NCBI GenBank assembly: GCA_017507105.1
Contig: JAFWBM010000034.1
Location: 1-64,000, forward strand
Length of the DNA stretch: 64,000 nucleotides
Direction of reading: 5' to 3'
Source: Bacteroidaceae bacterium
Lineage (GTDB): Bacteria; Bacteroidota; Bacteroidia; Bacteroidales; Bacteroidaceae
Shown here: positions 1 to 64,000 of the stretch, in pieces
Layout: each line of letters starts with the position of its first letter
Numbering within the stretch: the stretch's first letter is position 1
The notes under the pieces: model-generated
Seen by the model: only the letters and a program-made list of their open reading frames with translations
Database searches by the model: none
Told to the model about the DNA's origin: nothing
Translations under genes and position numbers: made by a program

Positions 1-228
1 GTTCAGATAATTGACGACCAGACTGGTCGCACATTGGCTGCAGCATCTTCGCTTGGTCTTGAGGCAATGCCCAAGAAGGAGCAGGCTGCTAAGGTTGGTG
101 AGATGATCGCTAAGAAGGCACAAGAGGCAGGTATCACTACCGTTGTCTTCGACCGTAACGGTTATCTCTATCATGGTAGAGTGAAAGAAGTAGCTGATGC
201 TGCACGTAATGGTGGTCTCAAATTCTAA
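1..228 (+). CDS. rplR: 50S ribosomal protein L18, 3' part
   Basis: Frame 1 is open from the first base of the window to TAA at 226-228, so this is the C-terminal part (about 75 residues) of a gene that begins outside the window. L18 binds 5S rRNA in the large ribosomal subunit. The visible part has the typical L18 ending: an Ala/Lys-rich helix, then [17 protein letters not shown] and a final AARNGGLKF. It is followed directly by rpsE, as in the bacterial spc operon. No start, promoter or signal can be judged because the 5' end is missing. Identity rests on this C-terminal motif and on gene order. Confidence 0.96.
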
Positions 229-750
229 ATGGATATGGCAGTTAATAATAGAGTAAAAGTCGCAAACGACGTAGAATTGAAAGACAGGTTGGTTGCTATC
301 AACCGTGTAACTAAGGTTACAAAGGGTGGCCGTACATTCAGTTTCTCAGCTATTGTAGTAGTTGGTAACGAGAACGGTATCATCGGTTACGGACTTGGTA
401 AGGCAAGTGAGGTAACTGCTGCTATCTCCAAAGGTATTGAGGCTGCTAAGAAGAATTTGGTTCGTGTACCTGTTCTCAAGGGAACAGTTCCCCACGAGCA
501 GTCGGCTCATTTCGGCGGTGCTGAGGTTTTCATCAAGCCCGCTTCGCATGGTACCGGAGTAGTTGCCGGTGGTGCAATGCGTGCCGTACTTGAGAGTGTT
601 GGTATAACTGACGTTTTGGCCAAGTCAAAGGGCTCTTCAAACCCCCACAACCTGGTAAAGGCTACAATCGCAGCCCTGAGCGAGATGCGTGATGCACGTA
701 CTGTTGCTCAGAACAGAGGAATTAGTTTGAGTAAAGTATTTAACGGATAA
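229..750 (+). CDS. rpsE: 30S ribosomal protein S5
   Basis: Protein of 173 aa, the usual length. S5 sits in the small subunit near the mRNA entry channel and the decoding site and affects translational accuracy. The N-terminal double-strand RNA-binding fold (about residues 17-80, with [20 protein letters not shown]) is followed by the C-terminal fold with the conserved [17 protein letters not shown] stretch. The first ATG (229) abuts the rplR stop codon with no gap; a second in-frame ATG at 235 gives MAVNNRVKV, the commoner Bacteroidales start. The order rplR-rpsE-rpmD-rplO-secY marks the spc operon. The exact start codon is the only uncertainty. Confidence 0.97.
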
Positions 751-760
751 GGAGGAAATT

Positions 761-940
761 ATGGCTACTATCAAGATTAAACAAGTAAGAAGTCGTATCG
801 GTGCCCCTAAGACTCAGAAGCTTACACTTGACGCTCTTGGTCTTACAAAATTGAACAAGATTGTTGAGCACACCGACAATGCCTCTATTCGTGGTATGAT
901 TAGAAAAGTTCAGCATTTGGTTGGCATTGTTGAAGAGTAA
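761..940 (+). CDS. rpmD: 50S ribosomal protein L30
   Basis: A 59-aa protein starting MATIKIKQVRSRIG and ending HLVGIVEE, the normal size and shape of bacterial L30, a small protein on the surface of the large subunit. It lies between rpsE and rplO as in nearly all spc operons. The ATG is preceded at 751-755 by GGAGG (within AAGGAGG), five bases upstream: a textbook Shine-Dalgarno site. Most other genes in this window have nothing like it, and Bacteroidota generally rely little on this signal. Product assignment is firm from family pattern and position. Confidence 0.96.
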   Translation: MATIKIKQVRSRIGAPKTQKLTLDALGLTKLNKIVEHTDNASIRGMIRKVQHLVGIVEE

Positions 941-962
941 TTAATTTTTAAAAGAATTGGCT

Positions 963-1409
963 ATGAAATTAAATAATCTGAAGCCTGCCGAGGGTGCAGT
1001 CAAGGCACGCAAAAGAATTGGACGTGGAACCGGTTCGGGTAGAGGTGGTACCTCAACTCGCGGTCACAAAGGTGCCAAGTCTCGTTCGGGCTACAAGAAG
1101 AAGATTGGTTTCGAAGGTGGTCAGATGCCTTTGCAGCGCCGTGTTCCCAAGTACGGTTTCAAGAACATCAACCGTGTAGAGTACAAGGCTATTAACCTTT
1201 CAACCTTGCAGACACTTGCCGAGAGCAAGTCAATAGACACTGTAAATATAGCAACTTTGGTTGCTGCAGGTTTTGTATCGGACAAGCAGCTTGTTAAGAT
1301 TCTTGCAAACGGAACTTTGACAGCTAAGTTGACAGTTGAGGCTCATGCTTTCTCAGCAAAGGCTGTTGAGGCAATTGAGGCTGTAGGTGGAACAGTTGTA
1401 AAGCTTTAA
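963..1409 (+). CDS. rplO: 50S ribosomal protein L15
   Basis: L15, 148 aa from the ATG at 963 ([14 protein letters not shown]). A TTG at 957 could extend it by two residues but the ATG matches the family start. The Gly/Arg/Lys-rich N-terminal arm ([20 protein letters not shown], residues about 18-37) threads into 23S rRNA, and the globular C-terminal half ends in [10 protein letters not shown]. It is a late assembly protein of the large subunit. It lies 22 bases after rpmD and 3 bases before secY, consistent with cotranscription. Nothing unusual is seen. Confidence 0.97.
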
Positions 1410-1412
1410 GAA

Positions 1413-2765
1413 ATGGCAAATAAAGTATCAAACCTCAAATTCGTCCAGACTATTAAGAATATCTGGAAGATAGAAGACCTAAGAGTACGTATAGGTATTA
1501 CAATACTTTTCGTGGCTTTGTATAGGTTGGGTTCGTATATTGTTCTGCCAGGTATCAATCCTGAAATGTTGACACGCCTGCATGAACAGACGAGCGGTGG
1601 TTTGATGTCTCTGCTTGATATGTTCTCGGGTGGTGCATTCTCGAATGCATCAATCTTCGCTTTGGGTATCATGCCTTATATCTCAGCCTCAATTGTAATT
1701 CAATTGTTGGCTATCGCGGTACCTTATTTCCAGAAACTTCAGCGTGAGGGTGAGAGTGGACGCAGAAAGATTAACCAGTACACACGTTATTTGACAGTAC
1801 TTATTCTTTTGGTTCAAGGTCCTTCATATCTGTTGAATCTGCGTTATACAGCTGGTGCTGCATTAGGCGGTGGTCTTGATTGGAATCTGTTTATGATTAC
1901 CTCTACTATAATCCTTGCTGCAGGTAGTATGTTCATCCTTTGGTTGGGTGAGCGTATTACTGACAAGGGTATAGGCAACGGTGTATCACTTATCATTATG
2001 ATAGGTATCATCGCACGTTTGCCCCAGGCTTTCACACAGGAGTTCGTCTCTCGTATGTCTGCCGCTACAGGTGGTGGTATAATCATGTTCCTGCTCGAGT
2101 TGGTATTCCTTCTAGCTGTAATTTGTGGCGGTGTGGCACTTTTGCAGGGAACACGTCGTGTCCCCGTACAATATGCCAAACAGTCGGCAGGCGGTGCATC
2201 ATACAGTGGTGCGCGTCAGTACCTCCCCTTGAAGGTAAATGCGGCTAATGTGATGCCTATTATCTTTGCGCAGGCTATTCTGTTCATCCCTCTTGCTTTC
2301 GTTAGCTATGGAGGTCCCGAGGCAGAGCATTCGTGGTTCGTACGTAATATGATGGATCACACAGGCTGGTTGTATAACCTTATTTTTGCAACTCTCATTA
2401 TTGTATTTACATATTTCTATACTGCTATCACAATCAATCCGGTTCAGATGGCAGAGGATATGAAACGCAATAATGGATTTGTACCGGGTGTAAAACCAGG
2501 CAAACCCACTGCAGAATATATTGATACGATTATGTCACGTATAACCCTTCCCGGTTCGCTTTTCTTGGCAATTATTGCAGTACTTCCTGCTTTTGCCGGT
2601 GTATTTGGCGTACAGCAAGAGTTTGCATCGTTCTTCGGAGGTACTTCTCTTTTGATTCTTGTAGGTGTAGTGCTTGACACTCTCCAGCAGATCGAGAGTT
2701 ACCTGCTTATGAGACACTACGATGGACTTTTGAGTTCGGGACGTATTAAGGGACGTGTAGGTTAA
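1413..2765 (+). CDS. secY: Sec translocon channel subunit SecY
   Basis: A 450-aa polytopic inner-membrane protein forming the protein-conducting pore with SecE and SecG. The family pattern is clear: about ten hydrophobic segments, the N-terminal LRVRIGITILFVALYRLG, the plug region near LLDMFSGGAFSNASIFALG, the cytosolic loop KLQREGESGRRKINQYTRY, and the C-terminal AEDMKRNNGFVPGVKPGKPT followed by LLMRHYDGLL. It starts three bases after the rplO stop and is followed by map and infA, a standard arrangement that couples export capacity to ribosome synthesis. Length and motifs are intact. Confidence 0.97.
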   Translation: MANKVSNLKFVQTIKNIWKIEDLRVRIGITILFVALYRLGSYIVLPGINPEMLTRLHEQTSGGLMSLLDMFSGGAFSNASIFALGIMPYISASIVIQLLAIAVPYFQKLQREGESGRRKINQYTRYLTVLILLVQGPSYLLNLRYTAGAALGGGLDWNLFMITSTIILAAGSMFILWLGERITDKGIGNGVSLIIMIGIIARLPQAFTQEFVSRMSAATGGGIIMFLLELVFLLAVICGGVALLQGTRRVPVQYAKQSAGGASYSGARQYLPLKVNAANVMPIIFAQAILFIPLAFVSYGGPEAEHSWFVRNMMDHTGWLYNLIFATLIIVFTYFYTAITINPVQMAEDMKRNNGFVPGVKPGKPTAEYIDTIMSRITLPGSLFLAIIAVLPAFAGVFGVQQEFASFFGGTSLLILVGVVLDTLQQIESYLLMRHYDGLLSSGRIKGRVG

Positions 2766-2781
2766 TTTGTAGAGCTAAGAA

Positions 2782-3579
2782 ATGATATTTCTTAAGACAT
2801 CAGACGAAATAGAACTACTTCGGCAGGCGAATCTGCTTGTTGGCAAGACACTTGCCGAAGTAGCTAAATTGATAGAACCGGGTGTAACAACCCGTCAGCT
2901 TGATAAGGTTGCCGAGGAGTTCATCCGTGATAATGGTGCAATACCAACATTCAAAGGTTATCCTAACTATGAAGGTATACCGTTTCCGGGTTCAATATGT
3001 GCATCTGTAAATGATGTTGTAGTGCATGGAATCCCTAACGACACTCCTCTTAAAGAGGGTGATATCGTCTCTGTTGATTGTGGTACACTTCTGAATGGCT
3101 TTTGTGGGGACTCTTGCTATACATTCTGTGTAGGCGAGGTTGACGATGCGACAAAGAAATTGTTGCAAATCACAAAAGAGTCGTTGTACAAAGGTATTGA
3201 ACAGGCTACTCATGGAAAGCGCTTGGGTGATATAGGCAATGCCATTCAGACACATTGCGAGTCTAATGGATTTGGCGTAGTGCGTGAGTTTGTAGGTCAT
3301 GGTATTGGCCGCAACATGCATGAGGCACCCGAGGTTCCTAACTATGGTCGCAGAGGTAACGGATTACAGCTGCGTCAAGGTATGTGTATAGCGATTGAGC
3401 CAATGATTACGCTTGGCAAGAGACAAATCTTTATGGAGCGTGATGGTTGGACAGTGCGCACCCGTGATAGGAAGAATGCAGCTCACTTCGAACATACTAT
3501 AGCTGTTGGAAAAAACGGAGCCGACATTCTATCCTCATTCGAGTTTGTTGAAGAGGTCTTAAGAAGTAAAGGATATTGA
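2782..3579 (+). CDS. map: Methionine aminopeptidase, type I
   Basis: A 265-aa metallopeptidase that removes the initiator methionine from nascent proteins whose second residue is small. The pita-bread fold ligands are all present: D99 and D110 ([13 protein letters not shown]), H173 ([12 protein letters not shown]), E206 (AIEPM) and E237 (FEHTI), with H82 (VVHGIP) as the substrate-side histidine. No N-terminal zinc-finger extension is present, so it is the short bacterial type Ia form. It lies 16 bases after secY and one base before infA, as in other Bacteroidota alpha/spc operons. Confidence 0.97.
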
Positions 3580-3580
3580 T

Positions 3581-3799
3581 ATGGCTAAACAAAATGCAAT
3601 AGAGCAAGATGGTACAATTGTAGAGGCTTTGTCCAATGCAATGTTCCGAGTTGAATTACAAAACGGTCACGAAGTGATTGCGCATATCTCTGGTAAAATG
3701 AGAATGCATTATATAAAGATTCTACCCGGTGACAAAGTAAGAATTGAGATGTCGCCCTACGACCTTACCAAAGGAAGAATCGTATTCCGATATAAATAA
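3581..3799 (+). CDS. infA: Translation initiation factor IF-1
   Basis: A 72-aa single OB-fold protein, exactly the family size. IF-1 occupies the A site of the 30S subunit during initiation and aids IF-2 and IF-3. The sequence runs [20 protein letters not shown], then [20 protein letters not shown], and ends [11 protein letters not shown], all hallmark segments. The ATG is one base after the map stop codon (TGA), so translation may be coupled. rpmJ follows 14 bases later. Confidence 0.97.
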
Positions 3800-3813
3800 A
3801 AAAACAATATATT

Positions 3814-3930
3814 ATGAAAGTTAAAGCATCTATTAAGAAACGCACTCCGGACTGCAAGATCGTTCGTCGTAACGGTCGCTTGTACTTGATTAACAAGAAG
3901 AACCCCAAGTTCAAGTTGCGCCAGGGTTAA
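3814..3930 (+). CDS. rpmJ: 50S ribosomal protein L36
   Basis: A 38-aa protein: [20 protein letters not shown], then [18 protein letters not shown]. This is the C-minus type of L36. The Zn-ribbon form has CxxC-x12-CxxxxH, whereas here only one cysteine (C14) remains, at the DCKIVRR segment, and the later cysteine and histidine are replaced. Zinc-free L36 is common in Bacteroidota and is taken to lessen zinc demand. Position between infA and rpsM is canonical. The gene was found from the sequence directly because it is short. Confidence 0.95.
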
Positions 3931-3961
3931 TTAAGTGGTAAATTAATAATTTATATAGTAT

Positions 3962-4342
3962 ATGGCTATAAGAATAGTTGGTGTAGATATTCCTCAGAAT
4001 AAAAGAGGAGAGATTGCGTTGACATACATCTATGGTATTGGACGCAGCAGTGCAGCCAAGATCCTCGACAAGGCAGGTGTAGATCGTAACATCAAGGTTC
4101 AGGATTGGACCGATGATATGGCAGCTGCAGTTCGTGAGATAATCGGTGCAGAGTACAAGGTAGAGGGTGATCTTCGTTCCGAGATTCAGCTTAACATCAA
4201 GCGATTGATGGATATAGGTTGCTATCGTGGAATCCGTCATCGTAACGGTCTTCCCGTTCGTGGTCAGAGCACAAAGAACAACGCTCGTACTCGCAAGGGC
4301 CGTAAGAAAACGGTTGCTAACAAGAAAAAAGCTACAAAATAA
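3962..4342 (+). CDS. rpsM: 30S ribosomal protein S13
   Basis: A 126-aa protein of the small-subunit head that contacts the large subunit through bridge B1. It begins [20 protein letters not shown] and holds the helix-two-turn-helix core. The C-terminal tail [18 protein letters not shown], which reaches towards the A- and P-site tRNAs, is complete, with a lysine-rich end (ANKKKATK). The gene starts 31 bases after rpmJ and is followed by rpsK after 12 bases, the conserved alpha-operon order. Confidence 0.97.
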
Positions 4343-4354
4343 TAGGTAAGTAAT

Positions 4355-4744
4355 ATGGCAAAGAAAACAGTTGCAACAAAAAAGAGAAATGTAAAGGTTG
4401 GAGCTAACGGACAGCTTCATGTACATTCGTCATTTAATAATATCATTGTTTGCCTTGCTAACGACGAGGGTCAGGTAATCTCTTGGTCGTCTGCTGGTAA
4501 GATGGGCTTCAGAGGTTCTAAGAAGAACACTCCTTATGCAGCTCAGATGGCAGCAGAGGCTTGCTCAAAGATCGCTTACGATCTTGGCTTGCGTAAGGTG
4601 AAGGCTTACGTTAAGGGTCCAGGAAATGGTCGTGAGTCGGCTATCCGCACAGTACACGGTGCAGGTATCGAGGTTACTGAGATTATAGACGTAACACCGC
4701 TGCCCCACAACGGTTGCCGTCCTCCGAAGAGAAGAAGAGTATAA
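4355..4744 (+). CDS. rpsK: 30S ribosomal protein S11
   Basis: A 129-aa S11, part of the small-subunit platform near the E site. Recognised by [20 protein letters not shown], the [16 protein letters not shown] helix, [20 protein letters not shown] and the invariant ending CRPPKRRRV. The N-terminus ([19 protein letters not shown]) is short and basic, as usual. It lies between rpsM and rpsD with short gaps and no visible Shine-Dalgarno site. Confidence 0.97.
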
Positions 4745-4768
4745 TGTTTATAACTAAAGAAATTAGAA

Positions 4769-5374
4769 ATGGCAAGATATATTGGACCTAAAAGTAAGAT
4801 TGCACGTAAGTTTGGTGAGCCCATCTTTGGCCCCGATAAAGTGCTTTCAAAGAAGAACTACGCTCCCGGTATGCACGGTAACAACCGTCGTCGTAAGTCT
4901 TCGGAGTATGGTATAATGTTAGCTGAGAAGCAGAAGGCAAAATATACATACGGTGTTCTTGAGAGACAGTTCCGTAACATGTTTGAGAAGGCTGATTCTG
5001 CTCCCGGTATCACTGGTGAGGTTCTCCTTCAGTCTTTGGAGTCTCGTCTCGACAACATTGTTTATCGTCTTGGTATCGCTCCCACTCGTGCTGCTGCACG
5101 TCAGTTGGTTAGCCACTGCCACATTGTTGTAGACGGTAAGGTATGTAATGTACCATCACGCAACATCAAGCCCGGCCAGGTAATCGGTGTACGTGAGCGC
5201 TCAAAGTCACTCGAGGTTGTTCAGAACTCATTGGCAGGTGTAAACCACAGCAAGTACTCATGGCTTGAGTGGGATGAGTCTGCAATGGCAGGTAAGTTTA
5301 TGAACGTTCCCGAGCGTGCCGAGATACCCGAGAATATCAAGGAGCAGTTAATCGTTGAGTTGTATAGCAAATAA
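4769..5374 (+). CDS. rpsD: 30S ribosomal protein S4
   Basis: A 201-aa primary 16S rRNA-binding protein. The N-terminal arm ([20 protein letters not shown]) lacks the zinc-binding cysteines of some S4 forms. The S4 RNA-binding domain lies about residues 90-155 ([20 protein letters not shown], then [17 protein letters not shown]). The C-terminus ends [12 protein letters not shown]. In many bacteria S4 is the translational repressor of the alpha operon; whether that applies here cannot be read from the sequence. rpoA follows after nine bases. Confidence 0.97.
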
Positions 5375-5383
5375 TAGATTATA

Positions 5384-6376
5384 ATGGCGATATTAACATT
5401 TCAAAAACCTGATAAAGTTGTAATGTTGGAGTCTGACGACTTCTTCGGAAAGTTCGAATTTCGTCCTCTTGAGCCCGGATTTGCAACGACTGTGGGTAAT
5501 GCGCTTCGTCGCATCCTGCTCTCGTCGCTCGAGGGTTTCGCAATCTGCACTATTAAGATTGAAGGTGTTGAGCACGAGTTTGCAACAGTTCCCGGCGTAA
5601 AGGAGGATGTTACCAACATTATTTTGAACCTGAAGAAGGTAAGATTCAAGAGAATCGTTGAAGAGTTCGAAACCGAGAAAGTCTCAATTAATGTAGAGAA
5701 CACAGAGTTGTTCACTGCAGGAGATATAGGTAAGTATTTGACCGGATTTGAAGTGTTAAATCCCGAGTTAGTCATTTGCCATCTCGATTCATCGGCTAAA
5801 ATGCAGATTGAAATCAACATCAACAAGGGTCGTGGTTATGTGCCCGCTGATGAGAACCGTGAGCTCTGCACTGAGCCCACAATGATTCCAATCGACTCGA
5901 TATACACTCCTATTCGTAACGTTAAGTACCAGCGTGAGCCCTTCCGCGTAGAGCAGAAGACCGACTACGATAAGTTGGTAATTGAGGTTACAACCGATGG
6001 TTCCATACACCCGAAAGAGGCACTTAAAGAGGCTGCTAAGATACTTATATATCACTTCATGCTCTTCTCAGACGAGAAGATAGCCATAGAGTCAAGCGAC
6101 ATCGATGGTAACGAAGAGTTTGATGAGGAGGTATTGCACATGCGCCAGTTGCTCAAGAGCAAGTTGGTAGACCTCAACCTCTCAGTCCGCGCCCTCAATT
6201 GCTTGAAGGCTGCAGATGTTGAGACACTTGGTCAGCTCGTGCAGTATAACAAAACAGATCTTCTTAAGTTCCGTAATTTCGGTAAGAAATCGCTCACTGA
6301 GCTTGATGATTTGCTCGAGAGTCTGAATCTTTCGTTTGGAACTGATATTTCAAAATACAAATTAGATAAAGAATAA
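5384..6376 (+). CDS. rpoA: RNA polymerase alpha subunit
   Basis: A 330-aa protein with both alpha domains. The N-terminal domain (about 1-230), with [20 protein letters not shown], drives dimerisation and polymerase assembly. A flexible linker (about 235-250) leads to the C-terminal domain, with [20 protein letters not shown] and [16 protein letters not shown], which contacts upstream DNA and activators. Length is normal. It is the penultimate gene of the alpha operon, two bases before rplQ, tying polymerase supply to ribosomal protein synthesis. Confidence 0.98.
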
Positions 6377-6378
6377 TT

Positions 6379-6855
6379 ATGAGACATAAAAAATCTTTCA
6401 ACCATTTGGGTCGTACTGCATCTCACAGAAAGGCTATGCTTTCTAACATGGCAGTTTCTTTGATCATGCACAAAAGAATCACTACGACTCTAGCAAAGGC
6501 TAAGGAACTCAAGAAGTTTGTTGAGCCTTTGATAACAAAGTCAAAAGACGATACAACAAACTCTCGTCGTGTAGTTTTCAGCTACCTCCAGAGCAAGGAG
6601 GCTGTTACAGAACTCTTCAAGGAGATTTCTGTAAAGGTTGCCGAGCGTCCCGGTGGTTACACACGCATCATCAAACTTGGTACACGTCCCGGTGATGCTG
6701 CTGAAATGTGCTTTATTGAGCTTGTAGACTACAACGAGAACATGGCTAAGACTTCTGCTAAGAAGACACGCCGTCGCCGTTCTGCGAAGAAGGCTGATGC
6801 TCCTGTTGCAGAGGCAGCAGTTGCAACTGAAGAGGCTACACCAACAGCTGAATAA
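6379..6855 (+). CDS. rplQ: 50S ribosomal protein L17 with C-terminal tail
   Basis: The L17 core occupies about residues 1-120: [20 protein letters not shown], then [20 protein letters not shown], then [21 protein letters not shown] low-complexity tail of some 35 residues follows ([16 protein letters not shown], then Ala/Glu/Thr-rich). Such a tail is frequent in Bacteroidota and brings the protein to 158 aa against about 120-130 elsewhere. L17 sits near the exit-tunnel side of the large subunit. The gene is two bases after rpoA and is the last of the operon; a hairpin with a T-run follows 20 bases later. Confidence 0.97.
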
Positions 6856-6875
6856 TTACTTACTATTTAATAAGT

Positions 6876-6909
6876 GCGAGGGTGCCGTGAGGTTACCCTC
6901 GCTTTTTTT
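6876..6909 (+). terminator. Intrinsic terminator of the alpha operon
   Basis: An 8-bp G+C-rich stem (GCGAGGGT at 6876-6883 with ACCCTCGC at 6895-6902) encloses an 11-base loop and is followed by seven T residues (6903-6909). It lies 20 bases after the rplQ stop, as expected for the end of the ribosomal operon. Confidence 0.9.
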
Positions 6910-6916
6910 ATTTCAT

Positions 6917-6950
6917 CACTGCAGTCTGTTATAATTAATCGACTGCAGTG
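6917..6950. terminator. Second hairpin after rplQ
   Basis: A perfect 10-bp inverted repeat (CACTGCAGTC at 6917-6926, GACTGCAGTG at 6941-6950) with a 14-base A+T-rich spacer, followed by AATTTTTATT. It lies just downstream of the rplQ terminator and is probably a back-up terminator. With its CTGCAG-centred arms it could also be a protein-binding site for the following metY promoter; the sequence does not decide. Confidence 0.5.
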
Positions 6951-7021
6951 AATTTTTATTAAATTAGAGTACTTGTAAGCAATTTTTTAGCGATGAATGT
7001 TAAAAAGATAAATTTATATCC

Positions 7022-7029
7022 TAAATTTG
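7022..7029 (+). promoter_or_regulatory. Predicted -7 element upstream of metY
   Basis: TAAATTTG matches the Bacteroidota -7 consensus TAnnTTTG exactly and lies 36 bases before the metY ATG. No convincing -33 TTTG is seen about 20 bases upstream, so this is a half-supported promoter. Confidence 0.45.
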
Positions 7030-7065
7030 CCTTTTTAAAAGAATACTGTAAAAAAGCTATACACT

Positions 7066-8349
7066 ATGCAAAAGAAATATAAGTGTGGCACATTATGTGT
7101 GCAGGGTGGGTGGACACCCAAGAAGGGTGAGCCTCGTGTCTTACCGATATATCAGAGTACAACATTTAAGTATGATACAAGTGAGCAGATGGCACGTCTC
7201 TTCGACTTGGAAGATTCCGGATATTTCTATTCTCGTTTGCAGAATCCCACTGTAGATGCTGTAGGTGCTAAGATTGCCGCACTTGAGGGTGGAGTCGGTG
7301 CTGTGATGACAGCATCGGGACAGGCTGCAAATTTTTATGCAATATTCAATATATGTCAGGCCGGCGATCATTTTGTCTCTGCAACCACAATATATGGTGG
7401 AACTTATAATCTCTTCACTGTTACATTGAAAAAGCTTGGAATAGATGTAACTCTTGTCGACCCCGATGCATCGGTAGAGGATATAGAGAAGGCTTTTCGT
7501 CCCAATACTAAAGCGCTATTCGGAGAGACAATATCAAATCCCAGCGTTAATGTTCTGGATATTGAGAAGTTTGCAGATATAGCTCATAGGCATGGAGTAC
7601 CTCTTATTATAGATAATACGTTTGCTACGCCTGTGAACTGTCGACCTTTTGAGTGGGGAGCCGATATTGTTACACACTCTACAACAAAGTATATGGACGG
7701 TCATGCAGTGGCTGTGGGCGGCGCTGTTGTTGATAGCGGTAATTTTGATTGGGAGGCTCACCACGATAAGTTTACAGGCCTAACAGAACCCGATGAGTCA
7801 TATCATGGTCTTACATATACAAAAGCTTTCGGAAAGGCTGCATATATAACAAAAATGGTTGCTCAGCTTATGCGTGACTTAGGTTCGATAATGTCTCCCG
7901 AGAACGCATTTCTTCTGAATTTAGGTCTTGAGACACTTCATCTTCGCATGCCTCGTCACTGCCAGAATGCACAGATGGTGGCCGAGTATCTTAAGGCTCA
8001 CCCGAAGGTTGAATGGGTCAACTATTGTGGTTTGCCCGACAGCAAGTATAATGCACTTGCACAGAAATATTTGCCTAATGGTGCATGTGGTGTGATGGCT
8101 TTCGGTATAAAAGGAACTAAGGAAGATGCTATACGTTTTATGGATAGCCTGGAGTTTGTTGCAATTGTTACTCATGTGGCTGATGCCCGTTCGTGCATAT
8201 TGCATCCGGCCAGTCACACTCATCGCCAGTTATCCGATGAGCAGCTCATTGAGGCAGGAGTGGCTCCCGACCTGATGCGTCTCTCTGTAGGTATAGAGGA
8301 TGCCGAGGATATAATTGCAGACTTGGCTCAGGCCTTAGAAAAGATATAA
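7066..8349 (+). CDS. metY: O-acetylhomoserine sulfhydrylase (Cys/Met metabolism PLP enzyme)
   Basis: A 427-aa enzyme of the Cys/Met metabolism PLP-dependent family, fold type I. The PLP lysine is K208 in [11 protein letters not shown]; the cofactor-holding region [13 protein letters not shown] and the aspartate of IIDNTFATP are also present. The length (about 430 aa rather than 380-400) and the ending in [20 protein letters not shown] favour O-acetylhomoserine aminocarboxypropyltransferase, which makes homocysteine from O-acetylhomoserine and sulfide. Cystathionine gamma-synthase is less likely but cannot be excluded by reading alone. The gene probably shares a transcript with the following gene, which begins three bases after its stop. 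Confidence 0.88.
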
Positions 8350-8352
8350 TCA

Positions 8353-9126
8353 TTGAGACTGTTAGAGTATAACATTGGAGAGGGCGTACGTGCCTTTTCC
8401 ACTAAAAGAGATGGCGGCATAGGCTCTGGAACCTATGCCGGCTTTAATATTACGCATTACTGTGGCGATGATGAGCAGGCTGTAGCGCATGCTCGCGCGC
8501 TTTTATGTCAGGAACTTAATATCGATATATCTAGGCTTTTTCTGCCACGACAGACGCATGGTAGCGAGGTGTTGCGTATAGACAATGATTTTCTCTCATC
8601 AGATATAGAACTGCAAGATGAGTTGCTCTATGGGAAAGATGCTGTTATAACGGATGTTCCCGGCCTTTGTATCGGAGTGTCAACTGCCGACTGTGTGCCT
8701 ATATTGCTCTACGATTCTTTAAAACGTGTTGTGGCGGCTGTTCATGCAGGATGGAGAGGAACACTCTCCAGAATTGTAGAAAAGTGCTTAGAAACGATGA
8801 TAGAGTGCTATGGCAGCTCTCCGTCAGATATCAAGGCAATCATTGGTCCTTCAATTTCGCTTCAAGCTTTTGAAGTTGGTGAAGAGGTTTATGATGCTTT
8901 TGCCAAGGATACATTTCCTATGCAACAGATAGCATGCAGAATGGACGATAAATGGCATATAGATTTATGGGAGGCTAACCGCTTGCAGTTGCTTGGTTGT
9001 GGTATTGCAGACAATTCCGTTGTAATCTGTGGAATATGTACCTATACCCAATATGCTGAGTTCTTTTCCGCACGTCGTCTGGGGATAGAGTCGGGAAGAA
9101 TCTTTAATGGGATAATACTTGAATAA
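8353..9126 (+). CDS. pgeF: Laccase-domain purine nucleoside phosphorylase / peptidoglycan editing factor (PgeF/YfiH family)
   Basis: A 257-aa member of the YfiH/Cu-oxidase_4 family. The metal-site triad is intact: H69 (PRQTHGSEV), C114 (STADCVPILLYD) and H131 (AAVHAGWRG). Characterised relatives act on purine nucleosides (phosphorylase, adenosine deaminase) or edit peptidoglycan precursors carrying L-Ser instead of L-Ala. No in-frame ATG exists near the 5' end; TTG at 8353, three bases after the metY stop, gives MRLLEYNIGEGVRAFSTKRD, which matches the family N-terminus, so a TTG start coupled to metY is inferred. The last five codons lie inside the long hairpin at 9111-9173. Confidence 0.86.
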   Translation: MRLLEYNIGEGVRAFSTKRDGGIGSGTYAGFNITHYCGDDEQAVAHARALLCQELNIDISRLFLPRQTHGSEVLRIDNDFLSSDIELQDELLYGKDAVITDVPGLCIGVSTADCVPILLYDSLKRVVAAVHAGWRGTLSRIVEKCLETMIECYGSSPSDIKAIIGPSISLQAFEVGEEVYDAFAKDTFPMQQIACRMDDKWHIDLWEANRLQLLGCGIADNSVVICGICTYTQYAEFFSARRLGIESGRIFNGIILE

Positions 9127-9173
9127 GAAATAGACTGCAATCCTTGCAGTCTATTTCTTATTCAAGTATTATC
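9111..9173. terminator. Very long perfect hairpin overlapping the pgeF stop
   Basis: Arms of 30 bp (9111-9140 and 9144-9173) are perfect reverse complements with a three-base loop (TCC). The left arm includes the last five pgeF codons and its stop (9124-9126). The flanking genes are convergent, so it probably terminates transcription from both sides, although it lacks a clean GC stem plus T-run layout. The stem is far longer than a terminator needs. Confidence 0.7.
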
Positions 9174-9192
9174 GTCTATTTAAACGGTGCAT

Positions 9193-9423
9193 TTATTTTC
9201 CTAGGAGCTTCTTGAAGTAACCTGAAAGCGTACCCTTATTTTGTGAATTTGGGCTAGATGAATCGTTGTATACTCTCTTTTCCGAGGGACACGCGGCTGC
9301 ACATTCTATAGCCTTTATGTCAGACTCAGTAGCGTTTCTGAAGTTCTTGAATTTTGCAGGGTAGACAAACACTGTAAGTGTAGGTGTCTGGTATTTGGTA
9401 AATTCGTAAATGAAGTGTGTCAT
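9193..9423 (-). CDS. Small conserved-looking hypothetical protein
   Basis: An open frame of 76 aa (MTHFIYEFTKYQTPTLTVFV at the N-terminus, GYFKKLLGK at the end). No signal peptide, transmembrane segment or known motif is seen; two nearby cysteines (IECAAACPSE) are the only notable residues. The composition looks protein-like rather than like antisense noise, and no other gene covers the gap between pgeF and nuoN. The ATG is only seven bases beyond the nuo terminator hairpin at 9431-9460, so its transcript must be read-through from nuo or start elsewhere. Function unknown; a non-coding interpretation remains possible. Confidence 0.45.
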   Translation of the reverse strand: MTHFIYEFTKYQTPTLTVFVYPAKFKNFRNATESDIKAIECAAACPSEKRVYNDSSSPNSQNKGTLSGYFKKLLGK

Positions 9424-9430
9424 ATAAAAA

Positions 9431-9460
9431 AATATGGATACCCCAAAAGGTATCCATATT
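9431..9460 (-). terminator. Intrinsic terminator of the nuo operon
   Basis: A perfect 12-bp stem (9431-9442 with 9449-9460, loop of six bases) lies 21 bases after the nuoN stop. On the minus strand it is followed by a run of T (complement of AAAAAA at about 9426-9430), giving the standard stem plus T-run layout. Confidence 0.88.
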
Positions 9461-9481
9461 TTGTCTCTATTTATTATGTTG

Positions 9482-10903
9482 TTATACCAATTTGTCGATA
9501 CTTGTGTAGATGAAGCTGCAAACTCCCAATAGAACTACACCAATCAGACATAATACAAGACTTATACGTGAGTAAGGATCACATTTTATCTCAGGTATGG
9601 GCGCTTCGTTAGGCTTTATATACATAGCCTTCACAATCAGCAGGTAGTAGTATAGAGAAATAACAGTGTTTATCAAAGCAATAAATACAAGTACCCAGAA
9701 TCCGGCATCAAAAGCACTCATAAAGATAAAGAATTTACTGAAGAATCCTGCAAAAGGAGGAATACCTGCCAATGAGAAGAGAGCCAATGTCATGAGTAAC
9801 GACAACTTGGGATTGGTCTTGTAGAGTCCGTTGCAGTGTGTACGTGTCAACTCTACATTCTCATTGTGGTGCTCTAGTGTCTCTATAATGCCGAATACGG
9901 CAAGGTTGGCAACAATATATACCAGGATATAATATACCATTGAGGTCATTCCCGATGCTGTACCGCTTATTACTGCGAGCATTATATATCCTGCTTGTGA
10001 TATACTGCTGAATGCCATGAAACGTTTAAGGTTGTTTTGCTTTATGGCAAATAGGTTGGCAATTGTGATGCTGGCAACAGTCATTATGTAGAGCATCATC
10101 TGCCACTCCTTAGTCATGGGAGCAAAAACCTTAGTAAGTATTATAAACATTGTAAATACAGCTGCGCCTTTAGAGATTACAGACAGGTATGCTGTAACTA
10201 CGGTGGGGGCACCTTGGTAGCTGTCGGCTGTCCATAGATGGAATGGAACAAGGGATATTTTAAATCCTAATCCTGCAGTGAACATAACCATTGCGAATAC
10301 CTGCATTGCACTACCATCTATCTTTGCTACCATATCGTCGAAGTAGAGAGTGCCTGTAGTACCATATAGGAACGATATTCCGTATAGCATTACTGCCGAT
10401 GCAAACATTGAACTTAATATATATTTTATTCCGGCCTCTGCCGAGTGGTGACGGTACTTGTCGAAAGCTACAAGACATGCCAATGGTAATGATGCAAGCT
10501 CCATTCCAATGAAGAAGAGCAGGAAGTGGCGTGCGCTCATCATGAAGTACATACCTACAAGTGTGCTAAGCAGTAGAATGAAAAATTCACCCTGCTTGTA
10601 GTACGAGTGTGTGTTGCGTAGCCATTTGTGCGATTGCAATATAACAAGCAAACTACCGAATGTAAGCATGGCTTTCATGAATGATGTAATGCTGTTGTTG
10701 TGATACATGCCACCGAAGAGGGTCTGTTCCCCATCGCAGCAGCTAAGGCATACGGCAATCTGTGCCAGCATAAGGAGCGAAGTCATTATGTGGAATATGC
10801 GACGTCTGTGCCCTGTCGCAACAAGGTCGAAAATAAATATCAGAACGAAAACTGCCAACAGGCTTATTTCGGGTAGCATCGAGAAGAATTCAAGATAATT
10901 CAT
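9482..10903 (-). CDS. nuoN: NADH-quinone oxidoreductase-type complex I subunit N
   Basis: A 473-aa antiporter-like membrane subunit of complex I with about 14 hydrophobic segments. Conserved features include the proton-channel stretch ISLVPFHLWTADSYQGAPT with its following SVISKGAA, and FSLAGIPPFAGFFSKFFIF. It forms one of the three proton-pumping modules of the membrane arm next to NuoM and NuoK. It is the last gene of the nuo operon, 41 bases after nuoM, and is followed by an intrinsic terminator. Nothing is missing compared with the family. Confidence 0.95.
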   Translation of the reverse strand: MNYLEFFSMLPEISLLAVFVLIFIFDLVATGHRRRIFHIMTSLLMLAQIAVCLSCCDGEQTLFGGMYHNNSITSFMKAMLTFGSLLVILQSHKWLRNTHSYYKQGEFFILLLSTLVGMYFMMSARHFLLFFIGMELASLPLACLVAFDKYRHHSAEAGIKYILSSMFASAVMLYGISFLYGTTGTLYFDDMVAKIDGSAMQVFAMVMFTAGLGFKISLVPFHLWTADSYQGAPTVVTAYLSVISKGAAVFTMFIILTKVFAPMTKEWQMMLYIMTVASITIANLFAIKQNNLKRFMAFSSISQAGYIMLAVISGTASGMTSMVYYILVYIVANLAVFGIIETLEHHNENVELTRTHCNGLYKTNPKLSLLMTLALFSLAGIPPFAGFFSKFFIFMSAFDAGFWVLVFIALINTVISLYYYLLIVKAMYIKPNEAPIPEIKCDPYSRISLVLCLIGVVLLGVCSFIYTSIDKLV

Positions 10904-10944
10904 ATTTCTTTATATTGAATTGTTTGTGTATTATATTTCTTGCC

Positions 10945-12429
10945 TTATGGCATGAGGTTTGCTATAATGTCGCTCACTCCGTTGTTTATAAGGTCACTTA
11001 CCCATAAAGGTGCAATTCCGAGCGCAGCAATACATGCAACAAGGCATATTACGGTAAAACGCTCGTCCCAGCTGGCATCGCTAAGTCTCTTATGCTCCTC
11101 GTTTATAGGTTCACCATACAGTATCTTGCCTACTACACGCAAGATATATACTGCTGTAATGACTATACTTGTGCATGCTATTATGGTTACAACACGGTGG
11201 AATGTATCGTCAACCATGAATGAGCCTACAAATATTGTCATCTCAGCAATGAAACCACTGAATCCGGGCAGACCCAGATTGGCAAGTCCTGCTATGACGT
11301 AACCAACAGCAAGGAATGGCATAATCTTCATTAATCCTTGTAACTCGCGTATGTCGCGAGTGTGTGTACGTCCGTATATCATACCTATCAGTGCAAAGAA
11401 GAGTGCTGTCATAAGACCATGTGACAACATCTGCAGGATGGCACCTGTACACGAGGTTTGTGTCATCATGAGCAGTGCAAAGAGAACAAGACCACAGTGG
11501 CTTACCGACGAGTAGGCGTTGATATATTTAAGGTCGGTCTGGCTTATTGCACTCAGTGCGCCATATACAACGCTTATGGTTGTAAGTATTATGAATATCC
11601 ATGCAAGGTCATTGGCTGCTTGTGGCATAAGATACATTGCAATGCGGAAACAGCCATATCCTCCAAGTTTCATCAAAACACCGGCATGAAGCATAGAAAC
11701 CGATGTAGGTGCACTTGCGTGACCATCGGGGCTCCAAGTGTGGAATGGGAACAATGCTCCCAATACTCCGAAACCAACAAAAGTCATGGGGAAGAATATA
11801 TACTGCAGATTGGTGTCGATATTGTTCATTGCAGCAATCTCATGGATATTCATTGTTGTGGCACCACTGCCGAAATATATTCCCAATATACCCATGAGAA
11901 GGAATGCCGATCCACCCATGAGCATGAGTGTAAGTTTCATTGCAGAATATTCTTTCTTTCCACTGCCCCATACTCCGATGAGCAGATACATGGGTATGAG
12001 CGCTGTTTCGTAGAACATGAACATTGCGAACATGTCGGTGGTAATGAAGAAACCGTATACACCCAGCGAAAGTAGCATATACCATAAGAAGAACTCTTTG
12101 GGCTGTGGTTTGATGTTCCATGATGCAAAGGTTCCTGTAAATACGATTATTGATGATAACAGAATCATAACTACCGAGATTCCGTCAACACCGATAGAGT
12201 AGTTTATGTTCAGTGCAGGATACCAGCACCATGAGTCTGTGTACAACTGCGCAGCCGAAACACCGGCACTACGCTGTGCTATAAAATCAACGGTAAGATA
12301 TACCGACAAGGCCAGCAGCATTGTAGAGCCGACTACCATTACTGTACGTATCTGTTTGATGTTACGGCTCAACCATAAAGCCAGAAGCATCACTAAGGGA
12401 ATTAATACAAATAGATTCAGGATATTCAT
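10945..12429 (-). CDS. nuoM: Complex I membrane subunit M
   Basis: A 494-aa polytopic antiporter-like subunit. Family signatures are ALFPFHTWSPDGHASAPTSV with SMLHAGVLMKLGGYG (the lysine of the proton channel) and LGLPGFSGFIAEMTIFVG. The N-terminus has the key glutamate segment MFYETALIPMYLLIG. It lies between nuoL (30 bases upstream) and nuoN. The order L-M-N at the 3' end of the operon is universal. Confidence 0.95.
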   Translation of the reverse strand: MNILNLFVLIPLVMLLALWLSRNIKQIRTVMVVGSTMLLALSVYLTVDFIAQRSAGVSAAQLYTDSWCWYPALNINYSIGVDGISVVMILLSSIIVFTGTFASWNIKPQPKEFFLWYMLLSLGVYGFFITTDMFAMFMFYETALIPMYLLIGVWGSGKKEYSAMKLTLMLMGGSAFLLMGILGIYFGSGATTMNIHEIAAMNNIDTNLQYIFFPMTFVGFGVLGALFPFHTWSPDGHASAPTSVSMLHAGVLMKLGGYGCFRIAMYLMPQAANDLAWIFIILTTISVVYGALSAISQTDLKYINAYSSVSHCGLVLFALLMMTQTSCTGAILQMLSHGLMTALFFALIGMIYGRTHTRDIRELQGLMKIMPFLAVGYVIAGLANLGLPGFSGFIAEMTIFVGSFMVDDTFHRVVTIIACTSIVITAVYILRVVGKILYGEPINEEHKRLSDASWDERFTVICLVACIAALGIAPLWVSDLINNGVSDIIANLMP

Positions 12430-12459
12430 TGTTCTATTCTTATTCTGGTGTTGGAGATA

Positions 12460-14403
12460 TTATGCAAAAACTATCAATGCTGTAAGTATGACAAGTGCTC
12501 CGCCAAGGAACCACATACTGTAGCTCTGTACGTTGCCACTCTGAATGGGACGTACTACGTCACCTATCTTTTGTGTCACTGTTGCCAACATATCCATTGT
12601 TCCATCAATTATATGTCTGTCGAACCATGCAATAGGACGGCTTATGCAGTTGAATATTATTCTCTTGGTAACGAACAGCCATAACTCATCCATATAGAAC
12701 CTGTGGTATGCAGCCTCTATGATGTTGCTCATGTTGTGGTTGATGGCATTTGTTATAGGACTATTACCCTTGATGTACATTATGGTTGCCATAAATATAC
12801 CGGATATAGCGAGTACCACACTTATAGTGGCAACATTCCAGTCAAGATGTATGTCGTATAAATGTCCGTTGCTGCTTACAAAATGTCCGAAAGGAATAAA
12901 ACCTGCAAATAGGGTAATAACAGCGAGTATAATGAGCGGAATTGTCATTGTTGCAGGCGCCTCATGGGGCTTATGGGGTTTTTTATCCAATGTTCCGGCA
13001 TTGTATTGTGACAACTGCTCTTCGTAATGGCTCTTGCCCCAAAATATTAGGTAATATAGACGGAACATATAGAATGCTGTGAGTGCAGCAACTATACTCA
13101 TGAATATTCCCATCATGGTGGAGTAGCTATAGCATGCAACCAGTATCTCGTCCTTACTGAAGAAACCACTGAAAGGAGGTATTCCTGCTATGGCAAGACA
13201 TGCAATAAGGAATGTTATATGTGTTATAGGCATATACTTACGCAATCCTCCCATATGGCATTTCTCATTACTATGAACGGCATGAATTATGGCTCCTGCA
13301 CCAAGGAACAGCAAACCTTTGAACATTGCATGTGTGAAAAGGTGGAACATTGATGCCATATAGCCCAGACCTCCTTCGTGGGGGTCGGTTGATGTGCATA
13401 CACCTAAAGCGACCATCATGAATGCAATCTGTGATATTGTCGAGAATGCGAGTACGCGTTTTATATCTGTCTGCACGCATGCTACTATTGCGGCATATAG
13501 TGCTGTGAAAGCTCCTACATATGCTATTATGTGCAGTGTCTCAGGTGCAAAGTCAATGAATATAGGGAACATTCTTGCTACAAGATAAACACCTGCAACC
13601 ACCATTGTAGCTGCGTGGATAAGTGCTGATACCGGTGTCGGGCCCTCCATCGCATCGGGCAGCCATATATGAAGGGGGAACATGGCACTCTTACCTGCTC
13701 CACCGACAAACATGAGTCCAAGAGCTATGGGGATAACCGCACCTGCAGATATGAGTACCGCCTCGCCGGGAGTGAATGAGTATGTGCCAGTGTAGAAACC
13801 ATACAGTAAGATTCCTATCAAGAAGAACAGGTCGGCAAAACGTGTGACTATAAATGCTTTTTTAGATGCAGCAATAGCTGCGGGTTTTGTGTAGTAGAAA
13901 CCAATTAGCAGATATGAGGATACTCCCACTAGTTCCCAAAATACATACATCTGGAATATATTGGTTGCTACAACCAATCCCAACATAGAGAAGGTGAATA
14001 GTGAGAGATATGCGTAGTAGCGCTGGAAACCCTTTTCGCCTTTCATGTAGCCTAGTGAATAGATATGTACCATAAGGCTTACGGTAGATATCACTATAAG
14101 CATCATAACAGAGATGGGATCGAGCATGATACCCATGTCAATGCTTAATGTTTCACCAAGGGGCAACCATTTGATGTTGTAGGGAGTAATGGTTTGGTAT
14201 ATACCATCCATGTTGCGCCCGGCACCGAAATATATGGCAGCTGTCGCATATGATAACAATGTTACACCTGCAAGAGTAATACTTCCAAGCAGACCGGCAA
14301 CCTTATGCGACATCTTCATCCCGCACAACCCCAAAACAACGAAACAGATAAGGGGAAGAGCCAATATAAGTATTGTGAAATCTAGTTGTTCCATCTGTAT
14401 CAA
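12460..14403 (-). CDS. nuoL: Complex I membrane subunit L
   Basis: A 647-aa distal antiporter-like subunit. It holds the conserved channel region KSAMFPLHIWLPDAMEGPTP followed by VSALIHAATMVVAGVYL, the glutamate region FWELVGVSSYLLIGFYY, and IPPFSGFFSKDEIL. The C-terminal part (from about residue 500), with long amphipathic and terminal hydrophobic segments, corresponds to the lateral helix that runs along the membrane arm. Its ATG overlaps the nuoK stop by four bases (14400-14403), so the two are translationally coupled. Confidence 0.95.
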   Translation of the reverse strand: MIQMEQLDFTILILALPLICFVVLGLCGMKMSHKVAGLLGSITLAGVTLLSYATAAIYFGAGRNMDGIYQTITPYNIKWLPLGETLSIDMGIMLDPISVMMLIVISTVSLMVHIYSLGYMKGEKGFQRYYAYLSLFTFSMLGLVVATNIFQMYVFWELVGVSSYLLIGFYYTKPAAIAASKKAFIVTRFADLFFLIGILLYGFYTGTYSFTPGEAVLISAGAVIPIALGLMFVGGAGKSAMFPLHIWLPDAMEGPTPVSALIHAATMVVAGVYLVARMFPIFIDFAPETLHIIAYVGAFTALYAAIVACVQTDIKRVLAFSTISQIAFMMVALGVCTSTDPHEGGLGYMASMFHLFTHAMFKGLLFLGAGAIIHAVHSNEKCHMGGLRKYMPITHITFLIACLAIAGIPPFSGFFSKDEILVACYSYSTMMGIFMSIVAALTAFYMFRLYYLIFWGKSHYEEQLSQYNAGTLDKKPHKPHEAPATMTIPLIILAVITLFAGFIPFGHFVSSNGHLYDIHLDWNVATISVVLAISGIFMATIMYIKGNSPITNAINHNMSNIIEAAYHRFYMDELWLFVTKRIIFNCISRPIAWFDRHIIDGTMDMLATVTQKIGDVVRPIQSGNVQSYSMWFLGGALVILTALIVFA

Positions 14404-14711
14404 TGTTTAAGTTCTATCATATTCTTAATATGTATCGATTTTGCGTTGCGGAATACATTTATTATTATAGCAATGGCAACGGCTGTTTCTGCTGCAGCTA
14501 TTCCAATTCCGAACATGGTAAAGAAGAAACCTTCGAGATGTTCGGGGTGGCAATATGCGTTGAATACCGCAAAGTTTATATCAACAGCATTCAGCATCAG
14601 TTCGGTGCTGATGAGCAGCGAGATAAGGTTACGTCGTGTAAAGAAACCGAATACTCCGATAAAGAAGAGTACGGTTGCAAGAACCAGATAAAATTCAGCA
14701 GGTACTATCAT
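14400..14711 (-). CDS. nuoK: Complex I membrane subunit K
   Basis: A 103-aa protein with three hydrophobic helices, the standard size. The helix with STELMLNAVDINFAVFNAY carries the conserved intramembrane glutamate. The protein sits between NuoJ and NuoN in the membrane arm. Its gene starts seven bases after nuoJ and overlaps nuoL by four bases. Confidence 0.95.
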   Translation of the reverse strand: MIVPAEFYLVLATVLFFIGVFGFFTRRNLISLLISTELMLNAVDINFAVFNAYCHPEHLEGFFFTMFGIGIAAAETAVAIAIIINVFRNAKSIHIKNMIELKH

Positions 14712-14718
14712 AGTGGTA

Positions 14719-15228
14719 TTATTTTTTACGTGCGATCATAATGGCGCCCACCATACAGGCAAGCAACAGTATACTCAGTACCTCGAACGAGAGTACGTAA
14801 TTGTGTTTCGCTGTTCCCATAAGTGCATTACCAAGTGTCTTCATGGTGACACCGTCAACAGTGAACTTATCGGTGACGAAATTGGTATTTGTTATAAGAT
14901 ATAGGGCAATACACATACCCGACATCGATGTCAGGATGCCGGCAAAATATCGGCGTTTCGAGGTGTGCGTGATATCTATGGTTCCCTTTCCTATAAGAAG
15001 GGCTGCAAAGATAAACAGGACGACAATACCGCCTGCATATACTATTATCTGTACTGCACCCAGGAAAGTGTAGTGTACCATGAAGTATAGACCTGCCGTA
15101 CCGAAAAGTACAAAAAGCAGATAGGTCACAGCACGCATTATTCTGCTGGTTGTTACTGCTGCAAAAGCTGTTGTTATCATCAGCAGCGACAGTCCTGTGA
15201 ATATCAGTAGGTTGGTTGAAAGTTCCAT
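14719..15228 (-). CDS. nuoJ: Complex I membrane subunit J
   Basis: A 169-aa membrane protein with five hydrophobic segments. The third helix, in VQIIVYAGGIVVLFIFAALL, carries the conserved tyrosine and the pi-bulge glycines of NuoJ/ND6. It links the quinone site to the antiporter modules. The gene lies five bases after nuoI and seven before nuoK, within the same operon. Confidence 0.94.
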   Translation of the reverse strand: MELSTNLLIFTGLSLLMITTAFAAVTTSRIMRAVTYLLFVLFGTAGLYFMVHYTFLGAVQIIVYAGGIVVLFIFAALLIGKGTIDITHTSKRRYFAGILTSMSGMCIALYLITNTNFVTDKFTVDGVTMKTLGNALMGTAKHNYVLSFEVLSILLLACMVGAIMIARKK

Positions 15229-15233
15229 ATCTG

Positions 15234-15680
15234 TTATTTGTTTAGCTTAATGATAAGTTTCTTACGATCAAAGACTGCATTCTCGAAATGATTATTGAAG
15301 GCAATAGCATCTTTGGGGCAAACATTTACACATATCTGGCAATACATGCAGCAGCCCAAGTCGTAGATGTATTCGTCAAGAACCTTCTTACTCTTGCCTG
15401 TCTCCTCATCTGTTACCATCTTGGTCTTGATGGTGATGGTTCCGTTTGGACAGTTGTTGGCACACAGACCGCACGCTATACATTTATTGTTCCCATTCTC
15501 GTCGAGAGGCATATAAAGCATTGCGCGATGTCTGTCCGATATCTTTTGTGTCTTTCTGTTCTCGGGGTATTGCTCTGTCACCTTGCGTGTGAAAAACTCC
15601 TTAAGAGTGGTCTTGAGACCTGTGAGCAACGATTTTATGGTGCAGAGTACTCTTCCTATGTATGTTTTGTTGAATTCCAT
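15234..15680 (-). CDS. nuoI: Complex I iron-sulfur subunit I
   Basis: A 148-aa protein carrying two [4Fe-4S] clusters (N6a and N6b). The ligands are C67, C70, C73 with C77 (CIACGLCANNCP) and C111, C114, C117 with C121 (CMYCQICVNVCP). The N-terminal amphipathic helix region (TIKSLLTGLKTTLKEFF) anchors it at the membrane. In 14-subunit complexes these clusters pass electrons from NuoG to NuoB. Here no nuoG is present, so NuoI is probably where an alternative donor such as ferredoxin or a flavodoxin docks (inference). Confidence 0.95.
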   Translation of the reverse strand: MEFNKTYIGRVLCTIKSLLTGLKTTLKEFFTRKVTEQYPENRKTQKISDRHRAMLYMPLDENGNNKCIACGLCANNCPNGTITIKTKMVTDEETGKSKKVLDEYIYDLGCCMYCQICVNVCPKDAIAFNNHFENAVFDRKKLIIKLNK

Positions 15681-15707
15681 ACCTATCTTGTTTTTCTTAC
15701 TTTTTTA

Positions 15708-16784
15708 TTAGAATGTCCATCCCATTACAACACATATTGTCATTATCAATAGGTTTACAAGTCCAATTGGCAACAGATATTTCCATTCCAATGAGACAAC
15801 CTGGTCGATACGCATACGTGGGAATGTCCAACGTACCCACATTAGCAACCAGATAACAAAGAATGTCTTGCCTAGGAACCAGATGCTGCCCGGAATGTAA
15901 TTCATTATATCGTTGAACATGTCGAAACCGGCAATGTGAAGTGGAGCCCATCCACCGAAAAATAGTGTTGAGGCTATTCCTGCTACAATAAAAAGATTCA
16001 TGAATTCTGCTACATAGAAGAATCCGAAGTGCATTCCGGAATATTCGGTATGGAAACCGGCTGTTAACTCCGACTCAGCCTCGGGGAGGTCGAATGGTGC
16101 GCGGTTTGTCTCGGCATTTCCTGCTATGAGATATATTATGAATGCAATGAATGCAGGTATATGTCCCTTGAATATAAACCATCCGTCGCGTTGTGCTTCC
16201 ACCAGCTCGCTGATTTGCATTGTGCCGCTGAGAACCACAATTACCAGGATGCACAGACCTATAGAGAGCTCGTAACTGATCATCTGTGCGCCGCTTCGTA
16301 CTGCTCCAATCATTGAGTATTTGTTGTTGCTACTCCATCCTGCAAGCAGAATTCCTAGCACTCCGAAAGATGATGCTGCCATTATGAAGAATACTCCTAT
16401 GTTGAAGTCAAGCACCTGAAGTCCGTCGGCAAAAGGCAGACAGCTGAAAGTTAGCACCGAACTCATCACTACGAGATATGGTGCAAGGTTATATAGCACT
16501 TTGTCGGAACGGTCGATGCTTATAATCTCTTTTATAAGCATCTTGAATACATCGGCAAATACTTGTAGAAGTCCCCAAGGACCTACGCGCATCGGACCTA
16601 AACGACATTGGAATGCTGCACATACCTTACGCTCCATGAATATCATAACTATTGCGAAAGCAACGTATGCAAGCACAGCGCATAATGCAACCAATATACA
16701 TTCTGTAACTATTGCTGCCTGTGCCGGCATTATAGAGTGCAAATATTGGTCTATAGCTGTTGTTATAGTATTGAAATCTAACAT
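15708..16784 (-). CDS. nuoH: Complex I membrane subunit H
   Basis: A 358-aa subunit with about eight to nine transmembrane helices that forms the quinone-binding cavity with NuoB and NuoD. Signatures are IFMERKVCAAFQCRLGPMRV near residue 50 and the loop NAETNRAPFDLPEAESELTA followed by GFHTEYSGMHFGFF. The gene lies 11 bases after nuoCD and 27 before nuoI. Confidence 0.96.
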   Translation of the reverse strand: MLDFNTITTAIDQYLHSIMPAQAAIVTECILVALCAVLAYVAFAIVMIFMERKVCAAFQCRLGPMRVGPWGLLQVFADVFKMLIKEIISIDRSDKVLYNLAPYLVVMSSVLTFSCLPFADGLQVLDFNIGVFFIMAASSFGVLGILLAGWSSNNKYSMIGAVRSGAQMISYELSIGLCILVIVVLSGTMQISELVEAQRDGWFIFKGHIPAFIAFIIYLIAGNAETNRAPFDLPEAESELTAGFHTEYSGMHFGFFYVAEFMNLFIVAGIASTLFFGGWAPLHIAGFDMFNDIMNYIPGSIWFLGKTFFVIWLLMWVRWTFPRMRIDQVVSLEWKYLLPIGLVNLLIMTICVVMGWTF

Positions 16785-16795
16785 ATCTGTTCTTT

Positions 16796-18361
16796 TTATC
16801 GGTCAATGTCGGGAATAACGTAGTCAAGTGTCGCACCTATTGCGATAAGGTCGGCAACCTTGGCTCCTTTCAGAATCTTATGCATGGCAGCTACCAGTGG
16901 CAGACCCATTGGACGGAATTTTATACGGTACGGAGATTTGTCGCCATGGCTCTCGATGAATACACCGAATTCACCACGTGAACCCTCTACTGATGCACTA
17001 TAGCGTCCCTCGGGTATACGTATGATAGGCTTGGTTTTAACTTTGTAGTCGCCATCGGGGATATTGTCAATCAACTGCTCTATTATATGTATCGATTCCA
17101 TTATCTCATCGAGACGTACAAGATAACGGTCGTAACAATCGCCGTTTGTATATAGAATCTCCTTGAAGTCAACCTTGTCATACAAAGCATAGGGATGGCG
17201 CTTGCGCACATCGCAGGCCCAGCCTGCAGCACGTCCGGTACCTCCTGTGCAACCGTATGATATAGCATCTTCACGTGATATTTTTCCTACACCTATCATA
17301 CGCTTGCGTGTGATAGTATTGTATGTAAATACATCGTTGTACTCTTTGATTTTCTCCTTCTGATATTTGCAATACTCTTTTACCTTATTTGCAAAATCGG
17401 GAGTAATGTCGGCCTGTACACCTCCTATAATATTATAGTTCTGTATAAGGCGTCCGCCTGTAACCTCCTCGAAAATATCGAGTATCTTTTCGCGGTCACG
17501 GAAACCATATATAAAAGTGGTAATGGCTCCAAGGTCCATTGCTGCACACGATAGGAAGAGCAGGTGCGAGTCTATGCGCTGCAACTCATCCATTATTGTA
17601 CGTATGTATTGTGTACGGTCTGTAATGTCGAGCCCTATAGCTTTCTCTATACACATACACAATGCATGGCGATTCTGGTGTGCGCTAAGGTAGTCGAGAC
17701 GGTCTGTGAAAGCCAATATCTGTGGATAGGTGAGTTTCTCGCTCAGTTTCTCTATACCTCGGTGTATGTATCCGCAGTGAACGTCTATCTTTCTTATCTC
17801 CTCGCCATCAAGTGCCAAACGGAAACGAAGCACTCCATGTGTTGCAGGGTGTTGAGGTCCGATGTTTATGATATATTGATCGCCGAAAATTTTGTTTGTC
17901 TGCTTTACAAATAGTTCACGTGCTGCATCCTCCTCTATCTCGGACTGACGCTGCAGGTCCTCGGGTACCTCGCTCTCCATTCTTATGGGGTTTATAGCCT
18001 CGCTCTCGTCATAGTCTTTGCGCAGAGGGTATCCTATCCAGTCGTTTCTGAGGTAGAGACGACGCATGTCGGGGTGTCCGGTGAATACTATTCCAAAGAA
18101 ATCATAAACTTCGCGCTCATAAAATTCGGCAACACTCCACAGGTCACATACAGATGGAATCTGTGGTTTCTCACGATCTGTACAGCGCACTGCTATCTGA
18201 ATATTCTCATGTGTGGAACTGTTCTCGAGGGCATATATGGCTCCAAGCCCCTCTTCGCCCCAGTCCATACCTATAATATCGCGTAAAAAGTCCATGCCGT
18301 TACGATGCAACTCTTCCATGCGTGGACGCAGTATTTCTAATTCTATGAATTCGGGACTCAT
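16796..18361 (-). CDS. nuoCD: Complex I fused subunits C and D
   Basis: A 521-aa fusion. Residues about 1-135 are NuoC (30-kDa family: SVAEFYEREVYDFFGIVFTG, then HPDMRRLYLRNDW). From about 165 on it is NuoD (49-kDa family), with NIGPQHPATHGVLRFRLALD, the HRGIEKLSE segment that carries the quinone-site histidine region, the GCTGGTGRAAGWACDVRK segment, and a C-terminus ending TLDYVIPDIDR. The C-D fusion is typical of Bacteroidota and enterobacteria. Its ATG overlaps the nuoB stop by four bases. Confidence 0.95.
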   Translation of the reverse strand: MSPEFIELEILRPRMEELHRNGMDFLRDIIGMDWGEEGLGAIYALENSSTHENIQIAVRCTDREKPQIPSVCDLWSVAEFYEREVYDFFGIVFTGHPDMRRLYLRNDWIGYPLRKDYDESEAINPIRMESEVPEDLQRQSEIEEDAARELFVKQTNKIFGDQYIINIGPQHPATHGVLRFRLALDGEEIRKIDVHCGYIHRGIEKLSEKLTYPQILAFTDRLDYLSAHQNRHALCMCIEKAIGLDITDRTQYIRTIMDELQRIDSHLLFLSCAAMDLGAITTFIYGFRDREKILDIFEEVTGGRLIQNYNIIGGVQADITPDFANKVKEYCKYQKEKIKEYNDVFTYNTITRKRMIGVGKISREDAISYGCTGGTGRAAGWACDVRKRHPYALYDKVDFKEILYTNGDCYDRYLVRLDEIMESIHIIEQLIDNIPDGDYKVKTKPIIRIPEGRYSASVEGSRGEFGVFIESHGDKSPYRIKFRPMGLPLVAAMHKILKGAKVADLIAIGATLDYVIPDIDR

Positions 18362-19005
18362 TTCTCTTCGGTATTTTCGTTTTGTGAAACAGGAACATTG
18401 GTAACTATTATCGGATCCGAAGGCATATTGCTACGGCTATATTTGCGATTCTTGTCACCAAAGAAATTCTCTACTTTTACTTTGCGTTGCAGCTGCATCA
18501 TTCCATACAGCATTGCCTCGGGACGTGGAGGGCATCCGGGAATATATACATCAACAGGTATAATTTTGTCTACACCGTTTAATACGTGATACGAGCCTTT
18601 GAACGGGCCTCCGCTTATAGCGCAACCTCCAACGGCTACAACATATTTAGGCTCGGCCATCTGGTCGTAGAGACGTTTCAGTACAGGTGCCATCTTATGT
18701 GTGATTGTTCCGGCAACCATTATAAGGTCGGCTTGTCGGGGCGAATTTCGTGTCACTTCAAATCCGAAACGTGCAAAATCGTAACGTGCTGCACCCACAG
18801 CCATGAACTCAATACCGCAACAGCTGGTTGCAAAGGTAAGCGACCACAAAGAGTTGCTGCGTCCCCAATTGATGAGGTCATCCAATTTACCCACAACAAC
18901 ATTAGTGCGCTCTTTGTTAAGCTCATTTATCAGAGCTTCGAGGGTCTCGTTATCTTTAAACTCCTCGTAAGGGATAGATTTAATAACAGGCTTTTTCATT
19001 TCCAT
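18358..19005 (-). CDS. nuoB: Complex I subunit B (cluster N2)
   Basis: A 215-aa subunit carrying the terminal [4Fe-4S] cluster N2, which reduces quinone. Its ligands are the tandem C62-C63 (ATSCCGIEF), C128 (GGCAISGGPF) and C158 (PGCPPRPEAM), all present. A short N-terminal and a hydrophilic C-terminal extension flank the core. It overlaps nuoA by ten bases and nuoCD by four, so the first three genes of the operon are tightly coupled. Confidence 0.96.
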   Translation of the reverse strand: MEMKKPVIKSIPYEEFKDNETLEALINELNKERTNVVVGKLDDLINWGRSNSLWSLTFATSCCGIEFMAVGAARYDFARFGFEVTRNSPRQADLIMVAGTITHKMAPVLKRLYDQMAEPKYVVAVGGCAISGGPFKGSYHVLNGVDKIIPVDVYIPGCPPRPEAMLYGMMQLQRKVKVENFFGDKNRKYSRSNMPSDPIIVTNVPVSQNENTEEK

Positions 19006-19346
19006 TCAAGTGCTTTTTTACGCCATGCATAAGCAAGACCTAATACTAAGATGAAAAGGAAGAACAATACTCCCAACAAGGCATTCATGCCAAGCTCCTG
19101 AACAATGGTTGCCCAAGGAAACAGGAATACAGTTTCAATATCGAACATTAAAAAGAGTATGGCAAACAGGTAGTAACCGGCTCTAAAGTGAACCCAAGTC
19201 TCTCCTTGTGACGGAATACCGCACTCGTATGCCTCTCCTTTCTGCTTGTTGTGTGTGCGTGGCGAGATTAGTCGTGCAACTAACATTCCTGCGAATACCA
19301 ATAGCAACGATGCCACAATCATTGTAAACAGTAGAACGAAATTCAT
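18996..19346 (-). CDS. nuoA: Complex I membrane subunit A
   Basis: A 116-aa protein with three hydrophobic segments. The long loop between the first two carries KGEAYECGIPSQGETWVHFR with the conserved cysteine and glutamate, and the second helix begins YYLFAILFLMFDIETVFLFP. It is the first gene of the nuo operon. A TAnnTTTG element lies about 57 bases upstream on the minus strand. Confidence 0.95.
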   Translation of the reverse strand: MNFVLLFTMIVASLLLVFAGMLVARLISPRTHNKQKGEAYECGIPSQGETWVHFRAGYYLFAILFLMFDIETVFLFPWATIVQELGMNALLGVLFFLFILVLGLAYAWRKKALEWK

Positions 19347-19402
19347 ATCTTAATTTGTATATATTTTTTACTTGACAGTATTTCCCTTAAATTATAACTT
19401 CG

Positions 19403-19410
19403 CAAATGTA
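19403..19410 (-). promoter_or_regulatory. Predicted -7 element of the nuo operon
   Basis: On the minus strand TACATTTG (complement of CAAATGTA) matches TAnnTTTG exactly and is followed by CGAAG. It lies 57 bases before the nuoA ATG. No strong -33 box is seen. Confidence 0.5.
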
Positions 19411-19463
19411 GTAAAAATAAGTTTTGGGGTGGATGCTTTTTTTGTGCTAAAAATTAAAAAAAA

Positions 19464-20237
19464 TTATAGTACGCAGTCGAGAATCATCATTGTTGCAAAT
19501 CCTATAGCGAATCCTATAGTTCCTACATTGCTATGTTTACCCGATTGAGAGGAGGGTATAAGTTCCTCTATAATTACATATAACATTGCGCCAGCTGCGA
19601 ATGAGAGCAGCAGTGGCATTGTGGTGGTGCTACTGCCTAAGAATAAAAGTGTGGCAATTGCGGCCAATGGTTCTACAAGTCCTGATAGTGCCCCCATGAG
19701 AAAGGCTCTCTTGCGACTCTTGCCCTCGGTGCGTAGTGGTATCGAGATTATCGCTCCTTCGGGTATATTCTGTATTGCCATTCCGATGGAGAGTGCAAGT
19801 GCTGCAGCATAGGACATTGATTCGTCTCCACCTGCAACGCCGGCAAAGACGGCGCCTATTGCCATTCCTTCGGGGATGTTATGCAGTGCTACAGCCATCA
19901 TCAGTTTTATCGAGCGGGGTAGGGAGGAGTGTATACCCTCGGGATTGTTGTTGTCTATATGTTGATGTGGTACGAATGAGTCGAGTATAAAGAGAAATCC
20001 CATACCCAATATGAAACCCGACAAGATCGGTAACAGACCTCCCAATCCGCTGCCGCTCTGTTCCATTGCCGGTTGCAATAACGACCAAAAACATGCAGCC
20101 ATCATTATTCCCGAAGCGAATCCCAACATCATCTTCTGTGTCTTGTCGCCAATCTTGTCACGTATTAGAAAAACGGTGGCGGCACCGATGGTGGTACCTA
20201 TGAGGGGGATGCTGAAACCAATAATTATGCTATCCAT
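19464..20237 (-). CDS. ZIP-family metal (zinc) transporter
   Basis: A 257-aa polytopic protein of the ZIP family, which imports Zn2+ and related divalent metals across the inner membrane. About eight hydrophobic segments are seen. The two metal-site helices are clear: VALHNIPEGMAIG (about residue 117) and SIGMAIQNIPEGAIISIPL (about 150). Between them a short cytosolic loop carries HQHID, a small histidine cluster as in other ZIPs. The protein resembles ZupT/GufA, but the symbol is not assigned because subfamily needs comparison. It has its own candidate -7 element and lies upstream of nuoA on the same strand; no clear terminator separates them. Confidence 0.88.
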   Translation of the reverse strand: MDSIIIGFSIPLIGTTIGAATVFLIRDKIGDKTQKMMLGFASGIMMAACFWSLLQPAMEQSGSGLGGLLPILSGFILGMGFLFILDSFVPHQHIDNNNPEGIHSSLPRSIKLMMAVALHNIPEGMAIGAVFAGVAGGDESMSYAAALALSIGMAIQNIPEGAIISIPLRTEGKSRKRAFLMGALSGLVEPLAAIATLLFLGSSTTTMPLLLSFAAGAMLYVIIEELIPSSQSGKHSNVGTIGFAIGFATMMILDCVL

Positions 20238-20265
20238 GATTGAACTAATAATTGTAAATACAATG

Positions 20266-20273
20266 CAAAAGTA
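20266..20273 (-). promoter_or_regulatory. Predicted -7 element of the ZIP transporter gene
   Basis: Minus-strand TACTTTTG (complement of CAAAAGTA) matches TAnnTTTG and lies 29 bases before the ATG. The -33 box is not convincing. Confidence 0.45.
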
Positions 20274-20379
20274 AGAAAAATTGTATCACGCACCTCTCAC
20301 TTTGCCTCTTATTATTAGAAATAATAACCTTATTTAATAAAAGCATATATAAAGTTTCCTGAATCTCGTTTTTTTGTTA

Positions 20380-20387
20380 TACCTTCG
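20380..20387 (+). promoter_or_regulatory. Predicted -7-like element upstream of purL
   Basis: TACCTTCG, a TAnnTTCG variant followed by CAG, lies 63 bases before the purL ATG. A small hairpin (TGCGA at 20396-20400 with TCGCA at 20406-20410) follows in the putative leader. No recognisable purine riboswitch is seen. Confidence 0.35.
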
Positions 20388-20449
20388 CAGTTAAATGCGA
20401 GAATGTCGCAATGGGAACATATGATTAGGAATAATTAATATAATACTTT

Positions 20450-23400
20450 ATGATTTATTTTTTCAGGACAGATGGCAATTCGATTATTGCAACCGAGCTT
20501 TGCCACACTTTGAATGAGCAAGAGATAGAGAAATTCTGCTGGCTTTATGGTGGAGCTTCGCTTCTGAATGGTGATACCGTAGAGGGATATTTTGTAGGTC
20601 CTCGTCGCGAAATGGTAACCCCTTGGAGTACCAATGCAGTTGAGATCACACAGAATATGGGTATTGAAGGTGTCTCACGTATAGAAGAGTATTTCGTGGT
20701 AAAGGGTGAAGATGCAGAGTATGATCCTATGTTGCAGCGCATGTATAAAGGACTCGATCAGGATATCTTCAGAATAAATATATCCCCTAAACCCATAGAA
20801 TTCATAGAGGATCTCGATAACTATAACGAGGCCGAAGGATTGGCATTATCCAAAGAGGAAATAGATTATCTGCATCGCGTAGAGGATGAACTTGGACGTA
20901 AACTCACTGATAGCGAGGTGTTTGGATTTGCGCAGATAAATTCGGAACACTGCCGTCATAAGATCTTCGGTGGAACTTTTATTATAGACGGCGAAGAGAT
21001 GCCTTCCTCTCTTTTCGCAATGATTAAACGTACTACAAACGAGAATCCCAACAAGATAATTTCGGCTTATAAGGATAACGTGGCATTTGCGCAGGGACCA
21101 ATCGTAGAACAGTTTGCACCTGCCGACCACTCAATGCCCGACTATTTTGTAATAAAGGATATAGAAACTGTGATATCACTCAAGGCCGAGACTCACAACT
21201 TCCCCACTACAGTTGAGCCATTCAATGGAGCGTCAACCGGAACTGGAGGTGAGATACGTGACCGTATGGGTGGAGGTAAAGGTTCATGGCCCATTGCAGG
21301 TACAGCTGTATATATGACTTCTTATCCACGTACTTATGATGACCGCAAGTGGGAGGAGTTGCTTCCCGTGCGCAAATGGTTGTACCAGACCCCCGAGCAG
21401 ATTCTTATAAAGGCATCTAACGGTGCTTCGGATTTTGGAAACAAATTTGGTCAACCGCTTATATGTGGTTCTGTTCTTACATTTGAGCATGCTGAGAATA
21501 ACGAGGTATACGGATACGATAAGGTTATCATGCTTGCAGGAGGTGTAGGTTACGGAACACGCCGCGACTGTCTTAAGGGTGCCCCTGAGAAGGGTAACAA
21601 GGTTGTGGTAATGGGTGGTGACAACTATCGTATAGGTCTTGGTGGTGGCTCTGTCTCTTCTGTAGATACAGGCCGATACTCTTCGGGTATAGAACTTAAT
21701 GCAGTACAGCGTGCAAATGCCGAGATGCAGAAACGTGCATATAATGTTGTACGTGCCTTGTGCGAGGATGAGACTAATCCTGTTGTCTCTATCCACGATC
21801 ATGGTTCGGCTGGTCATGTTAACTGCCTCTCCGAACTTGTAGAGGAGTGTGGCGGTCTTATTGAGATGGATAAACTGCCTGTAGGAGACAAGACTTTGTC
21901 GGCGAAAGAGATTATCGCCAATGAGTCTCAGGAGCGTATGGGACTTCTGATAAAAGAGGATGCCATAGAGTACGTACGTAAGGTTGCCGAGCGTGAGCGG
22001 GCGCCGTTGTATGTCGTAGGAGAGACTACCGGTGATGCCCGTTTTGCTTTTGAGCAGGCCGATGGAGTACGTCCATTCGATCTTTCTGTAAGCCAGATGT
22101 TCGGTTCCTCTCCCAAAACATATATGGTTGACAAGACAGTAGAACGTAAATATAAGGATGCACAGTACGACTGTAATAATATAGAGGAGTATCTTACTAA
22201 TGTATTGCGTCTTGAGGCTGTTGCCTGCAAAGACTGGCTCACTAACAAGGTAGACCGTTCGGTGACAGGAAAGATTGCGCGTCAGCAGTGCCAGGGTGAG
22301 ATACAGTTGCCGTTGAGCGATTGCGGTGTTGTTACTCTAGACTATCGTGGCAATAAGGGTATTGCAACTTCTATAGGACATGCTCCCCAGGCTGGTCTTG
22401 CCGATGCCGGTAAGGGCTCAGTTCTTGCAGTTGCCGAGGCTCTCACAAATATAGTTCTTGCACCGCTGTCAGATGGTATAAAGACTGTTTCGCTCAGTGC
22501 CAACTGGATGTGGCCCTGCCGCTCACAAGAGGGTGAAGATGCACGTCTCTATCGTGGTGTTGAGGCTCTCTCTGATTTCTGTTGCGATCTTCAGATTAAT
22601 GTGCCTACAGGTAAGGACTCTCTATCTATGACACAGAAATACCCCGATGGCTCTAAGGTTATCAGTCCGGGAACTGTTATAGTTTCTGCAGGCGGTGAGG
22701 TGTCTGATGTACGTAAGGTGGTATCTCCTGTAATGGTAAATGAACCCAAAAGTTCATTCTATCATATTGATTTCAGTTTCGATAATCTCCGTCTTGGCGG
22801 TTCGGCTTTTGCTCAGACACTCAATTGTGTAGGTAGCGATGTTCCTTCGGTTCAGAATCCCGAATATTTTGCTGAGGCATTCGATGCTGTTCAGGCATTG
22901 GTTAAAGAGAACCTTCTGCTTGCAGGACACGACGTATCTGCCGGAGGTCTCATTACTACATTGCTCGAGATGTGTTTTGCAAATGTAGATGGGGGTATGG
23001 AGATTGACTTGAACAATATTGCCGAGAAGGATATTGTTAAACTGCTATTTGCCGAGAATCCGGCACTTGTTATTCAGGTAGCCGATAAGGATAAATGCCG
23101 TATGCAGCAGATTCTCGATGATGCCGGTATCTGTTTTGTCAAGATAGGTACTCCGTCAAAGAAACGTCATATAGCGGTTTCAAAGGATAACCGTACACGC
23201 CTCTTCGATATCGACCACTATCGTGATGTGTGGTTCGATAGTTCATATCTCATGGACCGCAAACAGAGTTTCAATGGTTGTGCTGATGAGCGTTTGCGCA
23301 ACTATAAGGTACAGCCTTTGCGTTTCCGCCTTCCCTCCAAGTTTACAGGAATGTTGGATAGCTATGGCATGTCGGCCGACCGTCGTGAAAAGTCGGGTGT

Positions 23401-24151
23401 ACGAGCGGCCATCATTCGTGAGAAGGGTACCAACGGTGAACGTGAGATGGCATATGCAATGCACCTTGCCGGTTTTGATGTAAAGGATGTTACAATGACC
23501 GACCTTATCAGTGGACGCGAGACGCTCGAGGAGGTTAATTTTATTGTATTCTGTGGTGGATTCTCCAATTCCGATGTACTTGGTTCCGCTAAGGGATGGG
23601 CAGGAGGATTCTTGTATAATCCTAAGGCAAAGGCCGCTTTGGATAGTTTCTATCAGCGTGAGGATACACTTTCATTGGGTATATGCAATGGTTGCCAGCT
23701 TATGATGGAGCTTAACCTTATTAACCCCGAACATGAGAAACGTGGATACATGCGTCATAATAACTCTCACAAGTTCGAGTCATCATTTGTGGGTGTAAAT
23801 ATCCCCGAGAATAATAGTGTCCTTTTCGGCTCACTCTCTAACAGCCGCTTGGGTGTATGGGTTGCACATGGCGAGGGTAAGTTCGAACTTCCTTACGAGG
23901 CCGGGTGTTATAATATTGTGGCACAATACTCTTACGAGGGATATCCTGCCAACCCCAACGGCTCGTCATACAACGTGGCTGCGCTAGCAAGCGCTAACGG
24001 ACGTCATGTAGCAATGATGCCTCACCCCGAGCGTGCGATATTCCCCTGGCAGTGTGCGCATTATCCGCAGAATCATTTGGCAGATGATGTTACACCCTGG
24101 ATTGAGATATTCCGCAATGCCTATAATTGGGTAGTAGAGAAAACCAGATAA
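20450..24151 (+). CDS. purL: Phosphoribosylformylglycinamidine synthase, single-chain
   Basis: A 1233-aa large-type FGAM synthase, which converts FGAR, glutamine and ATP to FGAM in de novo purine synthesis. It has an N-terminal PurS-like part, a linker with FAQINSEHCRHKIFGG (about residue 160), two AIR-synthase-type ATP-binding halves (KAETHNFPTTVEPFNGASTG, then HDVSAGGLITTLLEM), and a C-terminal glutamine amidotransferase domain. The amidotransferase nucleophile is C1079 (GICNGCQL), with H1192 and E1194 (MMPHPERA). The single-chain form replaces the separate PurS, PurQ and PurL of Gram-positives. It is monocistronic in appearance, with its own upstream element and downstream hairpins. Confidence 0.97.
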   Translation: MIYFFRTDGNSIIATELCHTLNEQEIEKFCWLYGGASLLNGDTVEGYFVGPRREMVTPWSTNAVEITQNMGIEGVSRIEEYFVVKGEDAEYDPMLQRMYKGLDQDIFRINISPKPIEFIEDLDNYNEAEGLALSKEEIDYLHRVEDELGRKLTDSEVFGFAQINSEHCRHKIFGGTFIIDGEEMPSSLFAMIKRTTNENPNKIISAYKDNVAFAQGPIVEQFAPADHSMPDYFVIKDIETVISLKAETHNFPTTVEPFNGASTGTGGEIRDRMGGGKGSWPIAGTAVYMTSYPRTYDDRKWEELLPVRKWLYQTPEQILIKASNGASDFGNKFGQPLICGSVLTFEHAENNEVYGYDKVIMLAGGVGYGTRRDCLKGAPEKGNKVVVMGGDNYRIGLGGGSVSSVDTGRYSSGIELNAVQRANAEMQKRAYNVVRALCEDETNPVVSIHDHGSAGHVNCLSELVEECGGLIEMDKLPVGDKTLSAKEIIANESQERMGLLIKEDAIEYVRKVAERERAPLYVVGETTGDARFAFEQADGVRPFDLSVSQMFGSSPKTYMVDKTVERKYKDAQYDCNNIEEYLTNVLRLEAVACKDWLTNKVDRSVTGKIARQQCQGEIQLPLSDCGVVTLDYRGNKGIATSIGHAPQAGLADAGKGSVLAVAEALTNIVLAPLSDGIKTVSLSANWMWPCRSQEGEDARLYRGVEALSDFCCDLQINVPTGKDSLSMTQKYPDGSKVISPGTVIVSAGGEVSDVRKVVSPVMVNEPKSSFYHIDFSFDNLRLGGSAFAQTLNCVGSDVPSVQNPEYFAEAFDAVQALVKENLLLAGHDVSAGGLITTLLEMCFANVDGGMEIDLNNIAEKDIVKLLFAENPALVIQVADKDKCRMQQILDDAGICFVKIGTPSKKRHIAVSKDNRTRLFDIDHYRDVWFDSSYLMDRKQSFNGCADERLRNYKVQPLRFRLPSKFTGMLDSYGMSADRREKSGVRAAIIREKGTNGEREMAYAMHLAGFDVKDVTMTDLISGRETLEEVNFIVFCGGFSNSDVLGSAKGWAGGFLYNPKAKAALDSFYQREDTLSLGICNGCQLMMELNLINPEHEKRGYMRHNNSHKFESSFVGVNIPENNSVLFGSLSNSRLGVWVAHGEGKFELPYEAGCYNIVAQYSYEGYPANPNGSSYNVAALASANGRHVAMMPHPERAIFPWQCAHYPQNHLADDVTPWIEIFRNAYNWVVEKTR

Positions 24152-24163
24152 TCTTCTTTGTGT

Positions 24164-24195
24164 AACGGAGCCGGGCTCTTAGCTATAGCTCCGTT
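24164..24195 (+). terminator. Hairpin downstream of purL
   Basis: AACGGAGC (24164-24171) pairs with GCTCCGTT (24188-24195) over eight bases, 12 bases after the purL stop. It lacks a good T-run and may act together with the next hairpin. Confidence 0.45.
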
Positions 24196-24220
24196 TAAAG
24201 AATCATCCGGAGATAATGGT

Positions 24221-24255
24221 ATAATCAGAGAGGGTCGTTAACCCTCTTTGATTAT
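24221..24255. terminator. 15-bp hairpin between purL and the chromate transporter genes
   Basis: Arms 24221-24235 and 24241-24255 pair over 15 bp with one G-U wobble and a five-base loop (CGTTA), and the right arm is followed by ATTTATAAA. It lies 36 bases before the next start codon, so it probably ends the purL transcript. Confidence 0.6.
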
Positions 24256-24291
24256 ATTTATAAATAGAACTTATAATTGACATCAACCGTA

Positions 24292-24828
24292 ATGTTGTTT
24301 AATCTGTTTATCGTCTTTTTCAAGATAGGGCTTTTTACCATCGGTGGGGGATATGCAATGATACCCCTCATTGAGAAAGATGTCGTTGAGCGCAATCGGT
24401 GGGTTACAAAAGAGGAGTTTCTTGACCTATTGGCGGTGGCGCAGTCGGCTCCGGGTGTATTTGCTGTGAATATCTCTATATTCATAGGATATAAGTTGCG
24501 CAGTGTGAAAGGTGCAGTAGTGGCTGCGGTAGGTAATGTGTTGCCATCCATAATTATAATATTGGCAATAGCGGTCTTTTTTAATAGCTTTAGCGATAAC
24601 GATATTGTGAATAATGTATTCAAAGGGCTACGTCCCGCTGTTGTCGCTCTTATTGCAGCTCCTGTATTTTCCGTTGCCAAGAGTGCCCGTATAGGATGGA
24701 CCAATGTATGGATTCCGATTCTATCGGCTATACTGATAGTGACATTCGGTGTATCACCTGTATATATAATAATGATTGCAGCAGTTGCAGGAGTGCTGTG
24801 GGGCGAGTTGAAAGGAGGTAAACAATGA
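24292..24828 (+). CDS. Chromate transporter half-protein (ChrA N-type)
   Basis: A 178-aa membrane protein of the CHR family. It contains the family repeat FFKIGLFTIGGGYAMIPLIE near the N-terminus and LLAVAQSAPGVFAVNIS, with about five to six hydrophobic segments. Full-length ChrA has two such halves; in the short-chain arrangement they are separate genes, as here with the next one. The ATG at 24292 is preferred over a TTG at 24277 because it gives the usual short leader before FFKIG. Characterised members export chromate; the real substrate in an anaerobe is uncertain. The gene overlaps the next by four bases. Confidence 0.85.
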   Translation: MLFNLFIVFFKIGLFTIGGGYAMIPLIEKDVVERNRWVTKEEFLDLLAVAQSAPGVFAVNISIFIGYKLRSVKGAVVAAVGNVLPSIIIILAIAVFFNSFSDNDIVNNVFKGLRPAVVALIAAPVFSVAKSARIGWTNVWIPILSAILIVTFGVSPVYIIMIAAVAGVLWGELKGGKQ

Positions 24829-25406
24829 TATTCCTAGAACTTTTCTATACATTCTTCAAGATAGGACTTTTTGGTTTTGGCGGAGGGTATGGTATGTTGT
24901 CTCTTATCCAAGGCGAGGTTGTTACACAGCATGGATGGATGAGTATGCAGGAGTTTACCGATATAGTGGCAGTGAGTCAGATGACTCCCGGCCCCATAGG
25001 TATAAACTCGGCAACCTATGTGGGTTACACCTCTGTTATAAATTCAGGAGGTACACATCTTATGGCAATTTTGGGTTCGCTCACTGCATCTTTTGCTGTT
25101 ATGTTGCCATCGTTTATACTTATGCTTATCATAAGCAGATGGTTGATGCGGTATAGCAAACATCCACGTGTTGAGATACTCTTCGCACTGTTGCGACCAA
25201 CAGTTGTGGGACTTATTGCCTCGGCAGCTCTGCTGCTTATGAATAATGCCAACTTTGGCTCCTTTACCTCTTCACCATTACAATTCTGTATAAGTGTGGC
25301 TCTCTTTATATTTGCATTTGTTGCATTGCGTTTCTTCAAGTGGAGCCCTATTCTTATTCTCGTTATATGTGGTCTGTCCGGTGGAATTTGCTATGGAATT
25401 ATATAG
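24825..25406 (+). CDS. Chromate transporter half-protein (ChrA partner)
   Basis: A 193-aa protein homologous to the preceding one: FFKIGLFGFGGGYGMLSLIQ, then VSQMTPGPIGINSATYVGY, with about six hydrophobic segments. The pair presumably forms a heterodimer equivalent to a long ChrA. The ATG overlaps the first gene's stop (ATGA), and a perfect AAGGAGGT Shine-Dalgarno site (24812-24819) lies five bases upstream, rare in this window. It is convergent with uvrA, with a 20-base gap and no obvious hairpin. Confidence 0.85.
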   Translation: MIFLELFYTFFKIGLFGFGGGYGMLSLIQGEVVTQHGWMSMQEFTDIVAVSQMTPGPIGINSATYVGYTSVINSGGTHLMAILGSLTASFAVMLPSFILMLIISRWLMRYSKHPRVEILFALLRPTVVGLIASAALLLMNNANFGSFTSSPLQFCISVALFIFAFVALRFFKWSPILILVICGLSGGICYGII

Positions 25407-25426
25407 TAGCAGCTTAACTCCTCAAC

Positions 25427-28231
25427 TTATCCACACGAATCTTGTGATAATTTCATCTTAAGATATTTACCGGTATAGGATGCTTCGCATGCGGCAACCT
25501 CTTCAGGGGTGCCTGCTGCAACAAGGTACCCTCCATTTTCTCCTCCTTCAGGTCCCAGGTCTATAAGGTAATCGGCACATTTTATTACATCCATGTTGTG
25601 CTCGATTATTACAAGTGTATGTCCTCGGCTAAGCAGACGGCGGAAACTATCAAGCAGTTTCTTTATATCGTGGAAATGTAGTCCGGTGGTGGGTTCGTCA
25701 AAAATAAACATTGTGGGCTTGTCGCTTTGCTGGCTCAGGTAGTAGGCCAGTTTTACACGCTGGTTCTCGCCTCCCGACAATGTTGAGGAGGATTGCCCCA
25801 GTTTTATATATGCAAGGCCTACATCTTGAAGGGGTTGCAGGTTATTAGCTATACGCTGTTGCCCATGCTCCTGAAAAAAGTTTATTGCATCGCCGACAGT
25901 CATTTCAAGAATGTCATATATACTCTTTTCGTGGAACTTTACCTCGAGAATCTCTTTTTTGAATCGTCTGCCCTTGCATGCTTCACATTCGAGCTGTAGG
26001 TCGGCCATGAACTGCATAGAGACTGTAATTACTCCTTCTCCTTTACACTCCTCGCAACGTCCTCCATCCGAATTGAAAGAGAAATGACCGGCGCCATAAT
26101 TCATCTGTTTAGCCAAGGGCTGTTGGGCAAACAGATGGCGTATCTCGTCATATACTTTTAGATATGTGACCGGATTCGAGCGCGATGATTTTCCTATGGG
26201 GTTTTGGTCTATAAATTCTACCTTTGCAATGCTTTTAATGGCTCCCTCTATGCAGTCGTGCTGTCCCGGTGCTTCGCCTGTCTCACCTAGGTGACGTTTT
26301 ATTGAACGGTATAGTATGTCGCGCACCAGAGTCGATTTTCCCGAACCGCTCACTCCGCTTACTACAGTCATCAGGTTTAGTGGTATGTTAATATCTATTC
26401 CTTTGAGATTGTTCTCGCGTGCACCTTTTATTGTTATGTAATTGTTGCTTGTGCGACGGTGTTCGGGCAATGGTATAATCTCTGTTCCGGTCAGGTATCT
26501 CACAGTATAACTGTTGTTGTCGCTCTCCATCCTCTGTAATACCTCGTTGCTGCCACTGAATACAATGTTGCCACCATAGGAGCCGGCTCTAGGACCGACG
26601 TCAATTATGTAGTCGGCAGCGCGTATTATATCTTCGTCGTGCTCAACGACAACGACAGTGTTGCCCAAATCACGCAGACGATACAGTACATTTATAAGTC
26701 TTTCAGTGTCGCGGCTGTGCAATCCAATGCTCGGCTCGTCCAATATGTATAGTGAGCCTACAAGGTTGCTGCCCAATGATGTTACAAGATTTATTCGTTG
26801 GCTTTCTCCTCCCGAGAGTGTGTTGCTAAGACGGTTCATGGTAAGATAACCCAGACCTACATCCATGAGACATTCTATTCTGTTTCTTATCTCTATTAAT
26901 ATGCGCTTGGCTACTGCTGTGTCGTGTTCGTCTAACTTAAGATTATCGAAAAACTCTTTAAGACGTACTACAGGCATCTCTACCAACTCGGTTATGCTTT
27001 TACCACCTATTTTTACGTAGCTTGCCTCTTTCTTGAGTCGAGTGCCGTGACAAGTCGGACATATAGGCTTTCCTCGGTAACGGGCTAGCATCACACGATA
27101 CTGTATCTTGTATTGATTTTCGCGCACCATCTTGAAGAAATTATCTATACAGATACCTTCTCCATACTCTTCGATGAATGGACCGCTGTGCCACAGATAC
27201 TCTTTTTGCTCTTGTGTAAGGTTGTAGTAAGGTTCGAAAATTGGGAAATCATCCTTGGGAGCACGAAGACAGAATTCGTTTTTCCATTGTCCCATCTTTT
27301 CGCCTCGCCAACAGAAGACGGCACCGTCGTATATGCTAAGCGACTTATTCGGAATAACGAGGTTTTCATCAATGCCTACTATGCGCCCGAATCCTTCGCA
27401 ATCGGGGCATGCTCCAATAGGGGAATTGAATGAGAACATCTGCTCGGTGGGCTCTTCGAATGTCATTCCGTCAGCCTCAAAACGTATACTGAAAATGTGA
27501 GGTGTCTCTTCGTCTGTGAAATGCATCATGCAGCATCCGTCGCCTTCATAGAACGCTGTCTCAGCCGAGTCGAGCAGGCGGCTTATAGTCTCGGGTGAAT
27601 CAGATACTGTTAAACGGTCAATAAGCAGACATGGTTTGTCGCTTTTATTGGGTGTGTATTCCTCTATACGTTTGATATCGCCTTCAAGCCATATACGTGT
27701 GAATCCTTGTTGGAGATATATAGACAACTGTTCTTTCAGATTACGCCCCTCCTGTTTTTTTATAGGAGCGAGTAAGGTGAAACGTGTACCAATGGCTCTA
27801 CTTCTCATGCACTCTACAAGGTCTTCGGGACGGTTCTTCTTTACAAGGTTCCCGCTTATTGGAGAGTATGTTTTCCCTATTCGGGCATATAGCAGTTTAA
27901 AATATTCGTAAATTTCGGTGCTTGTGCCTACTGTAGAACGTGGGTTGCGGTTATTCACTTTCTGTTCAATGGCAATAGCAGGAGGAATGCCCTTAATGAA
28001 ATCACATTCGGGCTTGTTCATCTGCCCCAGGAATTGTCGTGCATATGACGAGAGAGACTCTACATAACGGCGTTGCCCCTCGGCGTATAATGTGTCGAAT
28101 GCAAGGGATGACTTGCCCGAGCCTGAAAGTCCGGTGATTACTACAAATTGTCCCCTCGGAATGTCAATATCCACATTCTTAAGGTTATTGACTCTTGCTC
28201 CACGTATAATAATGCAATCTTTTTCCTCCAT
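25427..28231 (-). CDS. uvrA: Excinuclease ABC subunit A
   Basis: A 934-aa damage-recognition ATPase of nucleotide excision repair. It has two ABC modules: the first Walker [21 protein letters not shown] near residue 35, the second [17 protein letters not shown] near 630, and signature motifs [13 protein letters not shown] and [13 protein letters not shown]. Zinc-binding cysteine pairs ([32 protein letters not shown]) are present. The open frame runs 26 codons further upstream, but the ATG at 28231 ([20 protein letters not shown]) fits the family start, and a -7-like element lies inside the extension. A DnaA-box-like TTATCCACA at the 3' end is probably coincidental. Confidence 0.97.
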
Positions 28232-28254
28232 CTGTCGCACACAATTTAATCTCG

Positions 28255-28262
28255 CGAAAATA
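28255..28262 (-). promoter_or_regulatory. Predicted -7-like element of uvrA
   Basis: Minus-strand TATTTTCG (TAnnTTCG variant) followed by CGAG lies 23 bases before the chosen uvrA ATG. It supports that start over the longer open frame. No LexA-like box is evident. Confidence 0.35.
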
Positions 28263-28309
28263 CACAAAAATCTTCTATCTTCTAATATATATGGTACCGG
28301 AAAAATCAC

Positions 28310-28317
28310 TAACTTCG
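28310..28317 (+). promoter_or_regulatory. Predicted -7-like element of the GHL10 gene
   Basis: TAACTTCG followed by CAAAA lies 29 bases before the ATG at 28346. It is a TAnnTTCG variant; no -33 box is obvious. Confidence 0.35.
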
Positions 28318-28345
28318 CAAAAGATTAATTAAATATAACTATACA

Positions 28346-29842
28346 ATGAAAAATATATATCGTAATATTTTCTTCCTGTTTCTTATATTATGTTCAGTAT
28401 CGCTCTATTCAAACGAGAAGAGTTATCCTAAGCGTGAGTTTCGAGGTGCTTGGATTCAGGCTGTAAACGGACAGTTCCTGAATATGGACGAGAATAAGAT
28501 GAAAAATCACCTTGTTTCCATGCTTGATGACTTGAAGAGAGCTAATGTGAATGCCATAATATTTCAGGTACGTGTAGAAGGAGATGCCCTATATGAGTCT
28601 ACGTACGAGCCTTGGAGCCGATACATTACCGGAGTGCAAGGAGTATCGCCCGGTTGGGACCCCCTTGCATTTATGGTTGAGGAGTCACATAAACGTAATA
28701 TGGAACTGCATGCATGGATAAACCCCTATCGTGCGCGTACAAAAGGTACTGTAAAGCTTGCATCTTCTCACCAGAGTATGTTACATCCCGAACGTTTTGT
28801 TTCATATGAGGGTATGCTCTATTTCAATCCTGCGTTAAAAGAGAATCGTGACCATATATGTATGATTGTACGTGATATTGTTTCACGATATGATGTTGAC
28901 GGTTTACATATAGATGATTATTTTTATCCATATCCGGTAAAGGGTAAAGAGTTTGATGATTCTGAGAGTTTTAAGCGTAGCAGGGCTGCTGACAGGGGTG
29001 ATTGGAGAAGAGAGAATGTTAACAAACTTATCTTGCAACTGCACGAGACTGTGCGCCAGACAAAGCCCTGGGTAAAGTTCGGAGTATCTCCTTTCGGTAT
29101 TTATCGTAATATGTCGGATAGAGTACCGTATGGCAGCAATACAAAAGGATTGCAAAGCTATGACGAACTATATGCCGATGTGTTACATTGGATAAATGAG
29201 GGATGGGTCGATTATTGTATCCCTCAGATTTATTGGGAGATAGGGCATAAAGCTGCCGATTATGAGACTCTTGTGCATTGGTGGGCAAAACATGCTTCCA
29301 AGCGTCCGTTGTATATAGGCCAGGATGTAAACCGCACAGTGCGTGCTGCCGACCCTGATGATGCATCACGTCATCAACAGATAGCCAAAATGCAGATTCA
29401 ACGTAGCGAGGAGGCTGTCAAAGGCTCATGTCTGTGGGATGCGGCATCGGCTGCTCGTAATGTTGGTCACTATAGAGATGTGTTGCAAAGATATTATCAT
29501 TCTTATCCGGCTCTTGTGCCCGAGATGCCTTTCATAGATAAGAAAGCACCCAAAAAGGTAAAAGGAGTAAGGATAATTGATACAGATGATGGAAAGGTGC
29601 TGGTATGGCAACCGCGCAAAGATAAAAAGAACGATCCGATGAATAAACCATGGCGCTATGTAGTGTATTGTTTCCCGAAAGGGGAAAAAATAGACCTTGA
29701 TAAAACCGGCAATATAGTGGCTATAACCTCTTCGGTATATTATCCATTGACTTCTGATGAGAAAGGCAAGCGTACATATGTTGTAACTGTTCTAGACCGT
29801 ATGCAGAACGAGTCGAAAGGTGTAAAATGCAAAGCAAAATGA
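28346..29842 (+). CDS. Secreted glycosyl-hydrolase-like protein, GHL10 (DUF187) family
   Basis: A 498-aa exported protein. Residues 1 to about 21 form a signal peptide (two basic residues, then FFLFLILCSVSLYS); the cysteine at 16 has Leu before it, so a lipoprotein site is doubtful. The mature part begins KREFRGAWIQAVN and contains the GHL10 TIM-barrel landmarks: NAIIFQVRVEGDALY, HAWINPYRARTKGT, DVDGLHIDDYFYPYP, KFGVSPFGIYRN and DYCIPQIYWEIGH. The C-terminal part (from about 410) looks like a beta-sandwich module. The family is assumed to cleave glycosidic bonds, but activity is poorly described. It heads a three-gene unit with the GNAT and the esterase. Confidence 0.85.
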   Translation: MKNIYRNIFFLFLILCSVSLYSNEKSYPKREFRGAWIQAVNGQFLNMDENKMKNHLVSMLDDLKRANVNAIIFQVRVEGDALYESTYEPWSRYITGVQGVSPGWDPLAFMVEESHKRNMELHAWINPYRARTKGTVKLASSHQSMLHPERFVSYEGMLYFNPALKENRDHICMIVRDIVSRYDVDGLHIDDYFYPYPVKGKEFDDSESFKRSRAADRGDWRRENVNKLILQLHETVRQTKPWVKFGVSPFGIYRNMSDRVPYGSNTKGLQSYDELYADVLHWINEGWVDYCIPQIYWEIGHKAADYETLVHWWAKHASKRPLYIGQDVNRTVRAADPDDASRHQQIAKMQIQRSEEAVKGSCLWDAASAARNVGHYRDVLQRYYHSYPALVPEMPFIDKKAPKKVKGVRIIDTDDGKVLVWQPRKDKKNDPMNKPWRYVVYCFPKGEKIDLDKTGNIVAITSSVYYPLTSDEKGKRTYVVTVLDRMQNESKGVKCKAK

Positions 29843-29846
29843 TATT

Positions 29847-30281
29847 ATGGAGAATATGATAGATATATATGAGCTTACCTATTGTGATGAGAATATGGTG
29901 GGCGCAATAAGGAAGTTATTGTTGCAGTTATCTACGTCTTGCGTAGAGTTTGATATAAACATGTTGCGATATATTGTGGAGTCCAAGAACAGTACCCTCT
30001 ATATAGCTGAATATGAAGGTAAGGTATGCGGAATGTTGACATTGGCTCATTATAAAGCTCCGACAGGTACAAAGCTATGGATAGAGGATGTTGTTGTGGA
30101 TGAGGCCGTGCGCGGAAAATCTATAGGTCGCAGACTGGTATTGAATGCTATAGAACGTGCCAAGGAGATTGGCGGTACACTAATGTTGACCTCAAGACCT
30201 TCACGTGTGGCAGCTAACGCTCTTTATCGTTCTATTGGTTTCGAACAGAGAGAGACAAACGTTTATAAAATAAAGTTATGA
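29847..30281 (+). CDS. GNAT-family N-acetyltransferase
   Basis: A 144-aa GCN5-related acyltransferase. The fold is clear from the central strand YIAEYEGKVCGMLTLAHY, the acetyl-CoA pyrophosphate loop VRGKSIGRRLVLNAIE (motif A, about residues 95-110) and the final ALYRSIGFEQRETNVYKI. The substrate cannot be told from sequence. The ATG at 29847 is four bases after the GHL10 stop, with a second in-frame ATG at 29856. Its stop overlaps the next start (ATGA). The close packing suggests cotranscription rather than a shared function. Confidence 0.85.
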   Translation: MENMIDIYELTYCDENMVGAIRKLLLQLSTSCVEFDINMLRYIVESKNSTLYIAEYEGKVCGMLTLAHYKAPTGTKLWIEDVVVDEAVRGKSIGRRLVLNAIERAKEIGGTLMLTSRPSRVAANALYRSIGFEQRETNVYKIKL

Positions 30282-31636
30282 AGATGATAAGAATATTATT
30301 TGATAAGATAGTCCGGTTTTATCTGCTTGTGGCTCTTGTGCTTGTTGCATGCAGCAATGATAATGGTACTGAGTTAACAGATGATAATACCCCTCAAGTT
30401 GATGATGTATTTTATAATATAGAGTCGGATGAAGTGATTACAGCAATGCAAGTTGCAGAATCACTATTTGCCGATGGTGGAATTGCGTCGGGCGAGAATA
30501 TGGAGACGTTGCGTAATATGGTGTATAATAATATTAAACAGCGTACCGAGGCTTTACAGAATAATCTGGGTGTTGACTCCCTGCAACTAGCCTATCGTAA
30601 GGTCACGTATACATATAACAGTACAGATTTTCTTGGTTCATCGGTGGTACTCTCTGCTGTTGTCTATTGGAACGGTTATCTGTCTGATGGTTGGCATGAT
30701 ATTGCCCCAGAGAATATTTCTCTTTTGGAGCACTATACAATAACATCGGATGCAGAGTCTCCTTCCGGTAGTCTTTCTATTGAGGCTGCTTTTCTTGGTA
30801 ATTCTTTGGTGGTGTTACCCGATTATCAAGGTTATGGACATTCAAAAGAGATGTTACATCCCTATCTGAATCACGATGTGCATGTCGTGAACTCAATGGA
30901 TGCATTGAAGGCGGCGTATGCTCTTCATAAGAATGAAAGTGATGGGATGAAAGACAATGAGTGGCAACTTGTTGTTATTGGAGCATCGCAGGGTGCTGCC
31001 AATGCTCTTGCTGTACATAAATATTTCGATACCCATCCGCAGGTAGCCAAAGAATGGCATTTTGCATATTCCAATTGTGCGGCAGGTCCTTATGACCCGG
31101 CTTTGACTTTTAGGACATACTTACAATGGGGCGAGTTGAGCTATCCTGTGGTAATTCCTCTTGTCCTTAAATCTATGTTAGCTTCATATCCTAAAGAACT
31201 CATTGCATGGGACGAGGAAAATTTTTATTCTGAAAAGTTCTTGGATATCAAACCGCAGATAGATACTATGCTTGCAAGTAAAGAGTATACAGCAGATGAG
31301 ATAAATAGTGTTATTTTTGAGAATTTTTCCGTTACCGATGGTAAGGTAAAGATAAGCGATATGATGTCGGCCGACGTGATGAATCCCGATTCGGAGATGA
31401 TGAGAGCTCTTCTCGCTTGTTTGGAAAAGAATAACCTCACAAAAAACTGGACACCTCTCCATCCTATAAAGTTATATCATAGCAAGGGTGATGATGTCGT
31501 ACCGTATGAGAATTCCGAAGCGCTATATTCTGCTTTTGGTGGTAATATGGTTACTCTCTTCAAGAGTTCTGATACCGATGGACACTCTTTGTCTTGCGCT
31601 AAATGGATGTTGACTCTATTTATGAGCGGAATATAA
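30278..31636 (+). CDS. Lipoprotein alpha/beta-hydrolase (secretory lipase-like)
   Basis: A 452-aa predicted surface or periplasmic lipoprotein. The N-terminus has basic residues, a hydrophobic core (FYLLVALVLVAC) and a lipobox with C25, followed by an acidic Asp/Thr-rich linker (SNDNGTELTDDNTPQVDD). The hydrolase domain shows the nucleophile elbow GASQGAA (S237), the aspartate of GDDVVPYENS (D405 or D406), and the histidine of DGHSLSC (H436): a complete Ser-Asp-His triad. LPDYQGYGHSKEM is the oxyanion-hole region typical of the secreted-lipase and acyl-esterase group. The substrate is unknown. It is the last gene of the GHL10-GNAT unit and convergent with the sigma-like gene. Confidence 0.8.
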   Translation: MKMIRILFDKIVRFYLLVALVLVACSNDNGTELTDDNTPQVDDVFYNIESDEVITAMQVAESLFADGGIASGENMETLRNMVYNNIKQRTEALQNNLGVDSLQLAYRKVTYTYNSTDFLGSSVVLSAVVYWNGYLSDGWHDIAPENISLLEHYTITSDAESPSGSLSIEAAFLGNSLVVLPDYQGYGHSKEMLHPYLNHDVHVVNSMDALKAAYALHKNESDGMKDNEWQLVVIGASQGAANALAVHKYFDTHPQVAKEWHFAYSNCAAGPYDPALTFRTYLQWGELSYPVVIPLVLKSMLASYPKELIAWDEENFYSEKFLDIKPQIDTMLASKEYTADEINSVIFENFSVTDGKVKISDMMSADVMNPDSEMMRALLACLEKNNLTKNWTPLHPIKLYHSKGDDVVPYENSEALYSAFGGNMVTLFKSSDTDGHSLSCAKWMLTLFMSGI

Positions 31637-31675
31637 GAGGTGGTTTAGCTCCTTGCTGAAAATGATTTAATACTA

Positions 31676-32317
31676 TTAGGAATTTAATACAATTATTTCT
31701 TTTAGTTTTATAGAGAGTGTCAGTAGTGCACGGCGTTTCAGCATTGCGATTGTGTTCTGTACCCTCACCGGAGGGAGTGATTTCCACTCTCTGTTTTGTG
31801 TTTTTACATAGGGCCAAATCTCATCGGCTGCTTCAATGGTACTCTTTTTGTCAATTACCAAGCAGCGTAGTATGATGCGGTCTCGTTTATTGAGTTGATT
31901 AAAGGCTTGCCATACAAATGAATTTTTATCCTCTTCAACAGTGGTGATGGCGTCTAATTCTTTAATAATGTCGGGACTATCTATATGATATGTTTTATGT
32001 CGTTCTTTCGCTTTCTTCAGAGCCATAAAATGGTTAACGGCACAACGTGCCAGATAACTATATAGAGATGCCCCATTCTTTTGTTTGAATAGCCTGATGA
32101 CGTGCCAATCATTATCAGATAGGAACTCATACAGAGTCCCTATCAATGATTCCGGTCTTTGATTATCCAGCAGTGTGAAAGCAATATAATTGATAAAGGC
32201 TGCACATTTTATGTTGAAGAAATAATCAATGGCCTTTTCGTCGGGTGGAATAGATGTTAACCTATCAATCCATTCATTATCGCTGAGTGTAGCAAACCTC
32301 TCTACTCTCTTTAACAT
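31676..32317 (-). CDS. Sigma-70-like RNA polymerase sigma factor, Bacteroidales type
   Basis: A 213-aa protein with a two-domain layout like ECF sigma factors. The region-2-like part is about residues 60-105 (LYEFLSDNDWHVIRLF, then SLYSYLARCAVNHFMALKK). The region-4-like helix-turn-helix is about 135-200 (WQAFNQLNKRDRIILRCLVI, EAADEIW, then PPVRVQNTIAMLKRRALLTL). The insertion between the two region-4 helices (WPYVKTQNREWKSLPP) is characteristic of a divergent Bacteroidales sigma group. Its ATG lies four bases after the stop of the lipoprotein gene, so they are one operon. No anti-sigma gene is recognisable beside it. Promoter targets are unknown. Confidence 0.72.
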   Translation of the reverse strand: MLKRVERFATLSDNEWIDRLTSIPPDEKAIDYFFNIKCAAFINYIAFTLLDNQRPESLIGTLYEFLSDNDWHVIRLFKQKNGASLYSYLARCAVNHFMALKKAKERHKTYHIDSPDIIKELDAITTVEEDKNSFVWQAFNQLNKRDRIILRCLVIDKKSTIEAADEIWPYVKTQNREWKSLPPVRVQNTIAMLKRRALLTLSIKLKEIIVLNS

Positions 32318-32321
32318 TATA

Positions 32322-33251
32322 TTAATTGTTAAAGTTAAAGATGTATTCGCTGTATCCGGGAGATTCTGCTGAGTATATCAAGGAGTTTGCACCGGACATT
32401 ATGTGGTAACTGCGCTGTACCGACTGTATGTCATATCTTTTGCCATTTATACTCTCATATCCGTTGTATTCCTCAAATTCGAGTAGATATGGAGTACTCT
32501 TTCCAAGGTATCCCATTGCATCGTATATCTGAGGCTTGTTGCCATATACAAATGCTAACGGGTTAAACTCATAGTAAGATGCAAGTGTTCGGTTGTCGTA
32601 ACGATATTCGTATGTATCATGGGTCAAGTCGCTGTTGTTCTTGCTCTGGTTGTGAATTGTAACAACAGCTAACATATTGTTATTCCACTTATAGGTGTAT
32701 GTGGTTTCGTTGTTGCTGTCAGTATATGTGGAACTTGTACATAGGTCGTTTGAGTAGTTGAAAGTCTGTCTGCTTGATAGGGTCGTTACTGTCTCTCCAT
32801 TTGTTGTACGCCATCCTTTTGTATCTATTGATTCTATGTGGTTGTTGTTGAATCTTGCATCCTCTGTAATGGTATCGGTATATACAAGTATGTCTGCAAG
32901 TCTTTTACTTGTGTAACTTGAATATGATTTTGTTTCGATACAACGGTTCCCTTTATAGTCGGTGTAATAGCGGAGGTTTCCTACTTTAGTCTCTTCAATG
33001 TCTATGTTTGTACCACTTACGCTATGGGTGTATGTGTATCTCTTTATTGTATTATCGCTGTTGTACTCAAATACCCAGTTCTTTTCTGTTATGGCTCCGT
33101 TATCGTTAACACTGCGGAATGATAGTCGTGCAGGGTAGAACGGCTGTTTGGTTTGCTCTTTGAATGGGTCATAAACGCTGCTATCGCTGCTGCATGATAC
33201 TGATACTAAAACTACTATTATAGTAATAAATATTGATGTCAGGTTTTTCAT
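32322..33251 (-). CDS. DUF4595-like lipoprotein
   Basis: A 309-aa lipoprotein: signal peptide with hydrophobic core SIFITIIVVLVSVSC and lipidated C20, then SSDSSVYDPF. The mature part is rich in Tyr, Thr, Asn and short beta repeats of the type RYTYTHSVSG, TYTYKWNNNML and YEYRYDNRTLASYYEFNP, as in DUF4595 proteins, which fold as a twisted beta-sheet resembling half a barrel. It is probably exposed at the outer membrane. It is directly followed by the sigma-like gene. Family assignment is by pattern and is moderately sure; function is unknown. Confidence 0.65.
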   Translation of the reverse strand: MKNLTSIFITIIVVLVSVSCSSDSSVYDPFKEQTKQPFYPARLSFRSVNDNGAITEKNWVFEYNSDNTIKRYTYTHSVSGTNIDIEETKVGNLRYYTDYKGNRCIETKSYSSYTSKRLADILVYTDTITEDARFNNNHIESIDTKGWRTTNGETVTTLSSRQTFNYSNDLCTSSTYTDSNNETTYTYKWNNNMLAVVTIHNQSKNNSDLTHDTYEYRYDNRTLASYYEFNPLAFVYGNKPQIYDAMGYLGKSTPYLLEFEEYNGYESINGKRYDIQSVQRSYHIMSGANSLIYSAESPGYSEYIFNFNN

Positions 33252-33282
33252 ATTATTGGAATTATTAAATGTGAATGTTTTG

Positions 33283-33290
33283 CGAATTTA
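33283..33290 (-). promoter_or_regulatory. Predicted -7-like element of the lipoprotein-sigma unit
   Basis: Minus-strand TAAATTCG (TAnnTTCG variant) followed by CAAAAC lies 31 bases before the lipoprotein ATG, within the 85-base gap after the upstream unknown gene. It suggests that the lipoprotein-sigma pair has its own start. Confidence 0.35.
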
Positions 33291-33336
33291 TAATAAAAAA
33301 TCAATTCTGTTTTATCATTTAACTGTTTTTATAATT

Positions 33337-33720
33337 CTACTGATTAGTGTAAAAGTCTAATGCCTCTATTATGTCTTGTTTCTTGAGTGTTCTCTCTTCT
33401 ATTGTACAATTTGCATTATATAGTTCTATATTAATAAGCCTCTCTTCGGGTATGGATGAGAGTATCGAGCTATATATCTTGCAGTCGAAAATAGGTAATT
33501 CCACCTCTTGGCGTATGTTGGTGTTGAATGTACGCATCTTCATAACAGGAAAACCGCATCTGAAGTGTGATATATATAGCGAGCAAATTGTTGAGACTGC
33601 ATATATGGCTTCATGATGTTGTTCGGGGAACTGTTCCTTCAGGGCAATATAAAATATATCAATGATGTTAGCTCTCTTATTCTCTCCTATAACTTTATTC
33701 AATATTATATCTGTCCGCAT
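33337..33720 (-). CDS. Unrecognised 127-aa protein
   Basis: I do not recognise this protein. From the ATG at 33720 it reads MRTDIILNKVIGENKRANII and ends EALDFYTNQ; a TTG at 33729 would add three residues. It has no signal peptide or transmembrane segment and looks like a cytosolic alpha/beta protein with an acidic balance. A central stretch (AIYAVSTICSLYISHFRCGF) is moderately hydrophobic. It has an upstream TAnnTTTG element. It lies 85 bases before the lipoprotein gene on the same strand and may belong to the same unit. The coding nature is likely from the clean, protein-like composition in an otherwise A+T-rich area. Confidence 0.55.
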   Translation of the reverse strand: MRTDIILNKVIGENKRANIIDIFYIALKEQFPEQHHEAIYAVSTICSLYISHFRCGFPVMKMRTFNTNIRQEVELPIFDCKIYSSILSSIPEERLINIELYNANCTIEERTLKKQDIIEALDFYTNQ

Positions 33721-33754
33721 TTTATACAATTTCTATTATATAAATTTTTGTTTG

Positions 33755-33762
33755 CAAAGATA
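33755..33762 (-). promoter_or_regulatory. Predicted -7 element of the 127-aa gene
   Basis: Minus-strand TATCTTTG (complement of CAAAGATA) matches TAnnTTTG, is followed by CAAAC, and lies 34 bases before the ATG at 33720. A TTTC-type -33 is weak. Confidence 0.5.
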
Positions 33763-33890
33763 CTCTTTTAATTCATGAAAGTAAACATAGATATGATAAA
33801 CTGTTGCGATTTATTTTGTAATGCTTGTTTTGTTCATATTAGCCATAGTCGGATATAAAAAACTTTTAAATAAAATTGTTTTAATTAACC

Positions 33891-33922
33891 TTTAACATCC
33901 TCTATACATTAAACTAATTTTG
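33891..33922 (+). promoter_or_regulatory. Predicted promoter of the outer-membrane barrel gene
   Basis: TTTA (33891-33894, one mismatch to TTTG) and TAATTTTG (33915-33922, exact TAnnTTTG) are 20 bases apart, the spacing of Bacteroidota housekeeping promoters. The ATG lies 51 bases downstream. Confidence 0.55.
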
Positions 33923-33973
33923 TAATTTTAAGTCAAAAGATATAGTAACTTTAGATATTTGGAGAATATAGAT

Positions 33974-36874
33974 ATGAAAAGATATACAATTGCTCTTGTC
34001 TCAATGCTGTTGTGCCTTTGTGCTGTTGCTCAGAATACAAAAGATGGTTATGTTGTGGGGCGAGTATATAGTAGTAGTGAGAATCAACCTATGCAGAATG
34101 CTACATTGCAGCTGTACAGTTTGCCAGATACTGTATATGTAGCTGGTACAGCAAGTGACAAGGATGGAGAATTTAGGTTGAAAGCAACTAAAGGTAATTA
34201 TCTGTTGCGTATATCTTATGTAGGTTTTATGTCACAAGATAGGAGTATATCTTTGCAGAGTGGAGCAACAGTTGATCTCGGACGTTTGAATCTTAGTGAT
34301 GATGCCATTGCGCTTAGGGGTGCAGTGGTTACATCCGAGGCTACTCCTATCACGATGGTCGAAGATACAACTGTATATAATACGTCGGCTTTTCGTGTCC
34401 CTCCCGGCTCTATGCTCGAGGAACTTATAAAGAAGTATCCAGGTGCCCAGATTGCCGAGGATGGTACAATTACAATAAACGGTAAGACTGTGAATCGTAT
34501 TCTTATGAAAGGCAAAGATTTTTATGGTACCGATAAGGATCTGGCTCTTAAGAATGTTCCTGCCGATCTTGTCGATAAGGTAAAGTTCTACGACAAACAG
34601 AGTGATTATTCGCGCATAACAGGGATTGATGATGGTGAGGAGGAAACGGTACTTGATCTGCAGATGAAAAAAGGTGCCGACCAGGGTTTCTTTGGAAATA
34701 TAGATGCAGCATATGGAACCCGTGAACGTTATTCTTTTAAAAATATGTCAAATCTTTTCTCTTCGGAATCGCAGTTGTCTCTCTTATTGTCGGCAAATAA
34801 TATAAACAATAGAGGGTTCTCGGGTCGTGGTGGTGGAGGGCTTACATCGCATAAAGATGCGGCTTTTAACTTTGCAATGGAAAAGGGGAATGTTGAGCTA
34901 GGTGGAAATGTGCGTTATCGCCACAGCGATTCAGATAATTTATCATTTACTTCCGCAGAGTATTTCATGACTCAAGGTCGTAGTAATCAATTCTCGAATA
35001 GCAGGAACAAGGGATTAGGACGCTCGTCGAGGGTGAATGCAGACTTCCGTCTTGAGTGGAAACCCGATACCCTTACAAATATAATTTTCCGGCCTTCGTT
35101 CTCTTTCAGTGAGTCGGATAATTGGTCGAGGGCTCTTTCTGCAACATTTGACAGTGATCCATTTGCTTTGCTCGACTATCCGAGTGACAGTTTCGGATAT
35201 GTATATGGGGAGTTGGAGGAGATAGCTGTTAACAGCAGCAATAACGAGAGCCTCTCCTATGCGCAGAACAAGAACTTTAATGCCTCTCTTCAGGTTAATC
35301 GTCGTTTGGGTAAGCCGGGACGTAATATAACTTTAAGAGGAGATTTTAAGTATGGAGAGAGTTGGAATAGGAGTGCCTCGAACAGTAGCGCGCGTTACTA
35401 TGCAGATGAGTTAGATGACAGAGGATATAACTATAAACGTTATTCTACAACACCTGGAGAGAGTTGGAGCTATAACACACGAGTCAGCTACACAGAGCCT
35501 TTGACCTCTAAACTTTTCTTGCAGGTAAGCTATCGTTTTGATCATAGTTATAATAGCAGTGACCGAAGTACATATCGTTTCGACTCTGTATCTAATGATA
35601 TGTATAGGCTGTTGGCTGGATATAATTACGATTTCCCGTCATTGCCGCAGGATTACGAGTTATACATAGATGATGATTTGAGCAAACATTCGGTGTATCG
35701 TAATATAAAACATGATGTGCAATTGATGTTACGCTATGTGACCCAAAAGGTAAACCTAAGCGCCGGTGTTACATGGATGCCACAGTCTTCACGTATGTCT
35801 TATCGATATCATGGTATAGATACTGTTTTAAAACGTTCTGTATATAATATAGCTCCTAATCTGCGTCTTCGTTACAAGTGGAACAAGACAACAACTCTTA
35901 ATGTAATGTATAGGGGAACTACCTCTATGCCATCCATGACAAATCTTCTTGATATAACGGATGACAGCAATCCTTTGGATATAACAAAGGGTAATCCGGG
36001 CTTGAAACCATCTTTTAACAATAGATTGATGGCATTCTTTAATACAAGTAATCCGGAAACACAGACTGCCATTACAGCCAATTTGATGTTCAATACCATA
36101 TTCAACAGCATAACAAATAAGGTTACTTATATAGAGGAGACCGGTGCGCGAATCACACAACCTGTTAATATCAACGGCAATTGGGGTACGTCCGGAGGTT
36201 TTAACTACAACTCGGCTCTGCCGCAAAACAAGAGGTTTACATATAGCACATCTACTAACCTCTCGTTTCAGCATCAGGAATCATACATAAGTTTACAAAG
36301 GAACAGCAACAGTGAACGTAACAGTATAGAGACAATAAATGCAGGCGAGAGATTGAAATTTGGATATCGGAATGATATTGTAGATGTGACAATTGACGGA
36401 GCTCTGAACTACTCACATTCCGAGAGTAAACTACAGCCGGATACCAGGTTGGATACTTGGAACTTTTCATATGGTCCGAGTGGTAATGTGAGGTTACCAT
36501 GGCATAACCTTACTTTGTCGACAAACTTATCGATGAGTAGTCGCAGAGGATTCGATGATCCACAATTTAATACAAATGAGTTACTGTGGAATGCACAGTT
36601 GTCGGCAAGTTTTCTTAAAGGTAATTCTTTGACCGTAAGTCTGCAATTATATGATATATTGCATGAACAAAGCAACATTAGCCGTAGTATAAGTGCAATA
36701 ATGCGTAGCGATTCGCAAAGCAATGCTATATACCAATATGGACTTATACATGTCATATATAAGATTAATTCAATGGGGGGCAGTGAAATGCGCAAAAAGG
36801 GCATGCAAGGTCCAAAAGGCAGACCGTCGGGTGGCTTCGGTGGTGGTACAAGAGGTATGTATAGAATGTATTGA
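33974..36874 (+). CDS. Outer-membrane beta-barrel protein with carboxypeptidase-regulatory-like domain (TonB-receptor-like)
   Basis: A 966-aa exported protein. The ATG at 33974 gives a clean signal peptide (MKRYTIALVSMLLCLCAVAQ) and is preferred to a TTG five codons upstream. Residues about 25-110 are a carboxypeptidase-regulatory-like fold (VVGRVYSSSENQPMQNATLQ, then AGTASDKDGEFRLK). A plug-like region follows (EELIKKYPGAQIAEDGTITI), then a long aromatic, Ser/Asn-rich barrel of the PF14905 type ending in a terminal aromatic residue. The last 35 residues are unusual: basic and Gly/Met-rich (GGSEMRKKGMQGPKGRPSGG, then GMYRMY). No SusD partner is adjacent, so this is not a standard Sus pair; ligand unknown. 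Confidence 0.8.
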   Translation: MKRYTIALVSMLLCLCAVAQNTKDGYVVGRVYSSSENQPMQNATLQLYSLPDTVYVAGTASDKDGEFRLKATKGNYLLRISYVGFMSQDRSISLQSGATVDLGRLNLSDDAIALRGAVVTSEATPITMVEDTTVYNTSAFRVPPGSMLEELIKKYPGAQIAEDGTITINGKTVNRILMKGKDFYGTDKDLALKNVPADLVDKVKFYDKQSDYSRITGIDDGEEETVLDLQMKKGADQGFFGNIDAAYGTRERYSFKNMSNLFSSESQLSLLLSANNINNRGFSGRGGGGLTSHKDAAFNFAMEKGNVELGGNVRYRHSDSDNLSFTSAEYFMTQGRSNQFSNSRNKGLGRSSRVNADFRLEWKPDTLTNIIFRPSFSFSESDNWSRALSATFDSDPFALLDYPSDSFGYVYGELEEIAVNSSNNESLSYAQNKNFNASLQVNRRLGKPGRNITLRGDFKYGESWNRSASNSSARYYADELDDRGYNYKRYSTTPGESWSYNTRVSYTEPLTSKLFLQVSYRFDHSYNSSDRSTYRFDSVSNDMYRLLAGYNYDFPSLPQDYELYIDDDLSKHSVYRNIKHDVQLMLRYVTQKVNLSAGVTWMPQSSRMSYRYHGIDTVLKRSVYNIAPNLRLRYKWNKTTTLNVMYRGTTSMPSMTNLLDITDDSNPLDITKGNPGLKPSFNNRLMAFFNTSNPETQTAITANLMFNTIFNSITNKVTYIEETGARITQPVNINGNWGTSGGFNYNSALPQNKRFTYSTSTNLSFQHQESYISLQRNSNSERNSIETINAGERLKFGYRNDIVDVTIDGALNYSHSESKLQPDTRLDTWNFSYGPSGNVRLPWHNLTLSTNLSMSSRRGFDDPQFNTNELLWNAQLSASFLKGNSLTVSLQLYDILHEQSNISRSISAIMRSDSQSNAIYQYGLIHVIYKINSMGGSEMRKKGMQGPKGRPSGGFGGGTRGMYRMY

Positions 36875-36882
36875 TATTTGTT

Positions 36883-36916
36883 AAAGGGGAAAGCGAATGT
36901 TGCTTTTCCCTTTTTT
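36883..36916 (+). terminator. Intrinsic terminator of the barrel gene
   Basis: Arms 36883-36894 and 36902-36913 pair over 12 bp with one G-T wobble and a seven-base loop; the right arm runs into a T-rich stretch (36911-36916). It lies eight bases after the stop codon and before the chosen cls start, supporting that start. Confidence 0.85.
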
Positions 36917-36922
36917 ATTGGT

Positions 36923-36930
36923 TATATTCG
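36923..36930 (+). promoter_or_regulatory. Predicted -7-like element of cls
   Basis: TATATTCG (TAnnTTCG variant) followed by CAGG lies just after the preceding terminator and 24 bases before the cls ATG. Confidence 0.4.
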
Positions 36931-36954
36931 CAGGTGTTTTGTTTGTGCTGGCAT

Positions 36955-38376
36955 ATGGATTATGGCTCATTCTTTACTCTGCTCTATTGGCTTAATGCTT
37001 TGATTGCTGTTTGGATAACAGTACGCGTCGTGCTGGATAATCGTAATCCTATTGTCACGTTTGCATGGATTTTCGTCTTGCTTTTTCTTCCCTATATAGG
37101 TTTGTTACTCTATTTCTTCTTCGGTAGGGATGCACGTAAACGTGAATATATAAAAAAACGCTTCAGGGAACAGATTGGTCAGAAAGTCATGTTCAATTAT
37201 GCAAGTAATCTAAAGTCTAAAATGCCGGATTCATACTCTTCTCTAATCTCTTATCTTGAGAGAAGTGCAAAATCCTATCCCATGCATGGATGTGGAGTCT
37301 CACTAATGCCTGCAACATCTGACTTCGTGGATGAACTGCTGCTTGAAATAGCAAAAGCTGAAGAGCATATTCATATGCAATTCTATATTTTCGAGGACGA
37401 TGAATTGGGTACGAGGGTACGTGATGCTCTTATAGAACGTGCAAGGAGTGGTGTTGAAGTGCGTCTGCTTTATGATAGTGTGGGATGCTGGTCTGTAAAA
37501 AAGAGTTTCTATGATGAAATACGGAGGGCTGGTGGCTATGTAGAGTCGTTCCTGAAAGTACGTTTCCCTTTGTTTACAAATAAGGTCAATTATCGTAATC
37601 ATCGCAAGGCTGTCATTATAGATGGCAGGTTGGCTTTTATAGGTGGATGCAATATTGCCAACCGTTATATAGAAGGTTTTAACAGAGGTGTATGGCGTGA
37701 TACAATGATTGCAATTCGTGGCAGTGGGGTACGTGCTGTGCAGGCAATGTTTCTTATGGATTGGCTCTTTGCAAATGGTTCGATGGTGAGTGGTGACCGT
37801 TATTTCCCTGTTTCGGAATGTAGTGGTAGTGATATTGTTCAGCTTGTTGTCTCCAATCCTGTAGATCTGTGGCGGTATATACCTGATGCTCTTGTTAGAA
37901 CACTCTATACAGCCAAGAGTTATGTCTATTTGCAGACTCCATATTTTATGCCTACGGAAACACTGCTTAAAGCTATGCAGCATGTCGCCTTGTCGGGAGT
38001 GGATGTTCGCCTTATGGTGCCGTTACATTCCGATAATACTATTGTCGAGTTGGCCTCATATTCCTATTTGGGTACTCTTCTTGCTGCTGGTGTCAAGGTT
38101 TATCTGTTTGAGAAAGGATTTTTGCATGCTAAAACTATTGTTTCGGATGACGCTCTCAGTATTGTAGGTTCTGCCAATCTTGATTTTCGTAGTTTTGAGT
38201 ACAATTTTGAGCTCTCCTCATATGTGTATAGCGACTCCTTTGCTGCCGAGATGAAAGCGCAATTTTGCAGGGATATGCAGTGCTGCCGACAACTTACACT
38301 TCGTGAATATGAATCAAGAGGCTTGTCTCTTCGTCTCAGACAGTCTATAGCCAGGCTTTTTTCGCCTATTCTATAG
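36955..38376 (+). CDS. cls: Cardiolipin synthase, phospholipase-D type
   Basis: A 473-aa inner-membrane enzyme that joins two phosphatidylglycerol molecules (or PG and PE) into cardiolipin. The N-terminus has two hydrophobic segments (LYWLNALIAVWITVRVVL and FAWIFVLLFLPYIGLLLYFF). Both HKD catalytic motifs are complete: H216-x-K-x4-D in NHRKAVIIDGRLAFIGG, and H391-x-K-x4-D in FLHAKTIVSDDALSIVGSAN. The frame is open 28 codons further upstream, but that part spans the preceding terminator, so the ATG at 36955 is chosen. Its 3' end overlaps the convergent rsmD by 11 bases. Confidence 0.93.
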   Translation: MDYGSFFTLLYWLNALIAVWITVRVVLDNRNPIVTFAWIFVLLFLPYIGLLLYFFFGRDARKREYIKKRFREQIGQKVMFNYASNLKSKMPDSYSSLISYLERSAKSYPMHGCGVSLMPATSDFVDELLLEIAKAEEHIHMQFYIFEDDELGTRVRDALIERARSGVEVRLLYDSVGCWSVKKSFYDEIRRAGGYVESFLKVRFPLFTNKVNYRNHRKAVIIDGRLAFIGGCNIANRYIEGFNRGVWRDTMIAIRGSGVRAVQAMFLMDWLFANGSMVSGDRYFPVSECSGSDIVQLVVSNPVDLWRYIPDALVRTLYTAKSYVYLQTPYFMPTETLLKAMQHVALSGVDVRLMVPLHSDNTIVELASYSYLGTLLAAGVKVYLFEKGFLHAKTIVSDDALSIVGSANLDFRSFEYNFELSSYVYSDSFAAEMKAQFCRDMQCCRQLTLREYESRGLSLRLRQSIARLFSPIL

Positions 38377-38938
38377 TCTTATCGGTATTCTCCTGTTTTT
38401 CATTCGGGTGAGCGAAGAAACTGAAATTTACACTGCCGTACGCAATGTGCCTGAAAAAGCATGGATGGTTGCTGAAGTCGTTATCTTTTCCATGCTCAAA
38501 TATGAAAATGCCATTAGGGGCAAGCATCGTACTACTCATTACAAGGTCGGGTATATTGGCAAGTTCTTTAAGTGCATAGGGTGGGTCGGCAAATATAAGG
38601 TCATAGGTCGAGTTGCATCTACGTATAAAGCGGAATGTGTCGTCCCTTATAATATTCCAGTTCTTATCACCTAATGCAGACGCACATTTTTTTAGGTATG
38701 AGAAGTGCTGGCTGTCAAGCTCAACCGAAGTGACCTGCCCACAACCGCGTGACAGCAGTTCCAAACTGATACTTCCTGTTCCAGAGAAGAGGTCTAGTGC
38801 TTTTATATTGTCAAAATCTAGATAATTCAACAATATATTGAACAAGTTTTCTTTGGCAAAGTCTGTGGTTGGTCTTGCCTTGAAACTGCGTGGAATATCA
38901 AAATGTCGTCCTTTGTATTTTCCGCTTATTATTCGCAT
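38366..38938 (-). CDS. rsmD: 16S rRNA m2G966 methyltransferase
   Basis: A 190-aa Rossmann-fold methyltransferase that modifies G966 of 16S rRNA in the assembled small subunit. It starts MRIISGKYKGRHFDIP, has the SAM-binding motif ALDLFSGTGSISLELLSRG (about residues 47-65) and the catalytic DPPY (LIFADPPYAL). Length is normal. Its ATG overlaps the DUF3822 gene by ten bases, and its stop overlaps the end of cls on the other strand. The DUF3822-rsmD pairing recurs in Bacteroidales. Confidence 0.93.
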   Translation of the reverse strand: MRIISGKYKGRHFDIPRSFKARPTTDFAKENLFNILLNYLDFDNIKALDLFSGTGSISLELLSRGCGQVTSVELDSQHFSYLKKCASALGDKNWNIIRDDTFRFIRRCNSTYDLIFADPPYALKELANIPDLVMSSTMLAPNGIFIFEHGKDNDFSNHPCFFRHIAYGSVNFSFFAHPNEKQENTDKTIE

Positions 38939-39735
38939 AGGAGTAGTGCTTGAAGGTCAAATGGTATTTTGCTTATTCTGTTCAGCAGGTGTGGGCGGAA
39001 CAGTTCGTTAGGGTTAATACGTCTTGTCTTGCGTATAAACAGCTTAAGTATAGGTGATAACTCCTCAACACCTTTATCTCCACAGATATATAGACAATTC
39101 TCCTCTTGTAGCAGTTCTTGTTCCTTCCATATGCTGAGTGTATAGAAGGCGTGGTCGTGTGCATCGTCCGACTTAAAGCAGTTTACAAGTTTAAGTCGTC
39201 CATCTGTTATGGATAGCAGTAAGAGGGTTTTGTGGTTATAGTATGCAAACATATAACGACTCTCGTCTATTGAGTGCTTTTCAAGGAATCCAAGAATGAT
39301 ACTTGGCGGTGTATAGAATGTAATGTTACCAAGTTTGCATAGGCGATCGAAAAGTATGTTTTCAATGCTGAACAACAGTGTTATTCCCTGTGCAGGAAGC
39401 CTGTTTGCTATTATTCTTTCAGTTGCTGTTGTCTGTGGAAAGCATGAACGGAACAACGAATCATATGCCTCTTTGTCATCATACTCTTCGGGGATGGCTG
39501 TGAACTTGTCACTATCTATAATAATACGTACATCCTCATAATCTCCCTCGTCTGTGAATGGAACCTCCTTTAGAGCCTCGTCTAAATTTGCAGCAAGTGT
39601 TATTCTGTCATTTACCTCATAAAAATAGTACTGCAGGCTGTCGGGTATAGTTGCCGTATAGCTGCAAAAACAAAATCCATTCGTACTTATACGAATGGAT
39701 AATGTTTTATTTTTTTGTAGCAAGGTTTTATCCAT
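38929..39735 (-). CDS. DUF3822 family protein
   Basis: A 268-aa soluble protein without signal peptide. The bipartite pattern, with repeated hydrophobic strands (TLSIRISTNGFCFCSYT, then MFAYYNHKTLLLLSITDG), suggests an actin/hexokinase-like ATPase fold of the PilM/FtsA kind, as reported for DUF3822; no ATP motif is certain by eye. It overlaps rsmD by ten bases and lies nine bases after the upstream pilin-like gene, so the three form one transcription unit. Its function is not established. Family assignment rests on overall pattern and on this conserved position beside rsmD. Confidence 0.7.
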   Translation of the reverse strand: MDKTLLQKNKTLSIRISTNGFCFCSYTATIPDSLQYYFYEVNDRITLAANLDEALKEVPFTDEGDYEDVRIIIDSDKFTAIPEEYDDKEAYDSLFRSCFPQTTATERIIANRLPAQGITLLFSIENILFDRLCKLGNITFYTPPSIILGFLEKHSIDESRYMFAYYNHKTLLLLSITDGRLKLVNCFKSDDAHDHAFYTLSIWKEQELLQEENCLYICGDKGVEELSPILKLFIRKTRRINPNELFRPHLLNRISKIPFDLQALLLCE

Positions 39736-39744
39736 GCAAGAATA

Positions 39745-40434
39745 TTATTCCCAGTTACCTGCGTTGTTGTTGGGCTGCTCTACATCACCAACTTTCAAAC
39801 CGCAGAAACGACCAATCTTCTTCTGTGCGCTGATGAGGTTCTTCATCTCCTGATCGTTAATACCGGTGAGATATGTCTCGTACAATGTACTTGCCTCAAA
39901 CAACCACTGTACAGTACCTGACTTAGTTGTATCGCTGCTTGTAGCCAAGCTGAACTGTGCGCCTTTACCGAAAGGTACATATCTCAAAGAATCTGCTACA
40001 TATCCCTTGCCGAATACAGTGTCAATAAGAGCAATCCATGTTGTATCACGACGGAAATCACGGAGACCTTCTTTATCTACGTCTGCCCATTTGTTGGTCT
40101 TCTTGGCCTTTGCAATCATGTCAAGAGCTTTCTGCTCGGTAAGACCACGCTCCAACTGCTCGTCATTTAACTCGCCAACCTTAAGAACGATAGGCATCTG
40201 TGCAGTCTTTATGTAATTGATAAGGGTATCGAAACTGTTTGTGTATGCACCGTTATGACTGTTACGATACTCCATTTGTGCTGTACGAATCTCAATAAGA
40301 CGTTGGATAATCGCCTTTTCACGTGCACTACGTTTCTCTGAAAACTCGATTGGGTCCATAATACTGCGGACACAGATGAAAGCTAATCCTGCAATTGCTA
40401 CAATGAGCAAAAGGTTTAATGCTAATTTCTTCAT
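39745..40434 (-). CDS. Conserved membrane-anchored protein, pilin-like N-terminus
   Basis: A 229-aa protein with one N-terminal transmembrane helix (LALNLLLIVAIAGLAFICVR) followed by a helix (REKAIIQRLIEIRTAQMEYR), a layout like type IV pilins and type II secretion pseudopilins, though without a prepilin peptidase site (no Gly before Phe-Thr-Leu). The rest is soluble and ends DVEQPNNNAGNWE. It heads the unit with DUF3822 and rsmD and has an upstream TAnnTTTG element. I know it only as a conserved Bacteroidales protein without assigned function. Confidence 0.7.
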   Translation of the reverse strand: MKKLALNLLLIVAIAGLAFICVRSIMDPIEFSEKRSAREKAIIQRLIEIRTAQMEYRNSHNGAYTNSFDTLINYIKTAQMPIVLKVGELNDEQLERGLTEQKALDMIAKAKKTNKWADVDKEGLRDFRRDTTWIALIDTVFGKGYVADSLRYVPFGKGAQFSLATSSDTTKSGTVQWLFEASTLYETYLTGINDQEMKNLISAQKKIGRFCGLKVGDVEQPNNNAGNWE

Positions 40435-40510
40435 AAGGTTATGTTTTTTTTATTTTAAAATTCGTGTTCTATGCCTGATTTTACTTACCTTCGTATAAGT
40501 AAAGATGTTG

Positions 40511-40518
40511 CAAAAATA
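40511..40518 (-). promoter_or_regulatory. Predicted -7 element of the pilin-like gene unit
   Basis: Minus-strand TATTTTTG (complement of CAAAAATA) matches TAnnTTTG, is followed by CAAC, and lies 77 bases before the ATG at 40434. Confidence 0.5.
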
Positions 40519-40568
40519 AAATAAAAAAACGGATTTTTGTTTTTCTATACAATTTTTATTGTGAAAAA

Positions 40569-42002
40569 GTGATAAATAATTATTTAATATCGCAAATTAA
40601 ATCAAATTTTCCTTTTCAGCCAACCATTCAGCAGAATAATTCAATAGAAAAATTGTCTTATTTCTTGTTGAAGAGTGACAGCCGTAAACTTTTTATGCTG
40701 TGTGGGTATGCCGGAACAGGAAAGACAACACTTGTCTCTGCATTGGTAAAGACACTCTCGCAACTTGAACGTAAGTGTGTTTTGTTGGCTCCTACCGGAA
40801 GGGCTGCAAAAGTGTTTTCCTTATATTCGGGCATGAGTGCCTATACCATTCACAAGTGTATCTACCGTCAGAAATCCATAGTCGAGAATTCTGTATTTAC
40901 CCTTAATGAGAACCGTATGCGGAATACTCTCTTTATTGTGGATGAGGCCTCCATGATCTCAAACTCAGGCTATTCGGGTTTTGGATCGGGAGCGCTGCTT
41001 GATGACCTTGTTGAATTCGTCTATTCGGGCGATGGATGCTCTCTGTTGCTTCTAGGTGATACTGCACAGCTACCTCCGGTTGGGGAGTTAATCTCTCCGG
41101 CTTTATCTGTTCAGTATCTTTCTTCCATGATACTTAATGTTGAGCATATGGAACTAACTCAGGTGATGCGCCAGGTAGATGGGTCTGGTATCCTATATAA
41201 TGCAACAATGTTACGTCATATAATTGCAGAGGGCGTCGAAGGGGTCTTCCCACAGATAAGATTGAAGGGATTTCCAGATGTATGTCGGGTTTCGGGAGAG
41301 GAACTGATAGAAGCTATAGAAGGGTGTTATAGCGAAGTGGGTATAGATGATACAATTATACTATGCCGTTCGAACAAACGTGCCAATATATATAATGAAG
41401 GTATACGCCGCAGAATACTATATCGTGAAGACGAACTTAACCGGGACGATCTGCTGATGGTTGTTAAAAATAACTATTATTGGCGTGAAGAGTTGGGCAA
41501 GGAGGATAAGAGGCTACTTGAGAAACTTGATTTTGTGGCAAATGGAGATGTTGCACAAGTCATACGTGTGGGTAGGGTTGAGGAGGTATATGGTTTTAGA
41601 TTTGCAGATGTAACACTCTCCTTTGTCGATTATGAGGATTGTGAGATGGATGTAAAAATAATGCTCGATACTCTGACAAGTGAGTCTCCATCGCTTACAC
41701 GTGATGAAAACGAACGTCTTTTTTCTGCAGTATGGGACGACTATCCCGAGATTCGTTCTAAGCGAAAGAGAATGGGGGAAATACGAAAGAATCCATATTA
41801 TAATGCTATGCAGGTAAAATATGGGTATGCTGTAACCTGCCATAAGGCACAAGGAGGCCAATGGAAAAGAGTCTTTATTGATCAGGGGTATCTTTCTGAG
41901 GAAATGCTCGGGGCGGATTACTATCGTTGGCTTTATACTGCCTTTACACGTGCCGGGGAGAAATTGTATCTTGTTAATTGGAGCGATAAACAGACTGTTT
42001 AG
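40569..42002 (+). CDS. RecD-like ATP-dependent DNA helicase (SF1B)
   Basis: A 477-aa superfamily-1 helicase of the short RecD2-like type. Walker A is residues 46-54 (GYAGTGKTT), Walker B is LFIVDEASM, motif III follows in LLLGDTAQLPPVGE, and the C-terminal UvrD_C_2-type motif is YGYAVTCHKAQGGQWKRVFI with LYTAFTRAGEKLYLVNW. No RecD N-terminal RecC-binding domain is present, so it probably acts outside a RecBCD complex. No ATG fits; GTG at 40569 gives MINNYLISQIKSNFPFQP, matching the family N-terminus. Convergent with alaS across a perfect 46-bp palindrome. Confidence 0.85.
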   Translation: MINNYLISQIKSNFPFQPTIQQNNSIEKLSYFLLKSDSRKLFMLCGYAGTGKTTLVSALVKTLSQLERKCVLLAPTGRAAKVFSLYSGMSAYTIHKCIYRQKSIVENSVFTLNENRMRNTLFIVDEASMISNSGYSGFGSGALLDDLVEFVYSGDGCSLLLLGDTAQLPPVGELISPALSVQYLSSMILNVEHMELTQVMRQVDGSGILYNATMLRHIIAEGVEGVFPQIRLKGFPDVCRVSGEELIEAIEGCYSEVGIDDTIILCRSNKRANIYNEGIRRRILYREDELNRDDLLMVVKNNYYWREELGKEDKRLLEKLDFVANGDVAQVIRVGRVEEVYGFRFADVTLSFVDYEDCEMDVKIMLDTLTSESPSLTRDENERLFSAVWDDYPEIRSKRKRMGEIRKNPYYNAMQVKYGYAVTCHKAQGGQWKRVFIDQGYLSEEMLGADYYRWLYTAFTRAGEKLYLVNWSDKQTV

Positions 42003-42018
42003 TTCTTACCGTGAGGTG

Positions 42019-42064
42019 TCAATAAATAGGCATGAGCTCAATTGAGCTCATGCCTATTTATTGA
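42019..42064. terminator. Perfect 46-bp palindrome between convergent genes
   Basis: Two 23-bp arms (42019-42041 and 42042-42064) are exact reverse complements with no spacer. It begins 17 bases after the helicase stop and ends 20 bases before the alaS stop on the other strand. Each arm has a G+C-richer inner part (around GGCATGAGCTC) and an A/T-rich outer part, so each strand would give a hairpin followed by a U-rich stretch. A bidirectional terminator is the simplest reading. Confidence 0.75.
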
Positions 42065-42083
42065 ATGAGTTTAGTTGCTCTGT

Positions 42084-44702
42084 TTATCCCTCGATAATCT
42101 CAAAAACCTTGTCTATGGCAGCCCTAATTCCCTCAGGGTTCTTGCCGCCTGCCTGTGCAAAGTGGGCCTGTCCGCCACCTCCGCCTTGCATCAGCTTAGC
42201 TGCCTGGCCGACAATCTTGCCTGCATTTATACCTTGCTCAACAAGGTCGGCTGTTGCAGAGATAGTAAGTTGTGGCTTGTCATTATGTATGCTGCCTATC
42301 ACAATAAGCAGATTCTCGGGTTGCTCGGCGCGCAACATGAATACAATGTCTTTGACAGTTGCTGCCGAAAGTGGCAAGATTGCACTGATGTAGCGCATGC
42401 CCTTCTTCTCTTTTATCTCAGTAAGTAACTTTTCCTTGGCTGTAGCTGCTTTCTCACGTGCATACTCTTCTATCTCTTTCTTGAGCTCTGCATTCTCTGC
42501 TATAGATTTTATAATGGTTGCTTTTAGGTTAGGAACATTGTTGAATAGAGCATGTATCTCTTTCATAAGTTCCTGTGCCTTGCTCAGATGGTTCTCCAAC
42601 GCCTCACCGGTGATCGCTTCTATACGACGGACACCGGCTGCAACAGAACTCTCGCTTACAATCTTTACCATTCCTATTTCGCCGGTAGCTGCAGCGTGTG
42701 TTCCTCCACAGAACTCTATAGATGAGTCAAATTGTACGACACGTACGTGGTCGCCATATTTCTCGCCGAATAGTGCAATTGCACCAAGTTGCTTGGCCTC
42801 TTCTATAGGTATGTTGCGGTGGTCGGTCAGCGGTATGTTACGGCGTATGCGTGCATTTACAATACGCTCAACCTTTGCAATCTCTTCGTCTGTTACCTTC
42901 TGGAAGTGCGAGAAGTCGAAACGTATTGCATCGGGTGTTACCAATGAACCTTTCTGCTCAACATGTGTACCTAAGACTTCGCGTAGTGCTTGGTCCAGCA
43001 GGTGAGTACAAGAGTGGTTGGCAGCGCATGCTGAACGTTTCTTTGTATCTACCTGTGCCAGGAATGTGGCTGTCGGATCTGAAGGCAGTTTCTTTGTTAT
43101 ATGTATTGGAAGATTGTTCTCTTTCTTGGTATCAATAACCTCTATCTTCTCTTCGCCGCAAACAAGAACTCCGGTGTCACCAACCTGACCTCCGCTCTCT
43201 GCATAGAAAGGAGTATCTTTAAGTACAATATGATATAGGATTTGGTTCTTCTGCTTTGTCTGACGATATTTGAGAATTGTTGTATTGTACTCTGTGTTAT
43301 CATATCCTACAAATGTCGAATCGCCTTCATTTACTGTTATCCAATCGCCGTTCTCTACAGCAGCTGCAGTGCGTGCGCGTGTCTTCTGTTTTAGCATCTC
43401 TTCGTCGAATTGAGCCATGTTTACAGTCAACTCGTTCTCACGCAGGATAAGTTGTGTAAGGTCGATAGGGAAACCGTATGTGTCGTACAATGTGAATGCC
43501 TCTGTGCCGCTTATCTCTTTCTTGTCGGCACTCTTTGCAACCGATATAATCTTGTCGAGCATCTGCATGCCGGTTGCAAGAGTACGGAGGAAAGACTCCT
43601 CCTCTTCTTTTATAACCTTTGTGATAAGCTCTTGTTGCTGCTTTAGTTCGGGATACGCATCGCCCATATTCTCGATAAGCGTGGGAACCAATTTGTACAT
43701 GAACGCCTGCTTTTGCTCAAGGAATGTGTATCCGTAGCGTACAGCACGACGCAATATTCGGCGTATTACATAGCCTGCCTTTGCATTTGAAGGTAACTGT
43801 CCGTCTGTTATAGAGAATGCAATGGTTCTTATGTGGTCGGCAATTACACGCATAGCAATGTCTGTCTGTGCATCGTTGCCATATTTCTTGCCAGAGATTT
43901 CTCCTATAGTCTTTATGATAGGTTGGAATACGTCGGTATCATAGTTCGATTGTTTGCCTTGGAGTGCCATACATAGACGCTCGAAACCCATTCCTGTGTC
44001 GATAACCTTTGCGGGAAGTTCCTCGAGATGACCGTCGGCCATGCGGTTGTACTGCATGAATACAAGGTTCCATATCTCTATCACCTGTGGATGCGAACCG
44101 TTTACAAGATTGCGACCGGGGATGGCTGCACGCTCCTCGTCACTGCGAAGGTCTATGTGTATTTCGCTACATGGACCGCAAGGGCCTGTGTCGCCCATTT
44201 CCCAGAAGTTGTCTTTAAGGTTGCCGTTTAAGATTCTCTCTGCAGGCAGATGTTTCTCCCATATAGCCGCAGCTTCGTTGTCGCGTTCAAGACCCTCGCT
44301 GGCAGCTCCTTCGAATACAGTAGCATAAAGACGATTCGGATCGAGCTTTACAACCTCTGTTAGGTATTCCCATGCCCAATCTATTGCCTCTTGTTTGAAG
44401 TAGTCGCCAAATGACCAGTTGCCGAGCATCTCGAACATTGTATGGTGATATGTATCGTGTCCAACCTCTTCAAGGTCGTTGTGCTTGCCACTTACACGCA
44501 GACACTTCTGAGAATCTGCAACCCTTTTGCTTTTCGCAGGGCTGTTTCCCAATATGATATCTTTAAACTGGTTCATTCCGGCATTGGTAAACATTAGCGT
44601 AGGGTCGTCCTTGACAACCATTGGTGCCGAGGGTACAATAAGGTGTCCCTTCTCTTCGAAGAATCTTTTAAAAGATTCTCTAATCTCTTTTGATGTGAGC
44701 AT
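42084..44702 (-). CDS. alaS: Alanyl-tRNA synthetase
   Basis: An 872-aa class II synthetase that charges tRNA-Ala. The class II core is N-terminal ([17 protein letters not shown], then [30 protein letters not shown], and [15 protein letters not shown]). The editing domain has the zinc-binding motifs [17 protein letters not shown] and [14 protein letters not shown], which remove mischarged Ser and Gly. The C-Ala domain ends with [16 protein letters not shown]. It is complete. The leader (about 96 bases from the inferred start site) holds a palindrome at 44750-44778, and the promoter is interleaved with that of the divergent M23 gene. Confidence 0.97.
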
Positions 44703-44749
44703 ATATTCTTTGTTTTTTTATTTTATTTGTAAATAAATATTTATAATTT

Positions 44750-44778
44750 TACTGTAAATATTAATATCTGTTACAGTA
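44750..44778 (-). promoter_or_regulatory. Inverted repeat in the alaS leader
   Basis: TACTGTAA (44750-44757) and TTACAGTA (44771-44778) form a perfect 8-bp inverted repeat around the A/T-rich ATTAATAT core, between the inferred start site and the alaS ATG. It could be a leader hairpin or an operator. In E. coli, AlaRS binds a palindrome near its own start site; a similar role here is only a guess. Confidence 0.3.
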
Positions 44779-44801
44779 TAGCCGCTTTTATTCGTTTCAA
44801 C

Positions 44802-44832
44802 TTGCAAAGATAGCTTACTTTTGTTATTTTTG
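44802..44832 (+). promoter_or_regulatory. Predicted promoter of the M23 peptidase gene
   Basis: TTG (44802-44804), a 20-base spacer and TATTTTTG (44825-44832) match the Bacteroidota -33/-7 pattern. The ATG lies 46 bases downstream. It occupies nearly the same DNA as the divergent alaS promoter. Confidence 0.55.
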
Positions 44833-44835
44833 CAA
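44805..44835 (-). promoter_or_regulatory. Predicted promoter of alaS
   Basis: On the minus strand TTG (44835-44833), a 20-base spacer and TATCTTTG (44812-44805) match the same pattern. The elements interleave exactly with those of the plus-strand promoter at 44802-44832. Confidence 0.55.
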
Positions 44836-44877
44836 CAAGTTCATAAATATATATTTATGCTTTAAATACCGAACACT

Positions 44878-45852
44878 ATGCGCAAAGTCTATTATGTATT
44901 CAATCCGACAACCAGAACTTATGACAGGGTATATCCTAACCTTGCCCAACGGTTCCTTACGATTTTGAGGCGCATATTGCTCTTTATTATTTTTGGAGGT
45001 TTGTCATTCCTGATGTTCTATATACTTATTGAGACACCATCCATGAAAGATGTGCAGGATGAGAATTCAAAATTGCTTGCTCAGTATCATATTCTTTCGC
45101 AGCGTCTCGATGAGGCAATGGAGGTACTTGAGGATGTGCAGCAGCGTGATGATAATCTCTATCGTGTCATTCTGAATACCGAACCGGTTTCCAAAGTGGC
45201 ACGTAGTGCCGGATATGGTGGAACAAACCGATATGATGAACTTATGGATATGAGTAATTCCGATCTGGTAGTCCTCACTACTCAGAAAATGGATATGCTT
45301 GCCAAGCAATTGTATGTACAGATAAATTCATTTGATGAGCTTGTGCGAATGAGTAATGAACAAGAGGATTATCTTCGACATCTTCCGGCAATACAGCCAA
45401 TATCCAACCGCGACCTTAAACGTACTGCGTCGGGTTATGGTTATAGGATTGATCCTATTTATAAGGTACGTAAATACCATCGTGGTATGGATTTCTCATG
45501 CGATAAGCGCACACCTGTATATGCTACTGCAGATGGTGTCGTAGAGAGTGCCAAATGGCAACAAGGATATGGTTATACTATTGTTATAGATCATGGCTAT
45601 GGCTATAAGACATTGTATGCCCATCTGCTTGATAAGAAATTTATGGTAAGACGCGGGCAGAAGGTTATACGTGGCGAACAGATTGCCCTGAGTGGAAATT
45701 CGGGAAAGAGTACAGGTCCACATTTGCATTATGAGGTTATAGTAAAGGGGAAACCTGTTAACCCAATCAATTACTATTTTATGGATTTGGATGCAGACGG
45801 TTACGATGAGATGTTGCGCATAGCCGAGAATCATGGACGAATTTATGATTGA
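44878..45852 (+). CDS. Membrane-anchored M23 (LytM) peptidase
   Basis: A 324-aa protein: cytosolic N-terminus, one transmembrane helix (LLFIIFGGLSFLMFYILI, about residues 38-55), a periplasmic coiled-coil (EDENSKLLAQYHILSQR-like, about 60-95), and a C-terminal LytM domain. The zinc ligands are present: H and D in YHRGMDFSCDKRTPVYA, and the second HxH in GPHLHYEVIVKGKPVNP, with GYGYKTLYAHL before it. All catalytic residues appear intact, so it probably cleaves peptidoglycan cross-bridges rather than serving only as an activator. The MerR-like gene follows after eight bases. Confidence 0.87.
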   Translation: MRKVYYVFNPTTRTYDRVYPNLAQRFLTILRRILLFIIFGGLSFLMFYILIETPSMKDVQDENSKLLAQYHILSQRLDEAMEVLEDVQQRDDNLYRVILNTEPVSKVARSAGYGGTNRYDELMDMSNSDLVVLTTQKMDMLAKQLYVQINSFDELVRMSNEQEDYLRHLPAIQPISNRDLKRTASGYGYRIDPIYKVRKYHRGMDFSCDKRTPVYATADGVVESAKWQQGYGYTIVIDHGYGYKTLYAHLLDKKFMVRRGQKVIRGEQIALSGNSGKSTGPHLHYEVIVKGKPVNPINYYFMDLDADGYDEMLRIAENHGRIYD

Positions 45853-45860
45853 TAGATATT

Positions 45861-46211
45861 ATGGCATTAAACAAGGATAAGGATTTAAAATTGTATTACT
45901 CCATTAAAGAGGTTGCAGATGATATAGGGGTGAGTGAATCGACTCTACGCTATTGGGAGAGCGAGTTTCGCCAAATTTCTCCAAAGAAGGGTGCCAATAA
46001 TGTGCGCCGTTATACAAAGGAAGACCTTAAAATGGTACGTTTGGTATATCATCTTGTAAAGGAGCGTGGTTTGACACTAGCTGGTGCAAAACAGTATCTT
46101 AAGAGTGGTGGTGGCTTTGAGACAGCCCGGAAAAACAGTGAGGTTATAGACCGTTTGAAATCCATTAAGGAGGAACTACTAGGGATAAGAGCGGCACTAG
46201 ATACTCTTTAA
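45861..46211 (+). CDS. MerR-family transcriptional regulator
   Basis: A 116-aa regulator. The winged helix of MerR proteins is at about residues 12-80: YYSIKEVADDIGVSESTLRY, WESEFRQISPKK, then RRYTKEDLKMVRLVYHLVKE. A short C-terminal helix (about 90-115) would dimerise; no effector-binding domain or cysteine sensor is present. The ATG at 45861 is chosen over a TTG at 45849 that overlaps the preceding stop. It probably shares a transcript with the M23 peptidase gene. Targets are unknown; this small MerR type is common in Bacteroidales beside M23 genes. Confidence 0.85.
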   Translation: MALNKDKDLKLYYSIKEVADDIGVSESTLRYWESEFRQISPKKGANNVRRYTKEDLKMVRLVYHLVKERGLTLAGAKQYLKSGGGFETARKNSEVIDRLKSIKEELLGIRAALDTL

Positions 46212-46216
46212 GATTC

Positions 46217-46272
46217 AATAATCATATATAAATATAGCGGCAGTATTGCCGCTATATTTATATATGATTATT
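46217..46272. terminator. 26-bp-arm hairpin between convergent merR and spoT
   Basis: Arms 46217-46242 and 46247-46272 are perfect reverse complements with a four-base loop (GTAT). The inner seven to eight pairs are G+C-rich (AGCGGCA) and the outer parts A/T-rich, which gives a stem and U-run on either strand. The right arm includes the spoT stop codon (46268-46270). Confidence 0.75.
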
Positions 46273-48508
46273 CTATTCGAGCAATAGTCTTTATGCTTTT
46301 TACTTTCTTAAGAGTATCACAAACTGTATGCACCTCTTCCACGTCACGGACATTAACCCATATGGTTCCTTCGAATATACCATCTTTGCCCTCAATGGTA
46401 AGTTTCTGTATTCCTATATTAAGCTGTTGGGATATTATTGTCGTAATCTCGTTTAGAACACCGAACCCATCTATACCTTTTATCATTATAGGTACCAGAA
46501 AATAGAGTGTACGGTGGGTGTCCCAGTTAGCTGCAAGGATTCTGTCGCCATGACTGCTCTTTAATGTATTTGCAATAGGACAATTGCGCTTGTGAATTAT
46601 TATATGCTTATCTTCATCATAGTATCCAAGAATGTCGTCACCTGGGATGGGATTACAACAATCGGCTATTATGAAACTGCTGTTAAGAGTCTCATCAGTT
46701 AGATTTATAGGTTTTTTACGATCTATATAGTCAAACTTCTCACTCTTTTTCTCCTCGGTTGCATCCTCTTCCTTTTTTCCGAAGAAGGGGAATAGTTGGA
46801 ATCTGAAGCGTTTGTTACCAAGCAAAGCGTCCTTATCTTCGTTTCCTAAACTGATACTGCCGTTACCTAAAGCCTCCAGCAACTCTTCACGGTTTCTGAA
46901 TTTGTGAAGTTTCCATATTTTTTCGATATTGTTGCTGTAGTTTGTAAGTTCCTCTTTTTCTAAGAATTGTTGCAGGATTTCTTCGCCTGTACGTTGCAGT
47001 ATGCGTTGCTGGCGTCGCAGAGCAGCCTGTATTTTGGCGCGCGCCTTTGCTGTAGTTACAAATGAGAGCCAGCTTGCATCTATATGTTGTGAGTTTGATG
47101 TCAGAATTTCGACTTGGTCGCCACTGTGGAGTATGTGGTTTAACGGTACAAGTTTATGGTTAACCTTTGCGCCTATACAATGGTTGCCCAAGAATGTGTG
47201 TATGCTGTATGCAAGGTCAAGGGCTGTACAATTCTGTGGCATTGTCTTTATCTCGCCTTTTGGTGTGAATACGAAAATCTCCGTTGCATACAGATTTAAT
47301 TTTATTGTATCTAGAAAATCGAGAGCATTGGGCTGTGGGTCATCCAATATCTCCTTTATGGTGTGTAACCAGTTATCTAGCTGTTCATCGGCGCTGTTAT
47401 CTTCGCCTTGTGCCTTGTATTTCCAGTGTGCAGCAATTCCTTGCTCGGCAACCTCGTTCATCCTTTCGCTACGAATCTGGACCTCAATCCATTCACCGCG
47501 TTTGCTCATGAATGTAGCATGCAATGCACGATATCCGTTTGCTCGTGGTTTGTTTACCCAGTCGCGTAATCTGTCGGGGTGTGCGTTGTATATCTTTGTC
47601 AGTGTGTTGTAAATCTTGAAACACTCATTGTTCTCGTCCTCTCCATCACGAGGTGTGAATATTATTCGTACAGCTAGGATGTCATATATGTCCTCGAATG
47701 ATATATGCTTCTTCTGCATCTTGTTCCAAATCGAGTATGGTGACTTTACACGTCCTATTATGTGGTATTTGTACCCCATCTTGTCGAGGCGGTCGCATAT
47801 TGGTGAAATGAATTCGTTGTAGAGTATATCACGATCGTTTTGTGTCCTTTCTATCTTCTTTTCTATGCGTGAATACTCTTCGGGATGTTCGTATCGGAAA
47901 CTAAGATTCTCGAGTTCCGTCTTTATTTTGCTAAGCCCTAATCTATATGCTATAGGTGCATATATGTACAAAGTCTCGCCGGCAATTTTGTATTGTTTGT
48001 TTACCGGCATATACTCTAATGTACGCATGTTGTGTAGTCGGTCGGCAATCTTTATAAGGATGACGCGTATATCCTCACTCATGGTCAGCAACAACTTCTT
48101 GAAGTTTTCTGCCTGCTCAGATGCCTGCATACCGAATACTCCGCCTGATATTTTGGTGAGTCCGTCTACAATGTTTGCTATCTTGTCACCGAATAGGTTT
48201 CTGATGTCTTCTACTGTGTAGTCTGTATCTTCTACAACATCATGCAACAGGGCTGCGCATATTGATGTTGAACCTAAACCTATTTCGGCACATACGATAC
48301 GTGCGACAGCAAGAGGATGCATTATATATGGCTCTCCGCTGTTACGTCTTACCCCTTTGTGTGCTTGACGGGCAAAGTTGAATGCTTTTGTTATAAGTTC
48401 AACTTTGCGGCGGTGTTGCGATGCTATATAAATGTCCAAAATCTCTTGGAAGGCGGAATTTATCTCTACCTCATCGTTTATCTTTGTCTTATCGTTATCG
48501 TTGTTCAT
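46268..48508 (-). CDS. spoT: Bifunctional (p)ppGpp synthetase/hydrolase
   Basis: A 746-aa RelA/SpoT homologue that makes and degrades (p)ppGpp in the stringent response. The hydrolase HD domain is intact: H50 (RQAHKG), H89-D90 (ALLHDVVEDT) and the later D in IKIADRLHNMRTLEYMP. The synthetase domain follows (RVKSPYSIWNKMQKKHISFE, then NGYRALHATFM). The regulatory C-terminal half has TGS (EIFVFTPKGEIKTMPQNCTA), a conserved-cysteine region (IADCCNPIPGDDILGY) and ACT (about residues 670-746). It is the last gene of the parA-parB-DUF5683-mltD-spoT cluster, eight bases after mltD. Confidence 0.95.
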   Translation of the reverse strand: MNNDNDKTKINDEVEINSAFQEILDIYIASQHRRKVELITKAFNFARQAHKGVRRNSGEPYIMHPLAVARIVCAEIGLGSTSICAALLHDVVEDTDYTVEDIRNLFGDKIANIVDGLTKISGGVFGMQASEQAENFKKLLLTMSEDIRVILIKIADRLHNMRTLEYMPVNKQYKIAGETLYIYAPIAYRLGLSKIKTELENLSFRYEHPEEYSRIEKKIERTQNDRDILYNEFISPICDRLDKMGYKYHIIGRVKSPYSIWNKMQKKHISFEDIYDILAVRIIFTPRDGEDENNECFKIYNTLTKIYNAHPDRLRDWVNKPRANGYRALHATFMSKRGEWIEVQIRSERMNEVAEQGIAAHWKYKAQGEDNSADEQLDNWLHTIKEILDDPQPNALDFLDTIKLNLYATEIFVFTPKGEIKTMPQNCTALDLAYSIHTFLGNHCIGAKVNHKLVPLNHILHSGDQVEILTSNSQHIDASWLSFVTTAKARAKIQAALRRQQRILQRTGEEILQQFLEKEELTNYSNNIEKIWKLHKFRNREELLEALGNGSISLGNEDKDALLGNKRFRFQLFPFFGKKEEDATEEKKSEKFDYIDRKKPINLTDETLNSSFIIADCCNPIPGDDILGYYDEDKHIIIHKRNCPIANTLKSSHGDRILAANWDTHRTLYFLVPIMIKGIDGFGVLNEITTIISQQLNIGIQKLTIEGKDGIFEGTIWVNVRDVEEVHTVCDTLKKVKSIKTIARIE

Positions 48509-48516
48509 AATTAATG

Positions 48517-49932
48517 CTATTTGTATATCTTAAGATAACGTCCGGCACGTATGTTAGAGTTCTTTAAATTATTCCATTTTTTCAGTTGTTTCACTGAAAC
48601 ACGATATTTACGGGCTATTCCACCAAGAGTCTCGCCCGAGCGTATCTTATGGCGTATGAGGCCACCGCTTCCCCATTCGCTATTAGATTTTGCATCTTTC
48701 AGCATCTTTTCGACTTTGTCTTTGGGGAAGTATTTTTCTTCGTTGTAATGGTATATAGAGTCGCCTAACATTAAGAACCTTGTTATTGTCTCATTTCTAA
48801 GGCGTAGAACACATGGCTCGTTCTCTCCGGGTACTATGTCGCGTACATATTGCGGGTTTATGGCACGTATCTCGGCTATTGGAACATTGCATAATTCAGC
48901 AACTTGCTCGAAGTGTAGGTTCTTTGTTATATGCAAGGTATCTGTTACCACCGGTATGTCGGGCTCCATAGGACATATTCCATGTTCTGCATGGTAAGTC
49001 ATGATGTAGTTGGCTGCAATGAAAGCCGGCACGTAACCACGTGTCTCGCGTGGCAGATATCTGTATATATCCCAGAAATCGTTTTTGCCGCCTGAACGTA
49101 TTATAGCCTTCTTTATTCTTCCCGGACCACAGTTGTACGCAGCCAACGCCAAGTCCCAACGTCCGAATAGATTATACAGGTCGCGGAGATAACGCATTGC
49201 TGCATCTGTCGATTTTATGGGATCGAAACGTTCCTCTATGTAGTTATTGGATTTTAGGTTATAGAGTCTGCTTGTTCCGAACATAAATTGCCATAATCCT
49301 TTGGCTCCGGCATGTGACACAGCCTTTGGCTTAAGTGCCGATTCTATTACCGGAAGATATTTTAGCTCATGAGGCATGTTGTATTTATCTATTGCCTCTT
49401 CGATAATTGGCATATAGTAGTGTGCCATACCCAACATGTATGATACCAGTGCGCGATTCTTTGTCGAGTATCGGTCTATGTATTGTCTGACTACACTATT
49501 ATATGTCATCTCCATAAGTGTAGGCATTATGTATAGACGTTGTGCGTATATAGAATCGCTGAAGGTCTTGGGGCTTACATCATGTGAATCGCAATTAAGA
49601 CTCTTAAGCAGGTTCTGCGCATACCAGCTGTTGAGCAGACTATCAATGTTGACATCCATTCCTTCGGGCAGGTCAAAAATGACGCTGTCTTCATCCATAA
49701 TCACTCCATGCTCTATGGCACTCAGCGGGATATCGTATTCAATCTCACTACTGTCGTTTACTATCTGCAGGTCAAGCAAATCCATTAAGAGACTATCCTC
49801 CTTTTCGATAATATCATCTTGGATATCCAGGGTGTCTGTCTCAAAGGCAATATCCTCTTCCGTTGTTTGCGCAAAGAGGATATTGATGGTGAATGTAAAT
49901 ATAAGTAGTAGTGTTATTCTTTTGTCAATCAT
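48517..49932 (-). CDS. mltD: Membrane-bound lytic transglycosylase D-like with LysM
   Basis: A 471-aa exported murein hydrolase. A signal peptide (LLLIFTFTINILFAQ) precedes an acidic low-complexity stretch (about residues 22-100). The goose-lysozyme-like SLT domain is about 180-320, with catalytic E197 (LPVIESALKPKAVS) and HAGAKGLWQFMFGTSR, then LALAAYNCGPGRIKKAI. One LysM module closes the protein (about 424-471: RHKIRSGETLGGIARKYRVS). It cleaves glycan strands to 1,6-anhydro ends. No lipobox cysteine is seen, so unlike E. coli MltD it may be periplasmic. It lies five bases after DUF5683. Confidence 0.9.
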   Translation of the reverse strand: MIDKRITLLLIFTFTINILFAQTTEEDIAFETDTLDIQDDIIEKEDSLLMDLLDLQIVNDSSEIEYDIPLSAIEHGVIMDEDSVIFDLPEGMDVNIDSLLNSWYAQNLLKSLNCDSHDVSPKTFSDSIYAQRLYIMPTLMEMTYNSVVRQYIDRYSTKNRALVSYMLGMAHYYMPIIEEAIDKYNMPHELKYLPVIESALKPKAVSHAGAKGLWQFMFGTSRLYNLKSNNYIEERFDPIKSTDAAMRYLRDLYNLFGRWDLALAAYNCGPGRIKKAIIRSGGKNDFWDIYRYLPRETRGYVPAFIAANYIMTYHAEHGICPMEPDIPVVTDTLHITKNLHFEQVAELCNVPIAEIRAINPQYVRDIVPGENEPCVLRLRNETITRFLMLGDSIYHYNEEKYFPKDKVEKMLKDAKSNSEWGSGGLIRHKIRSGETLGGIARKYRVSVKQLKKWNNLKNSNIRAGRYLKIYK

Positions 49933-49937
49933 TTGTG

Positions 49938-50681
49938 TCAGAATGTTAGATTACAATTTAAGCCGTAGTAGTTGTCTTCCAATCCTGTAGCTCGGCTTTG
50001 TATAACCTTGGGATTTATAGAAAGATTTATGTTGTCACTTATGTCAAAATTGGCGAGTTGTGCATCTACATATGCGTCTATCACCGAGAGAGCATATACT
50101 CCGATGAAAGCAAATACACTAAGGTCGCGCCAACGGCGGTAACGGTCCTTGCGTTTCTTGAATACATTTTCCATATATTCTCTGTTTGCTTCAAAGTCGT
50201 AGCCGGGGCGGAAGAACTCCTCGTATGATTTTGTGTTTGGATCGGCATCCATAATATCTAGGAATGCTTGGCGGTAATCCTTGTACATCTGGCTGTTCCA
50301 ATTGTATGCATATAAGCAACCTATAAAACCGCCATAAACAATAGGGAGTTTCCAATATTTGCGATTGTATATTTGTCCCGCTCCGGGAAATACTACAGCC
50401 AGCCATGTCGCCTTTTGGGGGTCCGGCAGGAAGCGTTCTTTCTCAATTGGTTGCGCAGCTTTGTTCTGTTTGTTTATGATGAGGCTACCGTCATTTACTG
50501 GAATTATCTCCTCGTTGTATATCCTGTCACTCTCGAGTGAGTCCTGTTTTATAATACTCTCTACGGTTGTGATGTTACCCTCTATTTGTATGCTGTCGGG
50601 CTGTTGGGCACGTACATTGGCAGTGCAACACAGCTGTGCTACACACAATATTGCCAATATATGTTTTATACGTCGCATCAT
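49938..50681 (-). CDS. DUF5683 family protein
   Basis: A 247-aa exported protein. The signal peptide is AILCVAQLCCTANVRAQ (two cysteines, no lipobox in good position). A proline-containing linker leads to the conserved DUF5683 core: ATWLAVVFPGAGQIYNRKYW, then KLPIVYGGFIGCLYAYNWNS, and VFAFIGVYALSVIDAYVDAQ, with two to three hydrophobic segments. Its function is unknown. The start abuts the parB stop codon without a gap, and mltD follows after five bases, so it is cotranscribed between partition and murein genes. ATG at 50681 or the next codon at 50678 are both possible. Confidence 0.83.
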   Translation of the reverse strand: MMRRIKHILAILCVAQLCCTANVRAQQPDSIQIEGNITTVESIIKQDSLESDRIYNEEIIPVNDGSLIINKQNKAAQPIEKERFLPDPQKATWLAVVFPGAGQIYNRKYWKLPIVYGGFIGCLYAYNWNSQMYKDYRQAFLDIMDADPNTKSYEEFFRPGYDFEANREYMENVFKKRKDRYRRWRDLSVFAFIGVYALSVIDAYVDAQLANFDISDNINLSINPKVIQSRATGLEDNYYGLNCNLTF

Positions 50682-51572
50682 TTATTGGTTTAGTTTGTCG
50701 AAAATAGCAATAATGCGTTCCAACTCCTCTTCATTTTTGAATTTTATACTTATTTTACCTGCACCTTTGTTGCTGCATGACAGTTGGACCGGTGTCTGAA
50801 AAAACTTGGTAAGCTGTTTCTTCAATTGATAGAACATCTCGCTTTGTTGCTCATTGTTCTTTTTGACTGTTTTTGGAGCTGTGGCAGTTGTATCATCATT
50901 CTTGCTGTCGCGTACTATGCTCTCAATCTGTCGTACTGAATAACCGTTTTCCAGTATCTCGTTAAAGAGAGCTATTTGTGCAGCAGGGTTGTCCAAAGCA
51001 AGAAGGGTCCTTGCATGTCCCATGTCTATTTTTTTCTCTTTAAGGGCCATTTGGATTACTGCAGGCAGTCTTAATAGGCGCAAGAAGTTTGCAATGGTAG
51101 CCCTTCCTTTGCCTACTCTTTTGCTGAGCTGTTCCTGCGATAAGTTGTGCTGTTCGATTAATTGCTGGTATGCAAGTGCAATCTCCATGGCATTCAAATC
51201 TTCGCGTTGGATATTCTCTATTAGAGCCATTTCCATCGTGTTCTCATCGCTTGCGTCCAGTATGTATGCAGGTATTGTCTCTTTGCCTGCAAGTTGCGAT
51301 GCTCTATAGCGTCTCTCTCCGGCAATTATCTGGTATTTGTTATCTTCTGTCTTACGAAGGGTAATAGGTTGTATTACTCCTAATTCGCTTATAGAGTGTG
51401 CCAATTCTTGAAGTGCCTCTTCGTCGAACTCTCTTCTCGGTTGGTTGGGGTTTGCCTCTATGCAACTTATGGCAATCTCGCCAATGGATGAAGAACCCGA
51501 TGTGCGCACTGCATCTGTGGAAATAAGTGCGTCTAATCCGCGTCCTAATGTGAATTTCTTATTGGGTGCCAT
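50682..51572 (-). CDS. parB: Chromosome partition protein ParB
   Basis: A 296-aa ParB/Spo0J-type CTP-dependent DNA clamp that loads at parS. The N-terminal ParB/sulfiredoxin domain has box II GERRYRAS and IQREDLNAMEIALAYQQLIE. The helix-turn-helix is LSQEQLSKRVGKGRATIANF, and the C-terminal dimerisation domain ends EELERIIAIFDKLNQ. It begins nine bases after parA. I did not find a convincing parS palindrome near the pair. Confidence 0.95.
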   Translation of the reverse strand: MAPNKKFTLGRGLDALISTDAVRTSGSSSIGEIAISCIEANPNQPRREFDEEALQELAHSISELGVIQPITLRKTEDNKYQIIAGERRYRASQLAGKETIPAYILDASDENTMEMALIENIQREDLNAMEIALAYQQLIEQHNLSQEQLSKRVGKGRATIANFLRLLRLPAVIQMALKEKKIDMGHARTLLALDNPAAQIALFNEILENGYSVRQIESIVRDSKNDDTTATAPKTVKKNNEQQSEMFYQLKKQLTKFFQTPVQLSCSNKGAGKISIKFKNEEELERIIAIFDKLNQ

Positions 51573-51581
51573 CTTTCTTTT

Positions 51582-52343
51582 TTAATTTCGTTTAATAATC
51601 TCATGTGCAAGTGCAAGATAGTTCTTTGCACCGGTAGAGTCGGCGTCATATAGTATTACCGGTATGCCCATGCTGGGGGCTTCTCCTAATCGTGTGTTAC
51701 GCAATATGACAGTTTCAAATACCAACTCACGGAAATGTTTTTTGACTTCGTTGTATACCTGATTGCTTAGGCGAAGACGTGAATTGAACATTGTAAGAAG
51801 GAAACCTTCTATGTCGAGTGATGGATTCAGATTCGATTTTATAATCTTTATAGTGTTCAGCAATTTGCTTATGCCTTCGAGTGCAAAATATTCGCACTGT
51901 ACAGGTATTATCACCGAGTCGGCGGCTGTGAGCGAGTTTACGGTTATAAGCCCTAATGAGGGAGAACAGTCTATAAGTATATAATCGTATTTATCTTTTA
52001 TTGTAGCCAAAGCCTCACGCATTATCTTTTCGCGGTTGGGCAGGTCGAGCATTTCTATCTCGGCTCCAACAAGGTCAATGTGTGATGGTATAATATCTAG
52101 TCCCTCTATACATGTATTGTGTATAGCCTGCGATGGCGCCGATTTGTTTATAAGACATTCGTATATTGAACAGTTAATATCGCGTATATCAATTCCCAAA
52201 CCTGATGAAGCATTGGCCTGGGGGTCAGCATCTATAACAAGCACTCTCTTTTCAAGTGTAGCAAGTGATGCTGCAAGATTTATGGCGGTAGTAGTTTTAC
52301 CTACACCACCTTTCTGATTTGCAAGTGCAATAATCTTTCCCAT
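51582..52343 (-). CDS. parA: Chromosome partition ATPase ParA
   Basis: A 253-aa ParA/Soj ATPase. The deviant Walker A is residues 11-18 (KGGVGKTT), with the signature lysine K11; Walker A' is VIDADPQANASSGLG and Walker B is YILIDCSPSLGLITVNSL. It forms an ATP-dependent dimer on DNA that moves ParB-parS complexes. It is the first gene of a five-gene minus-strand unit ending in spoT. A TAnnTTTG element lies about 74 bases upstream. Confidence 0.96.
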   Translation of the reverse strand: MGKIIALANQKGGVGKTTTAINLAASLATLEKRVLVIDADPQANASSGLGIDIRDINCSIYECLINKSAPSQAIHNTCIEGLDIIPSHIDLVGAEIEMLDLPNREKIMREALATIKDKYDYILIDCSPSLGLITVNSLTAADSVIIPVQCEYFALEGISKLLNTIKIIKSNLNPSLDIEGFLLTMFNSRLRLSNQVYNEVKKHFRELVFETVILRNTRLGEAPSMGIPVILYDADSTGAKNYLALAHEIIKRN

Positions 52344-52416
52344 ATTATCAAATCTCTCTCTATTCCTCTATTGACAATTAATCCTACTCTTTTATTGTAA
52401 AAGAGCTATAATGTTG

Positions 52417-52424
52417 CAAAGTTA
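52417..52424 (-). promoter_or_regulatory. Predicted -7 element of the parA operon
   Basis: Minus-strand TAACTTTG (complement of CAAAGTTA) matches TAnnTTTG, is followed by CAAC, and lies 74 bases before the parA ATG. The -33 region is only T-rich. Confidence 0.5.
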
Positions 52425-52514
52425 CGAAAAAAACAGATACAGCATCCTTACTTTTGTCCATACTTATGAACAGTTTATCGACAACCTGTTTTACATATTT
52501 TTACATTTATGGTC

Positions 52515-55184
52515 CTATTTCTTGATAATCTCTATAATATAGCTCTGTTGACGCGACAAACTGTTGTCTTGTGATAGCCTGTTGGTATTTATATTCCAAA
52601 AGTTTATTCCTGATTTTTGTGTTGTCTGTATAGAGTATTTATTATCTTTTACAAGAATAAGATATGTGTTCCAGTCGGGGGCATATGGGTTTGTTCCGAA
52701 GTCGGCATACTCGTTGATATATCTTCCATCGGCATTGCTTACTATCTTGTAGAATCCTTTTCCATCGATATCCTTTGATATTACCCATTCATGCTTCTCA
52801 TCCGGAGTAAGACTCTCTTGGAACTGTGGTGTATATCCTATACCTCCAATGTTGGTGTTAGTGAGGTATTTACCTCCGACTTTTATGTAATAGATTGCTC
52901 CATCTTCAAACTCATTTATGCTCCCGTTCCCCGATATTGGTATAAGGTCGAATATGAAATGTTCAGGCTCCAGGGTATTGCTGTCGCTCTGCTTTATATG
53001 TTTACCATCAACACTCCATATCTTGTTCCCTGCATTACCGTCATTCTGTATGCTGTATTTGCCATTGGCGAGGCGTACAATGTTATATGTGTGCCATGTT
53101 GCATCGTAAGGGTTGCTCTCTCCGGCACTGAATCGACCATGTTCGTTAAGATAACGACTGTCCTCTGCGTTGATTATCTTATATCTTCCGCTTAAAGGAT
53201 CCAATGATATGTGCCATTCCTGACGCTGTGGGCGAATGTCGTCACGCTCTTCTACAAATGCCGGCTTGCTTCGGGCTACATTGGGTGTTTCGTTTGTGAG
53301 ATACTTATTGTCGCACATTATAAAATATGTTCCGTTTTCTACCTCTTGCGCCGGGAAAATCTCATTACGGTAGTTGTATCTGCTCTTGTATAGTGTTATG
53401 AGTGAGGCAAGAGAGCTTTTCAGGAATGGTGTCATATGTACCATTGCGACTTCCGGTTTTGCCCATTTAAGTGTCCCCTCAAAGTCGCGTGAGCGCAATT
53501 TCTCTTGTTCTTCGAAAAGTTCCTGATGTACCATGTAACTCTCTACAAACAATTGTGGGTTATTCTGTGTCAAGGCTATATACATATCCATGATTCTTTC
53601 TCCTCGAAGTCCTGTCAACTCCATACACTTCAGCCAAGGCATAATTTCGCTTGTTAGTTCTGTTGCCTCGTCACATGTCATTAGTGTCTTTGCGGTTGAA
53701 GTGAATAGCTGCATCTCTTCTCTCATTACTTTGACTGCAGTAGTTGTATCTCTGTTTGCCAGATGCTTGTCAAAGTTCTTTTTTGCTTCTACAAATCTTG
53801 GCGATTCTTCGGTACGTCTTAGTCCATGTACTGTTGAGCCTAAGTCGACATTGTTCTCGCAGAAGAAATGGAATGTATCGCGGTTTTTAGGCATAAGATA
53901 TGTAATAGCATTCTCCCACGAAGATTTGGCATCGTAGTTTTCCATGTTCCAACAGTAGTCTCCGATACTGTAAAGTGACAGTTTCGAAGCCATAGCGTAT
54001 TCCATCGGGTTGGATGTGAAACCGCCTAGTGTATTTGCAATGTCAAGCCCGTTACCCCATGTGGGTCCCATTAGCAGTCTATTGATGCAATAATCTGTGA
54101 CAGGGTAGTTGAGCCAAATGTATGCTTTACGCTTTATCTGTTCGTTAATCCATTGCATGTCGTCCAGCTCAATCATGTCTACTACACTGTTACCTGTCCA
54201 CATTATACGCACACTCTTGTTCATCTTGGTGCCGAGAGTATTAAGATAGTCTCCGCTTGACCATCCTTTGTTATATTGTGTCGGGCAGATAATAAGTGGG
54301 TTTACATCGTCATACGATTTGTTTAGTTCCTCTACTATATAGTTCATAAGTCCGGCCTGTTTGTCGGCTCTTGTTCCCTCTCCCCATATATCATCGAAAA
54401 AGACAGCAAAACTACGTATTCCCAAATCATACATTAGTTTTAGCTTGTTTACTATATTCAAACTGTCCGCTCTGTTCCATTTTATGTCTACACCTGGGTG
54501 TATTGCCCATACGAAATCAACCTTGTTGGCTCTGGCTGCCGATGCATATTCTGATATTTTTTCCCCGAGTTCGGCAGGGTAGGGCTCTCTCCATAATTGT
54601 TTATGATATACGTCGTCTTTGGGACCATAGATATATACGTTCATCTTCTGACGTCCGAAAAACTCAAATAGGTTAAAACGGTCTTTTTCGCTGTATGGAT
54701 TGCCGTAATATCCCTCTACAAGACCACGCTCGCTTATGCTTGGGTAGTCACTAATTGAAACTTCCATTACGTGCGGCTGTGAGGCAATCTGTATGAATGT
54801 TTGCACACCGTAAAATGTCCCGCGATCGTCATTCCCGGCAATTACAACCGTTTTCTCTGTTACTTCAAGATAGTATCCCTCCGCTTTTTGTGGAATAAGG
54901 TTTGTATATTTTTCTACAGCTTTGTCTCCTCTTTCTCCAATTATAACCTTTATACCTTTCTTGCCGGTGTTGAAGTTCTTTCTGAAAAGTTCTACGGCAT
55001 TCGCATCTGCATTCTTGTCGCCTTTCAGAGAGTAAGTGACATTATTGTCAAAAGCTTTCTTTCCGCTCCATTCTGCATGTTGGGGCAGTGGACTGATGTT
55101 TACTCTTTGTGCTGTGCTTGTTGTGGCAATCAGTATGCCGATTACAACTGCTATGTAGCCAATAAGTCTGGTTGTTAGGTGCAT
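52515..55184 (-). CDS. GH84 beta-N-acetylglucosaminidase with duplicated C-terminal modules
   Basis: An 889-aa secreted hexosaminidase of the GH84 (O-GlcNAcase/hyaluronidase-like) family. The signal peptide is about residues 1-25 (IAVVIGILIATTSTAQ). Residues 27-145 are the GH20b-like N-terminal domain, and the catalytic barrel begins ERGLVEGYYGNPYSEKDR. The catalytic aspartate pair D264-D265 is in FAVFFDDIWGEG, using substrate-assisted catalysis on N-acetylglucosaminides. A helical region follows. The end consists of two homologous modules (about 615-752 and 759-889), each with a KYLTN motif, a W-[HV]-IS strand, a Y-K-I-x-N strand and a NPY-x4-W-x-TY strand, probably carbohydrate-binding. Substrates may be mucin or host glycans (inference). 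Confidence 0.88.
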   Translation of the reverse strand: MHLTTRLIGYIAVVIGILIATTSTAQRVNISPLPQHAEWSGKKAFDNNVTYSLKGDKNADANAVELFRKNFNTGKKGIKVIIGERGDKAVEKYTNLIPQKAEGYYLEVTEKTVVIAGNDDRGTFYGVQTFIQIASQPHVMEVSISDYPSISERGLVEGYYGNPYSEKDRFNLFEFFGRQKMNVYIYGPKDDVYHKQLWREPYPAELGEKISEYASAARANKVDFVWAIHPGVDIKWNRADSLNIVNKLKLMYDLGIRSFAVFFDDIWGEGTRADKQAGLMNYIVEELNKSYDDVNPLIICPTQYNKGWSSGDYLNTLGTKMNKSVRIMWTGNSVVDMIELDDMQWINEQIKRKAYIWLNYPVTDYCINRLLMGPTWGNGLDIANTLGGFTSNPMEYAMASKLSLYSIGDYCWNMENYDAKSSWENAITYLMPKNRDTFHFFCENNVDLGSTVHGLRRTEESPRFVEAKKNFDKHLANRDTTTAVKVMREEMQLFTSTAKTLMTCDEATELTSEIMPWLKCMELTGLRGERIMDMYIALTQNNPQLFVESYMVHQELFEEQEKLRSRDFEGTLKWAKPEVAMVHMTPFLKSSLASLITLYKSRYNYRNEIFPAQEVENGTYFIMCDNKYLTNETPNVARSKPAFVEERDDIRPQRQEWHISLDPLSGRYKIINAEDSRYLNEHGRFSAGESNPYDATWHTYNIVRLANGKYSIQNDGNAGNKIWSVDGKHIKQSDSNTLEPEHFIFDLIPISGNGSINEFEDGAIYYIKVGGKYLTNTNIGGIGYTPQFQESLTPDEKHEWVISKDIDGKGFYKIVSNADGRYINEYADFGTNPYAPDWNTYLILVKDNKYSIQTTQKSGINFWNINTNRLSQDNSLSRQQSYIIEIIKK

Positions 55185-55324
55185 ATCTTTTATGTTGTTG
55201 ATTATTAATGCTTATTTTGTTGTAAATATAAGTGTTTGGAGAATATCCTGCAAATATTGTGCTGATAATATCTTTCTGTTTCAATGTTTGCCTTGTAGCG
55301 GTGTGTGGGTAAAACTTTTTTTCG

Positions 55325-55332
55325 TATCTTCG
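55325..55332 (+). promoter_or_regulatory. Predicted -7-like element of surE
   Basis: TATCTTCG (TAnnTTCG variant) followed by CAAGG lies 23 bases before the surE ATG at 55356. Confidence 0.4.
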
Positions 55333-55355
55333 CAAGGTAATAAATAAATGTGATT

Positions 55356-56120
55356 ATGAATAACGAAAGACCGCTTATATTGGTATCGAACGATGATGGA
55401 TACAAGGCTAAAGGTATAAACGAACTTATGCATCTGTTAACCGAGTTTGGAGATGTTGTAGTCGTTGCACCTCATACCGGGCGTTCGGGTAAAGGATGTG
55501 CAATTACAAGTGAATTGCCTGTTAAGGTTTGGAAGGTAAGCGAGGAACCGCATTTGCAGGTCTTTGCATGTACCGGAACTCCCTGTGACTGTGTGAAAAT
55601 AGCCTTTGACTCTATTTTGGAGCGTAGGCCTTCACTTGTTGTTGGTGGAATAAATCATGGAGATAATTCGGCAGTGAATGCACACTACTCCGGTACTATG
55701 GGTGTGGTTATAGAGGGATGCATGAAGGAGGTTCCTTCTGTTGCTTTCTCATTATGTTCGCATGATGCAGATGCCGATTTTTCCCATACTTTACCCGTGA
55801 TACGTAAGATTGTGGGAGAGGTGATGTCGCGTTCTCTTCCGATAGGAAGCTGTTTGAATGTGAATTTTCCCGACACCAAATCATATGCAGGTATAAAGGT
55901 TTGCCGACAAGCTAATGGATGCTGGGGGAATGAGTGGGAAGGCTGTAAGGATCCTAAGGGTAACCAATGGTATTGGCTCACAGGAAGTTTTGAATGTAAA
56001 GATAATGATAAGGATTGCGATAGAGTAGCTCTGGATAATAATTATGTTACAATAACTCCGACAAGAATAGATTTTACCGATTATTCTTTACTTGAGGATA
56101 TGAAAAATTGGAACCTATGA
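55356..56120 (+). CDS. surE: 5'/3'-nucleotidase SurE
   Basis: A 254-aa metal-dependent phosphatase that removes phosphate from nucleoside monophosphates. The SurE core is at the N-terminus: PLILVSNDDGYKAKGI with the DD metal pair, then VVVAPHTGRSGKGCAITSE and the VVGGINHGDNSAVNAHYSGT stretch with its conserved asparagines. The ATG at 55356 is chosen; a GTG at 55350 would add two residues. Its stop overlaps the lpxB start (ATGA), so surE and lpxB are translationally coupled. Confidence 0.93.
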   Translation: MNNERPLILVSNDDGYKAKGINELMHLLTEFGDVVVVAPHTGRSGKGCAITSELPVKVWKVSEEPHLQVFACTGTPCDCVKIAFDSILERRPSLVVGGINHGDNSAVNAHYSGTMGVVIEGCMKEVPSVAFSLCSHDADADFSHTLPVIRKIVGEVMSRSLPIGSCLNVNFPDTKSYAGIKVCRQANGCWGNEWEGCKDPKGNQWYWLTGSFECKDNDKDCDRVALDNNYVTITPTRIDFTDYSLLEDMKNWNL

Positions 56121-57250
56121 AATACTATCTTATTGTTGGTGAGGCATCGGGTGATCTTCACGCCTCGAACCTTATGAAATCTCTTAAGAATATCGACCCC
56201 GATGCGCAGTTCCGTTTCTTTGGTGGCGATCTTATGTCGGCTGTGGGGGGTGAGCGTGTGAAGCATTATCGTGAGCTTGCCTATATGGGTTTTATACCGG
56301 TACTTATGCATCTTCGTACTATATTCAGCAATATGAGCCGTTGTAAAAAAGATATTGTTGAGTGGCAGCCCGATGTGCTTATATTGGTCGATTATCCTGG
56401 ATTCAACCTCTCCATTGCCGAATATATACACAAGAAAACCTCTATTCCTGTATATTATTATATCTCTCCGAAGATATGGGCATGGAAAGAGTATCGTATA
56501 AAGAATATAAGACGTGACGTTGATGAACTTTTTTCGATACTTCCTTTTGAGGTGGATTTCTTCGCAGGCCACAATTATAAAATACATTATGTTGGAAATC
56601 CTTGTGTTGATGCTGTTGACGCATTTTTGCGTTCTGATTATGAAGATAAAGAGAATTTCATAAATAGTGAATCGCTCTCTGATAAGCCGATAGTAGCGCT
56701 TCTTGCAGGTAGTCGTAAACAAGAGATAGAGAGCAATCTGCCGATGATGTTGCAGGCGATGGATAGGTACCCCGATTATCAGCCGGTAATAGCAGGCGCA
56801 CCCGGTATTGACAAAGATTTCTATACCCCATATTTGACCAAAGGTGCAAGAATTATATATGGGAGTACCTATCGTCTGTTGAAGCACTCTCGTGCCGCGC
56901 TTGTAACTTCGGGAACGGCGACGTTGGAAACTGCGCTATTCAGAGTTCCTCAGGTCGTTTGTTACGCAACCCCGATGGCACGACTATATTCATGGCTTAA
57001 GAGGCATTTCTTAAAAGTGAAATATGTCTCATTAGTAAATCTTATTGCAGGTAAAGAGGTAGTACGTGAACTAGTGGCTGCTGATATGAGCGTTGATAAT
57101 GTTGATAATGAACTTGGCAAATTGCTTGGTGATACAGATGCACGTGATGAAATGTTGAATGAGTACGACCGTATGATAGATATCTTGGGTGCGCCAGGGG
57201 CCTCAGAGCGTGCGGCAGAGATAATGTATAGTCTGCTGAGAAGAAAATAG
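56117..57250 (+). CDS. lpxB: Lipid-A-disaccharide synthase
   Basis: A 377-aa GT19 glycosyltransferase at the inner-membrane face that joins UDP-2,3-diacylglucosamine and lipid X to give the lipid A disaccharide. Signatures are YYLIVGEASGDLHASNLM at the N-terminus, YYISPKIWAWKEYRIKNI, SILPFEVDFF, YVGNPCVDAV, and LLAGSRKQEIESNLPMMLQA. ATG at 56117 overlaps the surE stop by four bases; a TTG three codons earlier is less likely. The gene ends just before a long convergent hairpin shared with cdsA. Confidence 0.94.
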   Translation: MKYYLIVGEASGDLHASNLMKSLKNIDPDAQFRFFGGDLMSAVGGERVKHYRELAYMGFIPVLMHLRTIFSNMSRCKKDIVEWQPDVLILVDYPGFNLSIAEYIHKKTSIPVYYYISPKIWAWKEYRIKNIRRDVDELFSILPFEVDFFAGHNYKIHYVGNPCVDAVDAFLRSDYEDKENFINSESLSDKPIVALLAGSRKQEIESNLPMMLQAMDRYPDYQPVIAGAPGIDKDFYTPYLTKGARIIYGSTYRLLKHSRAALVTSGTATLETALFRVPQVVCYATPMARLYSWLKRHFLKVKYVSLVNLIAGKEVVRELVAADMSVDNVDNELGKLLGDTDARDEMLNEYDRMIDILGAPGASERAAEIMYSLLRRK

Positions 57251-57259
57251 AATATTAAT

Positions 57260-57315
57260 ACAAATAAAAACATCATCTCCCAAATTTTACTTTGGGAGAT
57301 GATGTTTTTATTTGT
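57260..57315. terminator. 25-bp-arm hairpin between convergent lpxB and cdsA
   Basis: Arms 57260-57284 and 57291-57315 are perfect reverse complements with a six-base loop (TTTTAC). A GATGATG/CATCATC plus GGGAG core is flanked by A-tract and T-tract ends (AAATAAAAA and TTTTTATTT), the ideal layout for a bidirectional terminator. It lies nine bases after the lpxB stop and 11 bases before the cdsA stop. Confidence 0.85.
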
Positions 57316-57326
57316 GCCTCTTTGGA

Positions 57327-58142
57327 TTAAAGTAGGTATAGGAAAATAACTACACATGGAGTTGCCAATATGAAACTGTCGAAACGGTCCAATATGCCTC
57401 CGTGTCCGGGTAATATATTTCCCGAGTCCTTTATTTTAGCTTCACGTTTCATGCACGATTCTATAAGGTCGCCTAAAGTTCCGGCAGCCACAACCACTGC
57501 TGCCATTGTCATCCACTGCCAAGTACTCAATATGTCGAAGAATTGAGACATTATAAATCCGGCTATTATTGCTACTGCTGTGCCACCAGCAAATCCTTCC
57601 CATGACTTCTTTGGTGATATCCTCTTGAACATTTTGTGTTTGCCGAATAGACATCCTATACAATATGCGCCGCTGTCGTTGCTCCATAGGAATACAAATA
57701 TTGCAAGAGGCAGAATATAATGATATGTGCCATTGTAGGTTGCCGGTATGTTAAGTAGTGCAAATGGTATTGCTGCATATACCTGTGAAAGACAGAAATA
57801 AGCGAAGTTGTCGAGTGCCCCGCCTTCCTTACGATATAGTTCGCGCACAAAAATATATACGACAAGAAGGATGTAGGGCAGTGATAATAGGGTGATATTT
57901 CCTATATTAAGGTTGGTGGATGCAAAGAATAAGAAAAATAGATAGATACCACCAAGCACGGCTAGCAATGTGCTGAATGTGGTTTTCTTGTACTCTTGAA
58001 TTATGTTGCAGAACTCGTTTACTGCTAATCCGGCAATAAGTGCAAAAAGGATACCGAATGTAATGTTGCTGTATAGCATTGCTGCCAGTAATGTACCTAC
58101 AAATACGATACCTGTTGCCGTGCGTATTATAAATGATTTCAT
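57327..58142 (-). CDS. cdsA: Phosphatidate cytidylyltransferase
   Basis: A 271-aa polytopic enzyme that makes CDP-diacylglycerol, the precursor of all membrane phospholipids including the cardiolipin made by the cls product. About seven hydrophobic segments are seen. The family signature is complete near the C-terminus: GDLIESCMKREAKIKDSGNI, then LPGHGGILDRFDSFILA; SPKKSWEGFAGG precedes it. The open frame continues 43 codons upstream into ftsH, but the ATG at 58142 (MKSFIIRTATGIVFVG) gives the family start. It lies 19 bases after ftsH. Confidence 0.93.
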   Translation of the reverse strand: MKSFIIRTATGIVFVGTLLAAMLYSNITFGILFALIAGLAVNEFCNIIQEYKKTTFSTLLAVLGGIYLFFLFFASTNLNIGNITLLSLPYILLVVYIFVRELYRKEGGALDNFAYFCLSQVYAAIPFALLNIPATYNGTYHYILPLAIFVFLWSNDSGAYCIGCLFGKHKMFKRISPKKSWEGFAGGTAVAIIAGFIMSQFFDILSTWQWMTMAAVVVAAGTLGDLIESCMKREAKIKDSGNILPGHGGILDRFDSFILATPCVVIFLYLL

Positions 58143-58161
58143 AGTATATATTTTTTTATAG

Positions 58162-60132
58162 TTATTCTGTTTGTGACATGTTCTCCTCTTCTTCTGATAT
58201 GGGACTATTGTTATTCTCGTTCTTGTTTTCGAGAGTCTCTTCGCTACGTGATGCCCAAGGTCGCTTGCCAAAGATTTTTTCTACATCCTCTGCAAGTATG
58301 ACTTCGCGCTCCAGAAGAACATTTGCAAGTTTGGCATGTCCTTCGCTATGCTCTGTGAGAAGTCTCTTTGCCCTTTCGTATTGTTCGTTTATGAGTGACT
58401 TTACCTCATTGTCTATAAGCTCGGCTGTATTATCGCTATATGGACGTTGGAACGAATACTCGTTATTATTGTAGTAACACAAATTGGGCAACTTGTCGCT
58501 CATTCCGGCGTAGGCTACCATTGCGTATGCCTGTTTAGTTACGCGCTCAAGGTCGTTCATGGCTCCAGTAGATATGTGTCCGGTAAAAAGCTCTTCGGCA
58601 GCTCGTCCGCCAAGTATTGCGCACATCTCGTCGAGCATCTGTTCCTTTGTGGTTATCTGTCGCTCTTCGGGCATATACCATGCAGCTCCTAGCGCTCGCC
58701 CACGTGGAACTATCGTTACTTTTATCAGTGGATTGGCATGTTCAAGAAACCATGATAATGTGGCATGTCCGGCCTCATGTATGGCAATAGTCTTTTTCTC
58801 CCTTGCAGTCATTACCTTACTCTTCTTCTCCAATCCACCTACAATGCGGTCAACTGCATCTAGAAAATCTTGTTTGTCTACTGCATTCTTCTTCTTACGT
58901 GCAGCAATAAGGGCAGCCTCATTGCACACATTGGCAATATCTGCTCCCGAGAATCCCGGGGTTTGACGTGCCAATAACTCTATCTCTACCGACTCGTCCA
59001 GTTTTAGTGGACGAAGGTGTACCTTGAATACCTCTTTGCGCTCGTTGAGGTCGGGAAGATCTACATGTATCTGTCTATCGAAACGTCCGGCACGCAATAG
59101 GGCTTTGTCAAGGATATCGGCACGGTTTGTTGCGGCCATGACTATTATTCCGCTGTTAGTCCCGAAGCCGTCCATTTCGGTTAACAATTGATTCAGGGTG
59201 TTCTCGCGTTCATCGTTGCCTCCCATAGAAGGATTCTTACCTCGTGCACGACCTACTGCATCTATCTCGTCTATGAATATGATACATGGTGCCTTCTCTT
59301 TTGCTTGACGGAACAGGTCGCGTACTCGGGATGCTCCTACGCCGACAAACATCTCTACAAAATCGGAACCTGAGAGTGAGAAGAATGGGACATCTGCCTC
59401 GCCTGCTACAGCCTTTGCCAATAGGGTCTTTCCTGTTCCGGGAGGGCCTACCAATAGTGCTCCTTTAGGAATTTTACCTCCCAGGTCGGTGTAACGTTTA
59501 GGATTCCTCAAGAAATCTACTATCTCTTGTACCTCTTGTTTTGCTCCCTCTTGTCCGGCAACATCCTTGAATGTTATACGGTTGCTGTCGTTCTTCTCGA
59601 ACAGTTTTGCTTGTGACTTTCCTACATTGAAGACTCCTGCACCTCCACCGGCGCCACCACCGCCACTCATACGTCGCATAATGAAAATCCATATTCCGAC
59701 CAAGAAGATTAGTGGTAATATGTTGATGAGAAATCCGCTCCAATATTGTGGTTTCTCCTTGTATAATACAGTGCCACTAAAGGCGCCTGTCTCCTGTTGT
59801 TTGTCGATGAATTCTTCAAATTTCTCTATAGAGCCTATGCGGGTGGTGGCCAATGGACGCTCACCGATACTTTGTGGTTTTGCTCCGAAGATGTTTGCTG
59901 CTGAGTCGGGTATTATGTATGCTTCTACCTCATTGTTGTCGTATACAACAAGTTCCGATATATACCCTTTTGATATATATTCGGTTAGTTGTGAGTAGTT
60001 AACCTCCTTATGGAATGATGTTCCACTACCTCCAAATAGGTAGAAACCCAATAGGATAACACCTGTTACTATGTAGAACCATGTGAAATTTATACCGGGC
60101 ATTTTGCCCATCTTATTTTTTCTTTCTGCCAT
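58162..60132 (-). CDS. ftsH: ATP-dependent zinc metalloprotease FtsH
   Basis: A 656-aa membrane AAA+ protease that degrades membrane and regulatory proteins. Two transmembrane helices (about residues 16-34 and 132-152) flank a periplasmic domain. A Gly-rich hinge ([13 protein letters not shown]) precedes the AAA module: Walker A 229-236 (GPPGTGKT), Walker B 286-291 (FIDEID), and the arginine-finger region [10 protein letters not shown]. The zinc site is H452-E453-x-x-H456 (HEAGH). The acidic C-terminus ([18 protein letters not shown]) is typical of Bacteroidota. The ATG at 60132 ([13 protein letters not shown]) is chosen; the frame is open 31 codons further up. It lies 50 bases after rsfS. 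Confidence 0.95.
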
Positions 60133-60182
60133 AAAAATGTTTGTATTGTATCCGCTTTTTCTTTTAGGACACATGAATAACT

Positions 60183-60554
60183 TTAGTCGAGATTGGGTAT
60201 CTCTGTCAACTTTGCATCGGCCCATAGGTGCTCTATATCGTAGAAAGCACGTGTCTCGGGTAAGAAGATGTGTACAAGTACTTCACCATAGTCCATAGCT
60301 ACCCATTGTGCATTACGTTGACCGTCAACAGCAAATGGCTTTCGAGAGTGGTTGTCAATGAGTGAGTCCCATATCGAGTCTGTTATGGCACTTACCTGTG
60401 TAGGTGAATTGCCCTGACATATTACAAAGTAGTCACATATTGTACTTCCTAATCCTCGTAAATCGGCTATTGTTATATTCTTACCTTTCTTGTCCTGAAT
60501 AGCATCTGTTATATGTTCTATTAACTCTTCGCTGCTTAAAATGTTCTTTGACAT
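60183..60554 (-). CDS. rsfS: Ribosomal silencing factor RsfS
   Basis: A 123-aa protein of the RsfS/Iojap family, which binds L14 and blocks subunit joining when nutrients are short. Signatures are NITIADLRGLGSTICDYFVI, CQGNSPTQVSAIT and GQRNAQWVAMDYGEVLVHIF, then FYDIEHLW. The frame is open 23 codons further upstream, but a -7-like element lies in that stretch, and the ATG at 60554 (MSKNILSSEELIEHITDAIQ) gives the family length. It probably heads the rsfS-ftsH-cdsA unit, an order seen in other Bacteroidales. Confidence 0.93.
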   Translation of the reverse strand: MSKNILSSEELIEHITDAIQDKKGKNITIADLRGLGSTICDYFVICQGNSPTQVSAITDSIWDSLIDNHSRKPFAVDGQRNAQWVAMDYGEVLVHIFLPETRAFYDIEHLWADAKLTEIPNLD

Positions 60555-60598
60555 ATATAATTTGTATGTTTGTTTATTTATATGATGATAATTTCCTG

Positions 60599-60606
60599 CG
60601 AAGATA
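60599..60606 (-). promoter_or_regulatory. Predicted -7-like element of rsfS-ftsH-cdsA
   Basis: Minus-strand TATCTTCG (TAnnTTCG variant) followed by CAGG lies 44 bases before the chosen rsfS ATG. It falls inside the longer open frame and argues against it. Confidence 0.4.
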
Positions 60607-60679
60607 GGTAGATTTATCTTCATTTTAGGCTATAGCGTATCTTTTTTTGTTTTTTTTAAGTAAAAAAGTGGTTTTTTTA

Positions 60680-60709
60680 TTTGTATGAAAGAAAAAATGT
60701 GTATCTTTG
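60680..60709 (+). promoter_or_regulatory. Promoter of tRNA-Gln
   Basis: TTTG (60680-60683), an 18-base spacer and TATCTTTG (60702-60709) form the clearest -33/-7 pair in the window. The mature tRNA begins 17 bases downstream of the -7 element. Confidence 0.75.
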
Positions 60710-60725
60710 CACTGCATTTAGGACT

Positions 60726-60796
60726 TGGGCGATGGTGTAATGGTAACACTACAGATTCTGGTCCTGTCATTCAAGGTTCGAGTCCTTGTCGCCCAA
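60726..60796 (+). tRNA. tRNA-Gln (anticodon CTG)
   Basis: A 71-base cloverleaf. The acceptor TGGGCGA (60726-60732) pairs with TCGCCCA (60789-60795). The D stem is GTGT/ACAC (60735-60738, 60746-60749), and the T stem is CAAGG/CCTTG around TTCGAGT. The anticodon loop TTCTGGT (60756-60762) gives anticodon CTG, reading CAG (Gln). The pair closing the anticodon loop is A-C (60755, 60763), a mismatch that seems usual for this tRNA in Bacteroidales. The 3' CCA is not encoded (CTAG follows), so it must be added by the nucleotidyltransferase. Confidence 0.95.
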
Positions 60797-60804
60797 CTAG
60801 GTTG

Positions 60805-60836
60805 TTAGCCGTCTCTATAGGGACGGCTAATTTTTT
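60805..60836 (+). terminator. Intrinsic terminator of tRNA-Gln
   Basis: TTAGCCGTCTC (60805-60815) pairs with 60820-60830 over 11 bp with one wobble and a four-base loop (TATA), followed by six T (60831-60836). A standard terminator nine bases after the tRNA. Confidence 0.92.
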
Positions 60837-60905
60837 GTCGGTACGATAACCCTATCTTATTTTATTCTTCACATTAAATTCCTACTGAATCATATTTGAC
60901 TATAA

Positions 60906-60941
60906 ACAGGAGCCACAAAGTTTTAACTTTGTGGCTCCTGT
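60906..60941. terminator. 17-bp perfect inverted repeat downstream of the DUF349 gene
   Basis: Arms 60906-60922 and 60925-60941 are perfect reverse complements with a two-base centre. It lies 19 bases beyond the DUF349 stop on the minus strand, between two convergent units, and probably terminates the DUF349 transcript (T-rich TTTATAG follows on that strand). Confidence 0.75.
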
Positions 60942-60960
60942 CTTGTTTATAATACTTTTT

Positions 60961-62829
60961 TTATTCTTTCTCAATCTCTTCCTCAATGAGATGGATTTTC
61001 TTCAGTATAACCTGTGCATCTATTTTTAGCTTTTCCATCTTCTGACGCATCACGTCGAGTAGGCTTTCACCTTTCTTGTTTGATGTGCTGAGAAATCCGA
61101 GGTTGTTTTCGTATGTAGCAATCTCGGCCTTCATGTTTTCGTATTGACGTATCAATTTGTCACGCTCTTTTGTAAGGCTGTTTCCACCTTTGGCTATGTT
61201 GTTGCGGAAGTTTGCCAACTTGCGTTCGTTTGCATTTACATGTAGTCGCTCATATATGGTGTTAATGGCGTTTCTATACTCTTTGTATAGCTTATCTTTC
61301 TCTTTGAATGGTACATGACCGGTGTTGTTCCACTCACTTGTGAGTGTATTAAGAACCTTTATTTGCTCATTCTCGCTCAATGAATCCTCAATGGATTTTA
61401 TGGAGGCGATAATCTCTTTTTTCTTTTTAAGGTTCTCTTGCTCTACACTGCGTTGTGACGATGTTGCTTTGTTGCGACGCTCGAAGAATTCGTCACAAGC
61501 ACTTACAAAACGTTTCCACAATGCTTCGGAGTGTTTTTGTGGTACAGCTCCTATCTCTTTCCACTCTTTTTGTAGTTGTGTGAGGATGTCTGCTGTCTCT
61601 TTCCAGTTCTCACTATCTTTCAGTGATTCGGCCTTTTCGCATAAGGCACGTTTTTTCTCTAGGTTTTCGCCAAGAGACTGTTTTACTTGTTTGAAGAAAT
61701 CGCTTTTGCTGCTGAAGAATTGGTCGCATGCCTGACGGAAGCGCTCAAATATTTTGAGGTTGGATTTCTGCGGTGCAAAACCAATCTGCTTCCATCTGGC
61801 CTGTATATCAAGAACCTGCTGTGTCGCATTGTTCCAGGCCTGATATGTGTTGAGTGCAACCAGGTCCATGTTCTCAATCTCTTCACATAATGTTATCTTC
61901 TGCTCAAGATTCTCGTTTTCGCGTCTCTTTTTCTCTTCGAAATGGTCCTGATGACGCTTGTTTATGACAGTAGATGCTGAACGAAATCTGTTCCATATCT
62001 CTTCACGTAACTCTTGTGCGACAGGACCTGTCTCACGGAATTCATCGTGTAACTGTTGCAACTTGCGGAATGAAGATATTACATCTTCTTCATTAGCTAG
62101 AGCTTCGGCCTGTTCGCATATACGGGTTTTTATTTCAAGATTCTTCTTGAAATCGTATTCACGGAATTCATGGTTTAGCTTCAACATGTCGTAGAATTGC
62201 TCTACGCGTTGCTGATATTGATGCCACATGTTATTTGCGGATGCTTGCGGAACATCCTTAATCTCTTTCCAACGATTCTGTATCGTGCGGAATGCTGTAA
62301 CATCGGGATTGCCTTGCTCGGCTTTTTCTATTAGTTCTTGTAGCTCTTCAAGGAGTGCTAGCTGTGTTTGGTAATTTGCCTGACGGCGTTCTTCTTGTAC
62401 CTTTAGCCACTCATTACGCTTCTCTTTTATGTTGCTCATAAGGCCTTTGAACTGCTCTTCAAGTGCATCGGGCTGTGGCATGAACAATGTTTCCTCGCCT
62501 CCTTCTTCAACAAAAGATTTGCGTTCGGCTTCAATCTCGTTTATACGAAGTTTGTAGAAATGAACTTTTAGTGCCTCAATCTCGGCTTTGCAGTTGAGTA
62601 TATCATCGCCCTCTGCTATTTGTTGCAGGCGCTCGATAATCTCCTGACGGCTTGCCGGTTTTGAGCCCTTGTTCTCACTCTCTTCGTTCGATGTAGAGAT
62701 GTTCTCTGTTGTCTCCTCAACAGGTTGTTCGTAGCTCAACTGGGTCGTAGCGGCATTGTCAGCCTGTTCAGGGGTAATCGGGGTATTAAGCTCATTGAGT
62801 TTAATATCCGGTTTTAATGTTTCACTCAT
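60961..62829 (-). CDS. DUF349 repeat protein
   Basis: A 622-aa, highly charged, mostly helical coiled-coil protein. After an acidic, disordered N-terminus (about residues 1-60), five DUF349 units are seen around positions 180-215, 255-300, 340-380, 415-455 and 495-535. Each has a W/H-K-E-x-G-x-VP-like turn (RWKEIKDVPQ, EFRETGPVAQ, RWKQIGFAPQ, EWKEIGAVPQ, EWNNTGHVPF) followed by a basic helix. A coiled coil ends it. No signal peptide or enzyme motif is present. The family is common in Bacteroidota and actinobacteria, with unclear function. It is monocistronic between its own -7-like element and a hairpin. Confidence 0.85.
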   Translation of the reverse strand: MSETLKPDIKLNELNTPITPEQADNAATTQLSYEQPVEETTENISTSNEESENKGSKPASRQEIIERLQQIAEGDDILNCKAEIEALKVHFYKLRINEIEAERKSFVEEGGEETLFMPQPDALEEQFKGLMSNIKEKRNEWLKVQEERRQANYQTQLALLEELQELIEKAEQGNPDVTAFRTIQNRWKEIKDVPQASANNMWHQYQQRVEQFYDMLKLNHEFREYDFKKNLEIKTRICEQAEALANEEDVISSFRKLQQLHDEFRETGPVAQELREEIWNRFRSASTVINKRHQDHFEEKKRRENENLEQKITLCEEIENMDLVALNTYQAWNNATQQVLDIQARWKQIGFAPQKSNLKIFERFRQACDQFFSSKSDFFKQVKQSLGENLEKKRALCEKAESLKDSENWKETADILTQLQKEWKEIGAVPQKHSEALWKRFVSACDEFFERRNKATSSQRSVEQENLKKKKEIIASIKSIEDSLSENEQIKVLNTLTSEWNNTGHVPFKEKDKLYKEYRNAINTIYERLHVNANERKLANFRNNIAKGGNSLTKERDKLIRQYENMKAEIATYENNLGFLSTSNKKGESLLDVMRQKMEKLKIDAQVILKKIHLIEEEIEKE

Positions 62830-62935
62830 CTGCTTTAGTTTTTTTGTTTATATGTGAAAAATAATGTGCTCGCATTCAATAGATATTATCTATGGCAGAT
62901 GCGTGCATCATTCTCTTTTTTTCCTCATTAAGTTG

Positions 62936-62943
62936 CGAATATA
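62936..62943 (-). promoter_or_regulatory. Predicted -7-like element of the DUF349 gene
   Basis: Minus-strand TATATTCG (TAnnTTCG variant; complement of CGAATATA) followed by CAAC lies 106 bases before the ATG. The 267-base gap 62830-63096 otherwise holds only A/T-rich sequence and the hairpin at 63033-63087. Confidence 0.4.
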
Positions 62944-63032
62944 ATAATAAGTTTCGATTATAAGGCTACTTTTGTATAAAGTTTTTTATCTGTAGACTCA
63001 ATCATTCTTATTATTAATGGAACTGAATTGTG

Positions 63033-63087
63033 CCTACATAAGCAAAAAGAGCAGCATTATATGTGCTGCTCTTTTTGCTTATGTAGG
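63033..63087 (-). terminator. 24-bp-arm hairpin after the last gene
   Basis: Arms 63033-63056 and 63064-63087 are perfect reverse complements with a seven-base loop. It lies nine bases past the stop codon of the minus-strand gene at the right edge. The AGCAAAAAGAGCAGCA core gives a stem but the following minus-strand bases (CACAATTCAG) are not T-rich, so it may work partly as a 3'-end stabiliser. Confidence 0.65.
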
Positions 63088-63096
63088 TTTTAACTA

Positions 63097-64000
63097 TTAC
63101 TTGAAGATAACCTTTTTGCCGTTTATAATGTATAGCCCCTTGGGAAGTGCATTCACAAGTGCTGCATCTTTTGTATCAAGTATCTTTACTCCTGCAATAT
63201 TATATACTACCCAGTTTTCTTCGTCTGTCATGACATCTTCGATACCGGTGCCGTCGTTCTTTACTATGTACTTCAGTGTGCAACCCTCGACTTTCTTGTT
63301 ATTCTGGTCTATGAAGTATCCGGTTGGTATGTCTAAAGTCCATGAACCATTGATTGTCGCAGGCCACTCTGCGGCTAGTGCAACTTGCTCAAAGTCGATA
63401 GATATAACATTGCCTTCCTTATCTTTGGGATTTGTTGTAAAGTGTACGGGCACAAATGTTTCTGTTCCGTCGAGCTTGAGAGAAAGCTGTGTATTCTCGT
63501 CATATCCATTTACAATCTTGTCGAATGTGAAGATTATATTTGTAATATCCTCTAATGTAGAGCCGCTTTCGGGATCAACCGACTGCAATACAGCAGCAGG
63601 TGCGTCACCCATAAGTTTGTATTTTACCAATGTGCGTACACCATATCTGCTTGTAATAGGGAGGGCCATGTTCATTCCATTGGGATTTAGCATGATGTCA
63701 CCGGTAATGTTTATGCTTACCTCTACATTGTCTTTTGTTGTTAGAGGAGTTTTTGCAGTAAGGGTAAGTGTGTTTGAGTTGGTTTGGCTTACTGTGAATG
63801 TTGTGCTGCTGCCACCATATACGCTTGCAGATGCTTTCAGACTGCTTGATTTGATTCCTTCTTCACAAGTTATGGTAATCTTATCAATTTTTGTGAGTTC
63901 TGCACCATTGGCAGGAGATATTGTTGCTGTAGGATACTCACGTAGCATGTATAGCTTGGGAAGCAGGTCTGTAGATGTTGCAAAATCATCGGCATAGCAT
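63097..64000 (-). CDS. Secreted Ig-like-domain protein with T9SS-like C-terminal tail, 3' part
   Basis: The minus-strand frame is open from the window edge to TAA at 63097-63099, so only the last 300 residues are seen; ATG at 63948 is internal. Two bacterial Ig-like units are visible, each starting with a Pro-x-Ser/Asn-Gly turn (ATISPANGAELTKIDKITIT, then LQSVDPESGSTLEDITNIIF). The C-terminal 45 residues (DEENWVVYNIAGVKILDT, then NALPKGLYIINGKKVIFK) are of the 'NxxG-hK-LPKGxYIhNGKKhhhK' type of sorting tail known in Prevotella and relatives. A secreted or surface adhesin or enzyme is likely; the catalytic part, if any, lies outside. Confidence 0.75.
   Translation of the reverse strand, partial: CYADDFATSTDLLPKLYMLREYPTATISPANGAELTKIDKITITCEEGIKSSSLKASASVYGGSSTTFTVSQTNSNTLTLTAKTPLTTKDNVEVSINITGDIMLNPNGMNMALPITSRYGVRTLVKYKLMGDAPAAVLQSVDPESGSTLEDITNIIFTFDKIVNGYDENTQLSLKLDGTETFVPVHFTTNPKDKEGNVISIDFEQVALAAEWPATINGSWTLDIPTGYFIDQNNKKVEGCTLKYIVKNDGTGIEDVMTDEENWVVYNIAGVKILDTKDAALVNALPKGLYIINGKKVIFK

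Follow-up and report, generated by a model that had tools for sequence, protein, structure and literature searches.

A predicted bidirectional promoter between alaS and an M23-peptidase gene, and the spacing of opposed -7 elements in Bacteroidaceae

When two divergent genes are separated by little more than their own promoters, do those promoters form one unit, and does sharing a site tie the expression of one gene to that of the other? The question arises at a locus in the 64,000-nucleotide stretch of Bacteroidaceae DNA analysed here (the window). On its minus strand lies alaS, which encodes an alanyl-tRNA synthetase of 872 residues (42084-44702; PF01411, E 7e-199, with tRNA_SAD and DHHA1). 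On the plus strand, a divergent gene encodes an M23-family peptidase of 324 residues (44878-45852; PF01551, E 1e-33), for which an N-terminal membrane anchor is predicted from the sequence. The intergenic region between them measures 175 bp and contains a short segment with promoter-like elements facing both ways. Downstream of the M23 gene, at 45864-46211 on the plus strand, is encoded a small MerR-type HTH protein (PF13411, E 2e-20) that shows no obvious effector domain and almost always accompanies the alaS/M23 pair.

Elements and geometry of the intergenic site

Housekeeping promoters of the Bacteroidota, read by sigma-ABfr, carry a -33 element TTTG and a -7 element TAnnTTTG (PMC7366714, PMC6847099); a refined form of the -7 consensus is TAHHTTTG, the G of which is numbered -5 (PMC6847099). 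Read directly, positions 44802-44835 form a 34-bp imperfect inverted repeat, TTGCAAAGATA-N12-TATTTTTGCAA, in which 10 of the 11 positions of the arms match around a 12-base centre. Each arm consists of the -33 element of one predicted sigma-A promoter together with the -7 element of the opposite one. The putative M23-peptidase promoter has its -33 element TTG at 44802-44804 (plus strand; assigned from the sequence and the Bacteroidota consensus TTTG/TANNTTTG) and its -7 element TATTTTTG at 44825-44832. For the putative alaS promoter, on the minus strand, the -33 element TTG (CAA on the plus strand) occupies 44835-44833 and the -7 element TATCTTTG (CAAAGATA on the plus strand) occupies 44812-44805; as with the M23 -7 element, these assignments draw on related genomes in addition to the letters themselves. 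Both -7 elements fit TANNTTTG and the refined TAHHTTTG, and they stand 12 bp apart without overlap. On both strands a TTG is found where a -33 element (TTG or TTTG) is expected, some 19-21 bases ahead of the -7 element, with a spacer of 20 bases in each case; the four-letter TTTG form is not matched, the site reading CTTG on the plus strand and GTTG on the minus strand. An initial annotation had placed these four elements and both 20-base spacers, and the letters bear out every one of its coordinates; its description of the segment as a quasi-palindrome and as two sigma-A-type promoters nested in the same 34 bases is likewise supported by the sequence.

Promoters of this type are expected to start transcription ~5 bases downstream of the -7 element. 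Applying the -7 numbering established for F. johnsoniae (PMC6847099), we would expect transcription toward the M23 gene to start at 44837 on the plus strand, giving a leader of ~41 nt, and transcription toward alaS to start at 44800 on the minus strand, giving a leader of ~98 nt. These expected starts lie ~37 bp from each other, and each is 2 bases away from the position guessed earlier (~44839 and ~44798, respectively). A scan of the region with the E. coli-type sigma-70 consensus returned 2 sites against 2.4 expected, that is, nothing above chance, as anticipated for this phylum.

When the 175-bp region was shuffled 20,000 times with its dinucleotides preserved, the full nested arrangement never appeared (0/20,000), both promoters at any position appeared in 0.015%, and a -7 pair at a gap of 11-13 bp in 0.05%; a plus-strand promoter was recovered in 1.8%. 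The whole window contains exactly one -7 pair at 11-13 bp, and across the whole of the window's own genome the gap-12 form with abutting TTG occurs once, at the alaS/M23 locus. The pseudo-symmetry, the overlapping elements for both directions and the shuffles together identify 44802-44835 as a candidate bidirectional promoter.

Sigma-A-type promoter sequences were also noticed within repeats elsewhere in this genome. At G000:C14:109104-110453 (locus L131 9104-10453), ~18 repeats with a period of ~77 bp directly follow genes resembling cas9 (1365 aa), cas1 and cas2, names that we read from the sequence, and the array is apparently a type II-C CRISPR array. Each of its repeats holds a consensus Bacteroidota promoter, TTG N19 TATCTTTG, which suggests CRISPR repeats with embedded promoters. 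At G000:C14:176045-176242, three copies ~83 bp apart, each with TTG-N21-TATATTTG, are possibly tandem promoter-bearing repeats.

Age and loss of the nested arrangement

We gathered loci encoding a relative of the M23 protein from the window's genus and from public genomes, which yielded 86 Bacteroidales loci after removal of duplicates. In 81 of these, the M23 gene is preceded by a divergent alaS; the remaining 5 show no alaS match, and some of them end at a contig edge. The MerR-type gene follows the M23 gene in 78 of the 81 loci, nested or un-nested alike. A locus was scored as nested if the two -7 elements together contained at most one mismatch and were separated by 11-13 bp. Of the 80 loci with a place on the protein tree, 58 have the opposed pair by this measure, among them Bacteroides, Phocaeicola, Parabacteroides, one Tannerellaceae genome and two Muribaculaceae. 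The tree calls for 5 changes of state for nesting, compared with 19.4 when the labels are shuffled, and so few changes indicate that the nested state is probably old, or ancestral, within Bacteroidales.

What has been kept is above all the distance between the -7 elements. From Muribaculaceae to Bacteroides the spacing holds at 11-13 bp despite intergenic regions that vary in length, the full range across loci being 63-408 bp. The -33 letters are far less stable: Bacteroides mostly have GTG or CTG on the plus strand and none on the minus strand, and a minus-strand -33 element at a spacer of 20-21 is kept in the 12 nested relatives from the window's genus and in the two Muribaculaceae, but not in Bacteroides. 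Judged by these letters, only a few clades show two-element nesting in the strict sense. All 58 nested loci keep the -7 element of the M23 promoter, and in most un-nested ones it sits at another position.

Within the clade of the window's own genus, the nested pair is retained in 12 of 33 loci and absent from the other 21, in most of which the two promoters lie well apart. In the whole set, 20 of 22 un-nested loci carry an exact alaS -7 element elsewhere, often ~115 bp from that of the M23 promoter, and the intergenic regions of un-nested loci are mostly longer; thus, both genes usually keep recognisable promoters without nesting. We rejected the idea that all four elements, strictly nested, are conserved as one functional unit, given the variation of the -33 letters and the loss of the arrangement from most of the genus. 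The initial annotation had also derived from the site an obligatory coupling by geometry, and had named loss of one element pair in close relatives as an observation that would refute it; the 21 un-nested genus loci in our comparison across Bacteroidales are such an observation, and an obligatory coupling is not supported. For alaS and the M23 gene alone, the consequence of nesting is probably small, since close relatives manage without it.

Spacing of opposed -7 elements across the family

We counted opposed -7 pairs (CAAANNTA followed by TANNTTTG, exact letters) by gap in 101 genomes of the family, representing 30 genera, with the reversed pattern as control; the counts include orthologous loci of related genomes, and the 101 genomes are not independent. 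Gaps of 0-30 bp yielded 4606 pairs in total, compared with 1579 control matches. A gap of 12 bp stands out, with 384 pairs against 36 in the control, about four times the number at neighbouring gaps: gaps 7-11 together gave 468 pairs (control 211), or ~94 per gap, and gaps 13-14 gave 339 (control 73). Gaps 15-20 fell to 469 pairs, ~78 per gap, against 499 control matches, a control inflated by two genomes of one genus that contribute 206 of the 499. A second preferred range appears at gaps 21-24, with 1295 pairs and 176 control matches. This range lies about one helical turn from 12.

The two genomes behind the inflated control (G050 and G077, of the same family and genus code g8) match the reversed pattern at gaps 15-20 130 and 76 times, respectively, compared with 0-15 times elsewhere; this suggests that a repeat family of their own accounts for the excess.

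The preference for 12 bp is widespread. In 92 of the 101 genomes there are more pairs at gap 12 than the mean over gaps 7-11, in 7 there are fewer, and by genus the count is higher in 29 of 30. Single genomes show the same excess: G090 and G065 contain 11 and 10 gap-12 pairs, respectively, compared with 6 and 8 over all five gaps from 7 to 11, and therefore the peak does not stem from one inherited locus only. In 387 kb of the window's own genome the signal is thin, with 2 pairs at gap 12 and no more than 2 at any other gap. Outside the family, 36 genomes from other families of the class showed no excess: gap 12 accounts for 53 pairs, and gaps 7-11 together for 329 (~66 per gap). Among inspected sites, 11 of 20 gap-12 pairs fell between divergent genes, as did 9 of 20 pairs at gaps 21-24 and 4 of 20 gap 15-20 controls; these fractions are rough, with sites taken roughly in list order from few genomes and genes called crudely. 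On these sequence counts, the gap-12 geometry is preferred across the family at many unrelated loci and is not special to alaS/M23.

A gap of 12 bp corresponds to 20 bases between -33 and -7 elements, as at the alaS/M23 site, and we looked at the letters abutting each pair. TTG abuts 196 of 768 sides at gap 12 (25.5%) and 270 of 2590 sides at gaps 21-24 (10.4%), where it is unable to serve the opposite promoter (Fisher P 1e-23, a value that overstates certainty, as sites are non-independent across related genomes). Gaps 21-24 served as the control in place of the frequency with which CAA follows promoters in the window's own genome, for which the numbers (12/59) were too small. With alaS loci generously allowed for, the difference is still 18% against 10%. 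The enrichment argues that the nested position favours the -33 letters, even if most gap-12 sites go without them. The range of 21-24 bp is equally strong, and hence abutment of -33 and -7 elements is not the only favoured geometry.

We regard it as an even question whether Bacteroidaceae follow standard spacings for divergent housekeeping promoters, with -7 elements ~12 or ~21-24 bp apart, that are absent from other families of the class. Were this so, nested bidirectional promoters would be common in the family and under selection there, their geometry unlike that of the E. coli type with its shared -10 element, and the alaS/M23 site would be one old example of the spacing rule. In a major group of gut bacteria, divergent genes would then often share a single polymerase site, and one could predict both start sites and the genes open to interference when one direction is activated.

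A candidate mechanism, its alternatives and known systems

We think it likely that the 34 bases at 44802-44835 act as a bidirectional promoter built from two ordinary sigma-A promoters of the sigma-ABfr type that point in opposite directions. With the -7 elements 12 bp apart, each -33 element would abut the opposite -7 element, and polymerase carrying the housekeeping sigma factor could bind in either orientation, one molecule at a time. Leftward binding would lead to a start for alaS near 44800, and rightward binding to a start for the M23 gene near 44837. We infer in this way that both promoters are used. The earlier statement that two polymerases cannot sit on the site at once is reasonable in view of footprint size. 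Bidirectional promoters are an established class in bacteria (PMC12825309). At all five E. coli bidirectional promoters tested, basal activity did not suffice for competition between polymerases, which was seen only under strong activation of one direction (PMC12825309). By analogy with these five, alaS and the M23 gene are probably little coupled at basal activity, and would be expressed side by side.

The same geometry can be read quite differently, as a regulatory switch in which occupancy by polymerase in one direction represses the gene in the other, such that alaS and the hydrolase would be mutually exclusive. The ~37 bp from start to start does mean that footprints must overlap, and a strongly activated direction of an E. 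coli bidirectional promoter can repress the other (PMC12825309). Nevertheless, we judge a switch unlikely: most genus loci are un-nested, and these usually still have the two genes as well as an exact -7 element for alaS, the geometry recurs at many unrelated gene pairs, and the tested E. coli promoters did not compete at basal activity (PMC12825309). The same three considerations count against the mutual exclusion of alaS and the M23 gene proposed in the initial annotation, and with it the suggested link from translation to cell-wall turnover. If nesting is so readily dispensed with in the genus, two unrelated promoters might simply overlap by coincidence, their spacing without meaning; intergenic regions at these loci are short, and promoters within them are often close. 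This reading appears still less probable than a switch, as the 11-13 bp spacing stays constant from Muribaculaceae to Bacteroides across varying intergenic lengths, and gap 12 is in excess both over the family and inside single genomes such as G090 and G065.

A further possibility assigns the symmetry to a dimeric regulator, for example the MerR-type protein encoded downstream, with the likeness to promoters being secondary. MerR proteins occupy the stretch between the elements of a promoter and keep the divergent direction blocked (PMC12825309), and both the dyad symmetry of 44802-44835 and the near-constant company of the MerR-type gene would suit such an operator. An operator should then show in the spacer, but 12 dissimilar gap-12 loci conserve just the -7 letters and flanking G/C, with a T-rich stretch between, and a conserved inner dyad was not found among them. 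Moreover, the MerR gene persists at loci without the symmetry, and the same symmetry recurs at other loci. With no conserved spacer dyad, and merR kept where the symmetry is gone, we set a MerR operator aside as unsupported and consider any dimeric-regulator operator the most improbable of these explanations.

A bidirectional promoter made of two opposed sigma-ABfr promoters can be compared with several known systems. It shares with the E. coli bidirectional promoters described by Warman, Grainger and colleagues a short pseudo-symmetrical DNA segment with elements for both directions (PMC12825309); those promoters bind polymerase in one orientation at a time and commonly yield pairs of mRNAs. 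The E. coli type owes its symmetry to a -10 element shared by both directions, and its divergent starts are mostly 18 bp apart, with 10 and 23 also common (PMC12825309), whereas the alaS/M23 site has two separate -7 elements nested with -33 elements, a different sigma factor and expected starts ~37 bp apart. It thus falls outside the E. coli definition, in which the -10 element is shared or overlaps and the starts usually lie 10-23 bp from each other, and is predicted to work like a bidirectional promoter of another type. Divergent promoters, dyad symmetry and a nearby MerR-type gene are also found at the MerR-regulated PsoxS/soxR (PMC12825309); in contrast, alaS/M23 sites lack a conserved spacer dyad, and the MerR gene also stands beside symmetry-free loci. 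Among open-access papers, we found no description of the nested -7/-33 geometry, or of a preferred spacing between divergent promoters, in Bacteroidota. The sigma-ABfr promoter itself, with its -7 consensus and a -33 TTG at a 20-base spacer, is matched in both directions at alaS/M23, but its descriptions treat single promoters (PMC7366714, PMC6847099) and the site presents an opposed pair. Bidirectional promoters as such were already known; what the sequences appear to add is the nested -7/-33 geometry, with starts expected ~37 bp apart, and its family-wide spacing.
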